From: Candidatus Latescibacter sp.
GTDB taxonomy: Bacteria; Latescibacterota; Latescibacteria; Latescibacterales; Latescibacteraceae
Direction of reading: 5' to 3'
Assembly (NCBI GenBank): GCA_030692375.1
Contig: JAUYCD010000264.1
Span: 1-42,856, forward strand
DNA: 42,856 nucleotides
Below the pieces are notes generated by a model. The model had not been told where the DNA came from. It worked only from the letters and a program-made list of their open reading frames with translations, and did no database searches. A program made the position numbers and the translations under genes. Shown one piece after another: positions 1-42,856 of the stretch (within the stretch, counting starts at the first letter, position 1; the number at the start of each line of letters is the position of its first letter).

Positions 1-56
1 TGCTTTGTTACTCAATCACTCTTGTTAAGTCAATGCAATAAAGTTGGATTCATATT

Positions 57-158
57 CCCCCCTTAACAAGGGGGGAAGCCAAAGGCAGGGGGGATTTCTT
101 CTTCCCGGCGAATAAAGATCCCCCCGCCGCTTGAGCGGCGACCCCCTTTTTAAGGGGG
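57..158. repeat. GC-rich intergenic palindromes
   Basis: Two adjacent hairpin-forming stretches: C6-TTAACAA-G6 at 57-75, and a cluster at about 118-158 containing GCCGCTTGAGCGGC (126-139) followed by CCCCC..GGGGG. Related C-run/G-run blocks recur at 7598-7727, 14015-14132 and 42640-42676, so this is a dispersed genomic repeat. Nothing else is seen in 1-233 apart from a short TTTGTCNCT-type heptad repeat at about 203-230. Confidence 0.6.
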
Positions 159-233
159 TAAAAAAAAACTTCAGCACCAGACATTATCTGATTGACTTAT
201 CACTCTGTCACTTTGTCGCTTTGTCGCTTACTT

Positions 234-1172
234 TCAATACAACGCCCCGTAAACACCCATGAACAGAGGAATGGTGACAATGCTCACAAGAGAGGTAAGC
301 AGAATCCCTGCGGCCACCAGCCGCTGCTTATCTTCATCGGGCCTTGCGACAAGCGCTATAAGCATGGCCGAAGGCATCACCGATTCCATGATGATAAAGA
401 GGGCAATCCATGCAGGGGGATGGGTGAAATAGACGAGAATGCAGTTGAGAATAGGGAAAATAAGGCATTTGAGCGCCGCCGCCTTGACCGGTTCCCTCCA
501 GTCTCCGGCTCTGGCTTTCGGGAGATTGGTGACAATGATCCCGCCGACCAGGAGGGTGGAAAGAGGCGCGGAGAGAGACCCGAATGTGGCCATGGGACGG
601 ATGATCCATTCCGGCAGAGAAGCTCCCCAGCCGGTGAGAGCGAACACCAGCCCCAGGATAGTGGCGGCGTTGGGGGGATTGACGATGCCCTTTATGCGGT
701 CAATAAAGCGGGTATGGGCGCTGACCAGCCATACCCCCAGAGTGAAAAAAGTTGGAACGGATAAGAAATTGTAAAGGAATATCAGATTCAGAAAAGTGGG
801 CAGGCGATCCGGCCCGAAGAGAACGGGGGCCATCGCCAGGGGAAGAAAAATCGCGTTTTGTAATGCCACCAGGGCCATGAACTCCCCACGGTTTTTCACA
901 GACCGGTCCACCGATACATATGCCCAGACAAAGAGCGCGCCGGCTATATTTCCGCCTACTGCAAGAAGTGGGAACGCCCACCAGTATTCGGTTTCGGCGG
1001 GATTGAATTTCCTGGCCAGGTTGGAAAATACCAGCGCCGGGAGAGTGAACCGGATGAGCAGCCTGGTGAGAAAATCCATGTAGTTGGTCCCGGGACGGAG
1101 TCCGGAAATGATTATATATCCGCCGATGCCGATGACAAGCACTTCCATGATTCCATGGAACGAAACAAACAT
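234..1172 (-). CDS. AEC-family transporter (auxin efflux carrier-like permease)
   Basis: An integral membrane protein of about 312 residues, with roughly ten hydrophobic segments and the AEC/malate-permease pattern: a glycine-rich first helix, then LLIRFTLPALVFSNL, then a central polar loop ending near PPNAATILGLVFALTG, and a second five-helix half. The family exports or imports small organic anions or amino acids; the substrate cannot be read from the sequence. The open frame continues upstream to 1259, but those residues are encoded by an intergenic heptad repeat (GTGACAAA type, about 1200-1243), so I prefer the ATG at 1170-1172. A TTG at 1185-1187, five bases after a GGAGG, is an alternative. 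The gene stands alone, convergent with nothing obvious and separated from the export operon by a palindromic repeat. Confidence 0.8.
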   Translation of the reverse strand: MFVSFHGIMEVLVIGIGGYIIISGLRPGTNYMDFLTRLLIRFTLPALVFSNLARKFNPAETEYWWAFPLLAVGGNIAGALFVWAYVSVDRSVKNRGEFMALVALQNAIFLPLAMAPVLFGPDRLPTFLNLIFLYNFLSVPTFFTLGVWLVSAHTRFIDRIKGIVNPPNAATILGLVFALTGWGASLPEWIIRPMATFGSLSAPLSTLLVGGIIVTNLPKARAGDWREPVKAAALKCLIFPILNCILVYFTHPPAWIALFIIMESVMPSAMLIALVARPDEDKQRLVAAGILLTSLVSIVTIPLFMGVYGALY

Positions 1173-1254
1173 GAGATTAAAAAACAAGGAGCCTCCAGGA
1201 AAGTGACAAAGTGGCAAAGTGACAAAGAAACAAAGTAATAAAAGAAAATCGTCC

Positions 1255-1385
1255 CTCACCCCATGTCCCCTCTCCCGTAAACGGGAGAGGGGAAAATCCT
1301 ATGACCTTTCATAACCCATTATTTATCATGCAAATATGGGTCTTCCCCTCTATTGCTTGCAAGAGAGGGGATTATGGGGTGAGTT
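1255..1385. repeat. CTCACCCC-type imperfect palindrome
   Basis: The left end reads CTCACCCCATGTCCCCTCTC and the right end is its near reverse complement, ending GGGGTGAGTT, with a 90-base centre that has its own small GGGAGAGG palindromes. The same arms occur at 10551-10677, 12903-13039 and 26881-26985. No reading frame spans it. Confidence 0.7.
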
Positions 1386-1459
1386 AAAAAGCGGTATGAA
1401 TAAATAAACGTTTGTTTAAATTTTACATCAACTTGCTGTCCAAAAATTCTGTTTCTATC

Positions 1460-2572
1460 TCATCCCAGTCTCTTGTTGAACCGGATTACCGCAGCGGTCA
1501 TGAGAATCACCGCCAGTCCTGCGAGCGCGGCTGTCGGCCCCAGGAGATCGGCAAAACCGGCCCCTTTGAGGAAAAGCTCGCGGACGATTGTCATAAAATA
1601 CCGGACGGGATTGATGTAGGTCAATGGGTATATAAATTTCGGCATGTTTTCCAGGGGAAGAAAAAAACCGCTCATAATGATACAGAACACCATGATGTAC
1701 CAGTCCAGGAAAAGCGCCTGCTGCTGGGTATGGGCGATTGTGGAAACCAGGATTCCCAAACCGAGCGTACAAAATATATAAATGAGCGCCAGCCCGAAAA
1801 AGAGGAAAATCGAACCGGCGATCGGTATCTGATAGATAACCTTTGCCACCGCGAGCGCCAATGCCATATCCAGCATGCCGATGATGGCGAACGGGATGGT
1901 TTTCCCGAGGATAAGCTCGGTGCGGGTGATGGGGGTGACCATAAGCTGCTCCAGGGTTCCGATCTCACGTTCCCTCACAATGGCCAGTCCGGTGAGCAGC
2001 ATGGTTATGATGGTCACAAGCAGGACGAGTATCCCCGGAACCATGAACCAGGTCTGTTTCAGCTCCGGATTGTACCAGACCCGGCTCTCCGTGTTGATCA
2101 TGTGGAGTGCGACAGGCATGACGCCTCCGGGGGTAAGCGATGTGATCCAGGACTGGAGAATGCGGCGGACATATCCGGAGCCGGTAAGCGCGATATTGGT
2201 GTTCTGGGCGTCTGCTTTCACCATGATTGCCGGACGTTTCCCCCGGGTGATGTCCTGTTCGAAATTGCGGGGGATGGTTATTGCGAGAATGGCCTTGTTT
2301 TCTTCGAGGTATCGGTCGCTGTCACGGAGGTTTCTGGAGTGGTATTTGATGTCGAGATAGCGGGTGTTCTCTAATTTGCCCGACAGGGTGCGGCTCAACC
2401 GGGAATTGTCAAGGTCGATCAGGGCGGTCGGCACATGAATGACATCGCCGGATACCGCAAAACCGAGGATGATAAGCTGAAATATCGGCATACCCAGGGT
2501 TATACCGATCATGGCGCGGGTACGGCTGAGCTGGATGAATTCCTTTTTGATGATATATTTCAGCGCTTTCAT
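1460..2572 (-). CDS. ABC-2 type export permease (YbhR/YbhS-like), last gene of the operon
   Basis: A membrane permease of 370 residues: one N-terminal transmembrane helix (residues about 20-42), a large periplasmic loop (about 45-175), then five C-terminal helices starting at GILVLLVTIITMLLTGL. It carries the family signature EREIGTLEQLMVTPITRTELILGK after the second helix. It should pair with the permease encoded just upstream to form the channel of a tripartite efflux pump. Its ATG overlaps the upstream gene's stop by four bases (ATGA), indicating translational coupling. The pump substrate is unknown; E. coli homologues affect resistance to some antibiotics and chloride export, which is family knowledge and not shown here. 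Confidence 0.9.
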   Translation of the reverse strand: MKALKYIIKKEFIQLSRTRAMIGITLGMPIFQLIILGFAVSGDVIHVPTALIDLDNSRLSRTLSGKLENTRYLDIKYHSRNLRDSDRYLEENKAILAITIPRNFEQDITRGKRPAIMVKADAQNTNIALTGSGYVRRILQSWITSLTPGGVMPVALHMINTESRVWYNPELKQTWFMVPGILVLLVTIITMLLTGLAIVREREIGTLEQLMVTPITRTELILGKTIPFAIIGMLDMALALAVAKVIYQIPIAGSIFLFFGLALIYIFCTLGLGILVSTIAHTQQQALFLDWYIMVFCIIMSGFFLPLENMPKFIYPLTYINPVRYFMTIVRELFLKGAGFADLLGPTAALAGLAVILMTAAVIRFNKRLG

Positions 2573-3675
2573 TGGACTCTCGTTTTGAAACGGAGGGAGG
2601 CGATGATAACGAAGGCTGTCCCCAGGACTGCCAGGAACAGCACCTGGCCCTGGAGCTGGCTGAATGTGCTCGATTTGAGCAGAATTCCACGGATGATTTC
2701 AAGGTAATATTTCGCCGGTACGAGATAGGTGATAATCCGGATGGGGGCAGGCATGCTGAAAATGGGAAACATGAATCCGGAAAGCAGGATGGATGGCATG
2801 ATGGTGGCAACGAGAGCCGCCATCATAGCCACCTGCTGGCTTTTGGCTATGCTTGAAATGAACAGCCCGATTCCGAGCGCGCAGTATACGTAAATAACGC
2901 TCAATCCCAGGAGGAGAACGAGGTCTCCCCGCAGTGGAATATTAAACACCAGCTTTGCGAAAGTGAGGATGAACACAGCATTGATCAGCGATACTCCGAC
3001 ATAAGGGATGACTTTGCCGACCACAATCTCGATGGGGCGAACCGGCGAGACCATCAGTACATCCATGGTGCCTGTTTCTTTCTCACGGGCGATGGTGATG
3101 GACGTGAGAAGGGCGCAGGCCATCATCAGGATGACCGCCACCAGTCCGGGAGTGATGAAATTGGAGCCTTTGAGATCGGGATTGTACAGGAATATATCCC
3201 GGATATCCACCGGAATCAGACGGGCGGCTGCCGGACTGCTCACCGAATAGGTGATGGCTATGGCGCTTGAATAATTTACCACCGCCTGGCCATAGGTCGG
3301 GTCGGAGCCGTCCACCAAAAGCTGAATGTCCGCTTCCGGCCTTGCAGCGAAATCTTTGCCGAAACCATCGGGTATCACCAGCGCTGCTTTGATCTTGCGG
3401 TTTCTGAAGAGGTTTTCCACCTGATCGGCGGTATCGATCCGGTATTTGACCGAAAAGTATTTTGATCCGGTAAACGCCCTGATAAAGTCACGCGATTCAG
3501 GGGTATTGTCGCGGTCAATCACTGCGATGGGAATGTGTTCGATATCCATGTTGAGCGCGAACCCGAACAGCACCACCATTGTCGCCGGCATGGCAAAAAG
3601 AACGATCAAAGTCCGCGGATCCCGGAGGATATGATTGATTTCCTTATGGATAATGGCAAACAGCCGCCGTATCAT
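2569..3675 (-). CDS. ABC-2 type export permease (YbhR/YbhS-like)
   Basis: A paralogue of its downstream neighbour, 368 residues, with the same plan: an N-terminal helix (LIVLFAMPATMVVLFGFALN), a periplasmic domain, then five helices beginning ITPGLVAVILMMACALL, with the cytoplasmic signature REKETGTMDVLMVSPVRP. Together the two permeases make a heterodimeric exporter driven by the two ATPases encoded upstream. The start overlaps the preceding ATPase stop by four bases. It lies inside a seven-gene unit in which most junctions overlap, so all parts are probably made from one transcript. Confidence 0.9.
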   Translation of the reverse strand: MIRRLFAIIHKEINHILRDPRTLIVLFAMPATMVVLFGFALNMDIEHIPIAVIDRDNTPESRDFIRAFTGSKYFSVKYRIDTADQVENLFRNRKIKAALVIPDGFGKDFAARPEADIQLLVDGSDPTYGQAVVNYSSAIAITYSVSSPAAARLIPVDIRDIFLYNPDLKGSNFITPGLVAVILMMACALLTSITIAREKETGTMDVLMVSPVRPIEIVVGKVIPYVGVSLINAVFILTFAKLVFNIPLRGDLVLLLGLSVIYVYCALGIGLFISSIAKSQQVAMMAALVATIMPSILLSGFMFPIFSMPAPIRIITYLVPAKYYLEIIRGILLKSSTFSQLQGQVLFLAVLGTAFVIIASLRFKTRVQ

Positions 3676-4406
3676 GACCGGCCTCCCGCCAGATGGACAA
3701 AAACATCCTCGATGGTCGGCAGATTATACTCCCGCTTCAGTTCGGCCGGGCTGCCCAAAGCCAGAATCTTACCCGAATGCATAATGGATATCCGTCCGCA
3801 GTATTCGGCTTCGTCCATGTAATGGGTAGTCACAAAAATGGTAACCTGCTGCTCGGAGAGTTCATAAATGATGTCCCAGAAAGCTCTGCGGCTCACGGGG
3901 TCAACTCCCCCGGTCGGCTCGTCGAGGAAGATGATTTTGGGATTGTGCTGTATAGCGCAGGCCAGCGATGTCCGCTGTTTCCACCCCACCGGCAGCGAGG
4001 CGGTGAGCCGGTTACGAATATCTCCCAGACTGAGCCGGTCATAGAGACGCTCCCTAGCCTCACGGGCCGCTTTTGTGTTCATACCGTACACGCCGCCGTA
4101 AAACGAGAGATTTTCCTCCACTGTCATGTCTTCGTACAGGCTGAACTTTTGCGACATGTAGCCGATGTTCCGTCGCACATTCTCCTGTTCTGCGGCGATA
4201 TCATATCCCGCAACTGTGGCAGAACCGGAAGTGGGAAGGAGTATTCCGTTCAGCATACGGATGGCGGTGGTTTTGCCGGCGCCGTTCGCTCCGAGGAATC
4301 CGAAAACCTCGCCCCGGTCAACAGTAAACGAAATGCGGTCGACCGCTGTAAAATCCCCGAACTTGCGGGACAGCTCCCGAACGACGATGGCATGTTCATT
4401 CGGCAT
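3672..4406 (-). CDS. ABC transporter ATP-binding protein (equivalent to second half of YbhF)
   Basis: 244 residues, a single nucleotide-binding domain. Walker A is GANGAGKTT, Walker B is IIFLDEPTGGVDP, and the switch histidine lies in TTHYMDEAE. The signature motif is LPVGWKQR instead of LSGGQ. This degenerate form also occurs, as I recall, in the C-terminal half of E. coli YbhF, so the protein is likely a regulatory or asymmetric site of the ATPase pair. In E. coli the two domains are fused in one 578-residue protein; here they are two genes overlapping by 11 bases. Confidence 0.9.
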   Translation of the reverse strand: MPNEHAIVVRELSRKFGDFTAVDRISFTVDRGEVFGFLGANGAGKTTAIRMLNGILLPTSGSATVAGYDIAAEQENVRRNIGYMSQKFSLYEDMTVEENLSFYGGVYGMNTKAAREARERLYDRLSLGDIRNRLTASLPVGWKQRTSLACAIQHNPKIIFLDEPTGGVDPVSRRAFWDIIYELSEQQVTIFVTTHYMDEAEYCGRISIMHSGKILALGSPAELKREYNLPTIEDVFVHLAGGRS

Positions 4407-5316
4407 GGGTCATGTCCTCCACGAAAATATCCTCCATCGAGGGCGCGACGCGCTCCACCGATATATTCTCTATCCCGTTCTCTGCGAGAAAACTGCGGAT
4501 GACCGGCGCGGCGGCCTCCGCATCCTCGACGGTGAGATGAAGGCGGTCTCCGAAGGTTTTCCTGGAGAGCACGAGGCCGGGAAACGGCAGGCGCCGGGCG
4601 CGTTTCACAATCTCAGGGGCGCGGACCGCGAGAATCTGGCGCCGGAACTGTCCCGGAAAATCTGCGGGCGCCCCTTCACGGATAAGTCTTCCCAGGTTGA
4701 TGAATCCCACCCGGTCGCACCGCTCCGCCTCGTCCATGTAAGGAGTAGACACCACGATGGTGGTGCCTGCTTTCTTGATATCCGCCAGTATGTGCCAGAA
4801 CTCGCGCCGCGATACCGGGTCCACTCCCGTGGTCGGTTCGTCGAGGAACAGCACCTCCGGGGTATGAATCAGGGTGCAGGAGAGAGCGAGCTTCTGCTTC
4901 ATGCCGCCCGAAAGATCCCCCGCCCGCCGTTTCACAAACGGTCCCAACCGTGAAAATCCGAGGAGCCGTTCCATTCGGGCCTCGCGCTCTTTTTTACGCA
5001 CCCCGAAAAGTTCGGCAAAAAATACCAGGTTTTCCGCCACGCTCAGGTCGGGATACAGGCTGAATCGCTGGGGCATGTATCCGATTACTCCCTTCACCTC
5101 TTTCGCCTGCTTCAGAGTATCGAAACCGCCTATCTCCACCCTCCCTCCGCTCTGGAAAAGAAGGCAGGCCGCTATCCGCATGAATGTGGATTTCCCGGCG
5201 CCGTCCGGCCCGATGAGGCCGTACATGGTTCCCTTTTCCACTGTGAAGGTCAGATTCCTCAGCGCCTCGATCTCTCCGTAGGTTTTGCGGAGAGCCTGCA
5301 CGTTCACTGCATCCAT
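4396..5316 (-). CDS. ABC transporter ATP-binding protein (equivalent to first half of YbhF)
   Basis: 306 residues. Walker A GPDGAGKST, canonical signature LSGGMKQKLAL, Walker B VLFLDEPTTGVDP and a switch histidine replaced in STPYMDEAE (P-Y where H-Y is usual). A C-terminal extension of about 75 residues follows the ATPase core, as in drug-export ABC subunits. It is the canonical-signature partner of the downstream ATPase, so the pair probably has one consensus and one degenerate ATP site. The start is one base away from the stop of the upstream adaptor gene. Confidence 0.9.
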   Translation of the reverse strand: MDAVNVQALRKTYGEIEALRNLTFTVEKGTMYGLIGPDGAGKSTFMRIAACLLFQSGGRVEIGGFDTLKQAKEVKGVIGYMPQRFSLYPDLSVAENLVFFAELFGVRKKEREARMERLLGFSRLGPFVKRRAGDLSGGMKQKLALSCTLIHTPEVLFLDEPTTGVDPVSRREFWHILADIKKAGTTIVVSTPYMDEAERCDRVGFINLGRLIREGAPADFPGQFRRQILAVRAPEIVKRARRLPFPGLVLSRKTFGDRLHLTVEDAEAAAPVIRSFLAENGIENISVERVAPSMEDIFVEDMTHAE

Positions 5317-5317
5317 A

Positions 5318-6253
5318 TCACAACCCCGCGATATAGGCTTCCGCCGGCATCCCTATCTTGAAAATTCCTTCCGGGTTCGGCAGGGTGATTTTAACCGCAT
5401 ACACCAGATCCACCCGCGATTCCCTGGTCTGGACATTTTTCGGCGTGAATTCTGCTTTCGGAGAAATCCAGGTCACTGCGCCGTCGAACAGAGTATTCGG
5501 ATGGGAATCGACCCGCACCTGTGCCTTTCCCCCCACCTTGATCCTGCCTGTCATGTCCTCCCCTACATAGATCAAGAGCCAGACGCTGGACAAATCCGCT
5601 ATGGAGCAGATGGGAGTTCCGAAATTTACCACCTCCCCCTTTTCCACGGACTTGGTGATCACCACGCCGTCCAGGGGACTCGGCACATTTTCTTTCCCGA
5701 TCTGATTGTCCAGGACTTTGAGGGTATCCAGGATTTTTTCACGGGTGGCGCCGAGCATGCTCAACCGGGTTTTTATTCCGGCCAATTGTTTCCGGGCGGC
5801 TTCAAGCCGGGATTGACCAAGGGAATACTCGGTTTCCACCTTGTCCAGACGATCCTTCGTGGCTGCGTTTTCCTTGTATAGTCCGGCAACGCGGCCGCGG
5901 GTCACGGTGAGATTATCCAGGCTTATGGAGGCCTGTTTTACTGTCTCTACTGCGGCGGCGATATCCTGTTCGAGTGTTTTACGGTTCCACTCGAGCTCGT
6001 TCAGGCTGGCGGCAGCGGCCTGACGCTGGAGTTTAAGATCTTGCACATCGATCACCGCGAGTAGCTGATCTTTTTTGACCACATCACCCCGATGGAGATT
6101 TACGGCCAGAAGCTCCCCTCTGGCCTGGGCGCTCACAATTACTTCGGTTGCCTCGATAGTGCCCGAGCCGGTGAACGACCTTTCCGTTTTTTTAGCGCAT
6201 GACGGAAAGATAACGATGCACAAGCCCGCCAGGTACAACACTGCTCTAGTCAT
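5318..6253 (-). CDS. HlyD/YbhG-like periplasmic adaptor of the ABC efflux pump
   Basis: 311 residues from the ATG at 6251-6253, which has GGGGAGGG four bases upstream; the open frame extends to 6286 but without such a site. The N-terminus (MTRAVLYLAGLCIVIFPSC) is a signal peptide, possibly of a lipoprotein although the -3 residue is unusual. It is followed by a lipoyl-like half (ARGELLAVNLHRGDVVKKDQ), a long alpha-helical hairpin of about 110 residues, the second lipoyl half (NVPSPLDGVVITKSVEKGEV) and a beta-barrel domain (SVWLLIYVGEDMTGRIKVG). It bridges the inner-membrane ABC permeases and the TolC-like channel, whose stop codon it overlaps by eight bases. Confidence 0.9.
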   Translation of the reverse strand: MTRAVLYLAGLCIVIFPSCAKKTERSFTGSGTIEATEVIVSAQARGELLAVNLHRGDVVKKDQLLAVIDVQDLKLQRQAAAASLNELEWNRKTLEQDIAAAVETVKQASISLDNLTVTRGRVAGLYKENAATKDRLDKVETEYSLGQSRLEAARKQLAGIKTRLSMLGATREKILDTLKVLDNQIGKENVPSPLDGVVITKSVEKGEVVNFGTPICSIADLSSVWLLIYVGEDMTGRIKVGGKAQVRVDSHPNTLFDGAVTWISPKAEFTPKNVQTRESRVDLVYAVKITLPNPEGIFKIGMPAEAYIAGL

Positions 6254-7562
6254 GTTTCCCTCCCCTGTATCGTATTCCCAGGACATATTCGATCTGCGCC
6301 GCGCTTATCTTTACTGCTATGTCCGAGGCGGCGCTGTCATAGAGCGATCTGGTGTACAGTGCGTGCGCACCGACAAAGTCATTTTCGGTGGCCATACCCT
6401 GCTTGAAAGATTTGGCGACCAGGGCAAGGTGACGTTTGGCGTAGTCGGCGGATTCCTTTGCAAGACTGGCCCGCTCCCTGGCTTCCTTATAAGCGGAAAG
6501 CGCATCCGAAACCTGCTGGGCGACCGTCAGCTTGAGATCCTCACGGTTTTTCAGAGTTTTCTGGCGGGTAATTTCTGCTTTCTCCACCTCACGGTTCACC
6601 CTTCCCCAGTCCCAGAATGTCCAGTTCATGGCCACCCCGCCGGATACATAGGTCATCCACTGGTTGGAGGGGAGATTAAGCCCCGGCTTCCCGTAACTGA
6701 AGGATCCGGATAAGCCCACATTGGGATAGAGATCAGCGCGCACGCTCCTGGCGGTCTTTTCCGCTGCGGCCAGAGACGCCTCGTATGCCTTGAATTCCGG
6801 CCTCAGAGGGATACTCCGTTTGAATGCCTCCTCCGCGCTTGCCGTGCCGGACCCGGCTTCTTCCTTCTCATCCCGGCGGATGGCGACCTCCTCGCCAGGT
6901 TTCAGACCGACCACCTTGCGGAATGCGGCCCTGGCGCGCTCAAGATTCCCCTGCTGGGTGACCATGCCCATCTCCGCCTGGGAGATAAGCAGCTTTGCAG
7001 AAAGCACATCCTCTTCCAGAGCCATTCCCTGCCCGTGAAGGGCGGCGATGTCCTGGAGATGATTTTTCGCTGCCAGGATGGACTGCTCCGCGGCTTTGAT
7101 ATTCTCCTGGGCGGCTGCGATGCTGAAAAACGCTGTTTTGGCCTGGAATTCTGCCGCCAGTTCTACAGCCTCTGCCTGGTGCAGGCTCATTTCGGAGCGG
7201 TATGTTCCGGCCTCACGGAGCGCGTTCAGACGGCCCCCGTCGTACACGAGCTGGTTGAGCCGGACTTTGAAATCGTAACTGTCGTTGCCGCCGAATTGAA
7301 TGGTTTTACCAGGCAGGTTTATTTCCATGACCTTGTTCACGTAACCGGCGCTTCCGGCGAGCGAGAGTGTGGGATACCAGTTCATCTTTGCAGAGAGCGC
7401 ATCGATCAGTGCCCCTTCGGCGTCGAGACGGTTCACCGCAGCGCTGTTGGATGCGCTCACCGCAGAGCTCACTGTCCGGTCAAGCGTCCATACCTCGCCT
7501 CCTGCGGGCGCTCCTGACAAGATGAATAGTGCGGGAATAAAAAGCAGATATATTCTTTTCAT
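6246..7562 (-). CDS. TolC-family outer membrane efflux protein
   Basis: 438 residues with a cleavable signal peptide (MKRIYLLFIPALFILSGAPA). Two repeats of the OEP fold follow, each with long amphipathic helices rich in Ala/Glu/Lys and a beta-strand pair (YPTLSLAGSAGYV in the first half, YPNVGLSGSFSYG in the second). It forms the outer-membrane exit duct for the ABC pump encoded downstream. Length and internal duplication are normal for the family. It follows the TetR gene with a 111-base gap that contains part of an inverted repeat. Confidence 0.9.
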   Translation of the reverse strand: MKRIYLLFIPALFILSGAPAGGEVWTLDRTVSSAVSASNSAAVNRLDAEGALIDALSAKMNWYPTLSLAGSAGYVNKVMEINLPGKTIQFGGNDSYDFKVRLNQLVYDGGRLNALREAGTYRSEMSLHQAEAVELAAEFQAKTAFFSIAAAQENIKAAEQSILAAKNHLQDIAALHGQGMALEEDVLSAKLLISQAEMGMVTQQGNLERARAAFRKVVGLKPGEEVAIRRDEKEEAGSGTASAEEAFKRSIPLRPEFKAYEASLAAAEKTARSVRADLYPNVGLSGSFSYGKPGLNLPSNQWMTYVSGGVAMNWTFWDWGRVNREVEKAEITRQKTLKNREDLKLTVAQQVSDALSAYKEARERASLAKESADYAKRHLALVAKSFKQGMATENDFVGAHALYTRSLYDSAASDIAVKISAAQIEYVLGIRYRGGKHD

Positions 7563-7597
7563 AGTATAACTCCGGCAGTTTAAAATATTTTTTAATG

Positions 7598-7727
7598 CAG
7601 CCCCCTAAATCCCCCGAAGGGGGACTTTTCGCGATAGAGATGAAAAAGTAAAAGTGCAACTTTTTTATAATCATTATTCATTGTTTTGCAGTCTTTTAAA
7701 TCCCCCTTCGGGGGATTTAGGGGGCTG
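7598..7727. repeat. Inverted repeat with CAGCCCCCTAAATCCCCC arms
   Basis: The left arm begins CAGCCCCCTAAATCCCCCG at 7598 and the right arm is its reverse complement, ending GATTTAGGGGGCTG at 7727, about 70 bases of A/T-rich centre between. The right arm lies inside the 3' end of the TetR gene, so the repressor's last residues (around LQPPKSPEGGFKRL) are repeat-derived. The element could form a hairpin in the operon mRNA between the repressor and tolC genes. Confidence 0.7.
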
Positions 7728-8345
7728 TAGTTCCGGTCGTTTGCGTAATCCGTTCATGAGCAGGTCTATGATATGGTTCACCCGGTTTCGCCCGAATTCA
7801 TTGAGATCAACATCGCTGTTGATCATTTTGACAATCGGCTTGCCGAGGAAAAAGAAAATATCCATGCTGATTATATTCACTGCCGTATGGATGGGATCGA
7901 CATCGCGTATTTCTCCGCGAGCCTTGGCAATAAGGAACGATTCAAACAGCTTGTCACGGATAGTGAGGAATCCCCCCATGCCCTCCGAAAGCAGGGGATT
8001 CGGAGAGCTGTCATGGGAAAGCAATTCACGGATAACGAGTTTAACCATGGCCGGACGTTTCAGGAGATAACCGATGTGAGCACGCACAAAGGCCTCGATC
8101 ATGGACAGGCCGGGTTCAGTCCCCGCAAGCTTTTCCAGAACAGTCCCGGTAAGGTCGGAAAACCACGCCCGAAGCGCCGCCTGGTACAGTTTTTCCTTGG
8201 AGCCGAAATAATAAAAGATCATGGCCTTGTTGATGGTGGCCTTACGCGCGATTTCGGCGGTGCTCACCGCTGTTTTGCCGCGCTCTCCGAAAAGTTCAGC
8301 CGCGGCATCAAGGATGCGTTGCCGGGCGTCTCTTTCGGTGTCCAT
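7674..8345 (-). CDS. TetR/AcrR-family transcriptional repressor of the efflux operon
   Basis: About 223 residues. The N-terminal helix-turn-helix is clear: TAEIARKATINKAMIFYYFGSKEKLYQAAL, residues roughly 30-60 (shown here in parts: TAEIARKATINKAM then IFYYFGSKEKLYQ). The ligand-binding half is helical and diverged. I chose the ATG at 8343-8345, eight bases after AGGAG; the GTG at 8354 would overlap that site. As first gene of the efflux operon, preceded by palindromes resembling TetR operators, it probably represses itself and the pump. The arrangement parallels E. coli cecR (ybiH) with ybhGFSR. The C-terminal tail comes from a dispersed repeat. Confidence 0.88.
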   Translation of the reverse strand: MDTERDARQRILDAAAELFGERGKTAVSTAEIARKATINKAMIFYYFGSKEKLYQAALRAWFSDLTGTVLEKLAGTEPGLSMIEAFVRAHIGYLLKRPAMVKLVIRELLSHDSSPNPLLSEGMGGFLTIRDKLFESFLIAKARGEIRDVDPIHTAVNIISMDIFFFLGKPIVKMINSDVDLNEFGRNRVNHIIDLLMNGLRKRPELQPPKSPEGGFKRLQNNE

Positions 8346-8363
8346 GACTGCCACTCCTTTTGT

Positions 8364-8396
8364 TTAACCATACGGTTTAACTAATCGGTTGGTTAA
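8364..8396. promoter_or_regulatory. Probable TetR operator pair
   Basis: Two abutting imperfect palindromes of the form AAC-N6-GTT: AACCATACGGTT at 8366-8377 and AACTAATCGGTT at 8379-8390, within a longer symmetry TTAACCA..TGGTTAA. They lie between the -10 box and the repressor's ribosome binding site, where a bound dimer would block transcription. This is sequence symmetry only; binding is inferred. Confidence 0.6.
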
Positions 8397-8397
8397 T

Positions 8398-8426
8398 ATA
8401 ATACTCTCTCTTTCCACACTTGTCAA
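8398..8426 (-). promoter_or_regulatory. Sigma70-type promoter for the tetR-efflux operon
   Basis: On the minus strand, a perfect -35 TTGACA (8421-8426) and a -10 TATTAT (8398-8403) are separated by exactly 17 bases. Transcription would start near 8391, inside the operator palindromes, giving an autoregulated unit running to about 1460. Confidence 0.75.
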
Positions 8427-8986
8427 GTGGTATTTTTTGTTCCGCGATTAAAGAGGGTAAATTTAAAAGTATAGGCGTAAAAACTGTCGCCGGGAAATGA
8501 AGATAACTGGTAGGCACGCTCTACATTGTTTTCTTTTCTTGGAGAAAAGTATTGCGTTTTATAAAAGAGCATGTTTTATTGTATCAGTATATCAAAGAAA
8601 TATTCTTGAGCGTCAAAATCTGAAAAAAAACGGCCACGACGTTCACAGTCCGGTCGATGGGCATTGATTCAGTTGATACAGTCTGCATAAACCGGAGACT
8701 TGAGGATTAAAATAGTTGTGTATTATTGCATTTATCAGTAAAAACCGACAGTTGAGTCTTCAAGCATCCTATGATTGCCATACCACTGATTTCACTGTTT
8801 AATCACCGGAGCAATAATAACCAAAACAACAACGTTCCCTTTATGATAGAGAATAGTTGTGATCGCTCAACGCTTTTGCTCACGGAACAATTTTTCGTTT
8901 GATAGTTCGAAAAAGCGGTGCGTTGTTTTTATGAACGTTAACTGCAATTGCCCTTATCAATTATTTATTCGAAAGGAGTCAAACAT
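8427..8986. other. Intergenic region without recognised gene
   Basis: About 560 A/T-rich bases between the divergent tetR and the secreted propeller gene. I see no coding frame with a ribosome binding site, no RNA gene and none of the dispersed repeats common elsewhere here. The propeller gene's AGGAG (8974-8978) lies at the right end. Confidence 0.5.
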
Positions 8987-10195
8987 ATGCATAAAATACA
9001 ATGTATTCTAATCCTGTTCTTGCTTCCACTGATGCATGGAGGCGTTGCTCACGCCCAATGGATTCAAACAAACGGAATCTTCAGCGGTAGGATAAATTGT
9101 TTTGCCTTGAGCGGTACAAATCTATTTGCAGGAACATATGGTGGTGCTTTTCTCTCTACCAACGAGGGCACGAGCTGGACTGCGACCGGCTTGACGAACA
9201 CTGTAGTACTTGCCCTTGCGGTGAGCGCTACGAATCTCTTTGCGGGAACTAATGGTGGTGTCTTTCTCTCAACCAACAATGGCACGACTTGGACTGCCGT
9301 CAACACGGGGCTGACGAATACTGATGTTTTCTCTCTTGCTGTCAGCGAGACGAACCTCTTTGCGGGAACGTATGGTGGAGGCGTCTTTCTCTCCGCCAAC
9401 AACGGCACGACTTGGACTGCCGTCAACACCGGGCTGGCAAATAAATATATTTCATCTTTCGCTGTCAGCGGCACGAATCTCTTTGCGGGAACACAGGGTG
9501 GTGTTTTTCTCTCCACCAACAACGGCACGAGCTGGACTGCCATCAACACAGGGTTGACAAATTCTCAAGTTTACTCTCTTGCTGTCAGCGGTACGAATCT
9601 CTTTGCGGGAGTTGGTGGTGGCGTTTTTTTCTCCACCATCAACGACAAGAGTTGGACTGCTGTCAATACGGGGCTGACTAATATTAATGTTCGGTCTCTT
9701 ATTGTCAGCGCTACGAATCTCTTTGTAGGAACTAATGGTGGTGGTGTCTTTCTCTCAACCAACAACGGCACGAGCTGGACTGCCATCAACACAGGGCTTA
9801 CAAACACTAATGTCTACTCTCTTGCTGTCAGCGGGATGAACCTCTTTGCAGGAACTGATGGTGGTGGTGTATGGCGACTGCCATTATCAGATTTAATCAC
9901 CGGAGTGGAGGATGTGAAAGGCGGAATGCCCAATATATTCTCTATGGAACAGAATTACCCCAATCCTTTCAATCCGAAAACAGTAATTAAATACTCACTA
10001 AAAAATGCAGGGATGGTAAATCTAAAAGTTTATAATATTCTTGGGCAGGACGTTGCAACACTTGTAAACAAAACCCAAACGCCGGGACAATATGAAGTAG
10101 AATTCAATGCTCAAAATCTGACAAGCGGAATCTATTTCTACAGTTTGACCGCCGGCTCATTTACTGAAACAAGGAAACTTATTTTGCTCAGATGA
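8987..10195 (+). CDS. Secreted beta-propeller-like repeat protein with type IX secretion sorting domain
   Basis: 402 residues from the ATG at 8987, eight bases after AGGAG; the frame opens at 8948 without a site. A signal peptide (MHKIQCILILFLLPLMHGG to about residue 24) is followed by six near-identical repeats of about 40 residues and a partial seventh. Each repeat holds TNLFAGT-GG-VFLSTNNGTSWTA, an Asp-box/BNR-like strand pattern expected to form a seven-bladed propeller. The last 80 residues match the T9SS type A sorting domain: NYPNPFNPKTVIKYSL, then VYNILGQDVATLV, ending GSFTETRKLILLR. It should be exported by Sec and then anchored or released by a type IX system; no T9SS component is encoded nearby. 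Base composition is lower in GC than neighbours. Confidence 0.85.
   Translation: MHKIQCILILFLLPLMHGGVAHAQWIQTNGIFSGRINCFALSGTNLFAGTYGGAFLSTNEGTSWTATGLTNTVVLALAVSATNLFAGTNGGVFLSTNNGTTWTAVNTGLTNTDVFSLAVSETNLFAGTYGGGVFLSANNGTTWTAVNTGLANKYISSFAVSGTNLFAGTQGGVFLSTNNGTSWTAINTGLTNSQVYSLAVSGTNLFAGVGGGVFFSTINDKSWTAVNTGLTNINVRSLIVSATNLFVGTNGGGVFLSTNNGTSWTAINTGLTNTNVYSLAVSGMNLFAGTDGGGVWRLPLSDLITGVEDVKGGMPNIFSMEQNYPNPFNPKTVIKYSLKNAGMVNLKVYNILGQDVATLVNKTQTPGQYEVEFNAQNLTSGIYFYSLTAGSFTETRKLILLR
9105..9870 (+). repeat. Tandem coding repeat of about 115-125 bases (propeller blades)
   Basis: Seven copies of a unit containing TCTTTGCGGGAAC and, further on, ACCAACAACGGCAC, in register with the protein repeats. 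Nucleotide identity between units is high, which suggests recent duplication or ongoing homogenisation by unequal recombination. Confidence 0.8.
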
Positions 10196-10209
10196 TGAGA
10201 AAATGAAGT

Positions 10210-10440
10210 TCACCTGAACGTACTCAGTTTCCCCTCGTTTTTGATCATACGGTCAAGGCTCAGGATATTCAACATCATGTATCTGGCCGGATGGAAGTTA
10301 TCCTTCCGGATTGTCGGGATGCCCTCGCGCTGGACATCGTTTTCTAAATTTTCGCCATTTCCCGTTGCCCGATAGAATTCCTGAAGTCCCGCCTCAATAA
10401 AAATCCAGCCATAAATATTCTTGGAAACGCCTTCTTTCAT
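10210..10440 (-). CDS. Short hypothetical protein, possibly a fragment of an AGE-type epimerase
   Basis: 76 residues, convergent with the propeller gene. The segment YGWIFIEAGLQEFYRATGNG resembles the helical-repeat phrase of N-acylglucosamine 2-epimerase/thioredoxin-domain relatives, but nothing else supports this and the length is far too short. GAGG sits only two bases before the ATG, a poor start site. It adjoins the MITE-like element at 10467. It may be a remnant of a decayed gene or not coding. Confidence 0.25.
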   Translation of the reverse strand: MKEGVSKNIYGWIFIEAGLQEFYRATGNGENLENDVQREGIPTIRKDNFHPARYMMLNILSLDRMIKNEGKLSTFR

Positions 10441-10466
10441 ATCCTCGCTTTCTTTAAAAGATGATT

Positions 10467-10748
10467 CGGCAAAAAGTCACAGTGAATGTTATTTTCAGAA
10501 CGATAAGACAATATTATGTGATTTATTGTTTATTCTATGCTATTGAAAGAACTCACCCCCTGACCCCCTCTCTTGAAAATAGAGGGGAAGAACCATCTGC
10601 TTCTTAAACTATGATCATCATACCAACGCTGTAGTCGTACCCCTCTCTTATTAAGAGAGGGGATCAAGGGGTGAGTTACTTCCAATAAAAAATATTATAT
10701 AGTGTTCTTTTGTCCTGATGAATATTTTCGGAATTCTTTTTTTGCCGG
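10467..10748. mobile_element. MITE-like element, copy 1 (no coding capacity)
   Basis: 282 bases bounded by short inverted ends (CGGCAAAAAG at the left, CTTTTTTTGCCGG at the right). It contains an internal palindrome with CTCACCCC..GGGGTGAG arms at 10551-10677. It matches copy 2 at 12820-13108 along its full length with scattered differences. It encodes nothing recognisable. It ends about 120 bases before the threonine-synthase-like gene and fills most of the 10441-10869 gap. Non-autonomous transposition is inferred from the ends and the duplication only. Confidence 0.65.
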
Positions 10749-10869
10749 ATCGTTAATCCTGACCATCCGCAGTTCGGACAGTCTCTCATTTTTTTCATTT
10801 TTCCCTTTGAAAATTCTCCAAACCGCTTCATTATTATTGTTACCATACCGAAATAAAGCAAAGAGAACC

Positions 10870-11967
10870 ATGAACCGACTTTTCTGTACTTCCTGCAATG
10901 CTTCGTTTTCATTGGATGAGCCGATCTGGCGGTGTCCCTGCGGGGGGCTTTTGGATCTGGAGTTCGCCGCGGAGTTTCCACGTGAGAAAATTGCCGGGAG
11001 GGCGCACTGTCTTTGGCGTTACAGGGAGGCGATCCCCCTCCGCAACGACCGTAACATTGTCTCCCTGGGCGAAGGGTTCACCCCGCTGACCGAGGCGGCG
11101 GTTTACGGGCGCAGAGTGCTGTTCAAGCAGGATCACCTGTGTCCCAGCGGCTCGTTCAAAGATCGCGGTGCGACGGCGCTTGCAAGCAAGGCGAAGGAGC
11201 TGGGTATCGCCCGCATGGTGGAGGATTCCTCGGGAAACGCCGGCTGCGCGCTGGCGGCATACGCGGCGAGGGCGGGAATCGATTGCGAGATTTATGTTCC
11301 TGCAGGCGCTTCCGGGGCGAAACTGGCGCAGATACGGGCGTACGGGGCTGTTCTCCACACCGTTCCCGGACCGCGGGAGAATGCAGGCGTGGCGGCGCTC
11401 AAGGCTGCCCAGACCGCATACTATGCGAGCCATTCCTGTAACCCCTTCTTTTTCCAGGGGACGAAGACAGTCGCCTATGAAATCTGCGAACAGCTAGGCT
11501 GGAGAGCGCCCGATACCCTGGTGACGCCTGTGGGGAACGGCACTCTTCTCCTCGGAGCGTACATCGGGTTTGCCGATCTTATGAACGCCGGAATCATAGG
11601 ACGGCTCCCAAGGCTCGTTGCGGTGCAGGCAGCGCAGTGCGCTCCCCTGTACCGGGCCTTCCGGGAGGTCAGGGAAGAAATCCCCTTTACCGCAAAAGTG
11701 CCCACAGCCGCCGAAGGAATTGCAGTGGCCAACCCGGTGCGCGCCAGGCAGATTGTGGAGGCGGTGAAAACTACCGGAGGAGAAATTCTCGCCGCCGGGG
11801 AGGAGGAGATTGCCGCCGCATGGCGGGATGCCGGCCGGTTGGGGTTCTACATCGAGCCGACCGCCGCCGCAGTGATAGCGGGGCTGAAACAGTATATACC
11901 CACCACCGGGCGTGATGAAGTAATCGTGGCGGTTCTGACCGGTCATGGGCTGAAAAGCTGGTACTGA
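10870..11967 (+). CDS. thrC: Threonine synthase-like PLP-dependent enzyme
   Basis: 365 residues from the ATG at 10870 (the open frame starts at 10702, but that part lies in the MITE-like end and intergenic sequence). The N-terminus carries a small zinc-ribbon-like motif, CTSC at residues 6-9 and CPCGG at 22-26, typical of archaeal and Bacillus-type threonine synthases. PLP would bind the lysine of PSGSFKDRG; the glycine-rich phosphate loop is in PVGNGTLLLG and the asparagine in EDSSGNAG. The expected reaction is O-phosphohomoserine to threonine. Fold type II relatives such as cysteate synthase share these motifs, so specificity is not certain. The RraA-family gene follows after 40 bases and may be co-transcribed. 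Confidence 0.8.
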   Translation: MNRLFCTSCNASFSLDEPIWRCPCGGLLDLEFAAEFPREKIAGRAHCLWRYREAIPLRNDRNIVSLGEGFTPLTEAAVYGRRVLFKQDHLCPSGSFKDRGATALASKAKELGIARMVEDSSGNAGCALAAYAARAGIDCEIYVPAGASGAKLAQIRAYGAVLHTVPGPRENAGVAALKAAQTAYYASHSCNPFFFQGTKTVAYEICEQLGWRAPDTLVTPVGNGTLLLGAYIGFADLMNAGIIGRLPRLVAVQAAQCAPLYRAFREVREEIPFTAKVPTAAEGIAVANPVRARQIVEAVKTTGGEILAAGEEEIAAAWRDAGRLGFYIEPTAAAVIAGLKQYIPTTGRDEVIVAVLTGHGLKSWY

Positions 11968-12007
11968 AATCTGTCTTCTGTATTCTTATTTTCAAAAGGA
12001 GCTTCTC

Positions 12008-12730
12008 ATGACTGAATATCGTCGTCTGAATATCGACCCGGTGGAACGGGTGCAGCGGTTCAAACGGTTCTACGGCGGCCTGGTGTTCGACAAACTCTAT
12101 TCTCTCGGCATCCGCGAATCAATGTTATCTCAATCCATATATCCTCTCAAGAATGACATGGTCATTGCGGGGTTCGCCCTCACGGTGAAAATGCATTCAC
12201 ATGCCGACCCGGAAGAAGTCATCCTTGAGCGCGGCGACCGTCCCTGGGGCGGAGGCCCCAAACAGCGGCTGGTCATGGAAGCGATCACCCCCGGAGCGGT
12301 CATCTGCATCGATACCGGCCCCAGTTCCTTCTGCGCCCAGTGGGGGGAGATGAGCTGCAATCTGGCGAAACGGCTTGGCGCAACCGGTGTTGTTGTCGCC
12401 GGCAATGTCCGTGATACGCGGATAATCCTGCAGATGGAGGATTTCCCGGTGTTCACCATGGGCACAACGTGCAACGCCCGCACCGGGTGGATTGTGAACG
12501 AGATCAATACTCCCATTTTCATGCCGGGGCATCTCAAACACTCGCTGAAGGTTTTCCCGGGGGATTTCATTTTCGGCGATCTGGACGGCGTCCAGGTGAT
12601 ACCGGCCGAGGTGGTGGACGAGGTGATGCTCCGCTGCGAGGAGCTTCTCGACGCCGAAACAGAGGAGCGCAAACAGATTCGCGACGGGATGCCGCTTGGC
12701 GATGTGTATAAGAATTACGGGAACCTGTGA
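12008..12730 (+). CDS. RraA-family protein (aldolase/decarboxylase-like or RNase E regulator-like)
   Basis: 240 residues with an AGGAG seven bases before the ATG. The RraA/HMG-aldolase core is visible: GAVICIDTGPSSFCAQWGEM, then LGATGVVVAGNVRDTRII containing the conserved R-D pair, and later PGDFIFGDLDGVQVIPAEVV. In class II aldolases of this fold the Arg and Asp bind pyruvate and the metal. A 4-hydroxy-4-methyl-2-oxoglutarate aldolase or oxaloacetate decarboxylase role is possible; the family name from RNase E inhibition applies to few members. An N-terminal extension of about 50 residues is longer than E. coli RraA (161 residues). Confidence 0.8.
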   Translation: MTEYRRLNIDPVERVQRFKRFYGGLVFDKLYSLGIRESMLSQSIYPLKNDMVIAGFALTVKMHSHADPEEVILERGDRPWGGGPKQRLVMEAITPGAVICIDTGPSSFCAQWGEMSCNLAKRLGATGVVVAGNVRDTRIILQMEDFPVFTMGTTCNARTGWIVNEINTPIFMPGHLKHSLKVFPGDFIFGDLDGVQVIPAEVVDEVMLRCEELLDAETEERKQIRDGMPLGDVYKNYGNL

Positions 12731-12737
12731 GGAAGAG

Positions 12738-12805
12738 ATTGTCTGAACCACTGATTCGCGTGATGTTTCTGATAAAAGATGATGAAAAGAAAGGTTGTTC
12801 AGACT
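12738..12805. repeat. GTCTGAACC inverted repeat, copy 1
   Basis: ATTGTCTGAACC at the left and GTTGTTCAGACTT at the right form an imperfect inverted pair. Related pairs are at 17588-17718 and 36458-36552. All three immediately follow or overlap a gene's 3' end. Confidence 0.5.
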
Positions 12806-12819
12806 TCAGACTTGATGCA

Positions 12820-13108
12820 CCGGCAAAAAGTCACAGTGAATGTTATTTTCAGAGCAACAAGACAACATTATGTGAATCTATGTGTATTTTATGCTCTTAA
12901 AAAACTCACCCCCCTGACCTCCTCTCTTGAAAATAGAGGGGGAGAACAATCTGCTTCTTAAACTATGTATTATCAACATAATAACCAACGCTTTAGGTGT
13001 ACCCCTCTCTTAATAAGAGAGGGGATCAAGGGGTGAGTTACTTCCAATAAAAAGATCATATAGTGTTCTTATGTCTTGATGAATATTATCGGAATTCTTT
13101 TTTGCCGG
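12820..13108. mobile_element. MITE-like element, copy 2
   Basis: 289 bases, homologous along its length to 10467-10748. Here the terminal inverted repeats are clearest: GCACCGGCAAAAAG beginning at 12818 and its reverse complement CTTTTTTGCCGGTGC ending at about 13110. The internal CTCACCCC palindrome is at 12903-13039. A 60-codon frame inside it (from 12779) is not credible as a gene. The element ends about 110 bases before the UVR-motif gene, a position like that of copy 1 relative to thrC. Confidence 0.65.
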
Positions 13109-13219
13109 TGCTTCAGACTTCATATTTCATATTTCATATTTATTCTTTTCAAATTTTTCTTATATTATTTCCGGTTAACAGATTTTCGTACCTCAGTTCA
13201 CAAAGGAATTGAAGAAACA

Positions 13220-14002
13220 ATGAATGAAGATATCGGACACCTGCTCGATTCCTGGTGGTACGATCCGGAGGAAGACATCATGGTTCGTGTCATCCGCGGA
13301 GACGACCACCGCCCCAAGATCCAGATGCGCATCGATCTGGGAGTCATGCAGATGGAGCTTGACGGCAATCCTACAGGGGATAATCCGGAGGGGCTGGAAT
13401 CCTGGCTGGAATATTATGAAATCCAGCAGAGTCAGTACGAAAAAAGCCGGGTGGACGATTACTTTTCTCTTTCCGGCGAAGACTGCAAAAAACTCCGCCG
13501 AGAGGCTGTGCACTACTACTACCGCTATCTTTGCCTAATGAAACTGGAAGATTATTCAAGGGTGGTGCGCGATACAGAACGGAACCTGCGAGCTTTTGCC
13601 TTTGTGAAAAAGTATGCTTCGAGCGAGATGGACCGCTGGGCGCTCGATCAGTACCGTCCCTATGTCATCATGATGAATACCCGGGCTCGTGCATCGCTCG
13701 CCCTGCGCCAGGATGTAGAGTCCGGCATCGTTAAAGCCGTCGAGTTTTTCGACCAGGGCATTGTGAAAATTGTCGGGTTCTACAAGGAATACAGCATCAA
13801 TTCGGAATTGGAAAACTCCATGGAGCTTTCCATTCTGAAAGCATTGAAAAACGAATTCCTCCGCATCAGCCCCCCATCGCCGTCCTACGAAGAAGAACTG
13901 GAGAAAGCCGTCCGGGAAGAACGGTTCGAGGATGCCGCCATTCTCCGTGACAAAATCCGCCAGCAAGAGGAAAAAAAAGAGAGCGGAAAAAAAGCGAAGT
14001 AA
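13220..14002 (+). CDS. UvrB/UvrC-motif (UVR) protein of unknown function
   Basis: 260 residues from the ATG at 13220; the frame is open from 13076 but the upstream part is repeat-derived and A/T-rich. The N-terminal 220 residues are mostly helical and charged (for example LRREAVHYYYRYLCLMKLEDYSRVVRDTERNLRAF) and match no family I recognise. Residues about 222-250 form a UVR motif, YEEELEKAVREERFEDAAIL followed by RDKIRQQEE, a helical hairpin used for protein contact in UvrB, UvrC and McsA. The tail is lysine-rich. A role in protein interaction is likely; repair is not shown. Confidence 0.75.
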   Translation: MNEDIGHLLDSWWYDPEEDIMVRVIRGDDHRPKIQMRIDLGVMQMELDGNPTGDNPEGLESWLEYYEIQQSQYEKSRVDDYFSLSGEDCKKLRREAVHYYYRYLCLMKLEDYSRVVRDTERNLRAFAFVKKYASSEMDRWALDQYRPYVIMMNTRARASLALRQDVESGIVKAVEFFDQGIVKIVGFYKEYSINSELENSMELSILKALKNEFLRISPPSPSYEEELEKAVREERFEDAAILRDKIRQQEEKKESGKKAK

Positions 14003-14014
14003 AATTCCTTCGGT

Positions 14015-14132
14015 GAAGCCCCCTTTCTGTCCTTCGGACATCCTTCCCCCCAAGGGGGGCAGGAAAAGACTGCTGAGCAATGACTTCCCTTGCCCCCGGA
14101 ACGGGGGAAAGGGAAAGAGGGTTAGGGGGCTT
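14015..14132. repeat. GAAGCCCCC..GGGGGCTT inverted repeat
   Basis: Imperfect inverted repeat of about 118 bases between the UVR gene and the NO reductase, with an inner CCCCCCAAGGGGGG palindrome (14047-14060) and a second CCCCCGGAACGGGGG (14094-14108). It belongs to the same C-run/G-run class as 7598-7727. It could stop read-through transcription, but it lacks a terminal U-run. Confidence 0.55.
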
Positions 14133-14253
14133 AAGTTATAAACTTACCATTTTTTCATTTTAAACGACTTTTGCAATTGGCTCAGTTAATAAAATATATT
14201 ATTATACTGACGACAGTACTCTTACTTTTCTCGCAAACATAGGAGGAGGCGGC

Positions 14254-16515
14254 ATGAAAGGTCTGAAAATCGGGGCGGTGCTCAGTTTCACGATTTCTTT
14301 GGCGATTCTCCTGATCGGGGGATTCTTCGCCAAGGACAAGGTTGCGCCGTATCCCGAAAAAGTCATGAGCGGGGAACGTGTCGTAACGACAGTGGGCGCC
14401 ATTAAAAACGGGCAGAATATTTACCAGAGATACGGCCTGATGGATCATGGCAGCGTATGGGGACACGGCACACTGCGGGGCCCCGATTTTTCCGCAACGA
14501 CGCTTCATAAGATCGGCGTGCACATGCGTGACTTTTACGCGGAAGAAAAACGGGCATCCTATGCTGCGCTCACTCCGGAAGAGCAGTCCTCGATCGATGC
14601 CAAAGTGATCGCGGAGATCAAGAAGAACCGGTACGATCCTTCCACAAAGACGCTGACGGTTACTCCCGCGCAGGCATATGCATTCGATAAGGTTAAAGAG
14701 TACTGGAAAACCGTGTTTTCCGTCGGCGACCAGAGAGATGGATTTCTCCCCGGGACTGTCAAACTCGACCAGGAGAGAGATCAGATAGCCGACTTCTTTT
14801 TTTGGACCGCCTGGGTTGCAGGCACAAACAGGCCGGGAGAGAATTCCACCTATACCAATAACTGGCCCAATGACAGGAGTGTCGGGAATGCTCTTTCCTC
14901 GGATGCTTTTCTGTGGAGCGTGTTGTCGATCATCGCCCTGCTCGTCGTTTTGGGATTGATTATTTATGTCGTGCACAGGTTCCGCTTCTTCTATGGTGAA
15001 CCGAAGGGGGTGAATGTCGGGAAAATATTGATCGGCATGCCGCTCACCAACAGCCAGTTCAAATCCGCAAAATATTTCCTGGTTGTGCTGCTGCTCTTTC
15101 TGCTCCAGATCAATATGGGAGGGCTGTTGGCCCATTACACCGTCCACCCGGGTATGTTCTTTTTCCCGTTCATCGCCAAACTGATACCCTATAGTTGGGC
15201 CAAAACCTGGCATCTCCAACTGGCGGTATTCTGGATCGCCACATCCTGGGTTGGCGCGGCGATTTACCTCGCGCCCCTCATAGGCGGCAGGGAGCCGAAA
15301 AAGCAGGGGCTGCTGGTCGATATCCTGTTCATCGCCATCCTCTTAGTGGCGCTTGGCAGCCTTTTTGGCGAAGTGCTCGGTATCAAGGGTTACCTGGGCA
15401 ATGCCTGGTTCTGGTTAGGGCATCAGGGATGGGAATTTCTGGAACTGGGACGGCTCTGGCAGATACTGTTGTGGGTCGGCCTGATCGCCTGGCTGTTCAT
15501 CGTGTACAGGGCGCTGAAAGACAAGCTGTTCGGACCGAACAGGGATACGAGCGGCCTTGTCTTGTTCTACACCTTGAGCGCAATCATGGTGGTACTGTTT
15601 TACGGGTTCGGTCTCGTGTACGGCAGGGGTACCCATCTGACCATCGCCGATTACTGGAGATGGTTCGTCGTCCACCTCTGGGTGGAAAGCATGTTCGAGT
15701 TTTTCGGTGTTGCGGTGATCGCCCTGTTCCTTGTGGTCATGGGTCTGGTTGACAAAGCATCGGCCATGAAAGTGGCCTACCTCACGGCGATACTGGTATT
15801 CGCGAGCGGCATTATCGGTACCGCACATCATTATTTCTGGTACGGCGGGCCAACCTACTGGCTGGCATTGGGGGGGGTTTTCTCATCGCTGGAGCCGGTT
15901 CCCCTCATCTTGCTTGTCACCCGGACATGGATGGAGTACAAATCAACCAGGGACGCCGGCGAGGACTTTCCCTACAAGTGGCCGCTGTATTTTCTGGTGG
16001 CGTCAAGCTTCTGGAATTTCCTCGGAGCGGGTGTTTTCGGATTCTCGATGAACCTCCCGATCGTCAACTACTATTCACATGCAACCTACCTGACCTCGAA
16101 TCATGCCCATACTGCACTGTTCGGCGTCTACGGGATGCTGTCCATTTCCATGGTTCTTTTCACCTGGCGATCGCTCGTGAAGAACGAATTCTGGAGCGAT
16201 GCAACGCTGAAGCTGTCGTTCTGGGGAATGAACGGCGGATTGTTTCTCATGTTCATGCTCACGCTCCTGCCGATAGGTATTGCACAAACGATATCATCAT
16301 ACACCGATGGTTTCTGGTTGGCCAGGAGCAGCGAGTTCTATGCCCGACCGATGGTTCAGGTGCTCGGGCAACTGCGGGCACTGCCTGATGCAATCATTAT
16401 ATTTTTGGGGGCGCTGCCTCTCTTTGTGTTCCTGATCAAGACCTATCCGCACCTCAAACCTGTCAGCTTCAAGGAAAATGAGGATATGTTCAAAGGGAAG
16501 GACAGTATCCTCTAG
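14254..16515 (+). CDS. norZ: Quinol-dependent nitric oxide reductase (qNOR), single subunit
   Basis: 753 residues, within the normal qNOR range, with AGGAGGAGG before the ATG. It would reduce 2 NO to N2O at the inner membrane. The N-terminal helix is followed by the periplasmic cytochrome-c-like domain without heme motif (GSVWGHGTLRGPDFSA), then 12-13 helices of the heme-copper oxidase fold. Metal ligands are present: H320, H474, H525, H526, H617 and H619, plus E478 and E547 of the active site. All align with G. stearothermophilus qNOR by a constant offset of 34. In the quinol pocket H294, F302 and D712 are kept, but the glutamate expected at 298 is histidine (HYTVHPGMFF). Retained H526 and E547 argue against a NO dismutase. 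No regulator or accessory gene is adjacent. Confidence 0.88.
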   Translation: MKGLKIGAVLSFTISLAILLIGGFFAKDKVAPYPEKVMSGERVVTTVGAIKNGQNIYQRYGLMDHGSVWGHGTLRGPDFSATTLHKIGVHMRDFYAEEKRASYAALTPEEQSSIDAKVIAEIKKNRYDPSTKTLTVTPAQAYAFDKVKEYWKTVFSVGDQRDGFLPGTVKLDQERDQIADFFFWTAWVAGTNRPGENSTYTNNWPNDRSVGNALSSDAFLWSVLSIIALLVVLGLIIYVVHRFRFFYGEPKGVNVGKILIGMPLTNSQFKSAKYFLVVLLLFLLQINMGGLLAHYTVHPGMFFFPFIAKLIPYSWAKTWHLQLAVFWIATSWVGAAIYLAPLIGGREPKKQGLLVDILFIAILLVALGSLFGEVLGIKGYLGNAWFWLGHQGWEFLELGRLWQILLWVGLIAWLFIVYRALKDKLFGPNRDTSGLVLFYTLSAIMVVLFYGFGLVYGRGTHLTIADYWRWFVVHLWVESMFEFFGVAVIALFLVVMGLVDKASAMKVAYLTAILVFASGIIGTAHHYFWYGGPTYWLALGGVFSSLEPVPLILLVTRTWMEYKSTRDAGEDFPYKWPLYFLVASSFWNFLGAGVFGFSMNLPIVNYYSHATYLTSNHAHTALFGVYGMLSISMVLFTWRSLVKNEFWSDATLKLSFWGMNGGLFLMFMLTLLPIGIAQTISSYTDGFWLARSSEFYARPMVQVLGQLRALPDAIIIFLGALPLFVFLIKTYPHLKPVSFKENEDMFKGKDSIL

Positions 16516-16563
16516 ACCACCCCCGCTCTTCACGTTTCAAAGAAACACGATCTACCATGCAAT

Positions 16564-16594
16564 AAGCCCTTTCACCACCATGAAAGGGCTTTTT
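16564..16594 (+). terminator. Rho-independent terminator after the NO reductase
   Basis: Ten-base-pair stem AGCCCTTTCA (16565-16574) with TGAAAGGGCT (16581-16590), six-base loop, followed by a T-run. It lies about 50 bases after the qNOR stop and ends that transcript. Confidence 0.85.
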
Positions 16595-16786
16595 GTATAT
16601 GAGCGCACCGCCGACAAGTCAAGCGAATATTTCCTCTGTTCGTAGTATAAGGTATTTTCGCCTGTCAAACAGAGAAACAGAGGGGCATGTATCTCCTGAC
16701 TCTGGTTTGTAGTATATTATGGCTTCAGTTTCCTGATTTTTCTTTCTTTGCGACCTTTGCGAGAGAATATTTTTTTAGGAGTCAAC

Positions 16787-17497
16787 ATGATCGAATGCGA
16801 CATGCACATTCACTCGATACGGAGCACCTGCGGATTTCACACCCTCCTGGAGATCGTTTCCATCATGCGCGGAAAGGGTCAGAAGGGGTTTGCGCTCACC
16901 GACCACGGGCCTGCGCTGGGGACGCCCCAGAGCCACTTTTCGGTCATGCTCCGGAGGATGCCGCTGGTTATCGAAGGCGTCCGGGTTTTCAAGGGGATAG
17001 AGTCATCGGTGATGAACGCCGAGGGCGAACTGGATATCCCTCTCTTTGAGGGAACGAGGTATGAGGTCATCCTGGCGGGGCTGCACCCGCACGGCACGTT
17101 TACTGTCAGCCGGGGAATCGAGGAAAACACCCGTGCGCTGGTGAACGCCATGCAGAAGAACCCGGAGATCAAATGCATCACCCATCCGACTTTCACCAAT
17201 CTCCCGGTGGACCTGGATATTCTGACCGATACGGCGGCGGCGAACAATGTTGCCCTGGAGATCAACAACTCACACCTGCGCACCAGCAAGGCAAACCGTG
17301 AGACCATCCCGCGCCTCCTGGAATTGGTCATCGAGAAGAACGCGCCGCTTATGATCAACTCGGACGGGCACATGTTCACAGAGATGGGGGAGTATGCGGA
17401 GGCTCTGGCATTCCTCGAGCCGTACGGCATCGACCGGTTCCGTGTGGTGAATCGCACCCTGGAGAGCACGCTGGAATTTCTGGGGCTGGAAAAGTAA
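16787..17497 (+). CDS. PHP-domain phosphoesterase (YcdX-like)
   Basis: 236 residues from the ATG at 16787, with AGGAG six bases upstream. Metal-binding PHP motifs in order: DMHIHS at residues 5-10, TDHGPALG at about 38-45, GLHPHGTF, THPTFTN and NSDGH near residue 186. The family hydrolyses phosphate esters with two or three metal ions; YcdX-type members are relatives of histidinol phosphatase and the PHP domain of DNA polymerases. The substrate is not apparent from the neighbours. The sequence just before the gene (CTTTGCGACCTTTGCGAGAG) is one of several dispersed copies of a purine/pyrimidine repeat also at 20593, 21764, 30417 and 32385. Confidence 0.85.
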   Translation: MIECDMHIHSIRSTCGFHTLLEIVSIMRGKGQKGFALTDHGPALGTPQSHFSVMLRRMPLVIEGVRVFKGIESSVMNAEGELDIPLFEGTRYEVILAGLHPHGTFTVSRGIEENTRALVNAMQKNPEIKCITHPTFTNLPVDLDILTDTAAANNVALEINNSHLRTSKANRETIPRLLELVIEKNAPLMINSDGHMFTEMGEYAEALAFLEPYGIDRFRVVNRTLESTLEFLGLEK

Positions 17498-17587
17498 AAA
17501 AGCAGCCCAAAGCCCAAAGTCCAAAGCCCAAAGGAAAAGAAGAGGCACAGAGGGGCAAAGGCACAGAGGCACAAAGGGGAAAAAAAG

Positions 17588-17718
17588 ATTGTCTGAACCT
17601 TGATTCAATTTACTTGAAGACCCTGAAACAAGTTCAGGGTGACAGTTGTCATGCCGAACTCGTTTCGGCATCTAATCAAGGTCATCCTTTAATCCCAAAA
17701 AATAATGGTTCAGACAAT
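17588..17718. repeat. GTCTGAACC inverted repeat, copy 2, with nested palindromes
   Basis: ATTGTCTGAACC at the left and GGTTCAGACAAT at the right are exact reverse complements. Nested within are CCCTGAAACAAGTTCAGGG and ATGCCGAACTCGTTTCGGCAT, the latter also resembling 21950-21976. The right part overlaps the end of the ybaK-like gene and supplies its last residues. 17498-17587 before it is a run of CAAAGCCCAAAG-type repeats, also found at 38515-38580. Confidence 0.7.
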
Positions 17719-18050
17719 TTTGAAATCTTCTGAATCTGCACATCCACCACCTTCCCCAGATCGGCGGGATTGAGGAGCATCTGGCAGCCGCGCGCCCCGG
17801 CGCTCAGAGATATGAACGGCCAGTCCAGAGCGCTTTTGTCCAGAAAAACCGGGAAACGCTTTTTCGTTCCGACCGGCGAAACCCCTCCGCGAACATAGCC
17901 GGCCACAAGCGTTTTGAACACCTGCCCCGAAGGCAGCCCGATATCGCTTGCGACATGGGTGGCGCTCAGATCGTTCTCATCAACAGCATATTCCCTGATT
18001 TCATAGGGGATGCCGAGCTTTTCAATGATTCTTAGGGCGTTTGTTTTCAT
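17682..18050 (-). pseudogene. ybaK: YbaK/ProX-type aminoacyl-tRNA deacylase with internal deletion
   Basis: 122 residues against about 155-160 usual. The N-terminus is normal (LGIPYEIREYAVDENDLSAT, then VFKTLVA with the conserved catalytic-site lysine) and so is the later part (GYVRGGVSPVGTKKRFPVFL, then SAGARGCQMLLNPADL). The roughly 40 residues that normally lie between these two blocks, including the strand with AVVPV and the DLKALAK-like helix, are absent while the frame is kept. The last dozen residues (KLSEPLFFGIKG) are encoded by the GTCTGAACC repeat. An intact member edits Cys-tRNA(Pro). This one probably lacks part of the substrate pocket and may be inactive. Confidence 0.7.
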
Positions 18051-18056
18051 GAGTTA

Positions 18057-18115
18057 AAATAACGACAGAAATCAGAGACGGCTGAAAGCCGTCCGGTGCA
18101 TTCGTTTGTTGACCT
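18057..18115 (-). other. Degenerate attC-like site after the RelA/SpoT-domain gene
   Basis: On the minus strand, just after the gene's stop, a hairpin region reads CACCGGACGGC, loop TTTCA, then GCCGTCTCTG, flanked by AACAAACGA and TCGTTAT. This is the stem layout of an integron attC, but the outer core boxes (GGTCAAC, GTTATTT) are poor matches to RYYYAAC and GTTRRRY. It would be the 3' end of the RelA/SpoT cassette. Confidence 0.4.
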
Positions 18116-18122
18116 TATCAAT

Positions 18123-19166
18123 TTATTTTACAGCGAGATCTTCAATATGCTTCAAGATTCTAAAGAACTCGTGTGTATCAAGGAAGAAGTTTGGATAGGC
18201 ACGCCTCAATGATTCTATTGACTCGGTTGCAACTAGGACGGCTTGGTTTTGACTTCCTTTAACAATTTGTTCTTCTGCTTTAAGGTAATCAGCAGTCGCT
18301 ATATCAAAGCGATCTCTGCTATATGCCTGAAGCCTAATTGTTTTTGCTCCTGGGTCAAGGATTAGGAGATAATAAGTGCCTCGGCGTTCATCAGAGTGGA
18401 TCAAGTTTATGGCAGCACCAAATCCCGTCAGTTTACTTCTAACATTCAATTCTTGTGATTTTTTTGCAACATGTCGATATGTCTCAATATTTGACAACCC
18501 TTCATATCCAGGAACTGGATTTTGATTCTCAAGATGGGCAAAAGCAGAGCCGGTGAGAGAAAAGAATGTTAACCATTCATCAGGACCTTCGCTAGATTTG
18601 AGAGCATAGTTCAAAAAGATGCCCATTGTTTCGACAGCTGTTGCCCAAGCATGCTGCTGTCGTGTCCTTATTTGCAACTCAATGAGTAGACCATTGTAAT
18701 CAGTTACGGTCTTGTTGTTATAACGATATACAAGATGAATGCTTCTATAACCCGAAATCTTGGGTGAATCAATGTAGTTACGTTCGCTGATTAATTTGTG
18801 TTGGAAAGGAGTACTCTTATAATTTTCATATAGTTTCTGTACTTGGATTAGATTATCAACTACTGCTCTCAATCCACCAATGTCTTGCATCCTGGCAAGT
18901 TGCATATCAGTAAATCGACGAAGCTTCTCAACAATTGAAGGAATGCGTTTAAGCCTCTGAGCCACAAGAGATTTATTATCGATTGTTTTTAGCTTATGGC
19001 GCAGTGTTGCTTGGAATGTATTGATCGGATAATTATGGATTGCGCGCCAATTACCAAGTACATCTGCAGCCCATAACAGACTTTCATCCGAACTGGTTGT
19101 GTCCCTGAAAATATCTCCAGCCTTATTAACTTCGCCACGGGTATATTTTAATTTAACATTCTTCAT
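18123..19166 (-). CDS. RelA/SpoT-domain protein (small alarmone synthetase-like)
   Basis: 347 residues from the ATG at 19164-19166 with AGAGGA upstream. The nucleotidyl (pyrophospho)transferase core is at about residues 75-190: RMQDIGGLRAVV, then YIDSPKISGYRSIHLVY, then LLIELQIRTRQQHAWATAVE. These match the synthetase motifs that bind ATP and the acceptor nucleotide. There is no HD hydrolase, TGS or ACT domain. The C-terminal 150 residues are unassigned. Stand-alone members make (p)ppGpp or (pp)pApp, or modify tRNA when acting as toxins. It follows the TIR gene in the same direction and lies between attC-like sites, so it looks like an integron cassette. Its A/T content is higher than the surrounding core genes. 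Confidence 0.82.
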   Translation of the reverse strand: MKNVKLKYTRGEVNKAGDIFRDTTSSDESLLWAADVLGNWRAIHNYPINTFQATLRHKLKTIDNKSLVAQRLKRIPSIVEKLRRFTDMQLARMQDIGGLRAVVDNLIQVQKLYENYKSTPFQHKLISERNYIDSPKISGYRSIHLVYRYNNKTVTDYNGLLIELQIRTRQQHAWATAVETMGIFLNYALKSSEGPDEWLTFFSLTGSAFAHLENQNPVPGYEGLSNIETYRHVAKKSQELNVRSKLTGFGAAINLIHSDERRGTYYLLILDPGAKTIRLQAYSRDRFDIATADYLKAEEQIVKGSQNQAVLVATESIESLRRAYPNFFLDTHEFFRILKHIEDLAVK

Positions 19167-19178
19167 AAAATTTCCTCT

Positions 19179-19246
19179 GGCCAACGGGCCGCATCACTTG
19201 CGGGCGTCGTGCAACGACGACCGTCAAGTGCATGCAAATGTTAGGC
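19179..19246 (-). other. attC recombination site between TIR and RelA/SpoT cassettes
   Basis: Read on the minus strand: core box GCCTAAC (19240-19246), stem TGCACTTGACGG and CCGCAAGTG with one extrahelical A, inner stem CGTCGT with ACGACG, then core box GTTGGCC (19179-19185), one mismatch from GTTRRRY. Length 68 bases. The TIR gene's TAA stop lies inside the GCCTAAC box, a common arrangement in cassettes, and the site also carries the spacer before the RelA/SpoT ribosome binding site. Confidence 0.7.
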
Positions 19247-20371
19247 AGTCCAATTGGTATTGACTTCAAGGAGCCCCTCCTTCTGGTACAAACCGTGAAG
19301 CTCGGGCAATTTTGCCGCTAGGGGGTGGATCAATACTGTGCCCACAGTACTCGCGAAGATCTCTCCTTGTTCAATGTGTGGCCCCCTCGCTGTGAGGCGA
19401 AATGTGCGACATAGTGCACGTCCCGTCAATGTGTAGGCATTAGCACAGACATCTTCTACGAACACACCCTCGCGCGCGAGTTCAAGGAGTACATCAAAAA
19501 TCGAGGTGAAAAGAAGCCTCGTGATACGCGGAAAACGGAATCGTGGTCTCAGACAAACCTGTACGAAGTAAATGCGATAGCGCCCTGGAAACTCAAGGTA
19601 CTGGGCTCGGTCGGCAGTAATGCGGCTGTCGAGAAGCCTGCCTGCGAGTGCAAGATTGTAGTCCTCGGGAAAGAGAGGAATGAAGTGCCAGTAACCTATC
19701 ACATTCTTCGGATGAGCGAAGAGCATCCGCCAAGTCTGCGGATGCTCCATGAAGATAGGAGCCCATTGTTCTGGTGTTCCCTCATTAGAGCCTGTCAGGT
19801 CGGTCAGGGTCTCGTAATCGAGCGTGATGAATTCCTCCAGTAGCTTCACGCCATCCCAGCCCCACTCCAGAACTGTCTCGATTCCGCCGACAGATACGAG
19901 GCGCTCAGAGATAGCATCAGCCTGGGAAGAGTCGGGCCATGGGGGCAGAGATACGCTGGCCCACGATTCTACGCCTAAATGCCGTAGGGCCTTGCGCAGA
20001 TGATCATCGCGAGTGACGGGATCGGTTAAGTCCACGCAATTGATCGTCCTAAGGGCGGGACGTAGTTCGTCGGCACGAAGATCGTCAATAATGAGCGGCA
20101 CAAGGCGCCCGCTCCTAGCGTCCGGATCATCATGTACGGCGTATTGAGTTTCCATGGCAACCCACCGGCTTTCCAGGGATGCTCGCGATACCACCAAGAG
20201 AATGTGTCGACTGCCAGTTACTGCCCTCTCGATGGCAGCAACGATGTTTTCTCCAGGGGCGATTGAATCCTCATCAAAGAAGACGTTCAGCCCTTCGTCC
20301 TTCAGCAGCTTGGCTAGCTGTCGCACCCATGGCTTCTCTCTCCGATTATGGCTAAGAAAGATATCGTACAT
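19241..20371 (-). CDS. TIR-domain protein with uncharacterised C-terminal region
   Basis: 376 residues. Residues 1-135 form a TIR domain: MYDIFLSHNRREKPWVRQLA at the start, FFDEDSIAPGENI, then SRASLESRWVAMETQYAV, in which E74 after S-x2-S-x-W-x3 is the catalytic glutamate of NAD-cleaving bacterial TIRs. Residues about 140-376 match no domain I can name with confidence; alternating strands and helices could be a GNAT-like or other sensor fold. Prokaryotic TIR proteins commonly deplete NAD or make cADPR-like signals during phage infection. The gene starts about 30 bases after a GTTAGGC cassette junction and ends within an attC box. GGGAG lies seven bases before the ATG. Confidence 0.85.
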   Translation of the reverse strand: MYDIFLSHNRREKPWVRQLAKLLKDEGLNVFFDEDSIAPGENIVAAIERAVTGSRHILLVVSRASLESRWVAMETQYAVHDDPDARSGRLVPLIIDDLRADELRPALRTINCVDLTDPVTRDDHLRKALRHLGVESWASVSLPPWPDSSQADAISERLVSVGGIETVLEWGWDGVKLLEEFITLDYETLTDLTGSNEGTPEQWAPIFMEHPQTWRMLFAHPKNVIGYWHFIPLFPEDYNLALAGRLLDSRITADRAQYLEFPGRYRIYFVQVCLRPRFRFPRITRLLFTSIFDVLLELAREGVFVEDVCANAYTLTGRALCRTFRLTARGPHIEQGEIFASTVGTVLIHPLAAKLPELHGLYQKEGLLEVNTNWTA

Positions 20372-20401
20372 CCACGGCTCCCAAAGTCATATTTCCTGCC
20401 T

Positions 20402-20408
20402 GCCTAAC
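20402..20408 (-). other. Cassette junction (GTTAGGC) upstream of the TIR gene
   Basis: On the minus strand the core GTTAGGC occurs 30 bases before the TIR start, where the recombination point of an integron cassette is expected. A convincing full attC or attI stem to its right was not found, and no integrase is in the window. The rest of 20409-20672 holds a CTTTGCGAACTTTGCGAGAG repeat (about 20598-20625) and GACTCCTGACTCC tandem repeats (about 20640-20668). Confidence 0.5.
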
Positions 20409-20672
20409 ATGTAATTCTGCAGTTCCTTCATAACCCCACCTCAACGGTCGGGTCTATCCACTGTTAATAATATCCATACTATTATTTTGTTACAATAGCA
20501 ATATTAATTTAAGAATTTAAGATTTGTCAAATGAATAATTGCGGGAGATTTTCTTTACTTCTGTCTTCTGTCTTCCGCCTTCATGCCTTTCATTGCGAAC
20601 TTTGCGAACTTTGCGAGAGAATATCTTTTCTTCTGTCTTCTGACTCCTGACTCCTGACTCCTGTCTCCTTCT

Positions 20673-21734
20673 TTATCTTCTATACGTCTCAAACACTTTT
20701 CCCCAGCCGCCTTTCATGGCTTTCTTAATCCGCTCTTCGCTGAAAGCCAGATACCAGTACCAGTCGTAGTACAGGGTGGAAACAAGCTCGCTGAGAGGGG
20801 AAAGGAATCCGCCGGAAAGCATATTTTCGAACCGCCGCACACGCGCTGCTCCGGGAGTCTCGTTTATGGTGAACCGGAACCGGAGATCTTTTATATCTGC
20901 CCCGGCAATCTCCATTTCACTGATGTCGCCGGTTCCGAGGCCGGATTCATGCGCCATCCTGATATATCGGATGTCGAGAGGCTCAAAGCCCATGAGATAG
21001 AGGGCAACCGCATCGAGAGCAACCGGGTCGGTGGATGCAAGAATAAGATTCTTCTCATGAGGAATAAGATTCCGTGGAGAAGGCCCCTCGCCAGCGAAGA
21101 CGCCATCCATGACCGCGAACATGCCGGGATGCATCTCCTTACGGAGCGCGACGGCGTCGCACAGGGCTTCATCGAGGAACGGAAGGAGATCTCGCAGCTT
21201 CCCTCCGGCCATGCATACGAGAGCGCCCCATATAGCCCCTGTGATTGTGCTTTCGAGCGAGGTTTTCATAGTCGTAAGCTGGAGTATATTGCTCCCCGGA
21301 AGACGTTCAGGGACAGGAATGCCGTCCGGGAAAAAGCGGGTAAAAACCCTGAGCGGGGTTTTCGGTTCATAGGTTACCCGCGGGGTATTTTCATCGAAGA
21401 GGAAAAAGGGGGTGGCGTACTTGCGCAAAACGGCCAGATGACGGTTCAGCACCTGGCCTTTCTGGAACGATACCCCATGAACGGCAGGATAAAAGGCAAA
21501 AATTTTGTCCCCCGGAAAACCTTCATCATGCAGCTTTTTCAGAACGCCGTCGAGCTGCCAGGGCGGTGTGGAGACGGAAGGGAAGAAGTGATGCCAATCA
21601 AGAGTGACCTGAATTGCGGTATCATGGTCAGGGCTGAGAGAGTCACTGAATCCGGCCATATCCAATAGACTGCTGTAATCTTCAAGTACAGTTTCCGGCG
21701 CGGTATTGAGGACTGCCACTTTCGCACGGTTCAC
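20673..21734 (-). CDS. DUF362-domain protein
   Basis: 353 residues from a GTG at 21732-21734 that has AAGGA nine bases upstream. The frame extends to 21827, but those 31 residues are encoded by the dispersed CTCGCAAAGTTCGCAAAG repeat and are rejected. DUF362 features: VNRAKVAVLNTAP at the start, a central block around LQLTTMKTSLESTITGAIWG, and STDPVALDAVALYLMGFEPLDI near the end, the conserved STDPVA-D phrase. Members are iron-sulfur-associated proteins of unknown biochemical role. No cysteine cluster is obvious here. Downstream of the UbiA gene by about 370 bases; co-transcription is uncertain. Confidence 0.7.
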   Translation of the reverse strand: MNRAKVAVLNTAPETVLEDYSSLLDMAGFSDSLSPDHDTAIQVTLDWHHFFPSVSTPPWQLDGVLKKLHDEGFPGDKIFAFYPAVHGVSFQKGQVLNRHLAVLRKYATPFFLFDENTPRVTYEPKTPLRVFTRFFPDGIPVPERLPGSNILQLTTMKTSLESTITGAIWGALVCMAGGKLRDLLPFLDEALCDAVALRKEMHPGMFAVMDGVFAGEGPSPRNLIPHEKNLILASTDPVALDAVALYLMGFEPLDIRYIRMAHESGLGTGDISEMEIAGADIKDLRFRFTINETPGAARVRRFENMLSGGFLSPLSELVSTLYYDWYWYLAFSEERIKKAMKGGWGKVFETYRR

Positions 21735-22102
21735 TGAATAGTTCCTTAAAAAGGATTTCTTTTCTCGCAAAGTTCGCAAAGAAAGAAAAAAGAAAGAGAA
21801 ATTAGACAGGATTGACAAGATTGACAAGATTAGAAGAAAACGATAAATTATTCATGATGACATATTTTATTGCGTTTATTTTCAAAATAGATACCGATGC
21901 CCCACTCTTGCCCTGCATGAGCAAGGAACCCAATTCGGCATGACACGTGTCATCCTGAACTCGTTTCAGGATCTAAACACTTAAAACATGTTCGATTATT
22001 TTTATCGTCATGTATAAATCTTGTAAAATCTTGTAAATCATGTCAAAATAAGTATTTAAAACGCGCTCGGAACAACCCTGTCATGAAAGATTACTGTTTT
22101 GT
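21735..22102. other. Intergenic region filled with dispersed repeats
   Basis: Contains CTCGCAAAGTTCGCAAAG (21764-21781), GACAGGATTGACAAGATTG (21805-21830), CATCCTGAACTCGTTTCAGG (21951-21970) and TTGTAAAATCTTGTAAATCATGTC (about 22020-22043). All are repeat classes seen elsewhere in the window. No gene is seen. Confidence 0.5.
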
Positions 22103-22972
22103 TTAAAAATATATAACCAGTATCGCCACGATTCCATAAGCCAGAATGTCGAGCTGCAGGGGGATATCGCTCAGGAGTATTTCTTCCGGTTGTCCGCCCT
22201 CGTTTTTGCTGTGCACCAGGTAAAGGTAACGAAAGATACCGTAGAGGACGAACGGAACAGTCAGCACCATGTGGCTGCCGAATTTATGCACTGTCTCTTC
22301 AGACAGGGTGAAGATCATGTATGCCACCAGGGTCGCCGAGGTTACCACCCCGATCATCTGATCGAGCAAATACGGAGTGTATTCCTTGAGAATAACCCGG
22401 TGAACATCTGCCTGCTTATCGAGGAGAACGATTTCATGCCTTCGTTTGGAGAGGGCTAGAAAAAGAGCCAGCAGCATGGTGCAGATAAGTATCCAGTTGG
22501 ATACCGCAACCTGGATAGCCAGAGCCCCGGCGATAACCCTCAGCAGAAACCCGAAGCTGATTACGAATACATCCAGGATAACCTTATGTTTCAGGAAAAA
22601 AGTATAGGCAACCTGGAGCAGAACATATCCGAGAACAGCGGCCCCGAAACCGGTGTTGAACAGGAAGGAAACAACGATCGCGACTACGCCGAGAAAGGAA
22701 CAAAGGAGCCAGCCGGTATGAAGGCTGATCAGTCCTGCGGCGAACGGACGGAATTTTTTGACCGGATGGGCGCGGTCTTTCTCCACATCGACGATATCAT
22801 TGAAAATGTAAACCGCACCGGTTACCAGGCAGAAAAGAACAAACGCCTCGACCGCTTTGGCAATAGAGGACGAATCCCGCGCGTGACCGGAAAAAATAAG
22901 CGCCGCAAAGATAAGCGTATTTTTGGTCCACTGCCGGATTCTCAGGGTTTGCAGTATATCGCCGACGGTCAT
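22103..22972 (-). CDS. UbiA-family phosphoribosyltransferase (decaprenyl-phosphate phosphoribosyltransferase-like)
   Basis: 289 residues with eight or nine transmembrane helices. The first Asp-rich motif is NDIVDVEKDRAHPVKKFRP, which closely follows the NDxxDxxxDxxHPxKxxRP form of mycobacterial DPPR synthase (Rv3806c); the second conserved region is LKHKVILDVFVISFGFLLR. That enzyme transfers phosphoribose from PRPP to a polyprenyl phosphate in the membrane, a first step to arabinose-containing envelope polymers. Other UbiA functions are possible, but the HPxK phrase favours this one. Starts 34 bases after glutamate dehydrogenase in the same direction. Confidence 0.82.
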   Translation of the reverse strand: MTVGDILQTLRIRQWTKNTLIFAALIFSGHARDSSSIAKAVEAFVLFCLVTGAVYIFNDIVDVEKDRAHPVKKFRPFAAGLISLHTGWLLCSFLGVVAIVVSFLFNTGFGAAVLGYVLLQVAYTFFLKHKVILDVFVISFGFLLRVIAGALAIQVAVSNWILICTMLLALFLALSKRRHEIVLLDKQADVHRVILKEYTPYLLDQMIGVVTSATLVAYMIFTLSEETVHKFGSHMVLTVPFVLYGIFRYLYLVHSKNEGGQPEEILLSDIPLQLDILAYGIVAILVIYF

Positions 22973-23006
22973 GATTTCATTCCCGGCAAAAGCACCCTCT
23001 CATTTC

Positions 23007-24287
23007 TCAAGGACAGAGCCCACGGTAGCGCATGGCCTCCGCCACCCGTCCGATGGCCAGTTTCAACGCCGCGGTGCGCATGCTGATCTTCTCATTACGC
23101 ATGGTTTCTTCCAACTGACGGTAGGTGGAGATCATAATGCTCTGGAACCGCTCCTCAACCTCCAGGTCGCCCCAGAAAAATTGCTGTTTGTCCTGAACCC
23201 ATTCGAAGTAGGATACGACTATTCCCCCGGAGTTGACCAGAATGTCGGGCAGCACAATTATTCCCCGGTCGTCCAGGATTTTGTTCGCCTCAGGAGAGAT
23301 TCCGGCGTTCGCGGCTTCCGCGACGATTGCGGCTTTGACCGTGCCCGCGTTCTTTTTTGTGATTGTGTATTCAAGGGCGGCGGGGATCAGGAAATCCACA
23401 TTCAGGCCGATAAGCTCCTCGTTGGATATTTTGTCGCATCCCTGCAACCCTTCCAGCGTGCCGTTCGCTTTCTTGCATTCAATGGCGGCTTCGATATTGA
23501 GACCGTCCTCTTTATAAATTCCGCCGGTGGAGTCTGAGATCGCAACGATATCACAGCCGGTTTCCGCCAGATACCGTGCGGTGCTCATCCCGACAACACC
23601 GAATCCCTGTATCGCCGCTCTGGAGTTGTAAAGATACACCTTGTGGTCGCGGGCGGCCTCTTTCAGCACATACACCAGGCCCCTGCCCACTGCGCCTGAC
23701 CTTCCCACCGATCCTCCGATGGACAGCGGTTTCCCGGAAACCACGTTCGGGACCGAATACCCGGCGAATGTGCTGTAACCGTCCATGATCTGCGCCATCG
23801 TGGTTTCGTTTGTTCCGACCTCCGGCGCCGGGATATCCTTCTCCGGGCCGATGATGGGGGATATTTCCCAGGCGTAGCGGCGAGTCAGGCGCTCCAGCTC
23901 TCCCGGCGACATTTTTTTCGGCTCGCAGCAGACTCCCCCCTTGGCGCCGCCGAAAGGGATGTTCACCACCGCGCATTTCCAGGTCATTATCGCGGCATGG
24001 GCGATGGTTTTCTCCAGGGTGACATCCGGATGATACCGTATCCCGCCCTTTGACGGCCCCCGGAAAAGGTTATGCTGCACCCTCCATGCGTCGAACAGCG
24101 CAATCTCTCCATCGTCCATGATGACCGGAAGGTGCAGGGTCAGGGTCTTCTGCGGTTTTTCCAGACGTTTCACATAGAGCTCGGAGAGCCCCATCAGGGC
24201 GGCTATCTCCCTCATCTCTCCCATGACCTCACGGTAAAATTCCTGCCCGGCCCGTACCGCTTTGGGGCTGGCTGTCGTGTTCGGCAT
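23007..24287 (-). CDS. gdhA: Glutamate dehydrogenase (Glu/Leu/Phe/Val dehydrogenase family)
   Basis: 426 residues, typical of hexameric GDH. The N-terminal catalytic domain has GPSKGGIRYHPDVTLE and PFGGAKGGV with the substrate-binding and catalytic lysines, followed by PAPEVGTNETTMAQIMD. The Rossmann domain begins near AIQGFGVVGMSTARYLAETG. It interconverts glutamate and 2-oxoglutarate with NAD(P). GGAGA lies before the ATG. The 2-oxoglutarate produced could feed the kor genes encoded at 32.6-36.5 kb, and GltS at 27 kb could supply glutamate; this link is inference. Confidence 0.92.
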   Translation of the reverse strand: MPNTTASPKAVRAGQEFYREVMGEMREIAALMGLSELYVKRLEKPQKTLTLHLPVIMDDGEIALFDAWRVQHNLFRGPSKGGIRYHPDVTLEKTIAHAAIMTWKCAVVNIPFGGAKGGVCCEPKKMSPGELERLTRRYAWEISPIIGPEKDIPAPEVGTNETTMAQIMDGYSTFAGYSVPNVVSGKPLSIGGSVGRSGAVGRGLVYVLKEAARDHKVYLYNSRAAIQGFGVVGMSTARYLAETGCDIVAISDSTGGIYKEDGLNIEAAIECKKANGTLEGLQGCDKISNEELIGLNVDFLIPAALEYTITKKNAGTVKAAIVAEAANAGISPEANKILDDRGIIVLPDILVNSGGIVVSYFEWVQDKQQFFWGDLEVEERFQSIMISTYRQLEETMRNEKISMRTAALKLAIGRVAEAMRYRGLCP

Positions 24288-24576
24288 GCTGTATCTCCGT
24301 TAAAAAACAGTGACAAAGTAAAAAAAAGTGACAGAGTGACAAAGTTACAAAGCTGCAAAGTAAAAGACAATAACTCTGAAAGCAAAAATACTATGCAGGG
24401 ATAGGGAAAGCAAGATTAATGCAAAATGAAGGATGGGGAATGAAGGATGAAAAGAAAACTGTCCCACTACAGATGATGAGTAAGCTCCTATAAGCAAGTC
24501 AAGCGGAACAGCAGCCAGTATTTCATACAAATTCTTCGAGGGGGTTTGAAAAGAGGTATAAGGAAGGTGGAAAGAC
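24288..24576. other. Intergenic region upstream of glutamate dehydrogenase
   Basis: Carries GTGACAAAGT heptad-like repeats (24310-24352), a class also found at 203-230 and 1200-1243. No credible gene; a 95-codon minus-strand frame (24345-24632) overlaps this repeat and the attC-like stem. Confidence 0.45.
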
Positions 24577-24703
24577 GCCAAACGTTTTGGCTCACTTGCT
24601 GAACCACTTACATTAAAACTGATACAAGGCACATAGCATTATATTTTCCAAGAAACTTCAATTAAAGCACGGCGGTTCAGTCAAGTGCAGCCAATTGTTA
24701 GGC
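24577..24703 (-). other. attC-like site after the CPBP protease gene
   Basis: Minus strand: core GCCTAAC (24697-24703), then GGCTGCACTTGACTGAACC pairing with GGTTCAGCAAGTGAGCC with single extrahelical bases, about 60 bases of variable centre, and GTTTGGC (24577-24583), one mismatch from GTTRRRY. At 127 bases it is in the length range of long attC sites such as Vibrio repeats. Confidence 0.6.
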
Positions 24704-24737
24704 AGCCCCTAAGACAGACGCTGCCAAGGTCGACTTT

Positions 24738-25595
24738 TTAGGCAACTGACATTTTTCTTTTTCGCAATTGGCGCAACCCAACTCCAAGTGCTATGAATAA
24801 GAAGATGCTGATGAGCCCATTCACCGGCGAAACCAGCCAGTCCGTTCCCGGTACAATCCGGATATGGTTTTCAGTAAAAAGTTGGTTGAGAAAGGCGTCT
24901 TCCACCATGTGCATCAGAACCGCCGGCCAGATTGAATTAGTCAAAAGGCGAATCTCACCATACACCATTCCCCAGGAGATCATCACTACGATCGACAAGG
25001 GAATGAAGGCATCCAAGTCCAACGTAGTGAATTTTTGCAGAACAGCTCGATCCAGAAAAAACAGATAGTATGGAATATGCCATGCTCCCCAAACGAGTCC
25101 AACAATCAAGTGCCCCACGAAATCATTCAGGCGAAGGGAATGCACTTTTGGTGCGAGATACCCGCGCCAGGCAGCCTCTTCAAAAATATTTTTTATGAAC
25201 TGCGGCAGAACACCCAGCGCGAAAACCTGGAATACCAGCCTAAGCGTGTTCAATGAGAGATTGGGGAATGTGATTAAACCTAAACCGCTGCCGATTATCA
25301 AGACAAGTGCCGTCAACACGGGATAGACAAGAAGTGCGATAACGTACCACGCCGCATTCCCTTTAAAGTTTGGCTTGATTCCAAAATCCTTCCAGCCATC
25401 CCCTGCAAATGCTCGCAGTAGCAAGGAAGCTCCAATCGGCGTAATAAGCCACAAGAGTATACCAAGGCCTTCTGAAGCCGGGTTATCCATCAGCACATCC
25501 AATCCTCGCCCAATCCAGCCAATCGCAAGTACAACAATAATGAAAATCGCCAGATTGCGAATTGTAGTTCTATCGCTTTGATTTTGGATATTCAT
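24738..25595 (-). CDS. CPBP-family intramembrane glutamic endopeptidase (CAAX protease-like)
   Basis: 285 residues from the ATG at 25593-25595, nine bases after AAGGAG; the frame opens at 25631. Eight or so transmembrane helices. The conserved motifs are NIFEEAAWRGYLAP (EExxxR), GLVWGAWHIPYYLFF (FxxxH type) and HMVEDAFLNQ. The family includes bacteriocin immunity proteins and Type II CAAX peptidases; the substrate is unknown. It occupies the interval between two attC sites, starting about 48 bases after one and ending 34 bases before the next, so it is probably an integron-type cassette gene. Confidence 0.82.
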   Translation of the reverse strand: MNIQNQSDRTTIRNLAIFIIVVLAIGWIGRGLDVLMDNPASEGLGILLWLITPIGASLLLRAFAGDGWKDFGIKPNFKGNAAWYVIALLVYPVLTALVLIIGSGLGLITFPNLSLNTLRLVFQVFALGVLPQFIKNIFEEAAWRGYLAPKVHSLRLNDFVGHLIVGLVWGAWHIPYYLFFLDRAVLQKFTTLDLDAFIPLSIVVMISWGMVYGEIRLLTNSIWPAVLMHMVEDAFLNQLFTENHIRIVPGTDWLVSPVNGLISIFLFIALGVGLRQLRKRKMSVA

Positions 25596-25643
25596 TGTGT
25601 TGGACTCCTTCAAACATTGAATAGCGACCATATGAAGCAGGCT

Positions 25644-25704
25644 GTCTAACGCTGAACTCAGCCGACGCGGTCTTTATGCGGTCGGCTGCAGTGAAAGGTT
25701 AGGC
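25644..25704 (-). other. attC recombination site (61 bases)
   Basis: The best attC in the window. Minus strand: GCCTAAC (25698-25704), CTGCAGCCGAC, a short loop, GTCGGCTGAGTTCAG and GTTAGAC (25644-25650), which is a perfect GTTRRRY. Outer boxes complement at six of seven positions. The TAA stop of the upstream membrane protein gene lies within GCCTAAC. Confidence 0.8.
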
Positions 25705-26088
25705 GTTTCCAAACTGATCTGCATAGATCAATCCGACCATACCGTGAACAACGAGAAAGTAAGGCAAAACAGCGAGAACCCATATTTGTGGGTCTTTCAC
25801 AAGAGCGATCACAAGGTTTCCGAACAACTGGAGGAAAACGTAGAGTATAACCAGAGTGATTGCAGTGAACACGAATGAGATTTTTCCGATGAGATAGTAG
25901 AATTGCCAGTACGGTGCTGGGTCCTGAACCGTTCGTCGACTCAGGATTAACGGTCGAAAGCCCAGGAGCGCTAATATTGCAATCATTCTCCCGTCACCCA
26001 GCAGAATGCCAAGAAGGCATAAAAGCCCTACGATTAATTGGAAAATGAATGCATTTTGGAGGTTTGAATAAACTCTCAATTGGATCAT
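25699..26088 (-). CDS. Small membrane protein of unknown function in a cassette
   Basis: 129 residues from the ATG at 26086-26088, with three or four hydrophobic helices (LIVGLLCLLGILLG; FVFTAITLVILYVFL; WVLAVLPYFLVVHGMVGLIY) and a cytoplasmic stretch RRTVQDPAPYWQFYYLIG. I do not recognise the family. The frame is open to 26238 (179 residues) and no ribosome binding site clearly decides the start. A GTTAG sequence 15 bases before this ATG could be the cassette's left junction. Its stop codon lies in the attC box that follows. Confidence 0.6.
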   Translation of the reverse strand: MIQLRVYSNLQNAFIFQLIVGLLCLLGILLGDGRMIAILALLGFRPLILSRRTVQDPAPYWQFYYLIGKISFVFTAITLVILYVFLQLFGNLVIALVKDPQIWVLAVLPYFLVVHGMVGLIYADQFGNA

Positions 26089-26298
26089 TTGAGAATACGC
26101 TCCACTAACCGCCTTACAATATTTAGGCTGATCCGCATAAGATGCGGAACTTCGCTTTCCCGTCCGTATAACACGCCGCTGGATTATCTTCCAGATAACA
26201 CTCAAACTGAATTTCTGTGCAATCGGCCATTTGTCCATAAAAAAAACCGCTTCAAAGCTGGCTCGATGGCGCGTTTGTGTGTCGGCTGCCTTTCCTGA

Positions 26299-26514
26299 TT
26301 ATGCGGTGGTTACTTCTACAAGCTCGCTTACAGAAGTAGGCGGGGGAATGATATGTCCTTTGTCCTTGAGACCCTGGATATGAAATTCGATTGCTTCCTT
26401 GATAAGCTCCAAGACCTCCTCGCGCGTGCTTCCCGCTGCGATGCATCCGGGAATGTCCGGCACGTATGCTCCATAGCCGGATGTACTTGTTTCGATGATT
26501 ACTGTATACTTCAT
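26299..26514 (-). CDS. hicB: HicB-family antitoxin, orphan
   Basis: 71 residues with the HicB partial RNase H-like fold: MKYTVIIETSTSGYGAYVPD, then IPGCIAAGSTREEVLELIKE and AIEFHIQGLKDKG. There is no C-terminal DNA-binding domain, as in the short HicB class. GGAGG lies directly before the ATG. In an active pair HicB binds and blocks the mRNase HicA; here the gene immediately upstream is only a remnant of hicA, so the antitoxin is orphaned or acts on another HicA. Confidence 0.88.
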   Translation of the reverse strand: MKYTVIIETSTSGYGAYVPDIPGCIAAGSTREEVLELIKEAIEFHIQGLKDKGHIIPPPTSVSELVEVTTA

Positions 26515-26524
26515 GGCGCCTCCG

Positions 26525-26608
26525 TTATTTCATCCCTGCTTTTTTCATGATACTGTTCAACGTGCCTGGCGGTATATCAAGCTGCTTTATCAGTTCTCCG
26601 ATTTTCAT
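26525..26608 (-). pseudogene. hicA: hicA remnant with internal deletion
   Basis: A 27-codon frame with ATG and TAA just upstream of hicB: MKIGELIKQLDIPPGTLNSI followed by MKKAGMK. The first ten residues match the start of HicA and the last sixteen match its C-terminal helix (PPGTLNSILKKAG type). The central 30 or so residues, including the dsRBD strand with the catalytic histidine (GSH..), are missing in frame. It is too short to appear in ordinary gene calls. Confidence 0.65.
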
Positions 26609-27059
26609 GAAGTATCATTTCAGAATAACGTCTGTTTATAAGCGACTTCCACGGTTGGAACATGAGTAAAAAGCTCTTTTCCAGAGTATTATATTGCAAT
26701 GTATATATTCCCTTTATCACAAGCAAGTAAAAAAATATCAATACATCTGCGTTTCAGACAGAAAAATCAATCTCCGCTTGTGTTTGACGGTAAGGTCATG
26801 TATTTTCAGAAAAATATCTGCCTTATTTTAATGCTCCGGTAAAAAAGTTAGTTGTATATTATTTTCTGGTGTTTATTTACCTCACCCCCTGTCCCCCTCT
26901 CCTAGTCAGGAGAGGGGGTAACTCGTTACGCGCCTTGTTTCTACCCTCTCCTAATTAGGAGAGGGTGGCCGAAGGCCGGGTGAGGTTCTTAGAGCGATTG
27001 CATCAACAAGATAATTTTTTGCCGAATTTTCATCCCTCATCCTTGTTTTTTGGAGTTTC
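26609..27059. other. Intergenic region with a CTCACCCC palindrome at 26881-26985
   Basis: The first 270 bases are A/T-rich without a recognised feature. 26881-26985 is the fourth copy of the CTCACCCC..GGGTGAGG palindrome, with inner CTCTCCTAGTCAGGAGAG and CTCTCCTAATTAGGAGAG hairpins. The gltS ribosome binding site (TGGAG) is at 27051-27055. Confidence 0.55.
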
Positions 27060-28289
27060 ATGCTCACCCTCGACCTCATACACACCCTGGCGTTCGCAGG
27101 AGTAGTTCTTTTCCTGGGATACGGAATACGCCGCGCCCTGCCGCTGCTTTCCCGTTATAATATTCCCGCGCCGGTCATCGGGGGCATGCTCGTTGCAGTG
27201 CTTATCGTGGTAGCCCGGAATCAGGGGGTAACGCTTTTCAATTTCGACACAACGCTCCAGACTCCGCTGATGATCACTTTTTTCACCACGATCGGCTTCG
27301 GCGCGAGCCTTTCCCTCCTTCGAACCGGCGGGCCGCAGGTACTCCTGTTCTTCGCCGCCTCCACCGTGTTCGCCATCGCCCAGAATGTTCTCGGAGTGCT
27401 TGTTGCGCTTCCGCTCGGAATGCATCCGCTCTTCGGGGTGCTTGCCGGATCGGTTACTCTGACCGGGGGACCGGCCACCGGGCTGGCATTCGCCCCCCTG
27501 TTCGAACAGGCCGGAGTGCATGGCGCCGCTTCGATTGCAGTTACCGCCGCCATGTGCGGGATTGTCTCGGGAGGGTTAATCGGCGCCCCCATCAGCACCT
27601 GGCTTATCGAGCGTTACAGACTTAAAAAAGCGCTGACAGAGAAGATGAATGTCGAGCCGCCTGACGCGGCAACGATAATCGAAGAACGGGTGACCGAGCC
27701 GGAAGAAGCCCCTTACGGCGAGGGGAAGGAAGCGTACAATCTCCTGAAAAGCATCGTGCTCATCCTCCTGGCCATGTGGATCGGCGCCTGGGTCAGCGGC
27801 GGAATAAGCTCCCTCGGTTTTACCCTCCCTGCTTACATCGGGGCGATGCTCAGCGCTGCGGTCATCCGGAACATCGACGACATCACCGGCATCTTCGGCA
27901 TCTCCCAGCGTTTCGTCGACGACCTTGGCGGAGCCGCGCTCTCCCTGTTCATTGTCATGGCGCTCATGACACTGAAGCTGTGGGAGCTGGCCAATGTGGC
28001 GCTCCCGCTCCTGATTATCGTTGCAGCCCAGGTTCTTTTGATCGCAGCGATCTGTCTCTGGCCGATTTTCTGGCTGATGGGGAAAGATTACGATTCGGCG
28101 GTAATGAGCGGAGGATTCTGCGGATTCATGCTGGGAACCACCGCCAATGCCATGGCCAACATGACCGCGCTTGTGGAAAAATTCGGCCCCGCTCCCCGGG
28201 CTTTCCTGGTGGTGCCCATGGTAGGGGCGTTCTTCATTGATTTCACCAATGCGGTGATCATCACCGTGTGTCTGAATATCTGGAGGTAA
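27060..28289 (+). CDS. gltS: Sodium/glutamate symporter GltS
   Basis: 409 residues, inner-membrane protein with two inverted halves of about five helices. GltS features: PAPVIGGMLVAVLIV near residue 38, TTIGFGASLSLLRTGG, the glycine-rich re-entrant loop GSVTLTGGPATGLAFAP, and its second-half counterpart GGFCGFMLGTTANAMANM. It takes up glutamate with sodium. TGGAG lies five bases upstream of the ATG. With glutamate dehydrogenase and the kor/suc genes it suggests glutamate use as a carbon or energy source (inference). Confidence 0.92.
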   Translation: MLTLDLIHTLAFAGVVLFLGYGIRRALPLLSRYNIPAPVIGGMLVAVLIVVARNQGVTLFNFDTTLQTPLMITFFTTIGFGASLSLLRTGGPQVLLFFAASTVFAIAQNVLGVLVALPLGMHPLFGVLAGSVTLTGGPATGLAFAPLFEQAGVHGAASIAVTAAMCGIVSGGLIGAPISTWLIERYRLKKALTEKMNVEPPDAATIIEERVTEPEEAPYGEGKEAYNLLKSIVLILLAMWIGAWVSGGISSLGFTLPAYIGAMLSAAVIRNIDDITGIFGISQRFVDDLGGAALSLFIVMALMTLKLWELANVALPLLIIVAAQVLLIAAICLWPIFWLMGKDYDSAVMSGGFCGFMLGTTANAMANMTALVEKFGPAPRAFLVVPMVGAFFIDFTNAVIITVCLNIWR

Positions 28290-28516
28290 AAGAGTGATTA
28301 GAAATTTATCGCAAAGACGCAAAGTCAATAAAGAAAGAAGGCAGAAAGCGGAAGAAAAGTTTACTTACCCGAATTGTGCGTAAATTTACTTAATAATTCT
28401 CATAACATATTTTAAACATATACTTATATATACTTAGGGGGCTGAATTTTAAACGTCCTCCCTTTTCCCTTCTATTCCGCGCACATCCTGAACTCGCCTT
28501 ACGCGCGGGAAAAATC

Positions 28517-28545
28517 TTGACTATTCCCCGTAAACATGATATGCT
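28517..28545 (+). promoter_or_regulatory. Sigma70-type promoter for the sodium:solute symporter
   Basis: -35 TTGACT (28517-28522) and -10 TATGCT (28540-28545) with a 17-base spacer, placing the start about 48 bases before the ATG. The remainder of 28290-28516 shows no gene, only a GGGGGCTGAATTTTAAACG repeat fragment near 28436. Confidence 0.6.
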
Positions 28546-28599
28546 TTACTTTTTGCGCGAATTCGTAACGGAATCTCATTTCGCATAAGGGAATCCCTC

Positions 28600-30339
28600 A
28601 TGTCCTTTCTCGACACGCTCATCATCATCCTCTACTTCGCCGCGGTGATCGGCATGGGTTTCTACTATCAGAAGCGGGCCTCGCGGAACCTTGAATCCTA
28701 TTTTCTGGGCGGGAAGAGCATGCACTGGATATTCCTCTCCATGTTCGGCTCGGTGTCCACCTTCGACATCACCGGGACCATGTGGATCGTATCGCTCCTC
28801 TTCCTCATGGGAATGAAATCGCTCTGGGTGCACTGGATGTGGGGGGTCATGATGGGAGCGTTTTTCCTGGCGTATATGGGGAAGTGGGTGCGCCGCTCGA
28901 ATGTGCTCACCGGCGCTGAGTGGATGATTACCCGTTTCGGTAATGACCGAGCCGGTGTGGTCGCCCGTACCACTTACGCGCTCATGGCAGTGATTACCCT
29001 GGCCAGCTTCATCGGATATGCTTTCGAGGGGATCGGCAAGTTCGCTGCGGTATATATATCGCTGCCTCCCAACCTGCTCGCGGTGATCATCGTGGCGGTC
29101 ACTACCCTGTATGTGCTCCTCGGCGGCCTGTACAGCGTGGTGTTCACCCATGTCATCCAGGCGGTGATTCTCATCATCGCCGGAACGGTGATTGCGGTAG
29201 TGGCCTACCAGGCGCTGACACCTGAGCTACTGGCGAGCCATCTATCAGCCGATTGGACATCCCTGGTCCCGGTCTGGCGCATCCCTGAGTTCACGGGCAC
29301 TGCAAACGCCCAGTATGAGCTTTTCGGCGCCCTGGTAATAGTGTGGGTGCTTAAAGGGTTTCTCCTGAACGCCGGCGGCCCCGCGCAGATGTACGATTTC
29401 CAGAGCTTTCTCGCCGCACGGAGCCCCCGTGACGCCTCCAAGCTGGGGGCGGCATGGAGCTTCTTCCTGATCATCCGCTGGGGGATGGTCATGGGGATCA
29501 CCCTCCTGGCGCTCACCGGGTTTACTGGCATCACCGACCCGGAGCAGGTGATGCCCATAGTGCTCAAGGACTATCTTCCGATGGGACTCAGGGGAATTGT
29601 CATCGCGGGACTTCTTGCCGCGTTCATGTCCACATTCAGCGCCACAGTCAACAGCGGCGCATCCTACATCGTCCATGACCTCTGGCAGCCTTATTTCCGG
29701 CCCCTTGCAACGGAACGTCAGCTCGTCCGGTCAAGCTATGCGGCCACTGTGGCCATTGTGATTGTCGGCATCGTCATCGGTTTCCAGGCCAAGTCCATCG
29801 CCCAGATATGGAACTGGATGATGATGTCTCTCGGCGCGGGGGTGATCATGCCCAATTTCCTCCGCTGGTACTGGTGGCGGATGAACGGCTGGGGCTACGC
29901 CGCCGGAACACTCGGGGGAATACTCCTCTCTCTTATCGCCCTCTTTCTCCCGGCAGCCCCTATGTATGTGATTTTCCCGCCCATTGTGATCGCCTCTCTC
30001 GCCGCCTGCATCATCGGCTCGCTTGTCACCCCGCCCGTAGATAGTGAAATCATTGTTGCATTCTACCGGACAGTTCGTCCTTTCGGCGCCTGGAAGCCGA
30101 TTCGAAATATCGCCGGGCTTTTACCGGAGGAGGCTAACAAGCGTTCGGAGAGCGCCGCGCTCACCGTTTTCAATGTGCTGGTCGGCATGGCCGCAATCAC
30201 CGGATACTACCTCTTTCCCATGTATCTTGTGGGGCACTGGCACCGGTATGCGTTCATCTGCCTGGCGGTTGCTGTGACAGCTACGATCATACTGTCGGTG
30301 ACCTGGTACCGAAACTTACCGAGGGAGGAAGAGAAATAA
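28600..30339 (+). CDS. Sodium:solute symporter (SSS family)
   Basis: 579 residues with about 14 transmembrane helices in the LeuT fold. SSS signatures: the Na-site region ESYFLGGKSMHWIFLSMFGS near residue 31, TLYVLLGGLYSVVFTHVIQA and GLLAAFMSTFSATVNSGASY with the serine/threonine pair of the Na2 site. Substrates of the family range from sugars to carboxylates and cannot be assigned here. It is transcribed from its own promoter. The downstream gap carries a TTTACAAGATTTACAGGATT repeat (about 30363-30385) and the CTCGCAAAGTCCGCAAAG repeat. Confidence 0.9.
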   Translation: MSFLDTLIIILYFAAVIGMGFYYQKRASRNLESYFLGGKSMHWIFLSMFGSVSTFDITGTMWIVSLLFLMGMKSLWVHWMWGVMMGAFFLAYMGKWVRRSNVLTGAEWMITRFGNDRAGVVARTTYALMAVITLASFIGYAFEGIGKFAAVYISLPPNLLAVIIVAVTTLYVLLGGLYSVVFTHVIQAVILIIAGTVIAVVAYQALTPELLASHLSADWTSLVPVWRIPEFTGTANAQYELFGALVIVWVLKGFLLNAGGPAQMYDFQSFLAARSPRDASKLGAAWSFFLIIRWGMVMGITLLALTGFTGITDPEQVMPIVLKDYLPMGLRGIVIAGLLAAFMSTFSATVNSGASYIVHDLWQPYFRPLATERQLVRSSYAATVAIVIVGIVIGFQAKSIAQIWNWMMMSLGAGVIMPNFLRWYWWRMNGWGYAAGTLGGILLSLIALFLPAAPMYVIFPPIVIASLAACIIGSLVTPPVDSEIIVAFYRTVRPFGAWKPIRNIAGLLPEEANKRSESAALTVFNVLVGMAAITGYYLFPMYLVGHWHRYAFICLAVAVTATIILSVTWYRNLPREEEK

Positions 30340-30685
30340 AGTGCAAAGGCAAGAAATTTGACAGGATTTACAAGATTTACAGGATTAATTATATTCTGAA
30401 ACCTTTGAAATACTTTCTCTCGCAAAGTCCGCAAAGTTCGCAAAGAAAGAAAAGTAAATCAGGTGATTCGCTGGTTATAGACAAAGATACTTTACGATAA
30501 AGAGGGCTTTTTTTTATTTATATAAATGTGGACACATTAATATAATAAGGTAATAAGGCGACTCTTTGCAACAGAATCAAAGGCGTATTATACAGGAAGA
30601 AAAATGAAACTCAGTATCTTATGGGGATCGAGATAATAATTATTCAACGTAACAGTGCACGCGAGTAACGTAGCCAGGGGGCGTC
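30340..30685. other. Intergenic region, repeats then A/T-rich sequence
   Basis: 30355-30460 holds the ACAGGATTTACAAGATTTAC and CGCAAAGTTCGCAAAGAAAG repeats. 30461-30685 is A/T-rich with no gene. An ACGTAACAGTGCACGCGAG stretch just before the next gene is palindromic in part, meaning unknown. Confidence 0.4.
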
Positions 30686-31279
30686 ATGGCATATCAAGCA
30701 CAAAAGCAGTCGAAACCCGACCATACCGCCTTGGATGTACTGCAGGAGTTCAAGCGGATGTTCGTAAACAGCCGTTCGTTGAGTGTCTATTTGCCCGAGA
30801 AATGCAATGGGGAATCGACGTTCGCGCCCGGCGAGTTCTACCGAGCCACCACTCCGTACTCCTACGTTCAACTCAAGGCCCCTCTCACTGAGAAGGTGCG
30901 GCAGGAGCATAACAGCATCGGGGCATGGATTAACGAAAACTTCTTGATTCGCCTCTGGGCAATTCTTGAGAGCCGGGGATTCACTAAGCCGATTCGAACC
31001 AACGTTCGAGGCACAGCCGAGGTCCAACTTCTCAAGGACCTTCGCCAGCACTTCGCGCATGGAACGGGCCTTTACAACGACAGAAAGTTGGAGCATCGCA
31101 ATCTGCGGCGCGACCTGCTAAAATCATTCCCTGTACCAGGAGATATCGACGGACTCCCTACTAACATCGACTACGTAATGGTTCCGATGTACGAGCGATG
31201 TCTCGAATACGTGCAGGACGTTCTGGCAGCTGAGGCATCGGAGGGTGACGGATCGCCTGCAATCATGAAGGCAGGATAG
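30686..31279 (+). CDS. HEPN-like protein of unknown function
   Basis: 197 residues, GGGGG a few bases before the ATG. The protein is mainly helical. DLRQHFAHGTG at residues 118-128 contains R120-x4-H125, the RNase motif of HEPN domains, placed after a helix (INENFLIRLWAILESRG) as in that fold. I cannot place it in a named family. HEPN proteins are often ribonuclease toxins or defence effectors. It stands alone, 104 bases before an HNH nuclease gene of much lower GC content, so the two may have arrived separately. A minus-strand frame over the same bases is a shadow. Confidence 0.6.
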   Translation: MAYQAQKQSKPDHTALDVLQEFKRMFVNSRSLSVYLPEKCNGESTFAPGEFYRATTPYSYVQLKAPLTEKVRQEHNSIGAWINENFLIRLWAILESRGFTKPIRTNVRGTAEVQLLKDLRQHFAHGTGLYNDRKLEHRNLRRDLLKSFPVPGDIDGLPTNIDYVMVPMYERCLEYVQDVLAAEASEGDGSPAIMKAG

Positions 31280-31383
31280 TAGCACCGAACAAGTGCTTTC
31301 AACCTATGCGTTCACGGTTGTCGCATACAGCAAGCGCACGACACGAGGAGTTTAGCTCAGTACATTAAATTAAGGAAAACATC

Positions 31384-32313
31384 ATGGAAAAAGCCCTATT
31401 TATAAACGGAGTTTATGAGGATGTCCTTGATGAAATTGTAAAATCCCAAGAAGCTAACCCTGGCAGGGTTTTTTACCTACAACCTTATTCAGAATCTTCG
31501 ATAAAACAACTTAGAAACGGATCAACCGAGCCGTATTTCCCATTACCTCTTTACATTTCAACAACCCGTCAACTCAATCAAATATGCTACTCAGCAGATA
31601 TCATTGGATGGGAAGACAAAAATGAACTATCGGCGAAAAGACTGGCATTCTTAAATGAACATATAAAAATATTTCAACCAAAAGAAGTCGAGATATATTT
31701 TGAAGTGAAGGAAAAAAAGTGCGTCAATTTAATCTCAATTAGAAACCTAACAAAATTTAGTAACCAACTGTCAACATCAAATCTAATAAAGGAGAGCGAT
31801 GGAGAACCACTTAAACCGCGGACTCGCGCAGGCAGTTGGAGTTACGTTTATGCTTTACCATTATTATCAATTGATAAAACTGTTGTTAAAAAAAGACTAG
31901 ACGAAGAACTGGAAAAATCTCTATCCATATCCTTAAAGGATGATGATGAAATAATAAAAAAACGTTTAGAAACTGCTCCTAAAATTCCAGAGAAAGTCCA
32001 AACCATATCATATGATTTTCGAAGAAACCCAGATGTAATTGCGGCGGTATTAAAAAGAGCTCACGGCAAATGTGAATTATGTAAATCTGATGCACCTTTT
32101 TTTAAGGCTTCAGATGGCACACCATATTTGGAAGTTCACCATTGGATCACATTATCTGAAGGAGGAGAGGACATTATTGAAAATGCTGGTGCACTATGCC
32201 CAAATTGTCATAAAAATGCGCATTTTGGGGCAAAACGAGACTTTATAAAATCTAACAAGGTGCTTGTATCCAATGTAAAAAGTCCCTCAACAGATGAACC
32301 CTGTTCGTACTAA
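31384..32313 (+). CDS. HNH endonuclease with unassigned N-terminal domain
   Basis: 309 residues, A/T-rich unlike the backbone genes. The C-terminal 90 residues are an HNH nuclease: zinc pair CELC, then YLEVHHWITLSEGGEDIIEN with the catalytic histidine pair, and ALCPNCHKNAHFG with the second CxxC. This form resembles McrA-like restriction enzymes. The N-terminal 150 residues (for example PLPLYISTTRQLNQICYSAD then IIGWEDK) may be a recognition domain; the fold is not identifiable by eye, and a PUA/EVE-like reader of modified bases is only a guess. AAGGAAAACATC precedes the ATG. Confidence 0.8.
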   Translation: MEKALFINGVYEDVLDEIVKSQEANPGRVFYLQPYSESSIKQLRNGSTEPYFPLPLYISTTRQLNQICYSADIIGWEDKNELSAKRLAFLNEHIKIFQPKEVEIYFEVKEKKCVNLISIRNLTKFSNQLSTSNLIKESDGEPLKPRTRAGSWSYVYALPLLSIDKTVVKKRLDEELEKSLSISLKDDDEIIKKRLETAPKIPEKVQTISYDFRRNPDVIAAVLKRAHGKCELCKSDAPFFKASDGTPYLEVHHWITLSEGGEDIIENAGALCPNCHKNAHFGAKRDFIKSNKVLVSNVKSPSTDEPCSY

Positions 32314-32522
32314 AGAAGAACAAGATACATGAATAGATACTAGATTCCTTTTCTCACCCCTCTTTCCAGCCTTTTCCTTTCTTTATTAACTTTGCGAACT
32401 TTGCGAGAGAATAAATCAAAGATTTCATCTTGTGAATCTTGTGAATCCTGTCAAAATTTTTTTCATTCCTTTTCTTTCTCTCAGTTATTGACCCTCGAAT
32501 CCGCCGTTTTCCCCATTTTCCC

Positions 32523-32551
32523 TTGATTACCATTCTGTAATTGCTTAATTT
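32523..32551 (+). promoter_or_regulatory. Candidate promoter for korD
   Basis: TTGATT (32523-32528), 17-base spacer, TAATTT (32546-32551). Both boxes are imperfect but well spaced, 40 bases before the korD start. Confidence 0.35.
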
Positions 32552-32591
32552 ACAAACTTTATTCCAGCATATTTCAAAGAAGGATAATTCT

Positions 32592-32852
32592 ATGGCAGAA
32601 ACGACCAAAAAAATACTGATATTCACCGATGAAACCCTCTGCAAGGGTGTGGACGGCTGCGGTATTTGCATTCATGTGTGTCCGAAAAAAGTGTTCGAGC
32701 GTTCGAGCCGTCTGACACCCAAGGGAATCCGGCCCCCGGAGCCGGTACGGGCCGAGGATTGCAACGGGTGCAAGCTGTGTATGATCTATTGTCCCGATCT
32801 GGCGATTGTAATAGAGAAAGAAGATAAATCTGAAGTGTTGACCGAGACATGA
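32592..32852 (+). CDS. korD: 2-oxoacid:ferredoxin oxidoreductase delta subunit (ferredoxin-like)
   Basis: 86 residues from the ATG at 32592, AGGA upstream. Two 4Fe-4S motifs: C57-x2-C60-x2-C63-x3-C67-P is canonical; the first is C17-x5-C23-x2-C26-x3-C30-P, with three extra residues after the first cysteine. It passes electrons from the TPP-containing KorAB core to free ferredoxin. The other three subunit genes begin 1.08 kb downstream, separated by a repeat array and a GxxExxY gene, whereas korD usually adjoins korA. Confidence 0.88.
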   Translation: MAETTKKILIFTDETLCKGVDGCGICIHVCPKKVFERSSRLTPKGIRPPEPVRAEDCNGCKLCMIYCPDLAIVIEKEDKSEVLTET

Positions 32853-33260
32853 TTTACATGATTTGCATGAAATAATGATATATATTCTAATCTTGTCAAT
32901 CTTGTTAATCCTGTCTAATTTCGGTATTTGAAAAAAAGCGTTGTTTAAAAAAAATTATCAGACATGATTTACATGATTTACATGATTTGCATGAAATAAT
33001 GATATATATTCTAAATCTTGTCAATCTTGTTAATCCTGTCTAATTTTGGTTTTTAAAAAGCGTCGTTAAAATATTCATTAGACATGATTTACATGATTTG
33101 CATGAAATAATGATATATATTCTAAATCTTGTCAATCTTGTTAATCCTGTCTAATTTTGGTATTGATAAAAAGCGTTGTTAAAAAAAATAATTGGACATG
33201 ATTTACAAGATTTACATATAAATGTTATATTCTGTCAATCTTGTCTGATATCGAGGTTTA
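32849..33260. repeat. Tandem array of about 115-base units (ACATGATTTACATGATTTGC type)
   Basis: Three full units and one partial unit begin at about 32849, 32963, 33084 and 33198. Each runs ACATGATTTACATG.., GAAATAATGATATATATTC, CTTGTCAATCTTGTTAATCC, TGTCTAATTT, then an A-rich segment with GCGTTGTTAAAA. The two parts ATTTACATGATT and AATCTTGTTAATC give the unit weak dyad symmetry. The last unit runs into the start of the GxxExxY gene. No spacers, so not a CRISPR. Confidence 0.8.
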
Positions 33261-33665
33261 TTGTTGGAAATCAATGAATTGACAAAGTGCGTCATCGGGT
33301 GCGCGTACAAGGTTCATAAAGAACTTGGCGCAGGTTTTCTTGAGAAGGTATATGAAAACGCCTTGAAAATAGAACTCGAGGAGTCCGGGGTCGATGTTGT
33401 TCAACAGTATCCAGTTGCCGTGAACTACCGAGGACGTATGATTGGCGACTTCTATGCCGATCTCTTGGTGGAAGGGAAAGTGATAATTGAATTGAAAGCT
33501 GTTCAGAAACTTGCGAAAGAACATGAAGTTCAACTGGTAAACTATCTCGCTGCCACAGGTATAGATAACGGTCTTCTCATTAACTTTGGTTCTTCTGTTG
33601 AAATAAAACGGAAGTTTAGAAAATATACTGAACAAGATTTACATGACAATAATAAATCCTGTTAA
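33261..33665 (+). CDS. GxxExxY protein embedded in the repeat array
   Basis: 134 residues from a TTG start. The family motif is present as G25-FL-E28-KV-Y31. Later motifs are VNYRGRMIGDFYADLLVEGK and VIIELKAVQKLAKEHEVQLV, in which the D, the E-x-K and following Q fit a PD-(D/E)xK nuclease-like core (the family is grouped with PDDEXK-3 in Pfam). Function is unknown. Both ends merge with flanking repeats: the last residues (EQDLHDNNKSC) are encoded by GATTTACATGA repeat sequence. No Shine-Dalgarno is evident. Confidence 0.85.
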   Translation: MLEINELTKCVIGCAYKVHKELGAGFLEKVYENALKIELEESGVDVVQQYPVAVNYRGRMIGDFYADLLVEGKVIIELKAVQKLAKEHEVQLVNYLAATGIDNGLLINFGSSVEIKRKFRKYTEQDLHDNNKSC

Positions 33666-33905
33666 TCTTGTTAATCCTGTCTAATATCAATTTTTAAACA
33701 GGCTTTTTTAAAACCAATCATCAGACATGATTTACAGATTTACATAAATAAAATATAAATTCTCAATTCTGTTAATCTTGTTAATCCTGTTAATCCTGTC
33801 TAATATCAATTTTTTAAACAGGCTTTTTTAAAACCAATCATCAGACATGATTTACAAGATTTACAAGATTAAAATAAATTAGAAATCATGTAAATATTTT
33901 TATCC
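33640..33905. repeat. Second part of the repeat array, after the GxxExxY gene
   Basis: Two units of about 115 bases with GTTAATCTTGTTAATCCTGT, TAATATCAATTTTT, AAACAGGCTTTTTTAAAACC and AATCATCAGACATGATTTAC. The first begins within the gene's final codons. Closely related to 32849-33260 but a distinct subtype (AAACAGGC instead of AAAGCGTTG). Confidence 0.75.
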
Positions 33906-33930
33906 CGTCATATCAACAAAGGATTATCCA

Positions 33931-35088
33931 TTGAAAAATGAGCGTGTTCTGACCGGAAGGCATTTCATGCAGGGCAACATCGCCTGCGCGGAGGGTGCGC
34001 TGGCAGCGGGCTGCAGTTTCATGGCAGGCTATCCCATCACTCCCGCCACCGAAATCGCCGAAAGGCTTGCAGTCCGTCTTCCCTCCCTTCGCGGGGATGA
34101 CGGTGTATTTATCCAGATGGAGGACGAGATCAGCTCCCTTGCCGCGGTTATCGGCGCCTCCTGGATGGGGAAAAAGGCCATGACTGCAACAAGCGGGCCG
34201 GGGCTTTCGCTTATGATGGAGCACATCGGATTCGCGATCGGCACCGAAACCCCGTGTGTCATTGTGGATGTCCAGCGGGGCGGGCCGACCACCGGCATCC
34301 CATCGGTCGAGCTTCAGGGCGACATGGTGCAGGCGCGGCGCGGCTCTCACGGCGAGTATCAGATCATCGCGGTGGCGCCTTCCTCCCCGCAGGAAATGTT
34401 CGACCATACCATCCTCGCTTTCAACCTGGCAGAGCTGTACCGTACCCCGGTGCTGGTCATGGCCGATGCGTTTGTTGGCCATATGCACGAGCGGGTCGAC
34501 ATTCCGGAACCGGAAACAATAGATATATCCAACAGAATCATTCCCGAACCGGGGTTCGATGCCGAGAAGGATCAGGGATTTCTCTCCGTGGATGTAGCGC
34601 CCATGCCGGTTTTCGGCCGCGGGTTCAAAAGCCATGTAACCTCATCATGCCATACCGAGACCGGTCAGAGGAATGTCACCGACGCCTACGCCCTCGATAA
34701 TTTCATCCGCAAGCTTTCCGGGAAAATCGAGAAACACCGGGATAAAATCGTGCGTGTGGAAGACCGAACCGAGGGCGCAGATATCGTAATTTTCGCTTAC
34801 GGCAGCATTCATCGTGTGGCGCTCGAAGCCGCAGAAAAAGCGCGCTCCGAGGGTTTGAACGTGGGTACATTCCGCCCGGTGACCGTGTGGCCCTTCCCGG
34901 ACAGGGAGATAGCCGAATTCTCACAGCGGGTGAAAGCCATCCTCGTCCTCGAAAACAATCTCGGACAGCTTCTCCCCTATGTGCAGGCGGCGGCGTCCTG
35001 CCCGGTTCATTTCCTCGAACCGGAAATTCTCGGCACCCTTCATGATGTGGACAGGGTGACAAAGAAGCTGAAGGAGGCGGCGAAATGA
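33931..35088 (+). CDS. korA: 2-oxoacid:ferredoxin oxidoreductase alpha subunit
   Basis: 385 residues from a TTG at 33931 with AAAGGA eight bases upstream; the nearby ATG is out of frame. N-terminal pyrimidine-binding domain: MAGYPITPATEIAERLA and TSGPGLSLMMEHIGFA; C-terminal transketolase-like domain with VVEDRTEGADIVIFAYGSIH-like strand order (residues about 270-290). In the four-subunit enzyme it completes the TPP site with KorB and oxidises a 2-oxoacid to its acyl-CoA with ferredoxin as acceptor. With sucCD downstream, 2-oxoglutarate is the likely substrate. Confidence 0.92.
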   Translation: MKNERVLTGRHFMQGNIACAEGALAAGCSFMAGYPITPATEIAERLAVRLPSLRGDDGVFIQMEDEISSLAAVIGASWMGKKAMTATSGPGLSLMMEHIGFAIGTETPCVIVDVQRGGPTTGIPSVELQGDMVQARRGSHGEYQIIAVAPSSPQEMFDHTILAFNLAELYRTPVLVMADAFVGHMHERVDIPEPETIDISNRIIPEPGFDAEKDQGFLSVDVAPMPVFGRGFKSHVTSSCHTETGQRNVTDAYALDNFIRKLSGKIEKHRDKIVRVEDRTEGADIVIFAYGSIHRVALEAAEKARSEGLNVGTFRPVTVWPFPDREIAEFSQRVKAILVLENNLGQLLPYVQAAASCPVHFLEPEILGTLHDVDRVTKKLKEAAK

Positions 35089-35924
35089 GTTCAACGCACC
35101 CTCTTTTCGAATATATACGCCCCTCGGCTTTGAAAACGGCCAACTGCCCCGGCTGTGGCAACGGTATTCTCGCCCAGGCCATCCTCCGCGCTATAGATGA
35201 AGAGGGGATCAGCATGGACGATTTCGTATTCGTATCCGGCATCGGGTGCGCCGCCTGGATTCCCAGCCCGTTCTTCCACGGAGATACGCTGCACACCACA
35301 CACGGCCGTCCCATAGCTTTTGCAACAGGTTTGAAACTCGCTGCCCCGGACCGCCGGGTCATGGTAATATCCGGCGACGGCGACCTTTTGGCGATTGGCG
35401 GGAATCATTTCATCCATGCCGCCCGCCGTAACATAGACATGGTGGTCATCTGTGTGAACAACGGCATCTACGGGATGACCGGCGGACAGGTGGCGCCCAC
35501 CACTCCGCTTGGCCTTAAAACGGTTACCTCCCCCTACGGGAATGTGGAGAACGAGTTCGATATTGCCGGGCTGGCAATAGCGGCGGGAGCGACGTATGCG
35601 GCCCGCTGGACGGTGTACCAGACCCTGCAAATTACGAAAGCCGTCCGAAAGGCGCTCAACCACAAGGGATTTTCCCTTCTCGAGATCCTCAGCCACTGCC
35701 CGGTGCATTACGGCAAGAAAGCGGGAATGAATTCGGTGAAGATGTTCGATGGCTTCAAGGAGCGTTCGGTTACGGTGGCTAAAGCCGCCGGAATGACCCC
35801 GGAGGAAAAGGCCGGAAAAATCATTGTGGGCGAGCTGCTCGACATCGAGAAACCTGTCCTCGATGTGGAGCTTGCCCGCCAGCGTGAAGAGCTGCGGAAA
35901 GGAGCCGCCGATGGCCAGAACTGA
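35085..35924 (+). CDS. korB: 2-oxoacid:ferredoxin oxidoreductase beta subunit (TPP-binding)
   Basis: 279 residues; its ATG overlaps the korA stop by four bases. CPGCGNGILAQAIL near residue 21 holds the cluster-ligating cysteines; the TPP motif is GDGDLLAIGGNHFIHAARRN followed after about ten residues by NNGIYGMTGGQ. It carries the TPP and one 4Fe-4S cluster that receives electrons before KorD. Length is normal for the KorB/VorB class. Confidence 0.93.
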   Translation: MSSTHPLFEYIRPSALKTANCPGCGNGILAQAILRAIDEEGISMDDFVFVSGIGCAAWIPSPFFHGDTLHTTHGRPIAFATGLKLAAPDRRVMVISGDGDLLAIGGNHFIHAARRNIDMVVICVNNGIYGMTGGQVAPTTPLGLKTVTSPYGNVENEFDIAGLAIAAGATYAARWTVYQTLQITKAVRKALNHKGFSLLEILSHCPVHYGKKAGMNSVKMFDGFKERSVTVAKAAGMTPEEKAGKIIVGELLDIEKPVLDVELARQREELRKGAADGQN

Positions 35925-36453
35925 GATTCGTTTCGCCGGATTCGGCGGCCAGGGAGTGGTGCTGGCCGGGGTGCTTCTCGGCGAGGCTGCGGTGATCCAC
36001 GACGGCAAGTATGCCATCCAGACCCAGACCTACGGCGCCGCGGCGCGCGGCGGTGCAGCCCGCTCCGATGTGATTATCAGCGAGGACCGTATCATCTATC
36101 CCCAGGTGACCGCGCCGGACATCATGGTGGCGTTCACCCTCGAGGCGATGAATAAGTACAAGAGCGAGATGAAAGAGGGCGCTCTTCTCATTGTTGACAG
36201 TTCCCTGTTCACTCCGCCGGACGGGCTCCCGTTCCGTGTCTACCGTTGTCCGGCCACCGGAATTGCGATGAATGAACTGGGAAAAGGAATTGTCGCCAAC
36301 ATGGTTATGCTCGGATTTCTCACCGCCCTGACAGGGATAGTGAGCGAGGATGCGATGACAGAAGCCATCCGCGCCAATGTACCGAAAGGTACGGAGGAAC
36401 TGAATCTGAAAGCTTTCCGGCGTGGAATGGAACTGGGTAAAGAAGCGAAGTAA
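35911..36453 (+). CDS. korC: 2-oxoacid:ferredoxin oxidoreductase gamma subunit
   Basis: 180 residues from the ATG at 35911, which follows AAAGGAG; it overlaps korB by 14 bases. The gamma-domain signature is RFAGFGGQGVVLAGVLLGEA then YGAAARGGAARSDVIIS. The domain lies over the CoA-binding side of the complex. The frame could open at 35824, but that stretch is korB coding sequence. Confidence 0.92.
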   Translation: MARTEIRFAGFGGQGVVLAGVLLGEAAVIHDGKYAIQTQTYGAAARGGAARSDVIISEDRIIYPQVTAPDIMVAFTLEAMNKYKSEMKEGALLIVDSSLFTPPDGLPFRVYRCPATGIAMNELGKGIVANMVMLGFLTALTGIVSEDAMTEAIRANVPKGTEELNLKAFRRGMELGKEAK

Positions 36454-36457
36454 AACC

Positions 36458-36552
36458 GTCTGAACCACAGATGGTCAGGATTGTACGGATCAACAGGAAA
36501 GAATTATTGTCCGGCATATCTTTTAATTCCTGATATCAACAGTTCAGACAAT
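36458..36552. repeat. GTCTGAACC inverted repeat, copy 3
   Basis: GTCTGAAC at 36458-36465 and GTTCAGAC at 36542-36549 enclose about 75 bases. It separates korC from the MNT/HEPN pair, starting five bases after the korC stop. Confidence 0.55.
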
Positions 36553-36591
36553 TTTAATAAAAATCTTTGTAATCTTGACAGGATTTCAATT

Positions 36592-36948
36592 ATGTATACC
36601 AATCGTGATTTTATAGAAATTTCCAAAATCATTCGATCTTTCATTCCCAGAACGAAAGAAATCATTCTCTTCGGAAGCTATGCCCGCGAGCAGGCAAAGG
36701 AGGAAAGTGATGCCGATATCGCGGTCATTGTGGAAAAGAAATTCGACCGTAAGGAAAAACTCCTGGCTCTGGGGAAGGCATGGAACGCACTGGCAAGACG
36801 AGGATACCATGTGGATATTGTAATAAAAACAGTGGATGAATTCGATATGGACAAGGATATACCGGTTACTCTCTCCCATACAATATATCATGAAGGAAAA
36901 TGCTTATGGAAAGCCAACGCCTCCTTGAAATCATCCGTCAATGGCTGA
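36592..36948 (+). CDS. MNT-type nucleotidyltransferase (antitoxin of an MNT/HEPN pair)
   Basis: 118 residues from the ATG at 36592 with AGGA upstream. Minimal nucleotidyltransferase motif LFGSYAREQAKEESDADIAV with G28-S29 and the metal-binding D40 and D42; the third carboxylate is D75 in HVDIVI. In characterised pairs this protein adds AMP to the HEPN toxin and inactivates it (type VII toxin-antitoxin). It overlaps the HEPN gene by 49 bases, a strong sign of coupled expression. Confidence 0.88.
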   Translation: MYTNRDFIEISKIIRSFIPRTKEIILFGSYAREQAKEESDADIAVIVEKKFDRKEKLLALGKAWNALARRGYHVDIVIKTVDEFDMDKDIPVTLSHTIYHEGKCLWKANASLKSSVNG

Positions 36949-37313
36949 TCAAGGCGGATCATGATCTTGAAATTGTTGAACGGGAAATGAGGTTTTCCGA
37001 TGAACCTCTTACAGATATTCTGTGTTTTCATTGCCAACAGGCTGTTGAGAAGTATCTGAAAACATACCTTATATTCAAACTCGTTAAACCTTCGAAAACA
37101 CATGATATCGCCGAGCTCATCGAGGAATGCAGAAAGCTTGATCCAGACTTTGAGAAGCTCTCCGATTTATCGTATATGACCGAGTATGCTGTCCAGCTTC
37201 GATATCCTGACGACTTTTACCAGCCTGAACTTGCAGAGATGAATAAAGCGTTTTCTGATGCCCTTAAGGCAAAACGGTTTGTTCTAGAGAAAATCAATGT
37301 AAAGATGAGGTAG
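36900..37313 (+). CDS. HEPN-domain protein (toxin partner of MNT)
   Basis: 137 residues (135 if started at the second ATG, 36906). All-helical HEPN of the type paired with MNT proteins: WLIKADHDLEIVEREM, FHCQQAVEKYLKTYLIFK, THDIAELIEECRK and AVQLRYPDDFYQPEL. The THDI and RYP motifs are standard for the family; a clear R-x4-6-H ribonuclease motif is not visible, so activity is uncertain. The pair lies between korC and sucC, all in one direction. Confidence 0.87.
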   Translation: MLMESQRLLEIIRQWLIKADHDLEIVEREMRFSDEPLTDILCFHCQQAVEKYLKTYLIFKLVKPSKTHDIAELIEECRKLDPDFEKLSDLSYMTEYAVQLRYPDDFYQPELAEMNKAFSDALKAKRFVLEKINVKMR

Positions 37314-37369
37314 CATCTCATCGGAAACAAGTACATAACCTATTCGGGGAGTTATAAACAACCACCGCC

Positions 37370-38515
37370 ATGAAACTCTACGAGCATGAAGCCGCCGATA
37401 TCTTCGCTCATCTCGGCATTCCCGTTCCGGACCGGATGACCGCCGTCTCGCCGGAGGAGGCCCGATCCGCCGCAGAAAAGATCGGCTGCCAGGTGGTGGT
37501 CAAAGCGCAGGTGCTTGCCGGGGGCCGCGGCCTGGCTGGAGGGGTGAAAACCGCCTCCACACCGGAAGAAGCGCAGGCCGCTGCGGAATCCATCCTCGGC
37601 TCCCGCATCCGTGGACTGACAGTCGAAAAGGTCCTGATCAGCCAAAAGATCGAGATCGCAAAGGAGCTTTACCTGGGCATCACGGTGGACGGAGACAAAG
37701 GACAGCCGATCGTGGTGACGAGCAGCGAGGGCGGCGTGAGCATCGAAGAAATCGCAAAGACATCCCCCTCGAAAATCGCCTCCCGGAATGTGGACATCAA
37801 CCGGGGGCTGCTCGCGTTCGAGGCGCGTAAACTCCTTGGCGGCGCAGGTTTCCCCGCCCGTCAGATACCTGCCGCCGCCGATGTGCTGGTGAAGCTCTAC
37901 CAGGTGTTCCGGCGGTACAATGCCCTGATTGCGGAGATCAATCCTCTGGCGGTCCGCCCGGATGGTTCGGTCACAGCGGTGGACACCAAGCTGGAAATAG
38001 ACGATTCCGCACTGTACCGCATGGACAACCGCCTTCCCGGCAACATCGAGCGCACCGGAAACCCGCTCGAGAAAAAAGGCCGCGAGATCGGAGTCACCTA
38101 TGTGGAGCTGGACGGCGATATCGGCCTCATTTCATCCGGCGCCGGGCTGGGCATGGCCACCATGGACATCATCGGGCGGAAACTGCGCCCCGCCAACTTC
38201 CTGGAAACCGGCGGCGGCATCACCGAAGACCTGCTCTACCGCATCATGGAGCTGATGATGATGAAACCGGGCCTCCGCGCTATCTTTATCAATCTCTACG
38301 GCGGCATCAACCCCATCCATGAGGGGGCCAAAGGCATCGTCCGCTACATCCGTGAGCACAATCTCTCCATCCCCATCATGGCCAAAGCCCTGGGGAACCG
38401 TCAGGAGGAAACCTGGGAAATCCTGCGCTCCGGCGGCGTCCACGTTGTAACTGAGACGGCGACTGAGAAGGCGGTGGAGAAGCTGTTCGAACTTGTAGGG
38501 AGCGTAAAAGAATAG
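37370..38515 (+). CDS. sucC: Succinyl-CoA ligase beta subunit-like (ADP/GDP-forming)
   Basis: 381 residues. ATP-grasp domain in the first 235 residues (VVVKAQVLAGGRGLAGGVK, EINPLAVRPDGSVTAVDTKL), then the CoA-ligase beta domain (VTYVELDGDIGLISSGAGLG, NFLETGGGITEDLLYRIM). The phosphate loop near the end reads LYGGINPIHEGAKGIV where most SucC have a GGI-RCD phrase, so the substrate may not be succinate. In the expected reaction an acyl-CoA, ADP and phosphate give the acid, CoA and ATP. It directly follows the MNT/HEPN pair by 56 bases. Its partner sucD is displaced by 1.9 kb. Confidence 0.85.
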   Translation: MKLYEHEAADIFAHLGIPVPDRMTAVSPEEARSAAEKIGCQVVVKAQVLAGGRGLAGGVKTASTPEEAQAAAESILGSRIRGLTVEKVLISQKIEIAKELYLGITVDGDKGQPIVVTSSEGGVSIEEIAKTSPSKIASRNVDINRGLLAFEARKLLGGAGFPARQIPAAADVLVKLYQVFRRYNALIAEINPLAVRPDGSVTAVDTKLEIDDSALYRMDNRLPGNIERTGNPLEKKGREIGVTYVELDGDIGLISSGAGLGMATMDIIGRKLRPANFLETGGGITEDLLYRIMELMMMKPGLRAIFINLYGGINPIHEGAKGIVRYIREHNLSIPIMAKALGNRQEETWEILRSGGVHVVTETATEKAVEKLFELVGSVKE

Positions 38516-38658
38516 TCCAAAGCCCAAAGGAAAAGATCAGTCGCAAAGGGGCAAAGGCACAGAGGAAAAGAAAGAAGTAAAGAAGCTGAAGAAACACTTT
38601 GCCGCGCCTTCACTTTGATACTATGTTACATTATTGATAGAAATGATAGGGTCTTAGT

Positions 38659-39753
38659 ATGAGCGTATTAAACCATATAACGTTAGAAAATTTCAAATCA
38701 ATCAAAAAACTTGACCTTGATTTGAAACCGTTAAATGTCTTTATCGGAGCTAATGGAGCGGGCAAATCAAATTTCGTCGGGGTGTTCAATTTCCTTAACG
38801 AACTAGTCGAAGGCAATCTTCAAACATATACGGGTACGTCCGGAGGAGCTAACAGCATCCTTTATTTCGGCATCAAAAGGTCGGACTCCCTCTCTTTTGA
38901 TCTCTCCCTGGATGATAACACGAAAGGGTATCGCTGTGTTTTGAAACCCACAGTACATGATTCTTTTATCATAGACGAAGAGTTATTCTGGATTATTGAT
39001 GAAGGCGGGCATAAAGAACATTCAATGTTTTTAGGTAATAACAATACTGAGTCTGCCATTCAGAAAACGCTCACAGATACCCAGTACGTGCCTTTCAAAG
39101 AAATCTGCCCTCTCCTTAAAAGCTGGAAAATCTATCACTTCCACGACACCACCAACAGTGCCGCAATTAAACAAACCAGTGATATTGAAAACAACCGCAT
39201 TCTTCTGCCAGACGGCGGCAATCTTGCGGCATTTCTGTACATGCTCTCGAAAAAATATCCGGTACATTTCGATAACATACAGGATGCCATTCGCATGGTT
39301 GCGCCTTTTTTTGACCGCTTTGTCCTTGAACCCTCTCAATTGAATGAAGACAAAATTCGGCTTGAGTGGAAACATAAAGGAACAAGCGATTATTTCAATG
39401 CTTCCTCACTCTCCGACGGCACTCTACGGTTCATGTGTCTTGCCACACTTCTTTTACAGCCAGCGCTGCCATCAATAATCCTGCTCGATGAACCCGAACT
39501 CGGCCTTCATCCTTATGCTGTCGCCGTTCTTGCAGGGCTCTTGCGGTCGGCTTCGAAGAATTCGCAGGTTATCATCGCCACGCAGTCGGTTACTCTGGTT
39601 AATCAATTCGAACCTGAAGATATTGTGGTGGTCGAGCGCGACAAAGAACAAAGCATATTCCGCCGTCTCGATAAATCGAATATTACCGAATGGCTTGAGG
39701 ATTATGGCCTCGGCGACCTTTGGGAGAAAAATATTCTGGGAGGACGCCCCTGA
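38659..39753 (+). CDS. AAA-family ATPase (OLD/RecF-like, SMC-type ABC fold)
   Basis: 364 residues. N-terminal ITLENFKSIKKLDLDLKPLN is the RecF/OLD opening; Walker A is GANGAGKSN at 30-38, signature LSDGT at 251-255, Walker B LLDEPELGLHP at 275-285, then a switch histidine-free ATQS at about 308. There is no nuclease or TOPRIM domain in this protein; that role probably belongs to the DUF4276 gene starting four bases later. It resembles the ATPase halves of PARIS and OLD-type phage defence systems. GC content is lower than the flanking suc genes. Confidence 0.85.
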   Translation: MSVLNHITLENFKSIKKLDLDLKPLNVFIGANGAGKSNFVGVFNFLNELVEGNLQTYTGTSGGANSILYFGIKRSDSLSFDLSLDDNTKGYRCVLKPTVHDSFIIDEELFWIIDEGGHKEHSMFLGNNNTESAIQKTLTDTQYVPFKEICPLLKSWKIYHFHDTTNSAAIKQTSDIENNRILLPDGGNLAAFLYMLSKKYPVHFDNIQDAIRMVAPFFDRFVLEPSQLNEDKIRLEWKHKGTSDYFNASSLSDGTLRFMCLATLLLQPALPSIILLDEPELGLHPYAVAVLAGLLRSASKNSQVIIATQSVTLVNQFEPEDIVVVERDKEQSIFRRLDKSNITEWLEDYGLGDLWEKNILGGRP

Positions 39754-39756
39754 ATC

Positions 39757-40410
39757 ATGAAAAAGGTGCTGATTCTCGTGGAAGGACAAACAGAAGAAGC
39801 TTTTGTTAAACGGGTTCTCGCTATTCATCTTGCGCCTTATGATATCGTGGTTAATCCTATAATATTGACAACAAAAATAGTCGTGAATGGTCCGGATTTT
39901 AAAGGTGGATCTTTATCATACAGAAAAGTAAAAAAAGAAGCTCAAAGATTGCTTGGAGACACAAGCACTCATCTGGTGACAACAATGCTTGATTTCTATG
40001 GTCTCAAAAACGATTTCCCTATGCGGGACAATTCTACCGGTAATCCTCTTGAAAAAGTTTCCAGAGTCGAGGCTGCGTTTAATCAAGATATAGATAATCC
40101 CCGCTTCTACAGTTATTTCTCACTTCATGAGTATGAGGGATTGCTGTTTTCTTCTCCATCTGATATTGCACGGATATTTAACGAACCCGTTAAAGAAAGT
40201 ATCCTCCGCCGAATAAGAAATTCTTTCCCGACCCCGGAAGACATTAATGATAATCCGGAAACCGTTCCTTCAAAGAGGATCTGCATGGAGTTTCCCCAAT
40301 ATGAAAAGGTTTTCCATGGCTCTGTAATCGCAGGCCGTATCGGGCTTGAAACCATGCGAAGAGAATGCCACCATTTTCATACATGGTTGAATCGAATTGA
40401 ACAATTATAG
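39757..40410 (+). CDS. DUF4276-family protein (TOPRIM-like partner of the ATPase)
   Basis: 217 residues. The start MKKVLILVEGQTEEAFVKRV has the TOPRIM-like glutamate E9 of RloB/DUF4276 proteins; further conserved parts are TTMLDFYGLKNDFP and HEYEGLLFSSP. Genes of this family are recurrently found directly after an AAA ATPase, as here. The combination suggests a two-protein nuclease or RNase system triggered by phage, comparable with AriAB of PARIS; this is inferred from gene arrangement. Confidence 0.82.
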   Translation: MKKVLILVEGQTEEAFVKRVLAIHLAPYDIVVNPIILTTKIVVNGPDFKGGSLSYRKVKKEAQRLLGDTSTHLVTTMLDFYGLKNDFPMRDNSTGNPLEKVSRVEAAFNQDIDNPRFYSYFSLHEYEGLLFSSPSDIARIFNEPVKESILRRIRNSFPTPEDINDNPETVPSKRICMEFPQYEKVFHGSVIAGRIGLETMRRECHHFHTWLNRIEQL

Positions 40411-40441
40411 ATAAAAACATAGATCGGAACAACATACCACC

Positions 40442-41320
40442 ATGTCTATATTGCTAAATCGAAAGACAAAGGTTCTCGTTCAGGGAATCACCGGGAAAAT
40501 CGGAAGCGTCCAGACCCGCTGGATGAAAGAATACGGCACTAATATCGTCTGCGGAGTAACTCCGGGCAAGGGCGGAGGCGAAATCGAAGGCGTTCCGGTT
40601 TTCAACTCGGTGGAGGAAGCAGTGCGTGGTACAGGCGCCGAGGCTTCGGTGTTCTTTGTACCGGCGGCGGGCGTGCTCGATGCATTCTTCGAAAATGCCG
40701 ATGCGGGTATCGGCCTGATTGTAGTTGTTCCGGAACATGTCCCCGTGCACGATGTGATGAAAATGCGCGCCTACGCCCAGGAGAACGGTGTGTTTGCCCT
40801 CGGACCCACCACCCCGGGCATTCTCACCCCCGGTGAGGCCAAGATGGGCATCATGCCCGGTTCCCTGTTCACTCCGGGCAGGTTCGGCATCATCTCACGG
40901 AGCGGAACCCTGGCCTATGAAATGGCCGGGATTCTCAGCGCCGCCGGGTACGGGCAAAGCACCGTGGTCGGCATGGGCGCGGACCCGGTCGTTCTCACCG
41001 CCATGACCGACATCCTGCAGCTTTTCGAGCGCGATCCCGAAACCGATGCTGTGGTAATCGTCGGCGAGGTGGGCGGAGTCCAGGAAGAAATGGCGGCGGA
41101 ATTCATTACAGAATGGATGACCAAACCTGTCGCCGCTTACATTGCCGGACGGTTCGCCCCGGAAGGCAAGCGCATGGGTCATGCCGGCGCCATCGTGCGC
41201 GGCTCTGCGGGTACATACGCCGGGAAATGCGCTGCGCTCGCAGAGGTGGGGGTGCGGGTGCTGGAAACGCCGATTGATGTGGTGGAGTGGGCAAAAACCC
41301 TGACACCTGGAGAGAAATGA
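40442..41320 (+). CDS. sucD: Succinyl-CoA ligase alpha subunit-like
   Basis: 292 residues. CoA-binding Rossmann domain (VQGITGKIGSVQTRWMKEYG), then GIMPGSLFTPGRFGIISRSG and the phosphorylated histidine in GHAGAIVRG. Two phrases depart from the usual: GPTTPGILTPGEAKMG (usually GPNCPG or GPNSPG) and GADPVVLTAMTDILQLFE (usually GGDP..G..F.D). Both line the CoA and acid pocket, in keeping with the odd loop in SucC. A strong ribosome site is lacking. It follows the ATPase/DUF4276 pair by 31 bases. Confidence 0.87.
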   Translation: MSILLNRKTKVLVQGITGKIGSVQTRWMKEYGTNIVCGVTPGKGGGEIEGVPVFNSVEEAVRGTGAEASVFFVPAAGVLDAFFENADAGIGLIVVVPEHVPVHDVMKMRAYAQENGVFALGPTTPGILTPGEAKMGIMPGSLFTPGRFGIISRSGTLAYEMAGILSAAGYGQSTVVGMGADPVVLTAMTDILQLFERDPETDAVVIVGEVGGVQEEMAAEFITEWMTKPVAAYIAGRFAPEGKRMGHAGAIVRGSAGTYAGKCAALAEVGVRVLETPIDVVEWAKTLTPGEK

Positions 41321-42543
41321 TGGATTTTCCTCAATTGGTAAAAATCCGGCAGCTTTTTAGCCGTGACTATATAGAAAATATAGAAGAAGAACTGGAACTC
41401 CGCCTGAACGCTTCCGGGATGCTCTCCCGGGTGAAACCCGGCATGCGGGTTGCAGTGACCGCCGGAAGCCGCGGCATCGACCGAATCCCCCGGATACTGA
41501 AAACGGTTATCGATCTTCTCATCGCCGCGGGCGCGAAACCGTTCATTGTCCCGGCCATGGGCTCCCACGGCGGCGGTACCGCCCGGGGCCAGACGGAGAT
41601 GCTCGAAAGCCTGGATATAACGGAAAAGAGCATAGGCGTTCCCGTTGTTTCCTCCATGGATACGGTGACACTGGGGAAAACATCTTCAGGCGCTCCTGTG
41701 TTCATGGATCGGAATGCCTATGACGCGGACGGTATTGTCGTAGTCAACAGGGTAAAGCTGCACACCGCCTACCATGGGTGGGTGGAAAGCGGCATCTGCA
41801 AGATGGTCGCAGTGGGTATGGGGAAGAAAAATGGCGCTGAGACCATGCACATGTACGGCCTGGGGGAGGTGATTACCGAGGCTTTCCGGATTGCGCGGGA
41901 TACTACGGGAAAGATTCTCTTCGGGGTGGCAATTCTTGAAAATGCCTTCGACCGGACCCTCGATTTTAAGATTTCCGCGCCGGAGGATTTTGAACAAACC
42001 GACAATGCTCTTCTGGAACGGTGCAGTTCGCTTATCCCCCGGATTCCTCTCCAATCTTTTGACATTCTCATTGTCGATGAAATGGGGAAAAATCTTTCCG
42101 GCACCGGCATGGACACCAATATCATCGGGTTCTGGCGCAGGTTCGGGGGCGAGAAAAATCCGGACTACAAAACGCTCATAGTCCGGGACCTCACTCCTGA
42201 AAGCCACGGAAACGCTATGGGAATCGGATTCGCCGATCTTATACCGCAGAAACTCTATGACAAGATCGATCTGAAAGCCACCTACACCAACGGTATCGCC
42301 TCCAATACCTGGTCCATCGTCCGTATTCCGATCACCCTCGAAAGCGACCGTGAATGCATCCTGACCGCACTGGAAAAGCTTCCGGCAGGTTCTGCCAGGG
42401 TCATCCGTATCCGAAACACCCTTTTTCTGGATGAACTCCAGGTATCCGAAAATCTTCTTCCCGCCCTCCGGGGAAAAAAAGGAATCGAAATCATCGGCAA
42501 GTCGGAGCCGATGCGATTCGACAGCGAAGGAAATCTAGTGTAG
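41317..42543 (+). CDS. LarA-like protein (DUF2088, nickel-pincer racemase family)
   Basis: 408 residues from ATGATG at 41317, overlapping the sucD stop; GGAGA precedes it. N-terminal DUF2088 region RVAVTAGSRGIDRIPRILKT and PAMGSHGGGTARGQTEMLES; the later RVKLHTAYHGWVESGICKMV has the histidine and lysine that in LarA bind the nickel-pincer nucleotide. Members racemise or epimerise 2-hydroxyacids. Coupling to sucD suggests work on an acid handled by this pathway; the substrate is unknown and no larB, larC or larE gene is in the window. Confidence 0.78.
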   Translation: MMDFPQLVKIRQLFSRDYIENIEEELELRLNASGMLSRVKPGMRVAVTAGSRGIDRIPRILKTVIDLLIAAGAKPFIVPAMGSHGGGTARGQTEMLESLDITEKSIGVPVVSSMDTVTLGKTSSGAPVFMDRNAYDADGIVVVNRVKLHTAYHGWVESGICKMVAVGMGKKNGAETMHMYGLGEVITEAFRIARDTTGKILFGVAILENAFDRTLDFKISAPEDFEQTDNALLERCSSLIPRIPLQSFDILIVDEMGKNLSGTGMDTNIIGFWRRFGGEKNPDYKTLIVRDLTPESHGNAMGIGFADLIPQKLYDKIDLKATYTNGIASNTWSIVRIPITLESDRECILTALEKLPAGSARVIRIRNTLFLDELQVSENLLPALRGKKGIEIIGKSEPMRFDSEGNLV

Positions 42544-42856
42544 ATGTTTGTACTCCGGCTTCACATATTTTGCTTATTTTGCATACCGGAACCACTTTAA
42601 TTTAAGAATTCCTCGCAGCTTGCTGCGGGGTTGGATCCCCCCTGTCCTTCGGACATCCCCCCTTTTTAAGGGGGGCAACAGATGTAATCGGCGGAAGAAT
42701 GGTTTTTCAATTTTAACCCCCTGCTGCTATGATACAAGTCAAGAGGAAAGTGTAAAGAAGCTACCAATAGAAACATCATACTTTTATTGAAGTCGCGATG
42801 TGGTAATGTGGTAAACGGCAGTATCGTTTTCCACATTTCCATATCGATAATCGGTT
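42544..42856. other. Intergenic right edge with C-run/G-run repeat
   Basis: Contains CGCAGCTTGCTGCG (42614-42627), a GTCCTTCGGAC hairpin (42645-42655) and CCCCCCTTTTTAAGGGGGG near 42657-42676, as in the repeat at 57-158. No gene is seen; the window stops within it. Confidence 0.5.

Follow-up and report, generated by a model that had tools for sequence, protein, structure and literature searches.

The qNOR gene and its surroundings

The window analysed here is a stretch of 42,856 nucleotides from a Candidatus Latescibacter sp. (contig JAUYCD010000264.1) that carries an intact qNOR gene, whose features are listed in Table 1. The gene stands alone in the window. Its upstream neighbours are an RraA-like protein and a UVR-motif protein, and the downstream neighbour is a PHP match that falls below the Pfam cut-off. 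The hairpin and T run 3' of the gene suggest a single-gene transcript, and no Fnr-type boxes were detected upstream by a simple pattern search. The GC3 of the gene is 0.69, inside the range of nine other window genes (0.63-0.76). As regards foreign DNA or contamination, this value argues against a very recent insert and is compatible with an older transfer.

Two other parts of the window drew attention. At 18123-20371 on the minus strand, a RelA/SpoT-like gene (18123-19184) adjoins a TIR-domain-like gene (19241-20371), both named by eye, as possible defence genes. At 37370-41320 on the plus strand, two succinyl-CoA-type ligase subunit genes are separated by an insert (38659-40410) with an AAA ATPase-like gene and a small gene that by eye resemble an OLD-type defence pair.

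The 753-residue protein is one chain in which an N-terminal domain of the kind without heme c is fused to a NorB/COX1 core, and it contains no CXXCH motif and no Cys. Identity as a cNOR was considered and rejected, as the N domain is fused and CXXCH occurs in window ORFs of more than 90 aa only at 30646-32311, about 14 kb away. A search of NCBIfam with the query protein assigned no family. The closest solved relatives overall are the qNORs of Geobacillus, Achromobacter and Neisseria, the best of them being Geobacillus qNOR 3AYF (phmmer E 1.7e-208; 45.5% identity by MAFFT). An AlphaFold2 model built on 40 sequences (mean pLDDT 84.9) has the qNOR fold when compared with 3ayf (VIA Z 44.9, rmsd 1.9, 725 aligned residues) and is weak at the quinol-site stretch, where the mean pLDDT drops to 56 (residues 291-300) and 62 (residues 301-310). 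The heme, FeB and catalytic residues are present as H320, H474, E478, H525, H526, E547, H617 and H619, which include the equivalents of Glu490 and Glu559.

Table 1. Features of the qNOR locus, with positions in the window (Gs, Geobacillus stearothermophilus; Ax, Achromobacter xylosoxidans)
Feature	Position	Strand	Basis
Likely ribosome-binding site, AGGAGGAGG	14241..14249	+	sequence read directly
qNOR gene, intact, 753 aa	14254..16515	+	translation without internal stop
N-terminal cytochrome-c-like domain, residues 35-206	14356..14871	+	PF22085, 189.9 bits
H241 codon, end of second membrane helix, cytoplasmic side inferred by homology; His in 55/55 clade rows	14974..14976	+	
NorB/COX1 core, residues 273-685	15070..16308	+	PF00115, 192.3 bits
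H294 codon, quinol (Qi) ligand, equals Gs H328 and Ax H305; kept	15133..15135	+	alignment
H298 codon, replaces Gs Glu332 / Ax Glu309	15145..15147	+	alignment
R557 codon, replaces proton-channel Glu (Ax Glu569, Gs Glu591)	15922..15924	+	alignment
E561 codon, four residues after R557; Glu in 55/55 clade rows	15934..15936	+	alignment
Q706 codon, position of outer-site Ax Trp718	16369..16371	+	alignment
R708 codon, equals Ax Arg720 and Gs Arg742; kept	16375..16377	+	alignment
D712 codon, quinol ligand, equals Ax Asp724 and Gs Asp746; kept	16387..16389	+	alignment
Hairpin GCCCTTTCA-CCACCA-TGAAAGGGC followed by TTTTT, likely intrinsic terminator	16566..16594	+	sequence read directly rather than by terminator scan

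A histidine beside the quinol site

An earlier note on this DNA had described the protein as a qNOR with His at the position of Glu332. This description was borne out. The segment AHYTVHPGMFF aligns without gaps to AHYYTEPDSFF, which places H298 at Gs E332 and Ax E309, so that His stands where the glutamate beside the quinol site is expected. As 46 relatives from other genomes read His (38) or Ser (8) here, H298 is neither a sequencing error nor a product of chance. The Qi ligands His305, Arg720 and Asp724 have their counterparts in H294, R708 and D712, and the note was right that H294, F302 and D712 are kept, F302 being Gs F336 and Ax F313. Its fixed offset of 34 to the Geobacillus numbering breaks down from residue 304 to about 430, where the offset is 35 (H320 = Gs H355, W393 = Gs W428) because the query lacks the Gly that follows Gs Phe336-Phe337.

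The note had also taken the glutamate to be a quinol contact. The 2.2 Å structure of AxqNOR places Glu309 instead in the second shell, hydrogen-bonded to the quinol ligand His305; its authors call the quinol density weak, and they propose protonation of His305/Asp724 (PMC10256718). A later paper describes that density as weak and sporadic before the addition of quinol, assigns Trp718 to an outer site and His305/Asp724 to an inner (Qi) site, and gives activity losses of about 85% for each of W718A and R720A (PMC13087809). Glu332/Glu309 has been termed a signature residue of qNOR (PMC10286720). Within the text passages of the open-licence literature, figures and supplements aside, we found no description of a His form at this position, and a report of enzyme activity for any member of the clade described below was likewise not found in the open-licence literature.

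A conserved non-acid clade in several phyla

The 46 relatives were found by scanning genome contigs with the query protein. The sample was then widened to 64 genomes of the host's phylum and to the phyla of five relative-bearing genomes, those genomes included. Enzymes at least 58% identical to the query were present in 1/64 genomes of the host's phylum and in 4/297, 2/294, 2/297, 12/247 and 2/188 genomes of the samples for Desulfoferrobacter, Pirellulales, Acidobacteriota, 'Spirochaetes RBG_13_51_14' and Polyangiaceae, respectively. The clade is spread over several phyla and is patchy; a cultured bacterium with such an enzyme is Desulfoferrobacter suflitae (L033).

With seven plasmid-borne enzymes, 40 stretches chosen by position and two reference sequences added, the alignment came to 203 rows; 11 low-scoring cNOR-like loci, 13 identical duplicates and L001 were left out of it. 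Counts were made on 199 of these rows after four short ones had been removed. Rows were grouped by identity to the query (core clade above 56%, basal 50-56%, others below), and NO dismutase (NOD) rows were defined by Asn at 526.

In the 55 core rows, whose identity to the query ranges from 57 to 100%, site 298 is occupied by His (46) or Ser (9), with no Glu or Asp among them. The other 112 qNORs have Glu in 96 rows, Asp in 12, Gln in two and Ser in two. Basal rows (n = 3) read His once and Asn twice, and the 29 NOD-type rows read Gly (12), Arg (6), a gap (6), Asn (3), Val (1) and Asp (1). H294, E478, E482, H474, H525, H526, E547 and N588 are kept in 55/55 clade rows, and R708 and D712 in 54 each, the remaining row being incomplete.

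Phylogeny with the site mapped, the check that the earlier note had proposed, recovered the non-acid qNOR clade with SH-aLRT values of 99-100 and placed the NODs in a clade of their own. Both trees were quick searches with SH-aLRT as their sole measure of support. Tree 1, built after removal of the site columns, grouped its 47 clade rows together (SH-aLRT 100), and tree 2, from which the columns around 557 and 706 and six long-branched rows were also removed, recovered the clade at 99. On tree 2 the clade label required one change, compared with a shuffled mean of 32.5; this label excluded the Ser rows L064 and L065 by name because tree 1 had put L064 elsewhere. Loss of the acid at site 298 took four changes on tree 2, by inspection in the clade and in L064, L175 and L214.

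Judged from these alignments and trees, the query clade is a real, conserved variant of qNOR. Since other qNORs also vary at the site, we treat Glu332 as a subgroup mark, and on the sequences compared the His298 state marks a variant qNOR clade and, by present evidence, no new enzyme class.

The Desulfoferrobacter phylum also includes basal relatives whose Glu332 site is Asn: L054 (genome G240), L055 (G151) and L056 (G184). In L054 and L056 Ser replaces the quinol ligand His328, with R708/D712 and the listed metal ligands kept; the Asn600 position is Glu in L054 and L055, and L056 has an internal TGA.

Neutral drift would be another account of the histidine. On this view any of Glu, Asp, Gln, Ser, Asn or His would be tolerated at a second-shell site, and His would have been fixed by accident with no effect on donor or kinetics. 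Gln and Ser do occur outside the clade (4/112), and Ser stands in for His in nine core rows and Asn in basal rows, but the complete lack of Glu and Asp in the 55 core rows, against an acid in 108 of the 112 other qNORs, counts against drift. The change is also accompanied, throughout the clade, by replacements in the Trp718 and Glu569 columns and by an adjoining deletion. We regard drift as a credible but unlikely explanation.

Distinction from NO dismutases

A change at Glu332 serves as one mark of NODs (PMC10286720, PMC6250046). The sites described as changed in these enzymes are His328, Glu332 and Phe336 (PMC10286720), and NOD has been described as having lost its quinol site (PMC3413370). 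The query might on this ground be taken for an NO dismutase-like enzyme that needs no external electrons. NODs are indeed also without Glu332 (PMC10286720), with one Asp and no Glu at that site in 29 NOD rows, and Arg at position 75 is common to the clade (55/55) and the NODs (29/29). Against this, residue 526 of the query is His where NODs have Asn (29/29, by definition of these rows), residue 547 is Glu where they have Gln (29/29), and D712 is kept where they have Gly (23) or Val (6); NODs also form a separate clade on tree 2, on which they have 10 rows. Neither Asn for His560 with Gln for Glu581 nor loss of the quinol ligands His328 and Asp746 is seen in the query, which keeps both of the latter as H294 and D712.

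Because it retains its catalytic ligands and the quinol ligands His294, Arg708 and Asp712, the query is not an NO dismutase, as the earlier note had concluded; H526, E547 and D712 contradict that identity, and the chance that it holds appears very slight. NOD-type enzymes as such were encountered in the planctomycete, acidobacterial and myxobacterial samples (L170-L173, L177, L178, L179-L192, L201 and L204 among others).

Changes that accompany the histidine

The proton channel described for AxqNOR runs through Glu569, Ser523, Glu494 and Asn600, and Glu569 mutants of that enzyme failed to express (PMC6713497). In the Glu569 column all 55 clade rows have Arg, compared with an acidic residue in 109 of the 112 other qNORs, and the clade has gained a Glu, E561, one turn further on. 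In the outer-site column of Trp718, Trp is found in 0/55 clade rows and in 105/112 others; Geobacillus has Leu in this column, and the 28PQ reference row reads Ala and was scored as non-Trp. The residue after Phe303 is deleted throughout the clade (55/55) and in none of the 112 others, 101 of which have Gly there. Further clade columns read Val for Thr498 (43/55) and Met for Glu572 (37/55) in the channel, Phe at Val495 (54/55), and His241 and Tyr247 after the second membrane helix (55/55). The equivalents of Glu490, Glu494 and Asn600 are kept in every clade row, as are the metal-ligand histidines that were tested. On this alignment the catalytic site is intact, as is the inner part of the proton path described in the literature, and the differences lie in the entry half of that path and around the quinol.

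Strict linkage of these changes is countered by several rows. L135, L151 and L174 combine Gln, His or Ser in the Glu569 column with Trp and with an acid (Glu or Asp) at the quinol site, and in the basal L054 and L055 Asn at 298 goes together with Glu at 557. The columns in which the clade has gained an acid were searched for one that might compensate near His298; they include E561, which is channel-near by homology, and none could be assigned to the quinol site from the alignment.

The variant is more interesting than a single residue, because the electron and proton paths differ at several sites at once throughout the clade. It could even be a functionally distinct class of qNOR with a joint rebuilding of the two ends of its proton circuit, release through the change from Glu to His/Ser and uptake through Arg in place of Glu569, an added Glu and a new motif in the TM2 loop. 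In the window's host, where neither of the known menaquinone routes was found, the enzyme would then run on scavenged or unknown quinones. This reading is speculative and we think it rather doubtful; if true, NO reduction would be coupled to quinol in another way.

Gene neighbourhoods

At the 46 relative loci, the recurring neighbours, with families labelled from one representative each, were a hemerythrin-domain protein (11 loci), an Rrf2-type regulator (9), a NIR_SIR/4Fe-4S protein (7), a protein without a Pfam family (6), a Crp-type regulator (4) and Hcp (4). The hemerythrin, Rrf2 and Hcp neighbours suggest an NO-stress context, and we count them in favour of an NO reductase.

Electron donor and host quinones

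The earlier note had suggested that the electron donor may differ. Taken further, the clade or its host might use another quinol, a scavenged naphthoquinone or a protein, and not menaquinol of its own making. For the host the question is a real one, because neither tested menaquinone route was found in its genome. MqnA/MqnD (PF02621), of the futalosine route to menaquinone, is absent from this genome and from all 17 examined genomes of families f1-f6 in the host's phylum, compared with its presence in 46 of the 47 examined genomes of f7-f10, a sharp split inside one phylum. The only MenD-model match in the host is weak (59.3 bits against a cut-off of 244.2) and sits among apparent branched-chain amino-acid (ilv/leu) genes, named by eye rather than by family scan. 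A MenA-like gene falls below every cut-off, and no menaquinone genes were recognised by eye around it; gene surroundings were judged in this way from two of four stretches, L231 and L232. The host has four UbiA-family matches, three of which were typed, with none over the MenA or UbiA cut-off. A UbiA-family protein in the window itself, at 22103-22972 on the minus strand, matches decaprenyl-phosphate phosphoribosyltransferase NF008977 (270.6 bits, cut-off 234).

By these searches the host may not make menaquinone, barring gaps in the 97% complete assembly or an unrecognised route. Quinone auxotrophs with quinone uptake are known, L. plantarum being one (PMC10746273).

For the clade as a whole, a different donor is not demonstrated. 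His and acid forms coexist in genomes G069, G073 and G861, and G1214 has a His-type and a Gln-type qNOR, all four being draft assemblies that could be mixed. Since both forms in G069, G073 and G861 presumably draw on one quinone pool, there is no need to postulate a new quinol type. The kept Qi ligands also speak against a change of donor, as does a protein with no heme c motif and no Cys whose relatives have a CXXCH ORF (at least 90 aa) within the flanks examined at only 3 of the 46 loci; a cytochrome c donor was rejected on the same grounds. Overall, we judge a change of donor improbable.

Proposed mechanism

The best explanation as a whole, to which we give a probability of roughly 0.6, is that the query is a true NO reductase of the qNOR family, in a distinct clade, with a His-His relay and altered proton entry. 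The membrane-bound enzyme would catalyse 2 NO + 2 e- + 2 H+ -> N2O + H2O, with NO removal or respiration in anaerobes as its likely role. His294 and Asp712 would oxidise quinol in the inner (Qi) pocket next to heme b, with His298 as the partner of His294 in place of Glu, and the protons of the quinol would leave towards the periplasm through a neutral His-His relay and not a His-carboxylate pair. Electrons would bypass any outer Trp site, as they would in Geobacillus qNOR, which is described as being without that Trp (PMC13087809). The protons for NO reduction would enter by a cytoplasmic path whose entry half is changed (R557/E561, H241) and whose inner half is the same (E482, N588, E478).

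The His-His relay is the best mechanism that we can offer, and the Ax structure is its one structural basis because the AlphaFold2 model is weak at residues 291-310. Ser in 9/55 rows shows that the site can do without a titratable group, and this weakens the case for a strict relay; in the Ser members the partner need not carry the proton itself, and water could. Gln or Ser at an otherwise canonical site in 4/112 other qNORs suggests that Glu itself may matter little. Counting against the explanation as a whole, a host without a menaquinone pathway by the tests run is a poor fit with a quinol donor.

Significance and comparison with known systems

The proton path and the quinol site of qNOR have been argued from few structures, and the Geobacillus and Achromobacter enzymes are both of the acid type. 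Here a natural clade carries Arg in 55/55 rows at Glu569, a site beyond the reach of the Ax mutants, and its quinol-pocket and channel replacements together make it a natural test of electron and proton handling in qNORs. Functional members of the clade would show which parts of the channel and of the quinol site are needed. The clade also shows that a Glu332 change can occur with an intact reductase site, though it is used as a NOD mark.

Acid-type qNORs on annotated plasmids resemble the clade in their neighbours, with ytfE beside L219 and norR and a hemerythrin protein beside L220. Putative NODs resemble the query in being without a Glu332-type acid in 28/29 rows and in their Arg at 75; they differ in having Asn for H526 and Gln for E547, in the missing D712 and in forming a separate clade.

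In other work the fourth residue of the QH site of E. coli cytochrome bo3 is given as Gln101, although a literature search for Gln101 in this site returned no match. That site, named as Arg71-Asp75-His98-Glu101 in PMC10256718, shares the Arg-Asp-His quinol cluster with the query, but it belongs to another enzyme and its fourth residue is unlike that of the query.

Close parallels also exist with two solved qNORs. The enzyme of Achromobacter (Alcaligenes) xylosoxidans (8BGW, 6QQ5) shares the fold, the catalytic ligands and the Qi ligands His305/Arg720/Asp724, whereas its Glu309, Trp718, Glu569, Glu572 and Thr498 correspond to His, Gln, Arg, Met and Val in the query. The enzyme of Geobacillus stearothermophilus (3AYF/3AYG) shares 45.5% identity, the fold, the catalytic ligands and the His/Arg/Asp quinol ligands, and the outer Trp is missing there too (Leu740); it differs in having Glu332, Glu591 and the Gly after Phe336-Phe337, where the query has His, Arg557 and a deletion.

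What the first reader, a model, noticed from the sequence alone, without database searches (positions are those of the whole stretch)
32592..42543. A kor-suc gene string interrupted by three different accessory modules
The order korD, korA, korB, korC, sucC, sucD and a LarA-like gene, all on one strand, is seen directly, with overlapping junctions where intact (korA/korB, korB/korC, sucD/LarA). It is broken by a GxxExxY gene in repeats, an MNT/HEPN pair and an AAA ATPase/DUF4276 pair. All three insertions sit between genes, keep the operon's direction, and bring genes of toxin or defence type. Repeated insertion into one essential-looking operon suggests either a preferred landing zone or selection for expression with a housekeeping transcript.
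Basis: partly seen in the sequence, partly recalled or inferred. Interest (0 to 1): 0.75.

Follow-up and report, generated by a model that had tools for sequence, protein, structure and literature searches.

The report
Defence modules interrupting a housekeeping operon
In this uncultured bacterium three different toxin or defence gene modules have slipped into the gaps of a central-metabolism operon; relatives show they are real, independent insertions, but other core operons in the same bacteria carry the same kind of insertion, so this operon is not a special landing site.

Summary
Window 32592-42543 carries korD, korA, korB, korC, sucC, sucD and a LarA-like gene on one strand. Between them sit a GxxExxY gene in repeats, an MNT/HEPN pair, and an AAA ATPase/DUF4276 pair matching PADLOC system HEC-01. 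The window is a contig of a Latescibacterota MAG. Two same-family genomes were compared. G002 lacks all three modules: two junctions are plain 124- and 46-bp spacers, while sucC|sucD holds an OmpH gene there and in G003. G003 instead has MNT-HepT-MNT-HicB-HicA between korA and korB. So 'interruption' is right for two sites; at the third, one occupant differs from another. The 'landing zone' reading is not supported. About 4% of gene junctions in this genome hold AT-rich accessory runs, so a seven-gene string with three occupied junctions is expected somewhere (simulated P about 0.75). The core gyrB|gyrA junction behaves the same way: about 100 bp in G003, DUF2442-MNT-HepT in G000, a methylase plus BglII-type endonuclease in G002. 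Keeping the operon's direction is uninformative, since 80% of neighbouring genes are co-directional. MNT/HEPN insertion in an operon was reported in Thermus in 2009. Best reading: tolerated, selfish insertion at non-overlapping spacers; co-transcription possible but untested.

The parts
32592..32852 (+). korD-like 4Fe-4S ferredoxin subunit
   Evidence: Fer4; best NCBIfam OGOR_delta, below its cut-off
32853..33930 (+). Module 1 region: 110-bp AT-rich repeats built of 9-mers (AATCYTGTN and inverted TTACATGA) around a GxxExxY gene
   Evidence: 127 matches of the 3-unit pattern in the genome, 0 in the reversed-pattern control; 22-bp identical word on both sides of the gene at 33195 and 33844
33261..33665 (+). 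GxxExxY / PDDEXK_3 gene
   Evidence: PF13366 E 5e-42, TIGR04256 E 5e-42
33931..35088 (+). korA, 2-oxoacid:acceptor oxidoreductase alpha subunit
   Evidence: POR_N; NF006412 over cut-off
35085..35924 (+). korB, beta (TPP) subunit
   Evidence: TPP_enzyme_C; best NCBIfam 2-oxoglutarate ferredoxin oxidoreductase beta, below cut-off
35911..36453 (+). korC, gamma subunit
   Evidence: POR; TIGR02175 over cut-off
36454..36588 (+). 5' edge of module 2, with a 41-bp dispersed intergenic repeat (36458-36498)
   Evidence: four further copies in about 680 kb of fetched genome sequence
36589..36948 (+). MNT nucleotidyltransferase (MntA-like), motif GSX10DXD present
   Evidence: PF01909; NF047752 MntA_antitoxin E 6e-14, below cut-off; motif
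36900..37313 (+). HEPN protein of the PF05168 class; no RX4-6H motif
   Evidence: PF05168 E 2e-22; motif absent
37370..38515 (+). sucC, succinyl-CoA ligase beta subunit
   Evidence: ATP-grasp_2, Ligase_CoA; NF001913 E 5e-106
38516..38658 (+). 5' edge of module 3, with a dispersed repeat (cgcaaaggggcaaaggcacagagg)
   Evidence: three further copies in fetched sequence
38659..39753 (+). AAA_21 ATPase, PADLOC HEC-01A; Walker A GANGAGKS, Walker B IILLDE
   Evidence: PDLC04175 E 6e-145; motifs
39757..40410 (+). DUF4276 protein, PADLOC HEC-01B
   Evidence: PF14103 E 7e-51; PDLC04188 E 1e-76
40442..41320 (+). sucD, succinyl-CoA ligase alpha subunit
   Evidence: NF004230 over cut-off
41287..42543 (+). 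LarA-like nickel-pincer-dependent isomerase, group 22
   Evidence: NF052515 over cut-off; Lar_N
30686..32313 (+). Two further AT-rich accessory ORFs upstream of korD (no-family ORF; HNH endonuclease)
   Evidence: PF01844 for the second; composition class

Best explanation
The kor-suc-lar string is a housekeeping operon of a Latescibacterota lineage whose non-overlapping intergenic spacers have independently received mobile toxin-antitoxin and defence modules. Insertion leaves every flanking gene intact, so it is tolerated wherever a spacer exists and is purged where genes overlap. The modules arrive with their own ribosome-binding sites or promoters, keep the operon readable because no terminator is introduced, and persist by addiction or anti-phage benefit. 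This goes on across the whole genome in this family; kor-suc is one of several hit operons, not a special target. Shown: gene identities, absence of the modules in relatives, the independent G003 insertion, the gyrB|gyrA parallel, and the occupancy background. Inferred: neutrality of insertion, read-through transcription, mobility, addiction or defence activity.
For: G002 lacks all three modules; korD|korA is 124 bp and korC|sucC 46 bp. G003 has MNT-HepT-MNT-HicB-HicA between korA and korB: the 3' end of korA (contig C386) runs into the MNT start that opens contig C126. The four affected junctions are those with spacers in f1; the overlapping korB|korC (-14 bp in all three f1 genomes) is never hit, and the distant family f8 has mostly very short spacers and no module found. 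Same pattern at gyrB|gyrA: about 100 bp in G003, DUF2442-MNT-HepT in G000, N6_N4 methylase plus BglII-type endonuclease in G002. Background occupancy 3.9% of junctions; P about 0.75 that some six junctions include at least three occupied. Other MNT loci lie next to dnaX and nadD in G000 and proA/hisI in G002. Precedent: MNT-HEPN in the lysine operon of T. thermophilus HB8 but not HB27 (PMC2701414).
Against: Counting the accessory run upstream of korD, four occupied of seven junctions is less expected (P about 0.10 genome-wide), and the same operon is hit again in G003, so a mild preference cannot be excluded. The background count uses a composition-based gene class seeded partly on this window, and the result changes with the threshold (2% to 9% occupancy). 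In the small synteny sample, no other conserved pair was seen to be interrupted by TA or defence genes in G000.
Confidence: 0.78

Rival explanations
1. The operon is a preferred landing zone: a sequence or DNA-structure feature of its spacers attracts insertion.
For: Three modules in G000 (four with the run before korD) and an independent cluster in G003 within one 6-kb core string.
Against: Four different junctions, four different module types, no shared edge sequence and no target duplication at modules 2 and 3. Dispersed repeats at the edges are ordinary: 46% of 100-200 bp and 67% of 200-400 bp spacers carry them. Clustering is within chance after look-elsewhere. gyrB|gyrA shows the same.
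Confidence: 0.1
2. Selection for expression: modules are kept inside housekeeping operons because the constitutive, essential transcript ensures steady toxin-antitoxin or defence expression and penalises deletion.
For: All modules are co-directional, with no plus-strand terminator-like site in any spacer. Most MNT/HEPN modules in G000 lie between co-directional genes, several beside core genes (gyrB/gyrA, dnaX, nadD).
Against: 80% of all neighbours and 67% of all triplets in this genome are co-directional, so co-orientation is no signal. AT-rich spacers also offer promoter-like matches. No expression data.
Confidence: 0.2
3. The modules are ancestral members of the operon that G002 and G003 lost.
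For: Two sister genomes are few; loss is easy.
Against: Distant Latescibacterota also lack them. Composition is distinct and AT-rich. G003 has a different set at a different junction.
Confidence: 0.05
4. The modules regulate or serve the KOR/SUC pathway (functional coupling).
For: Position only.
Against: Different, unrelated modules in each genome; none in G002; no regulator domains among the module genes.
Confidence: 0.03
5. Assembly or binning chimera placed foreign modules in the contig.
For: The window is a MAG contig with repeats, a known source of misjoins.
Against: Operon genes continue in the right order on both sides of each module; modules 2 and 3 have unique edges apart from short repeats; the same phenomenon appears in two other MAGs.
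Confidence: 0.03

Closest known systems
MNT-HEPN module inserted in the lysine biosynthesis operon of Thermus thermophilus HB8, absent in HB27 (Makarova et al. 2009, PMC2701414)
   Same: A MNT-HEPN pair lies inside a housekeeping operon and is absent from the syntenic locus of a relative.
   Different: Here three unrelated modules sit in one operon, and a fourth kind sits in the same operon of a sister genome.
HepT/MntA type VII toxin-antitoxin (Yao et al. 2020, PMC7641770)
   Same: Adjacent MNT with GSX10DXD followed by a HEPN gene.
   Different: The window's HEPN is PF05168 and lacks the RX4HXY motif (like the paper's Class II, not validated as TA); the G003 and gyrB|gyrA modules are PF01934 HepT-like, and in G003 the motif was found (RNRLIHGY).
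PADLOC HEC-01 (AAA ATPase plus DUF4276)
   Same: Both genes match their models strongly, adjacent.
   Different: No difference found; activity unknown. The genomic seat inside sucC-sucD is unusual.
GxxExxY (PDDEXK_3) proteins
   Same: TIGR04256 and PF13366 at E 5e-42.
   Different: Embedded in lineage-specific 110-bp repeats; similar repeats surround two of three G002 copies.

Membership tests
HepT/MntA type VII TA | MNT with GSX10DXD | tested here: met
   GSYAREQAKEESDAD
HepT/MntA type VII TA | HEPN of PF01934 class with RX4HXY | tested here: not met
   PF05168, no R-X4-6-H
HepT/MntA type VII TA | Toxicity neutralised by (poly)AMPylation | not testable with these tools
   needs expression assay
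HEC-01 (PADLOC) | Adjacent HEC-01A ATPase and HEC-01B gene | tested here: met
   E 6e-145 and 1e-76, 3-bp gap
HEC-01 (PADLOC) | Anti-phage activity | not testable with these tools
   needs phage assay
PARIS (AriA/AriB) | AriB-family second gene | tested here: not met
   DUF4276 protein hits only HEC-01B models in PADLOC; AriA model is weaker (E 6e-30) than HEC-01A
2-oxoglutarate:ferredoxin oxidoreductase (KorABCD) | Alpha, beta, gamma, delta subunit domains in one string | tested here: met
2-oxoglutarate:ferredoxin oxidoreductase (KorABCD) | 2-oxoglutarate specificity | tested here: inconclusive
   korB and korD best match 2-oxoglutarate models but below cut-off; adjacency to sucCD supports it
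LarA (lactate racemase) superfamily | LarA-type NPN enzyme | tested here: met
   NF052515 NPN isomerase group 22 over cut-off; no lactate racemase equivalog among the hits
Integrative element hot spot | Integrase or shared attachment site or target duplication | tested here: not met
   no recombinase among module genes; no target duplication at modules 2 and 3

The most novel reading that the evidence does not exclude
In this Latescibacterota family the spacers of core operons act as a distributed, rapidly exchanged defence reservoir: TA, R-M and ATPase systems are repeatedly placed inside essential transcripts instead of in defence islands, so that deletion or silencing costs the cell a housekeeping function.
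Probability: 0.15. Interest if true: 0.65.

Novelty: new member of a known kind. Interest (0 to 1): 0.32.

Why it matters
It gives two core operons (kor-suc and gyrB-gyrA) in one bacterial family where different toxin-antitoxin or restriction modules occupy different junctions in each genome. That is a clean comparative set for asking whether defence genes in housekeeping operons are tolerated passengers or selected riders. It also warns that operon membership alone should not be read as functional coupling.

Tried and rejected
Target-site duplications at modules 2 and 3: longest shared words are within shuffled expectation. Dispersed repeats at module edges as an insertion signature: rejected, because most longer spacers in this genome carry such repeats. 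GxxExxY tied to the 9-mer repeats in general: only 3 of 13 loci. Co-orientation as evidence: rejected, 80% background. Structure prediction of the DUF4276 protein: mean pLDDT 36, unusable; no PDB sequence relative. Synteny sample of G000 against G002 (0.72 and 0.96 Mb): only 23 linked pairs, too few for a rate; the enlarged gaps looked at held ordinary genes, judged by sequence only. A paper definition of HEC-01 was not found; no paper in the library names DUF4276. G001 (80% complete) gave no ortholog of korA or korB, so it is uninformative.

Full report
Observation. The ORF list and profile searches confirm korD, korA, korB, korC, sucC, sucD and a LarA-like gene (nickel-pincer isomerase group 22) on the plus strand. 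A GxxExxY gene in repeats, an MNT/HEPN pair and an AAA/DUF4276 pair lie at korD|korA, korC|sucC and sucC|sucD. GC drops from about 0.55-0.62 in the operon genes to 0.32-0.47 in the modules. Two more AT-rich ORFs (30686-32313, the second an HNH endonuclease) precede korD.

Provenance. The window is contig C264 of a 3.9-Mb MAG. G002 and G003 are in the same family; G003 matches Candidatus Latescibacterota bacterium Zod_Metabat.481, JAFGMP010000097.

Relatives. G002 reads korD-124 bp-korA-83 bp-korB/korC-46 bp-sucC-[OmpH]-sucD-lar. G003 reads korD-104 bp-korA-[MNT-HepT-MNT-HicB-HicA]-korB/korC-200 bp-sucC-[OmpH]-sucD-lar. The korA side lies on contig C386, which ends inside the same MNT start that opens contig C126. 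Six members of another Latescibacterota family have kor and suc genes next to each other in the order sucC-sucD-korD-korA-korB-korC (only korB-korC is visible on one short contig), mostly with spacers of a few bases. So the kor-suc linkage is old in the phylum and the modules are recent. At sucC|sucD the comparison is OmpH in two relatives against AAA/DUF4276 here; which state came first is open. G000 has OmpH homologues elsewhere.

Is the operon special? Three tests say not demonstrably. (a) AT-rich accessory runs occupy about 3.9% of junctions in 544 kb of other contigs of the same genome. With that rate, a string with at least three of six junctions occupied appears somewhere in 75% of simulated genomes; at least four of seven (counting the run before korD) in 10%. 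The class is composition-based and partly seeded on this window, so these are rough figures. (b) Co-orientation: 80% of neighbours and 67% of triplets are co-directional. (c) The core pair gyrB-gyrA has a spacer of about 100 bp in G003, DUF2442-MNT-HepT in G000, and an N6/N4 DNA methylase plus BglII-type endonuclease in G002. That locus was found by following MNT hits, so it shows recurrence, not a rate.

Where insertions sit. All four junctions hit in the family are ones with a spacer in a relative or another occupant; the overlapping korB|korC junction is never hit. This fits tolerance: an insertion into an overlap would damage a gene.

Module edges. Modules 2 and 3 show no target duplication. 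Each begins with a short dispersed repeat just after the preceding stop codon, but such repeats are present in 46-67% of the genome's 100-400 bp spacers. Module 1 lies in 110-bp repeats of a family with 127 matches in this genome, 41 in G002 and 7 (with mismatches) in G003. Two of three G002 GxxExxY genes lie in similar repeats, so for this module movement or amplification with the repeats is plausible but unproven.

Working model. MNT with GSX10DXD next to a PF05168 HEPN lacking RX4-6H resembles the unvalidated Class II type of PMC7641770; antitoxin/toxin action is inferred. AAA/DUF4276 is HEC-01 by PADLOC models; I infer an ATPase sensor with a partner effector, untested. No plus-strand terminator-like site lies in the spacers, so read-through is possible.

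Known precedent. Makarova et al. 2009 report an MNT-HEPN module inside the lysine biosynthesis operon of T. thermophilus HB8 and not HB27 (PMC2701414). The present case is a richer example of the same thing.

Noticed in passing
L281/L284 (G000:C213), L282/L286 (G002:C206), L283 (G003:C204): gyrB|gyrA junction: about 100 bp in G003, DUF2442-MNT-HepT in G000, DNA methylase plus BglII-type endonuclease in G002.
   Followed up: yes
L040:1-1557: G003 korA|korB carries a tandem TA cluster with two MNT genes sharing an identical start of about 70 nt, which breaks the assembly; the second MNT has only a remnant partner.
   Followed up: partly
L039:2734-3300, L040:4346-4918: An OmpH-family gene sits between sucC and sucD in both g3 genomes.
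   Followed up: partly
window 32847-33889 and 21806, 30361, 32428: Dispersed 9-mer-based repeat family (AATCNTGTN)n, 127 matches in G000, 41 in G002, 7 in G003, often in inverted pairs.
   Followed up: partly
window 36458-36498 and 38530-38570: Two other dispersed intergenic repeat families (TCTGAACCRCGGATGGTCAGGAT and GGCACAAAGGGGCAAAGGCACAGAGG).
   Followed up: partly
G000 genome: MNT genes are more numerous in G000 (23) than in G001-G003 (2, 5, 9), and PF05168 HEPN matches likewise (10 against 0, 0, 3).
   Followed up: no
window 18123-19166: AT-rich minus-strand ORF with a RelA/SpoT domain, another accessory-looking gene.
   Followed up: no
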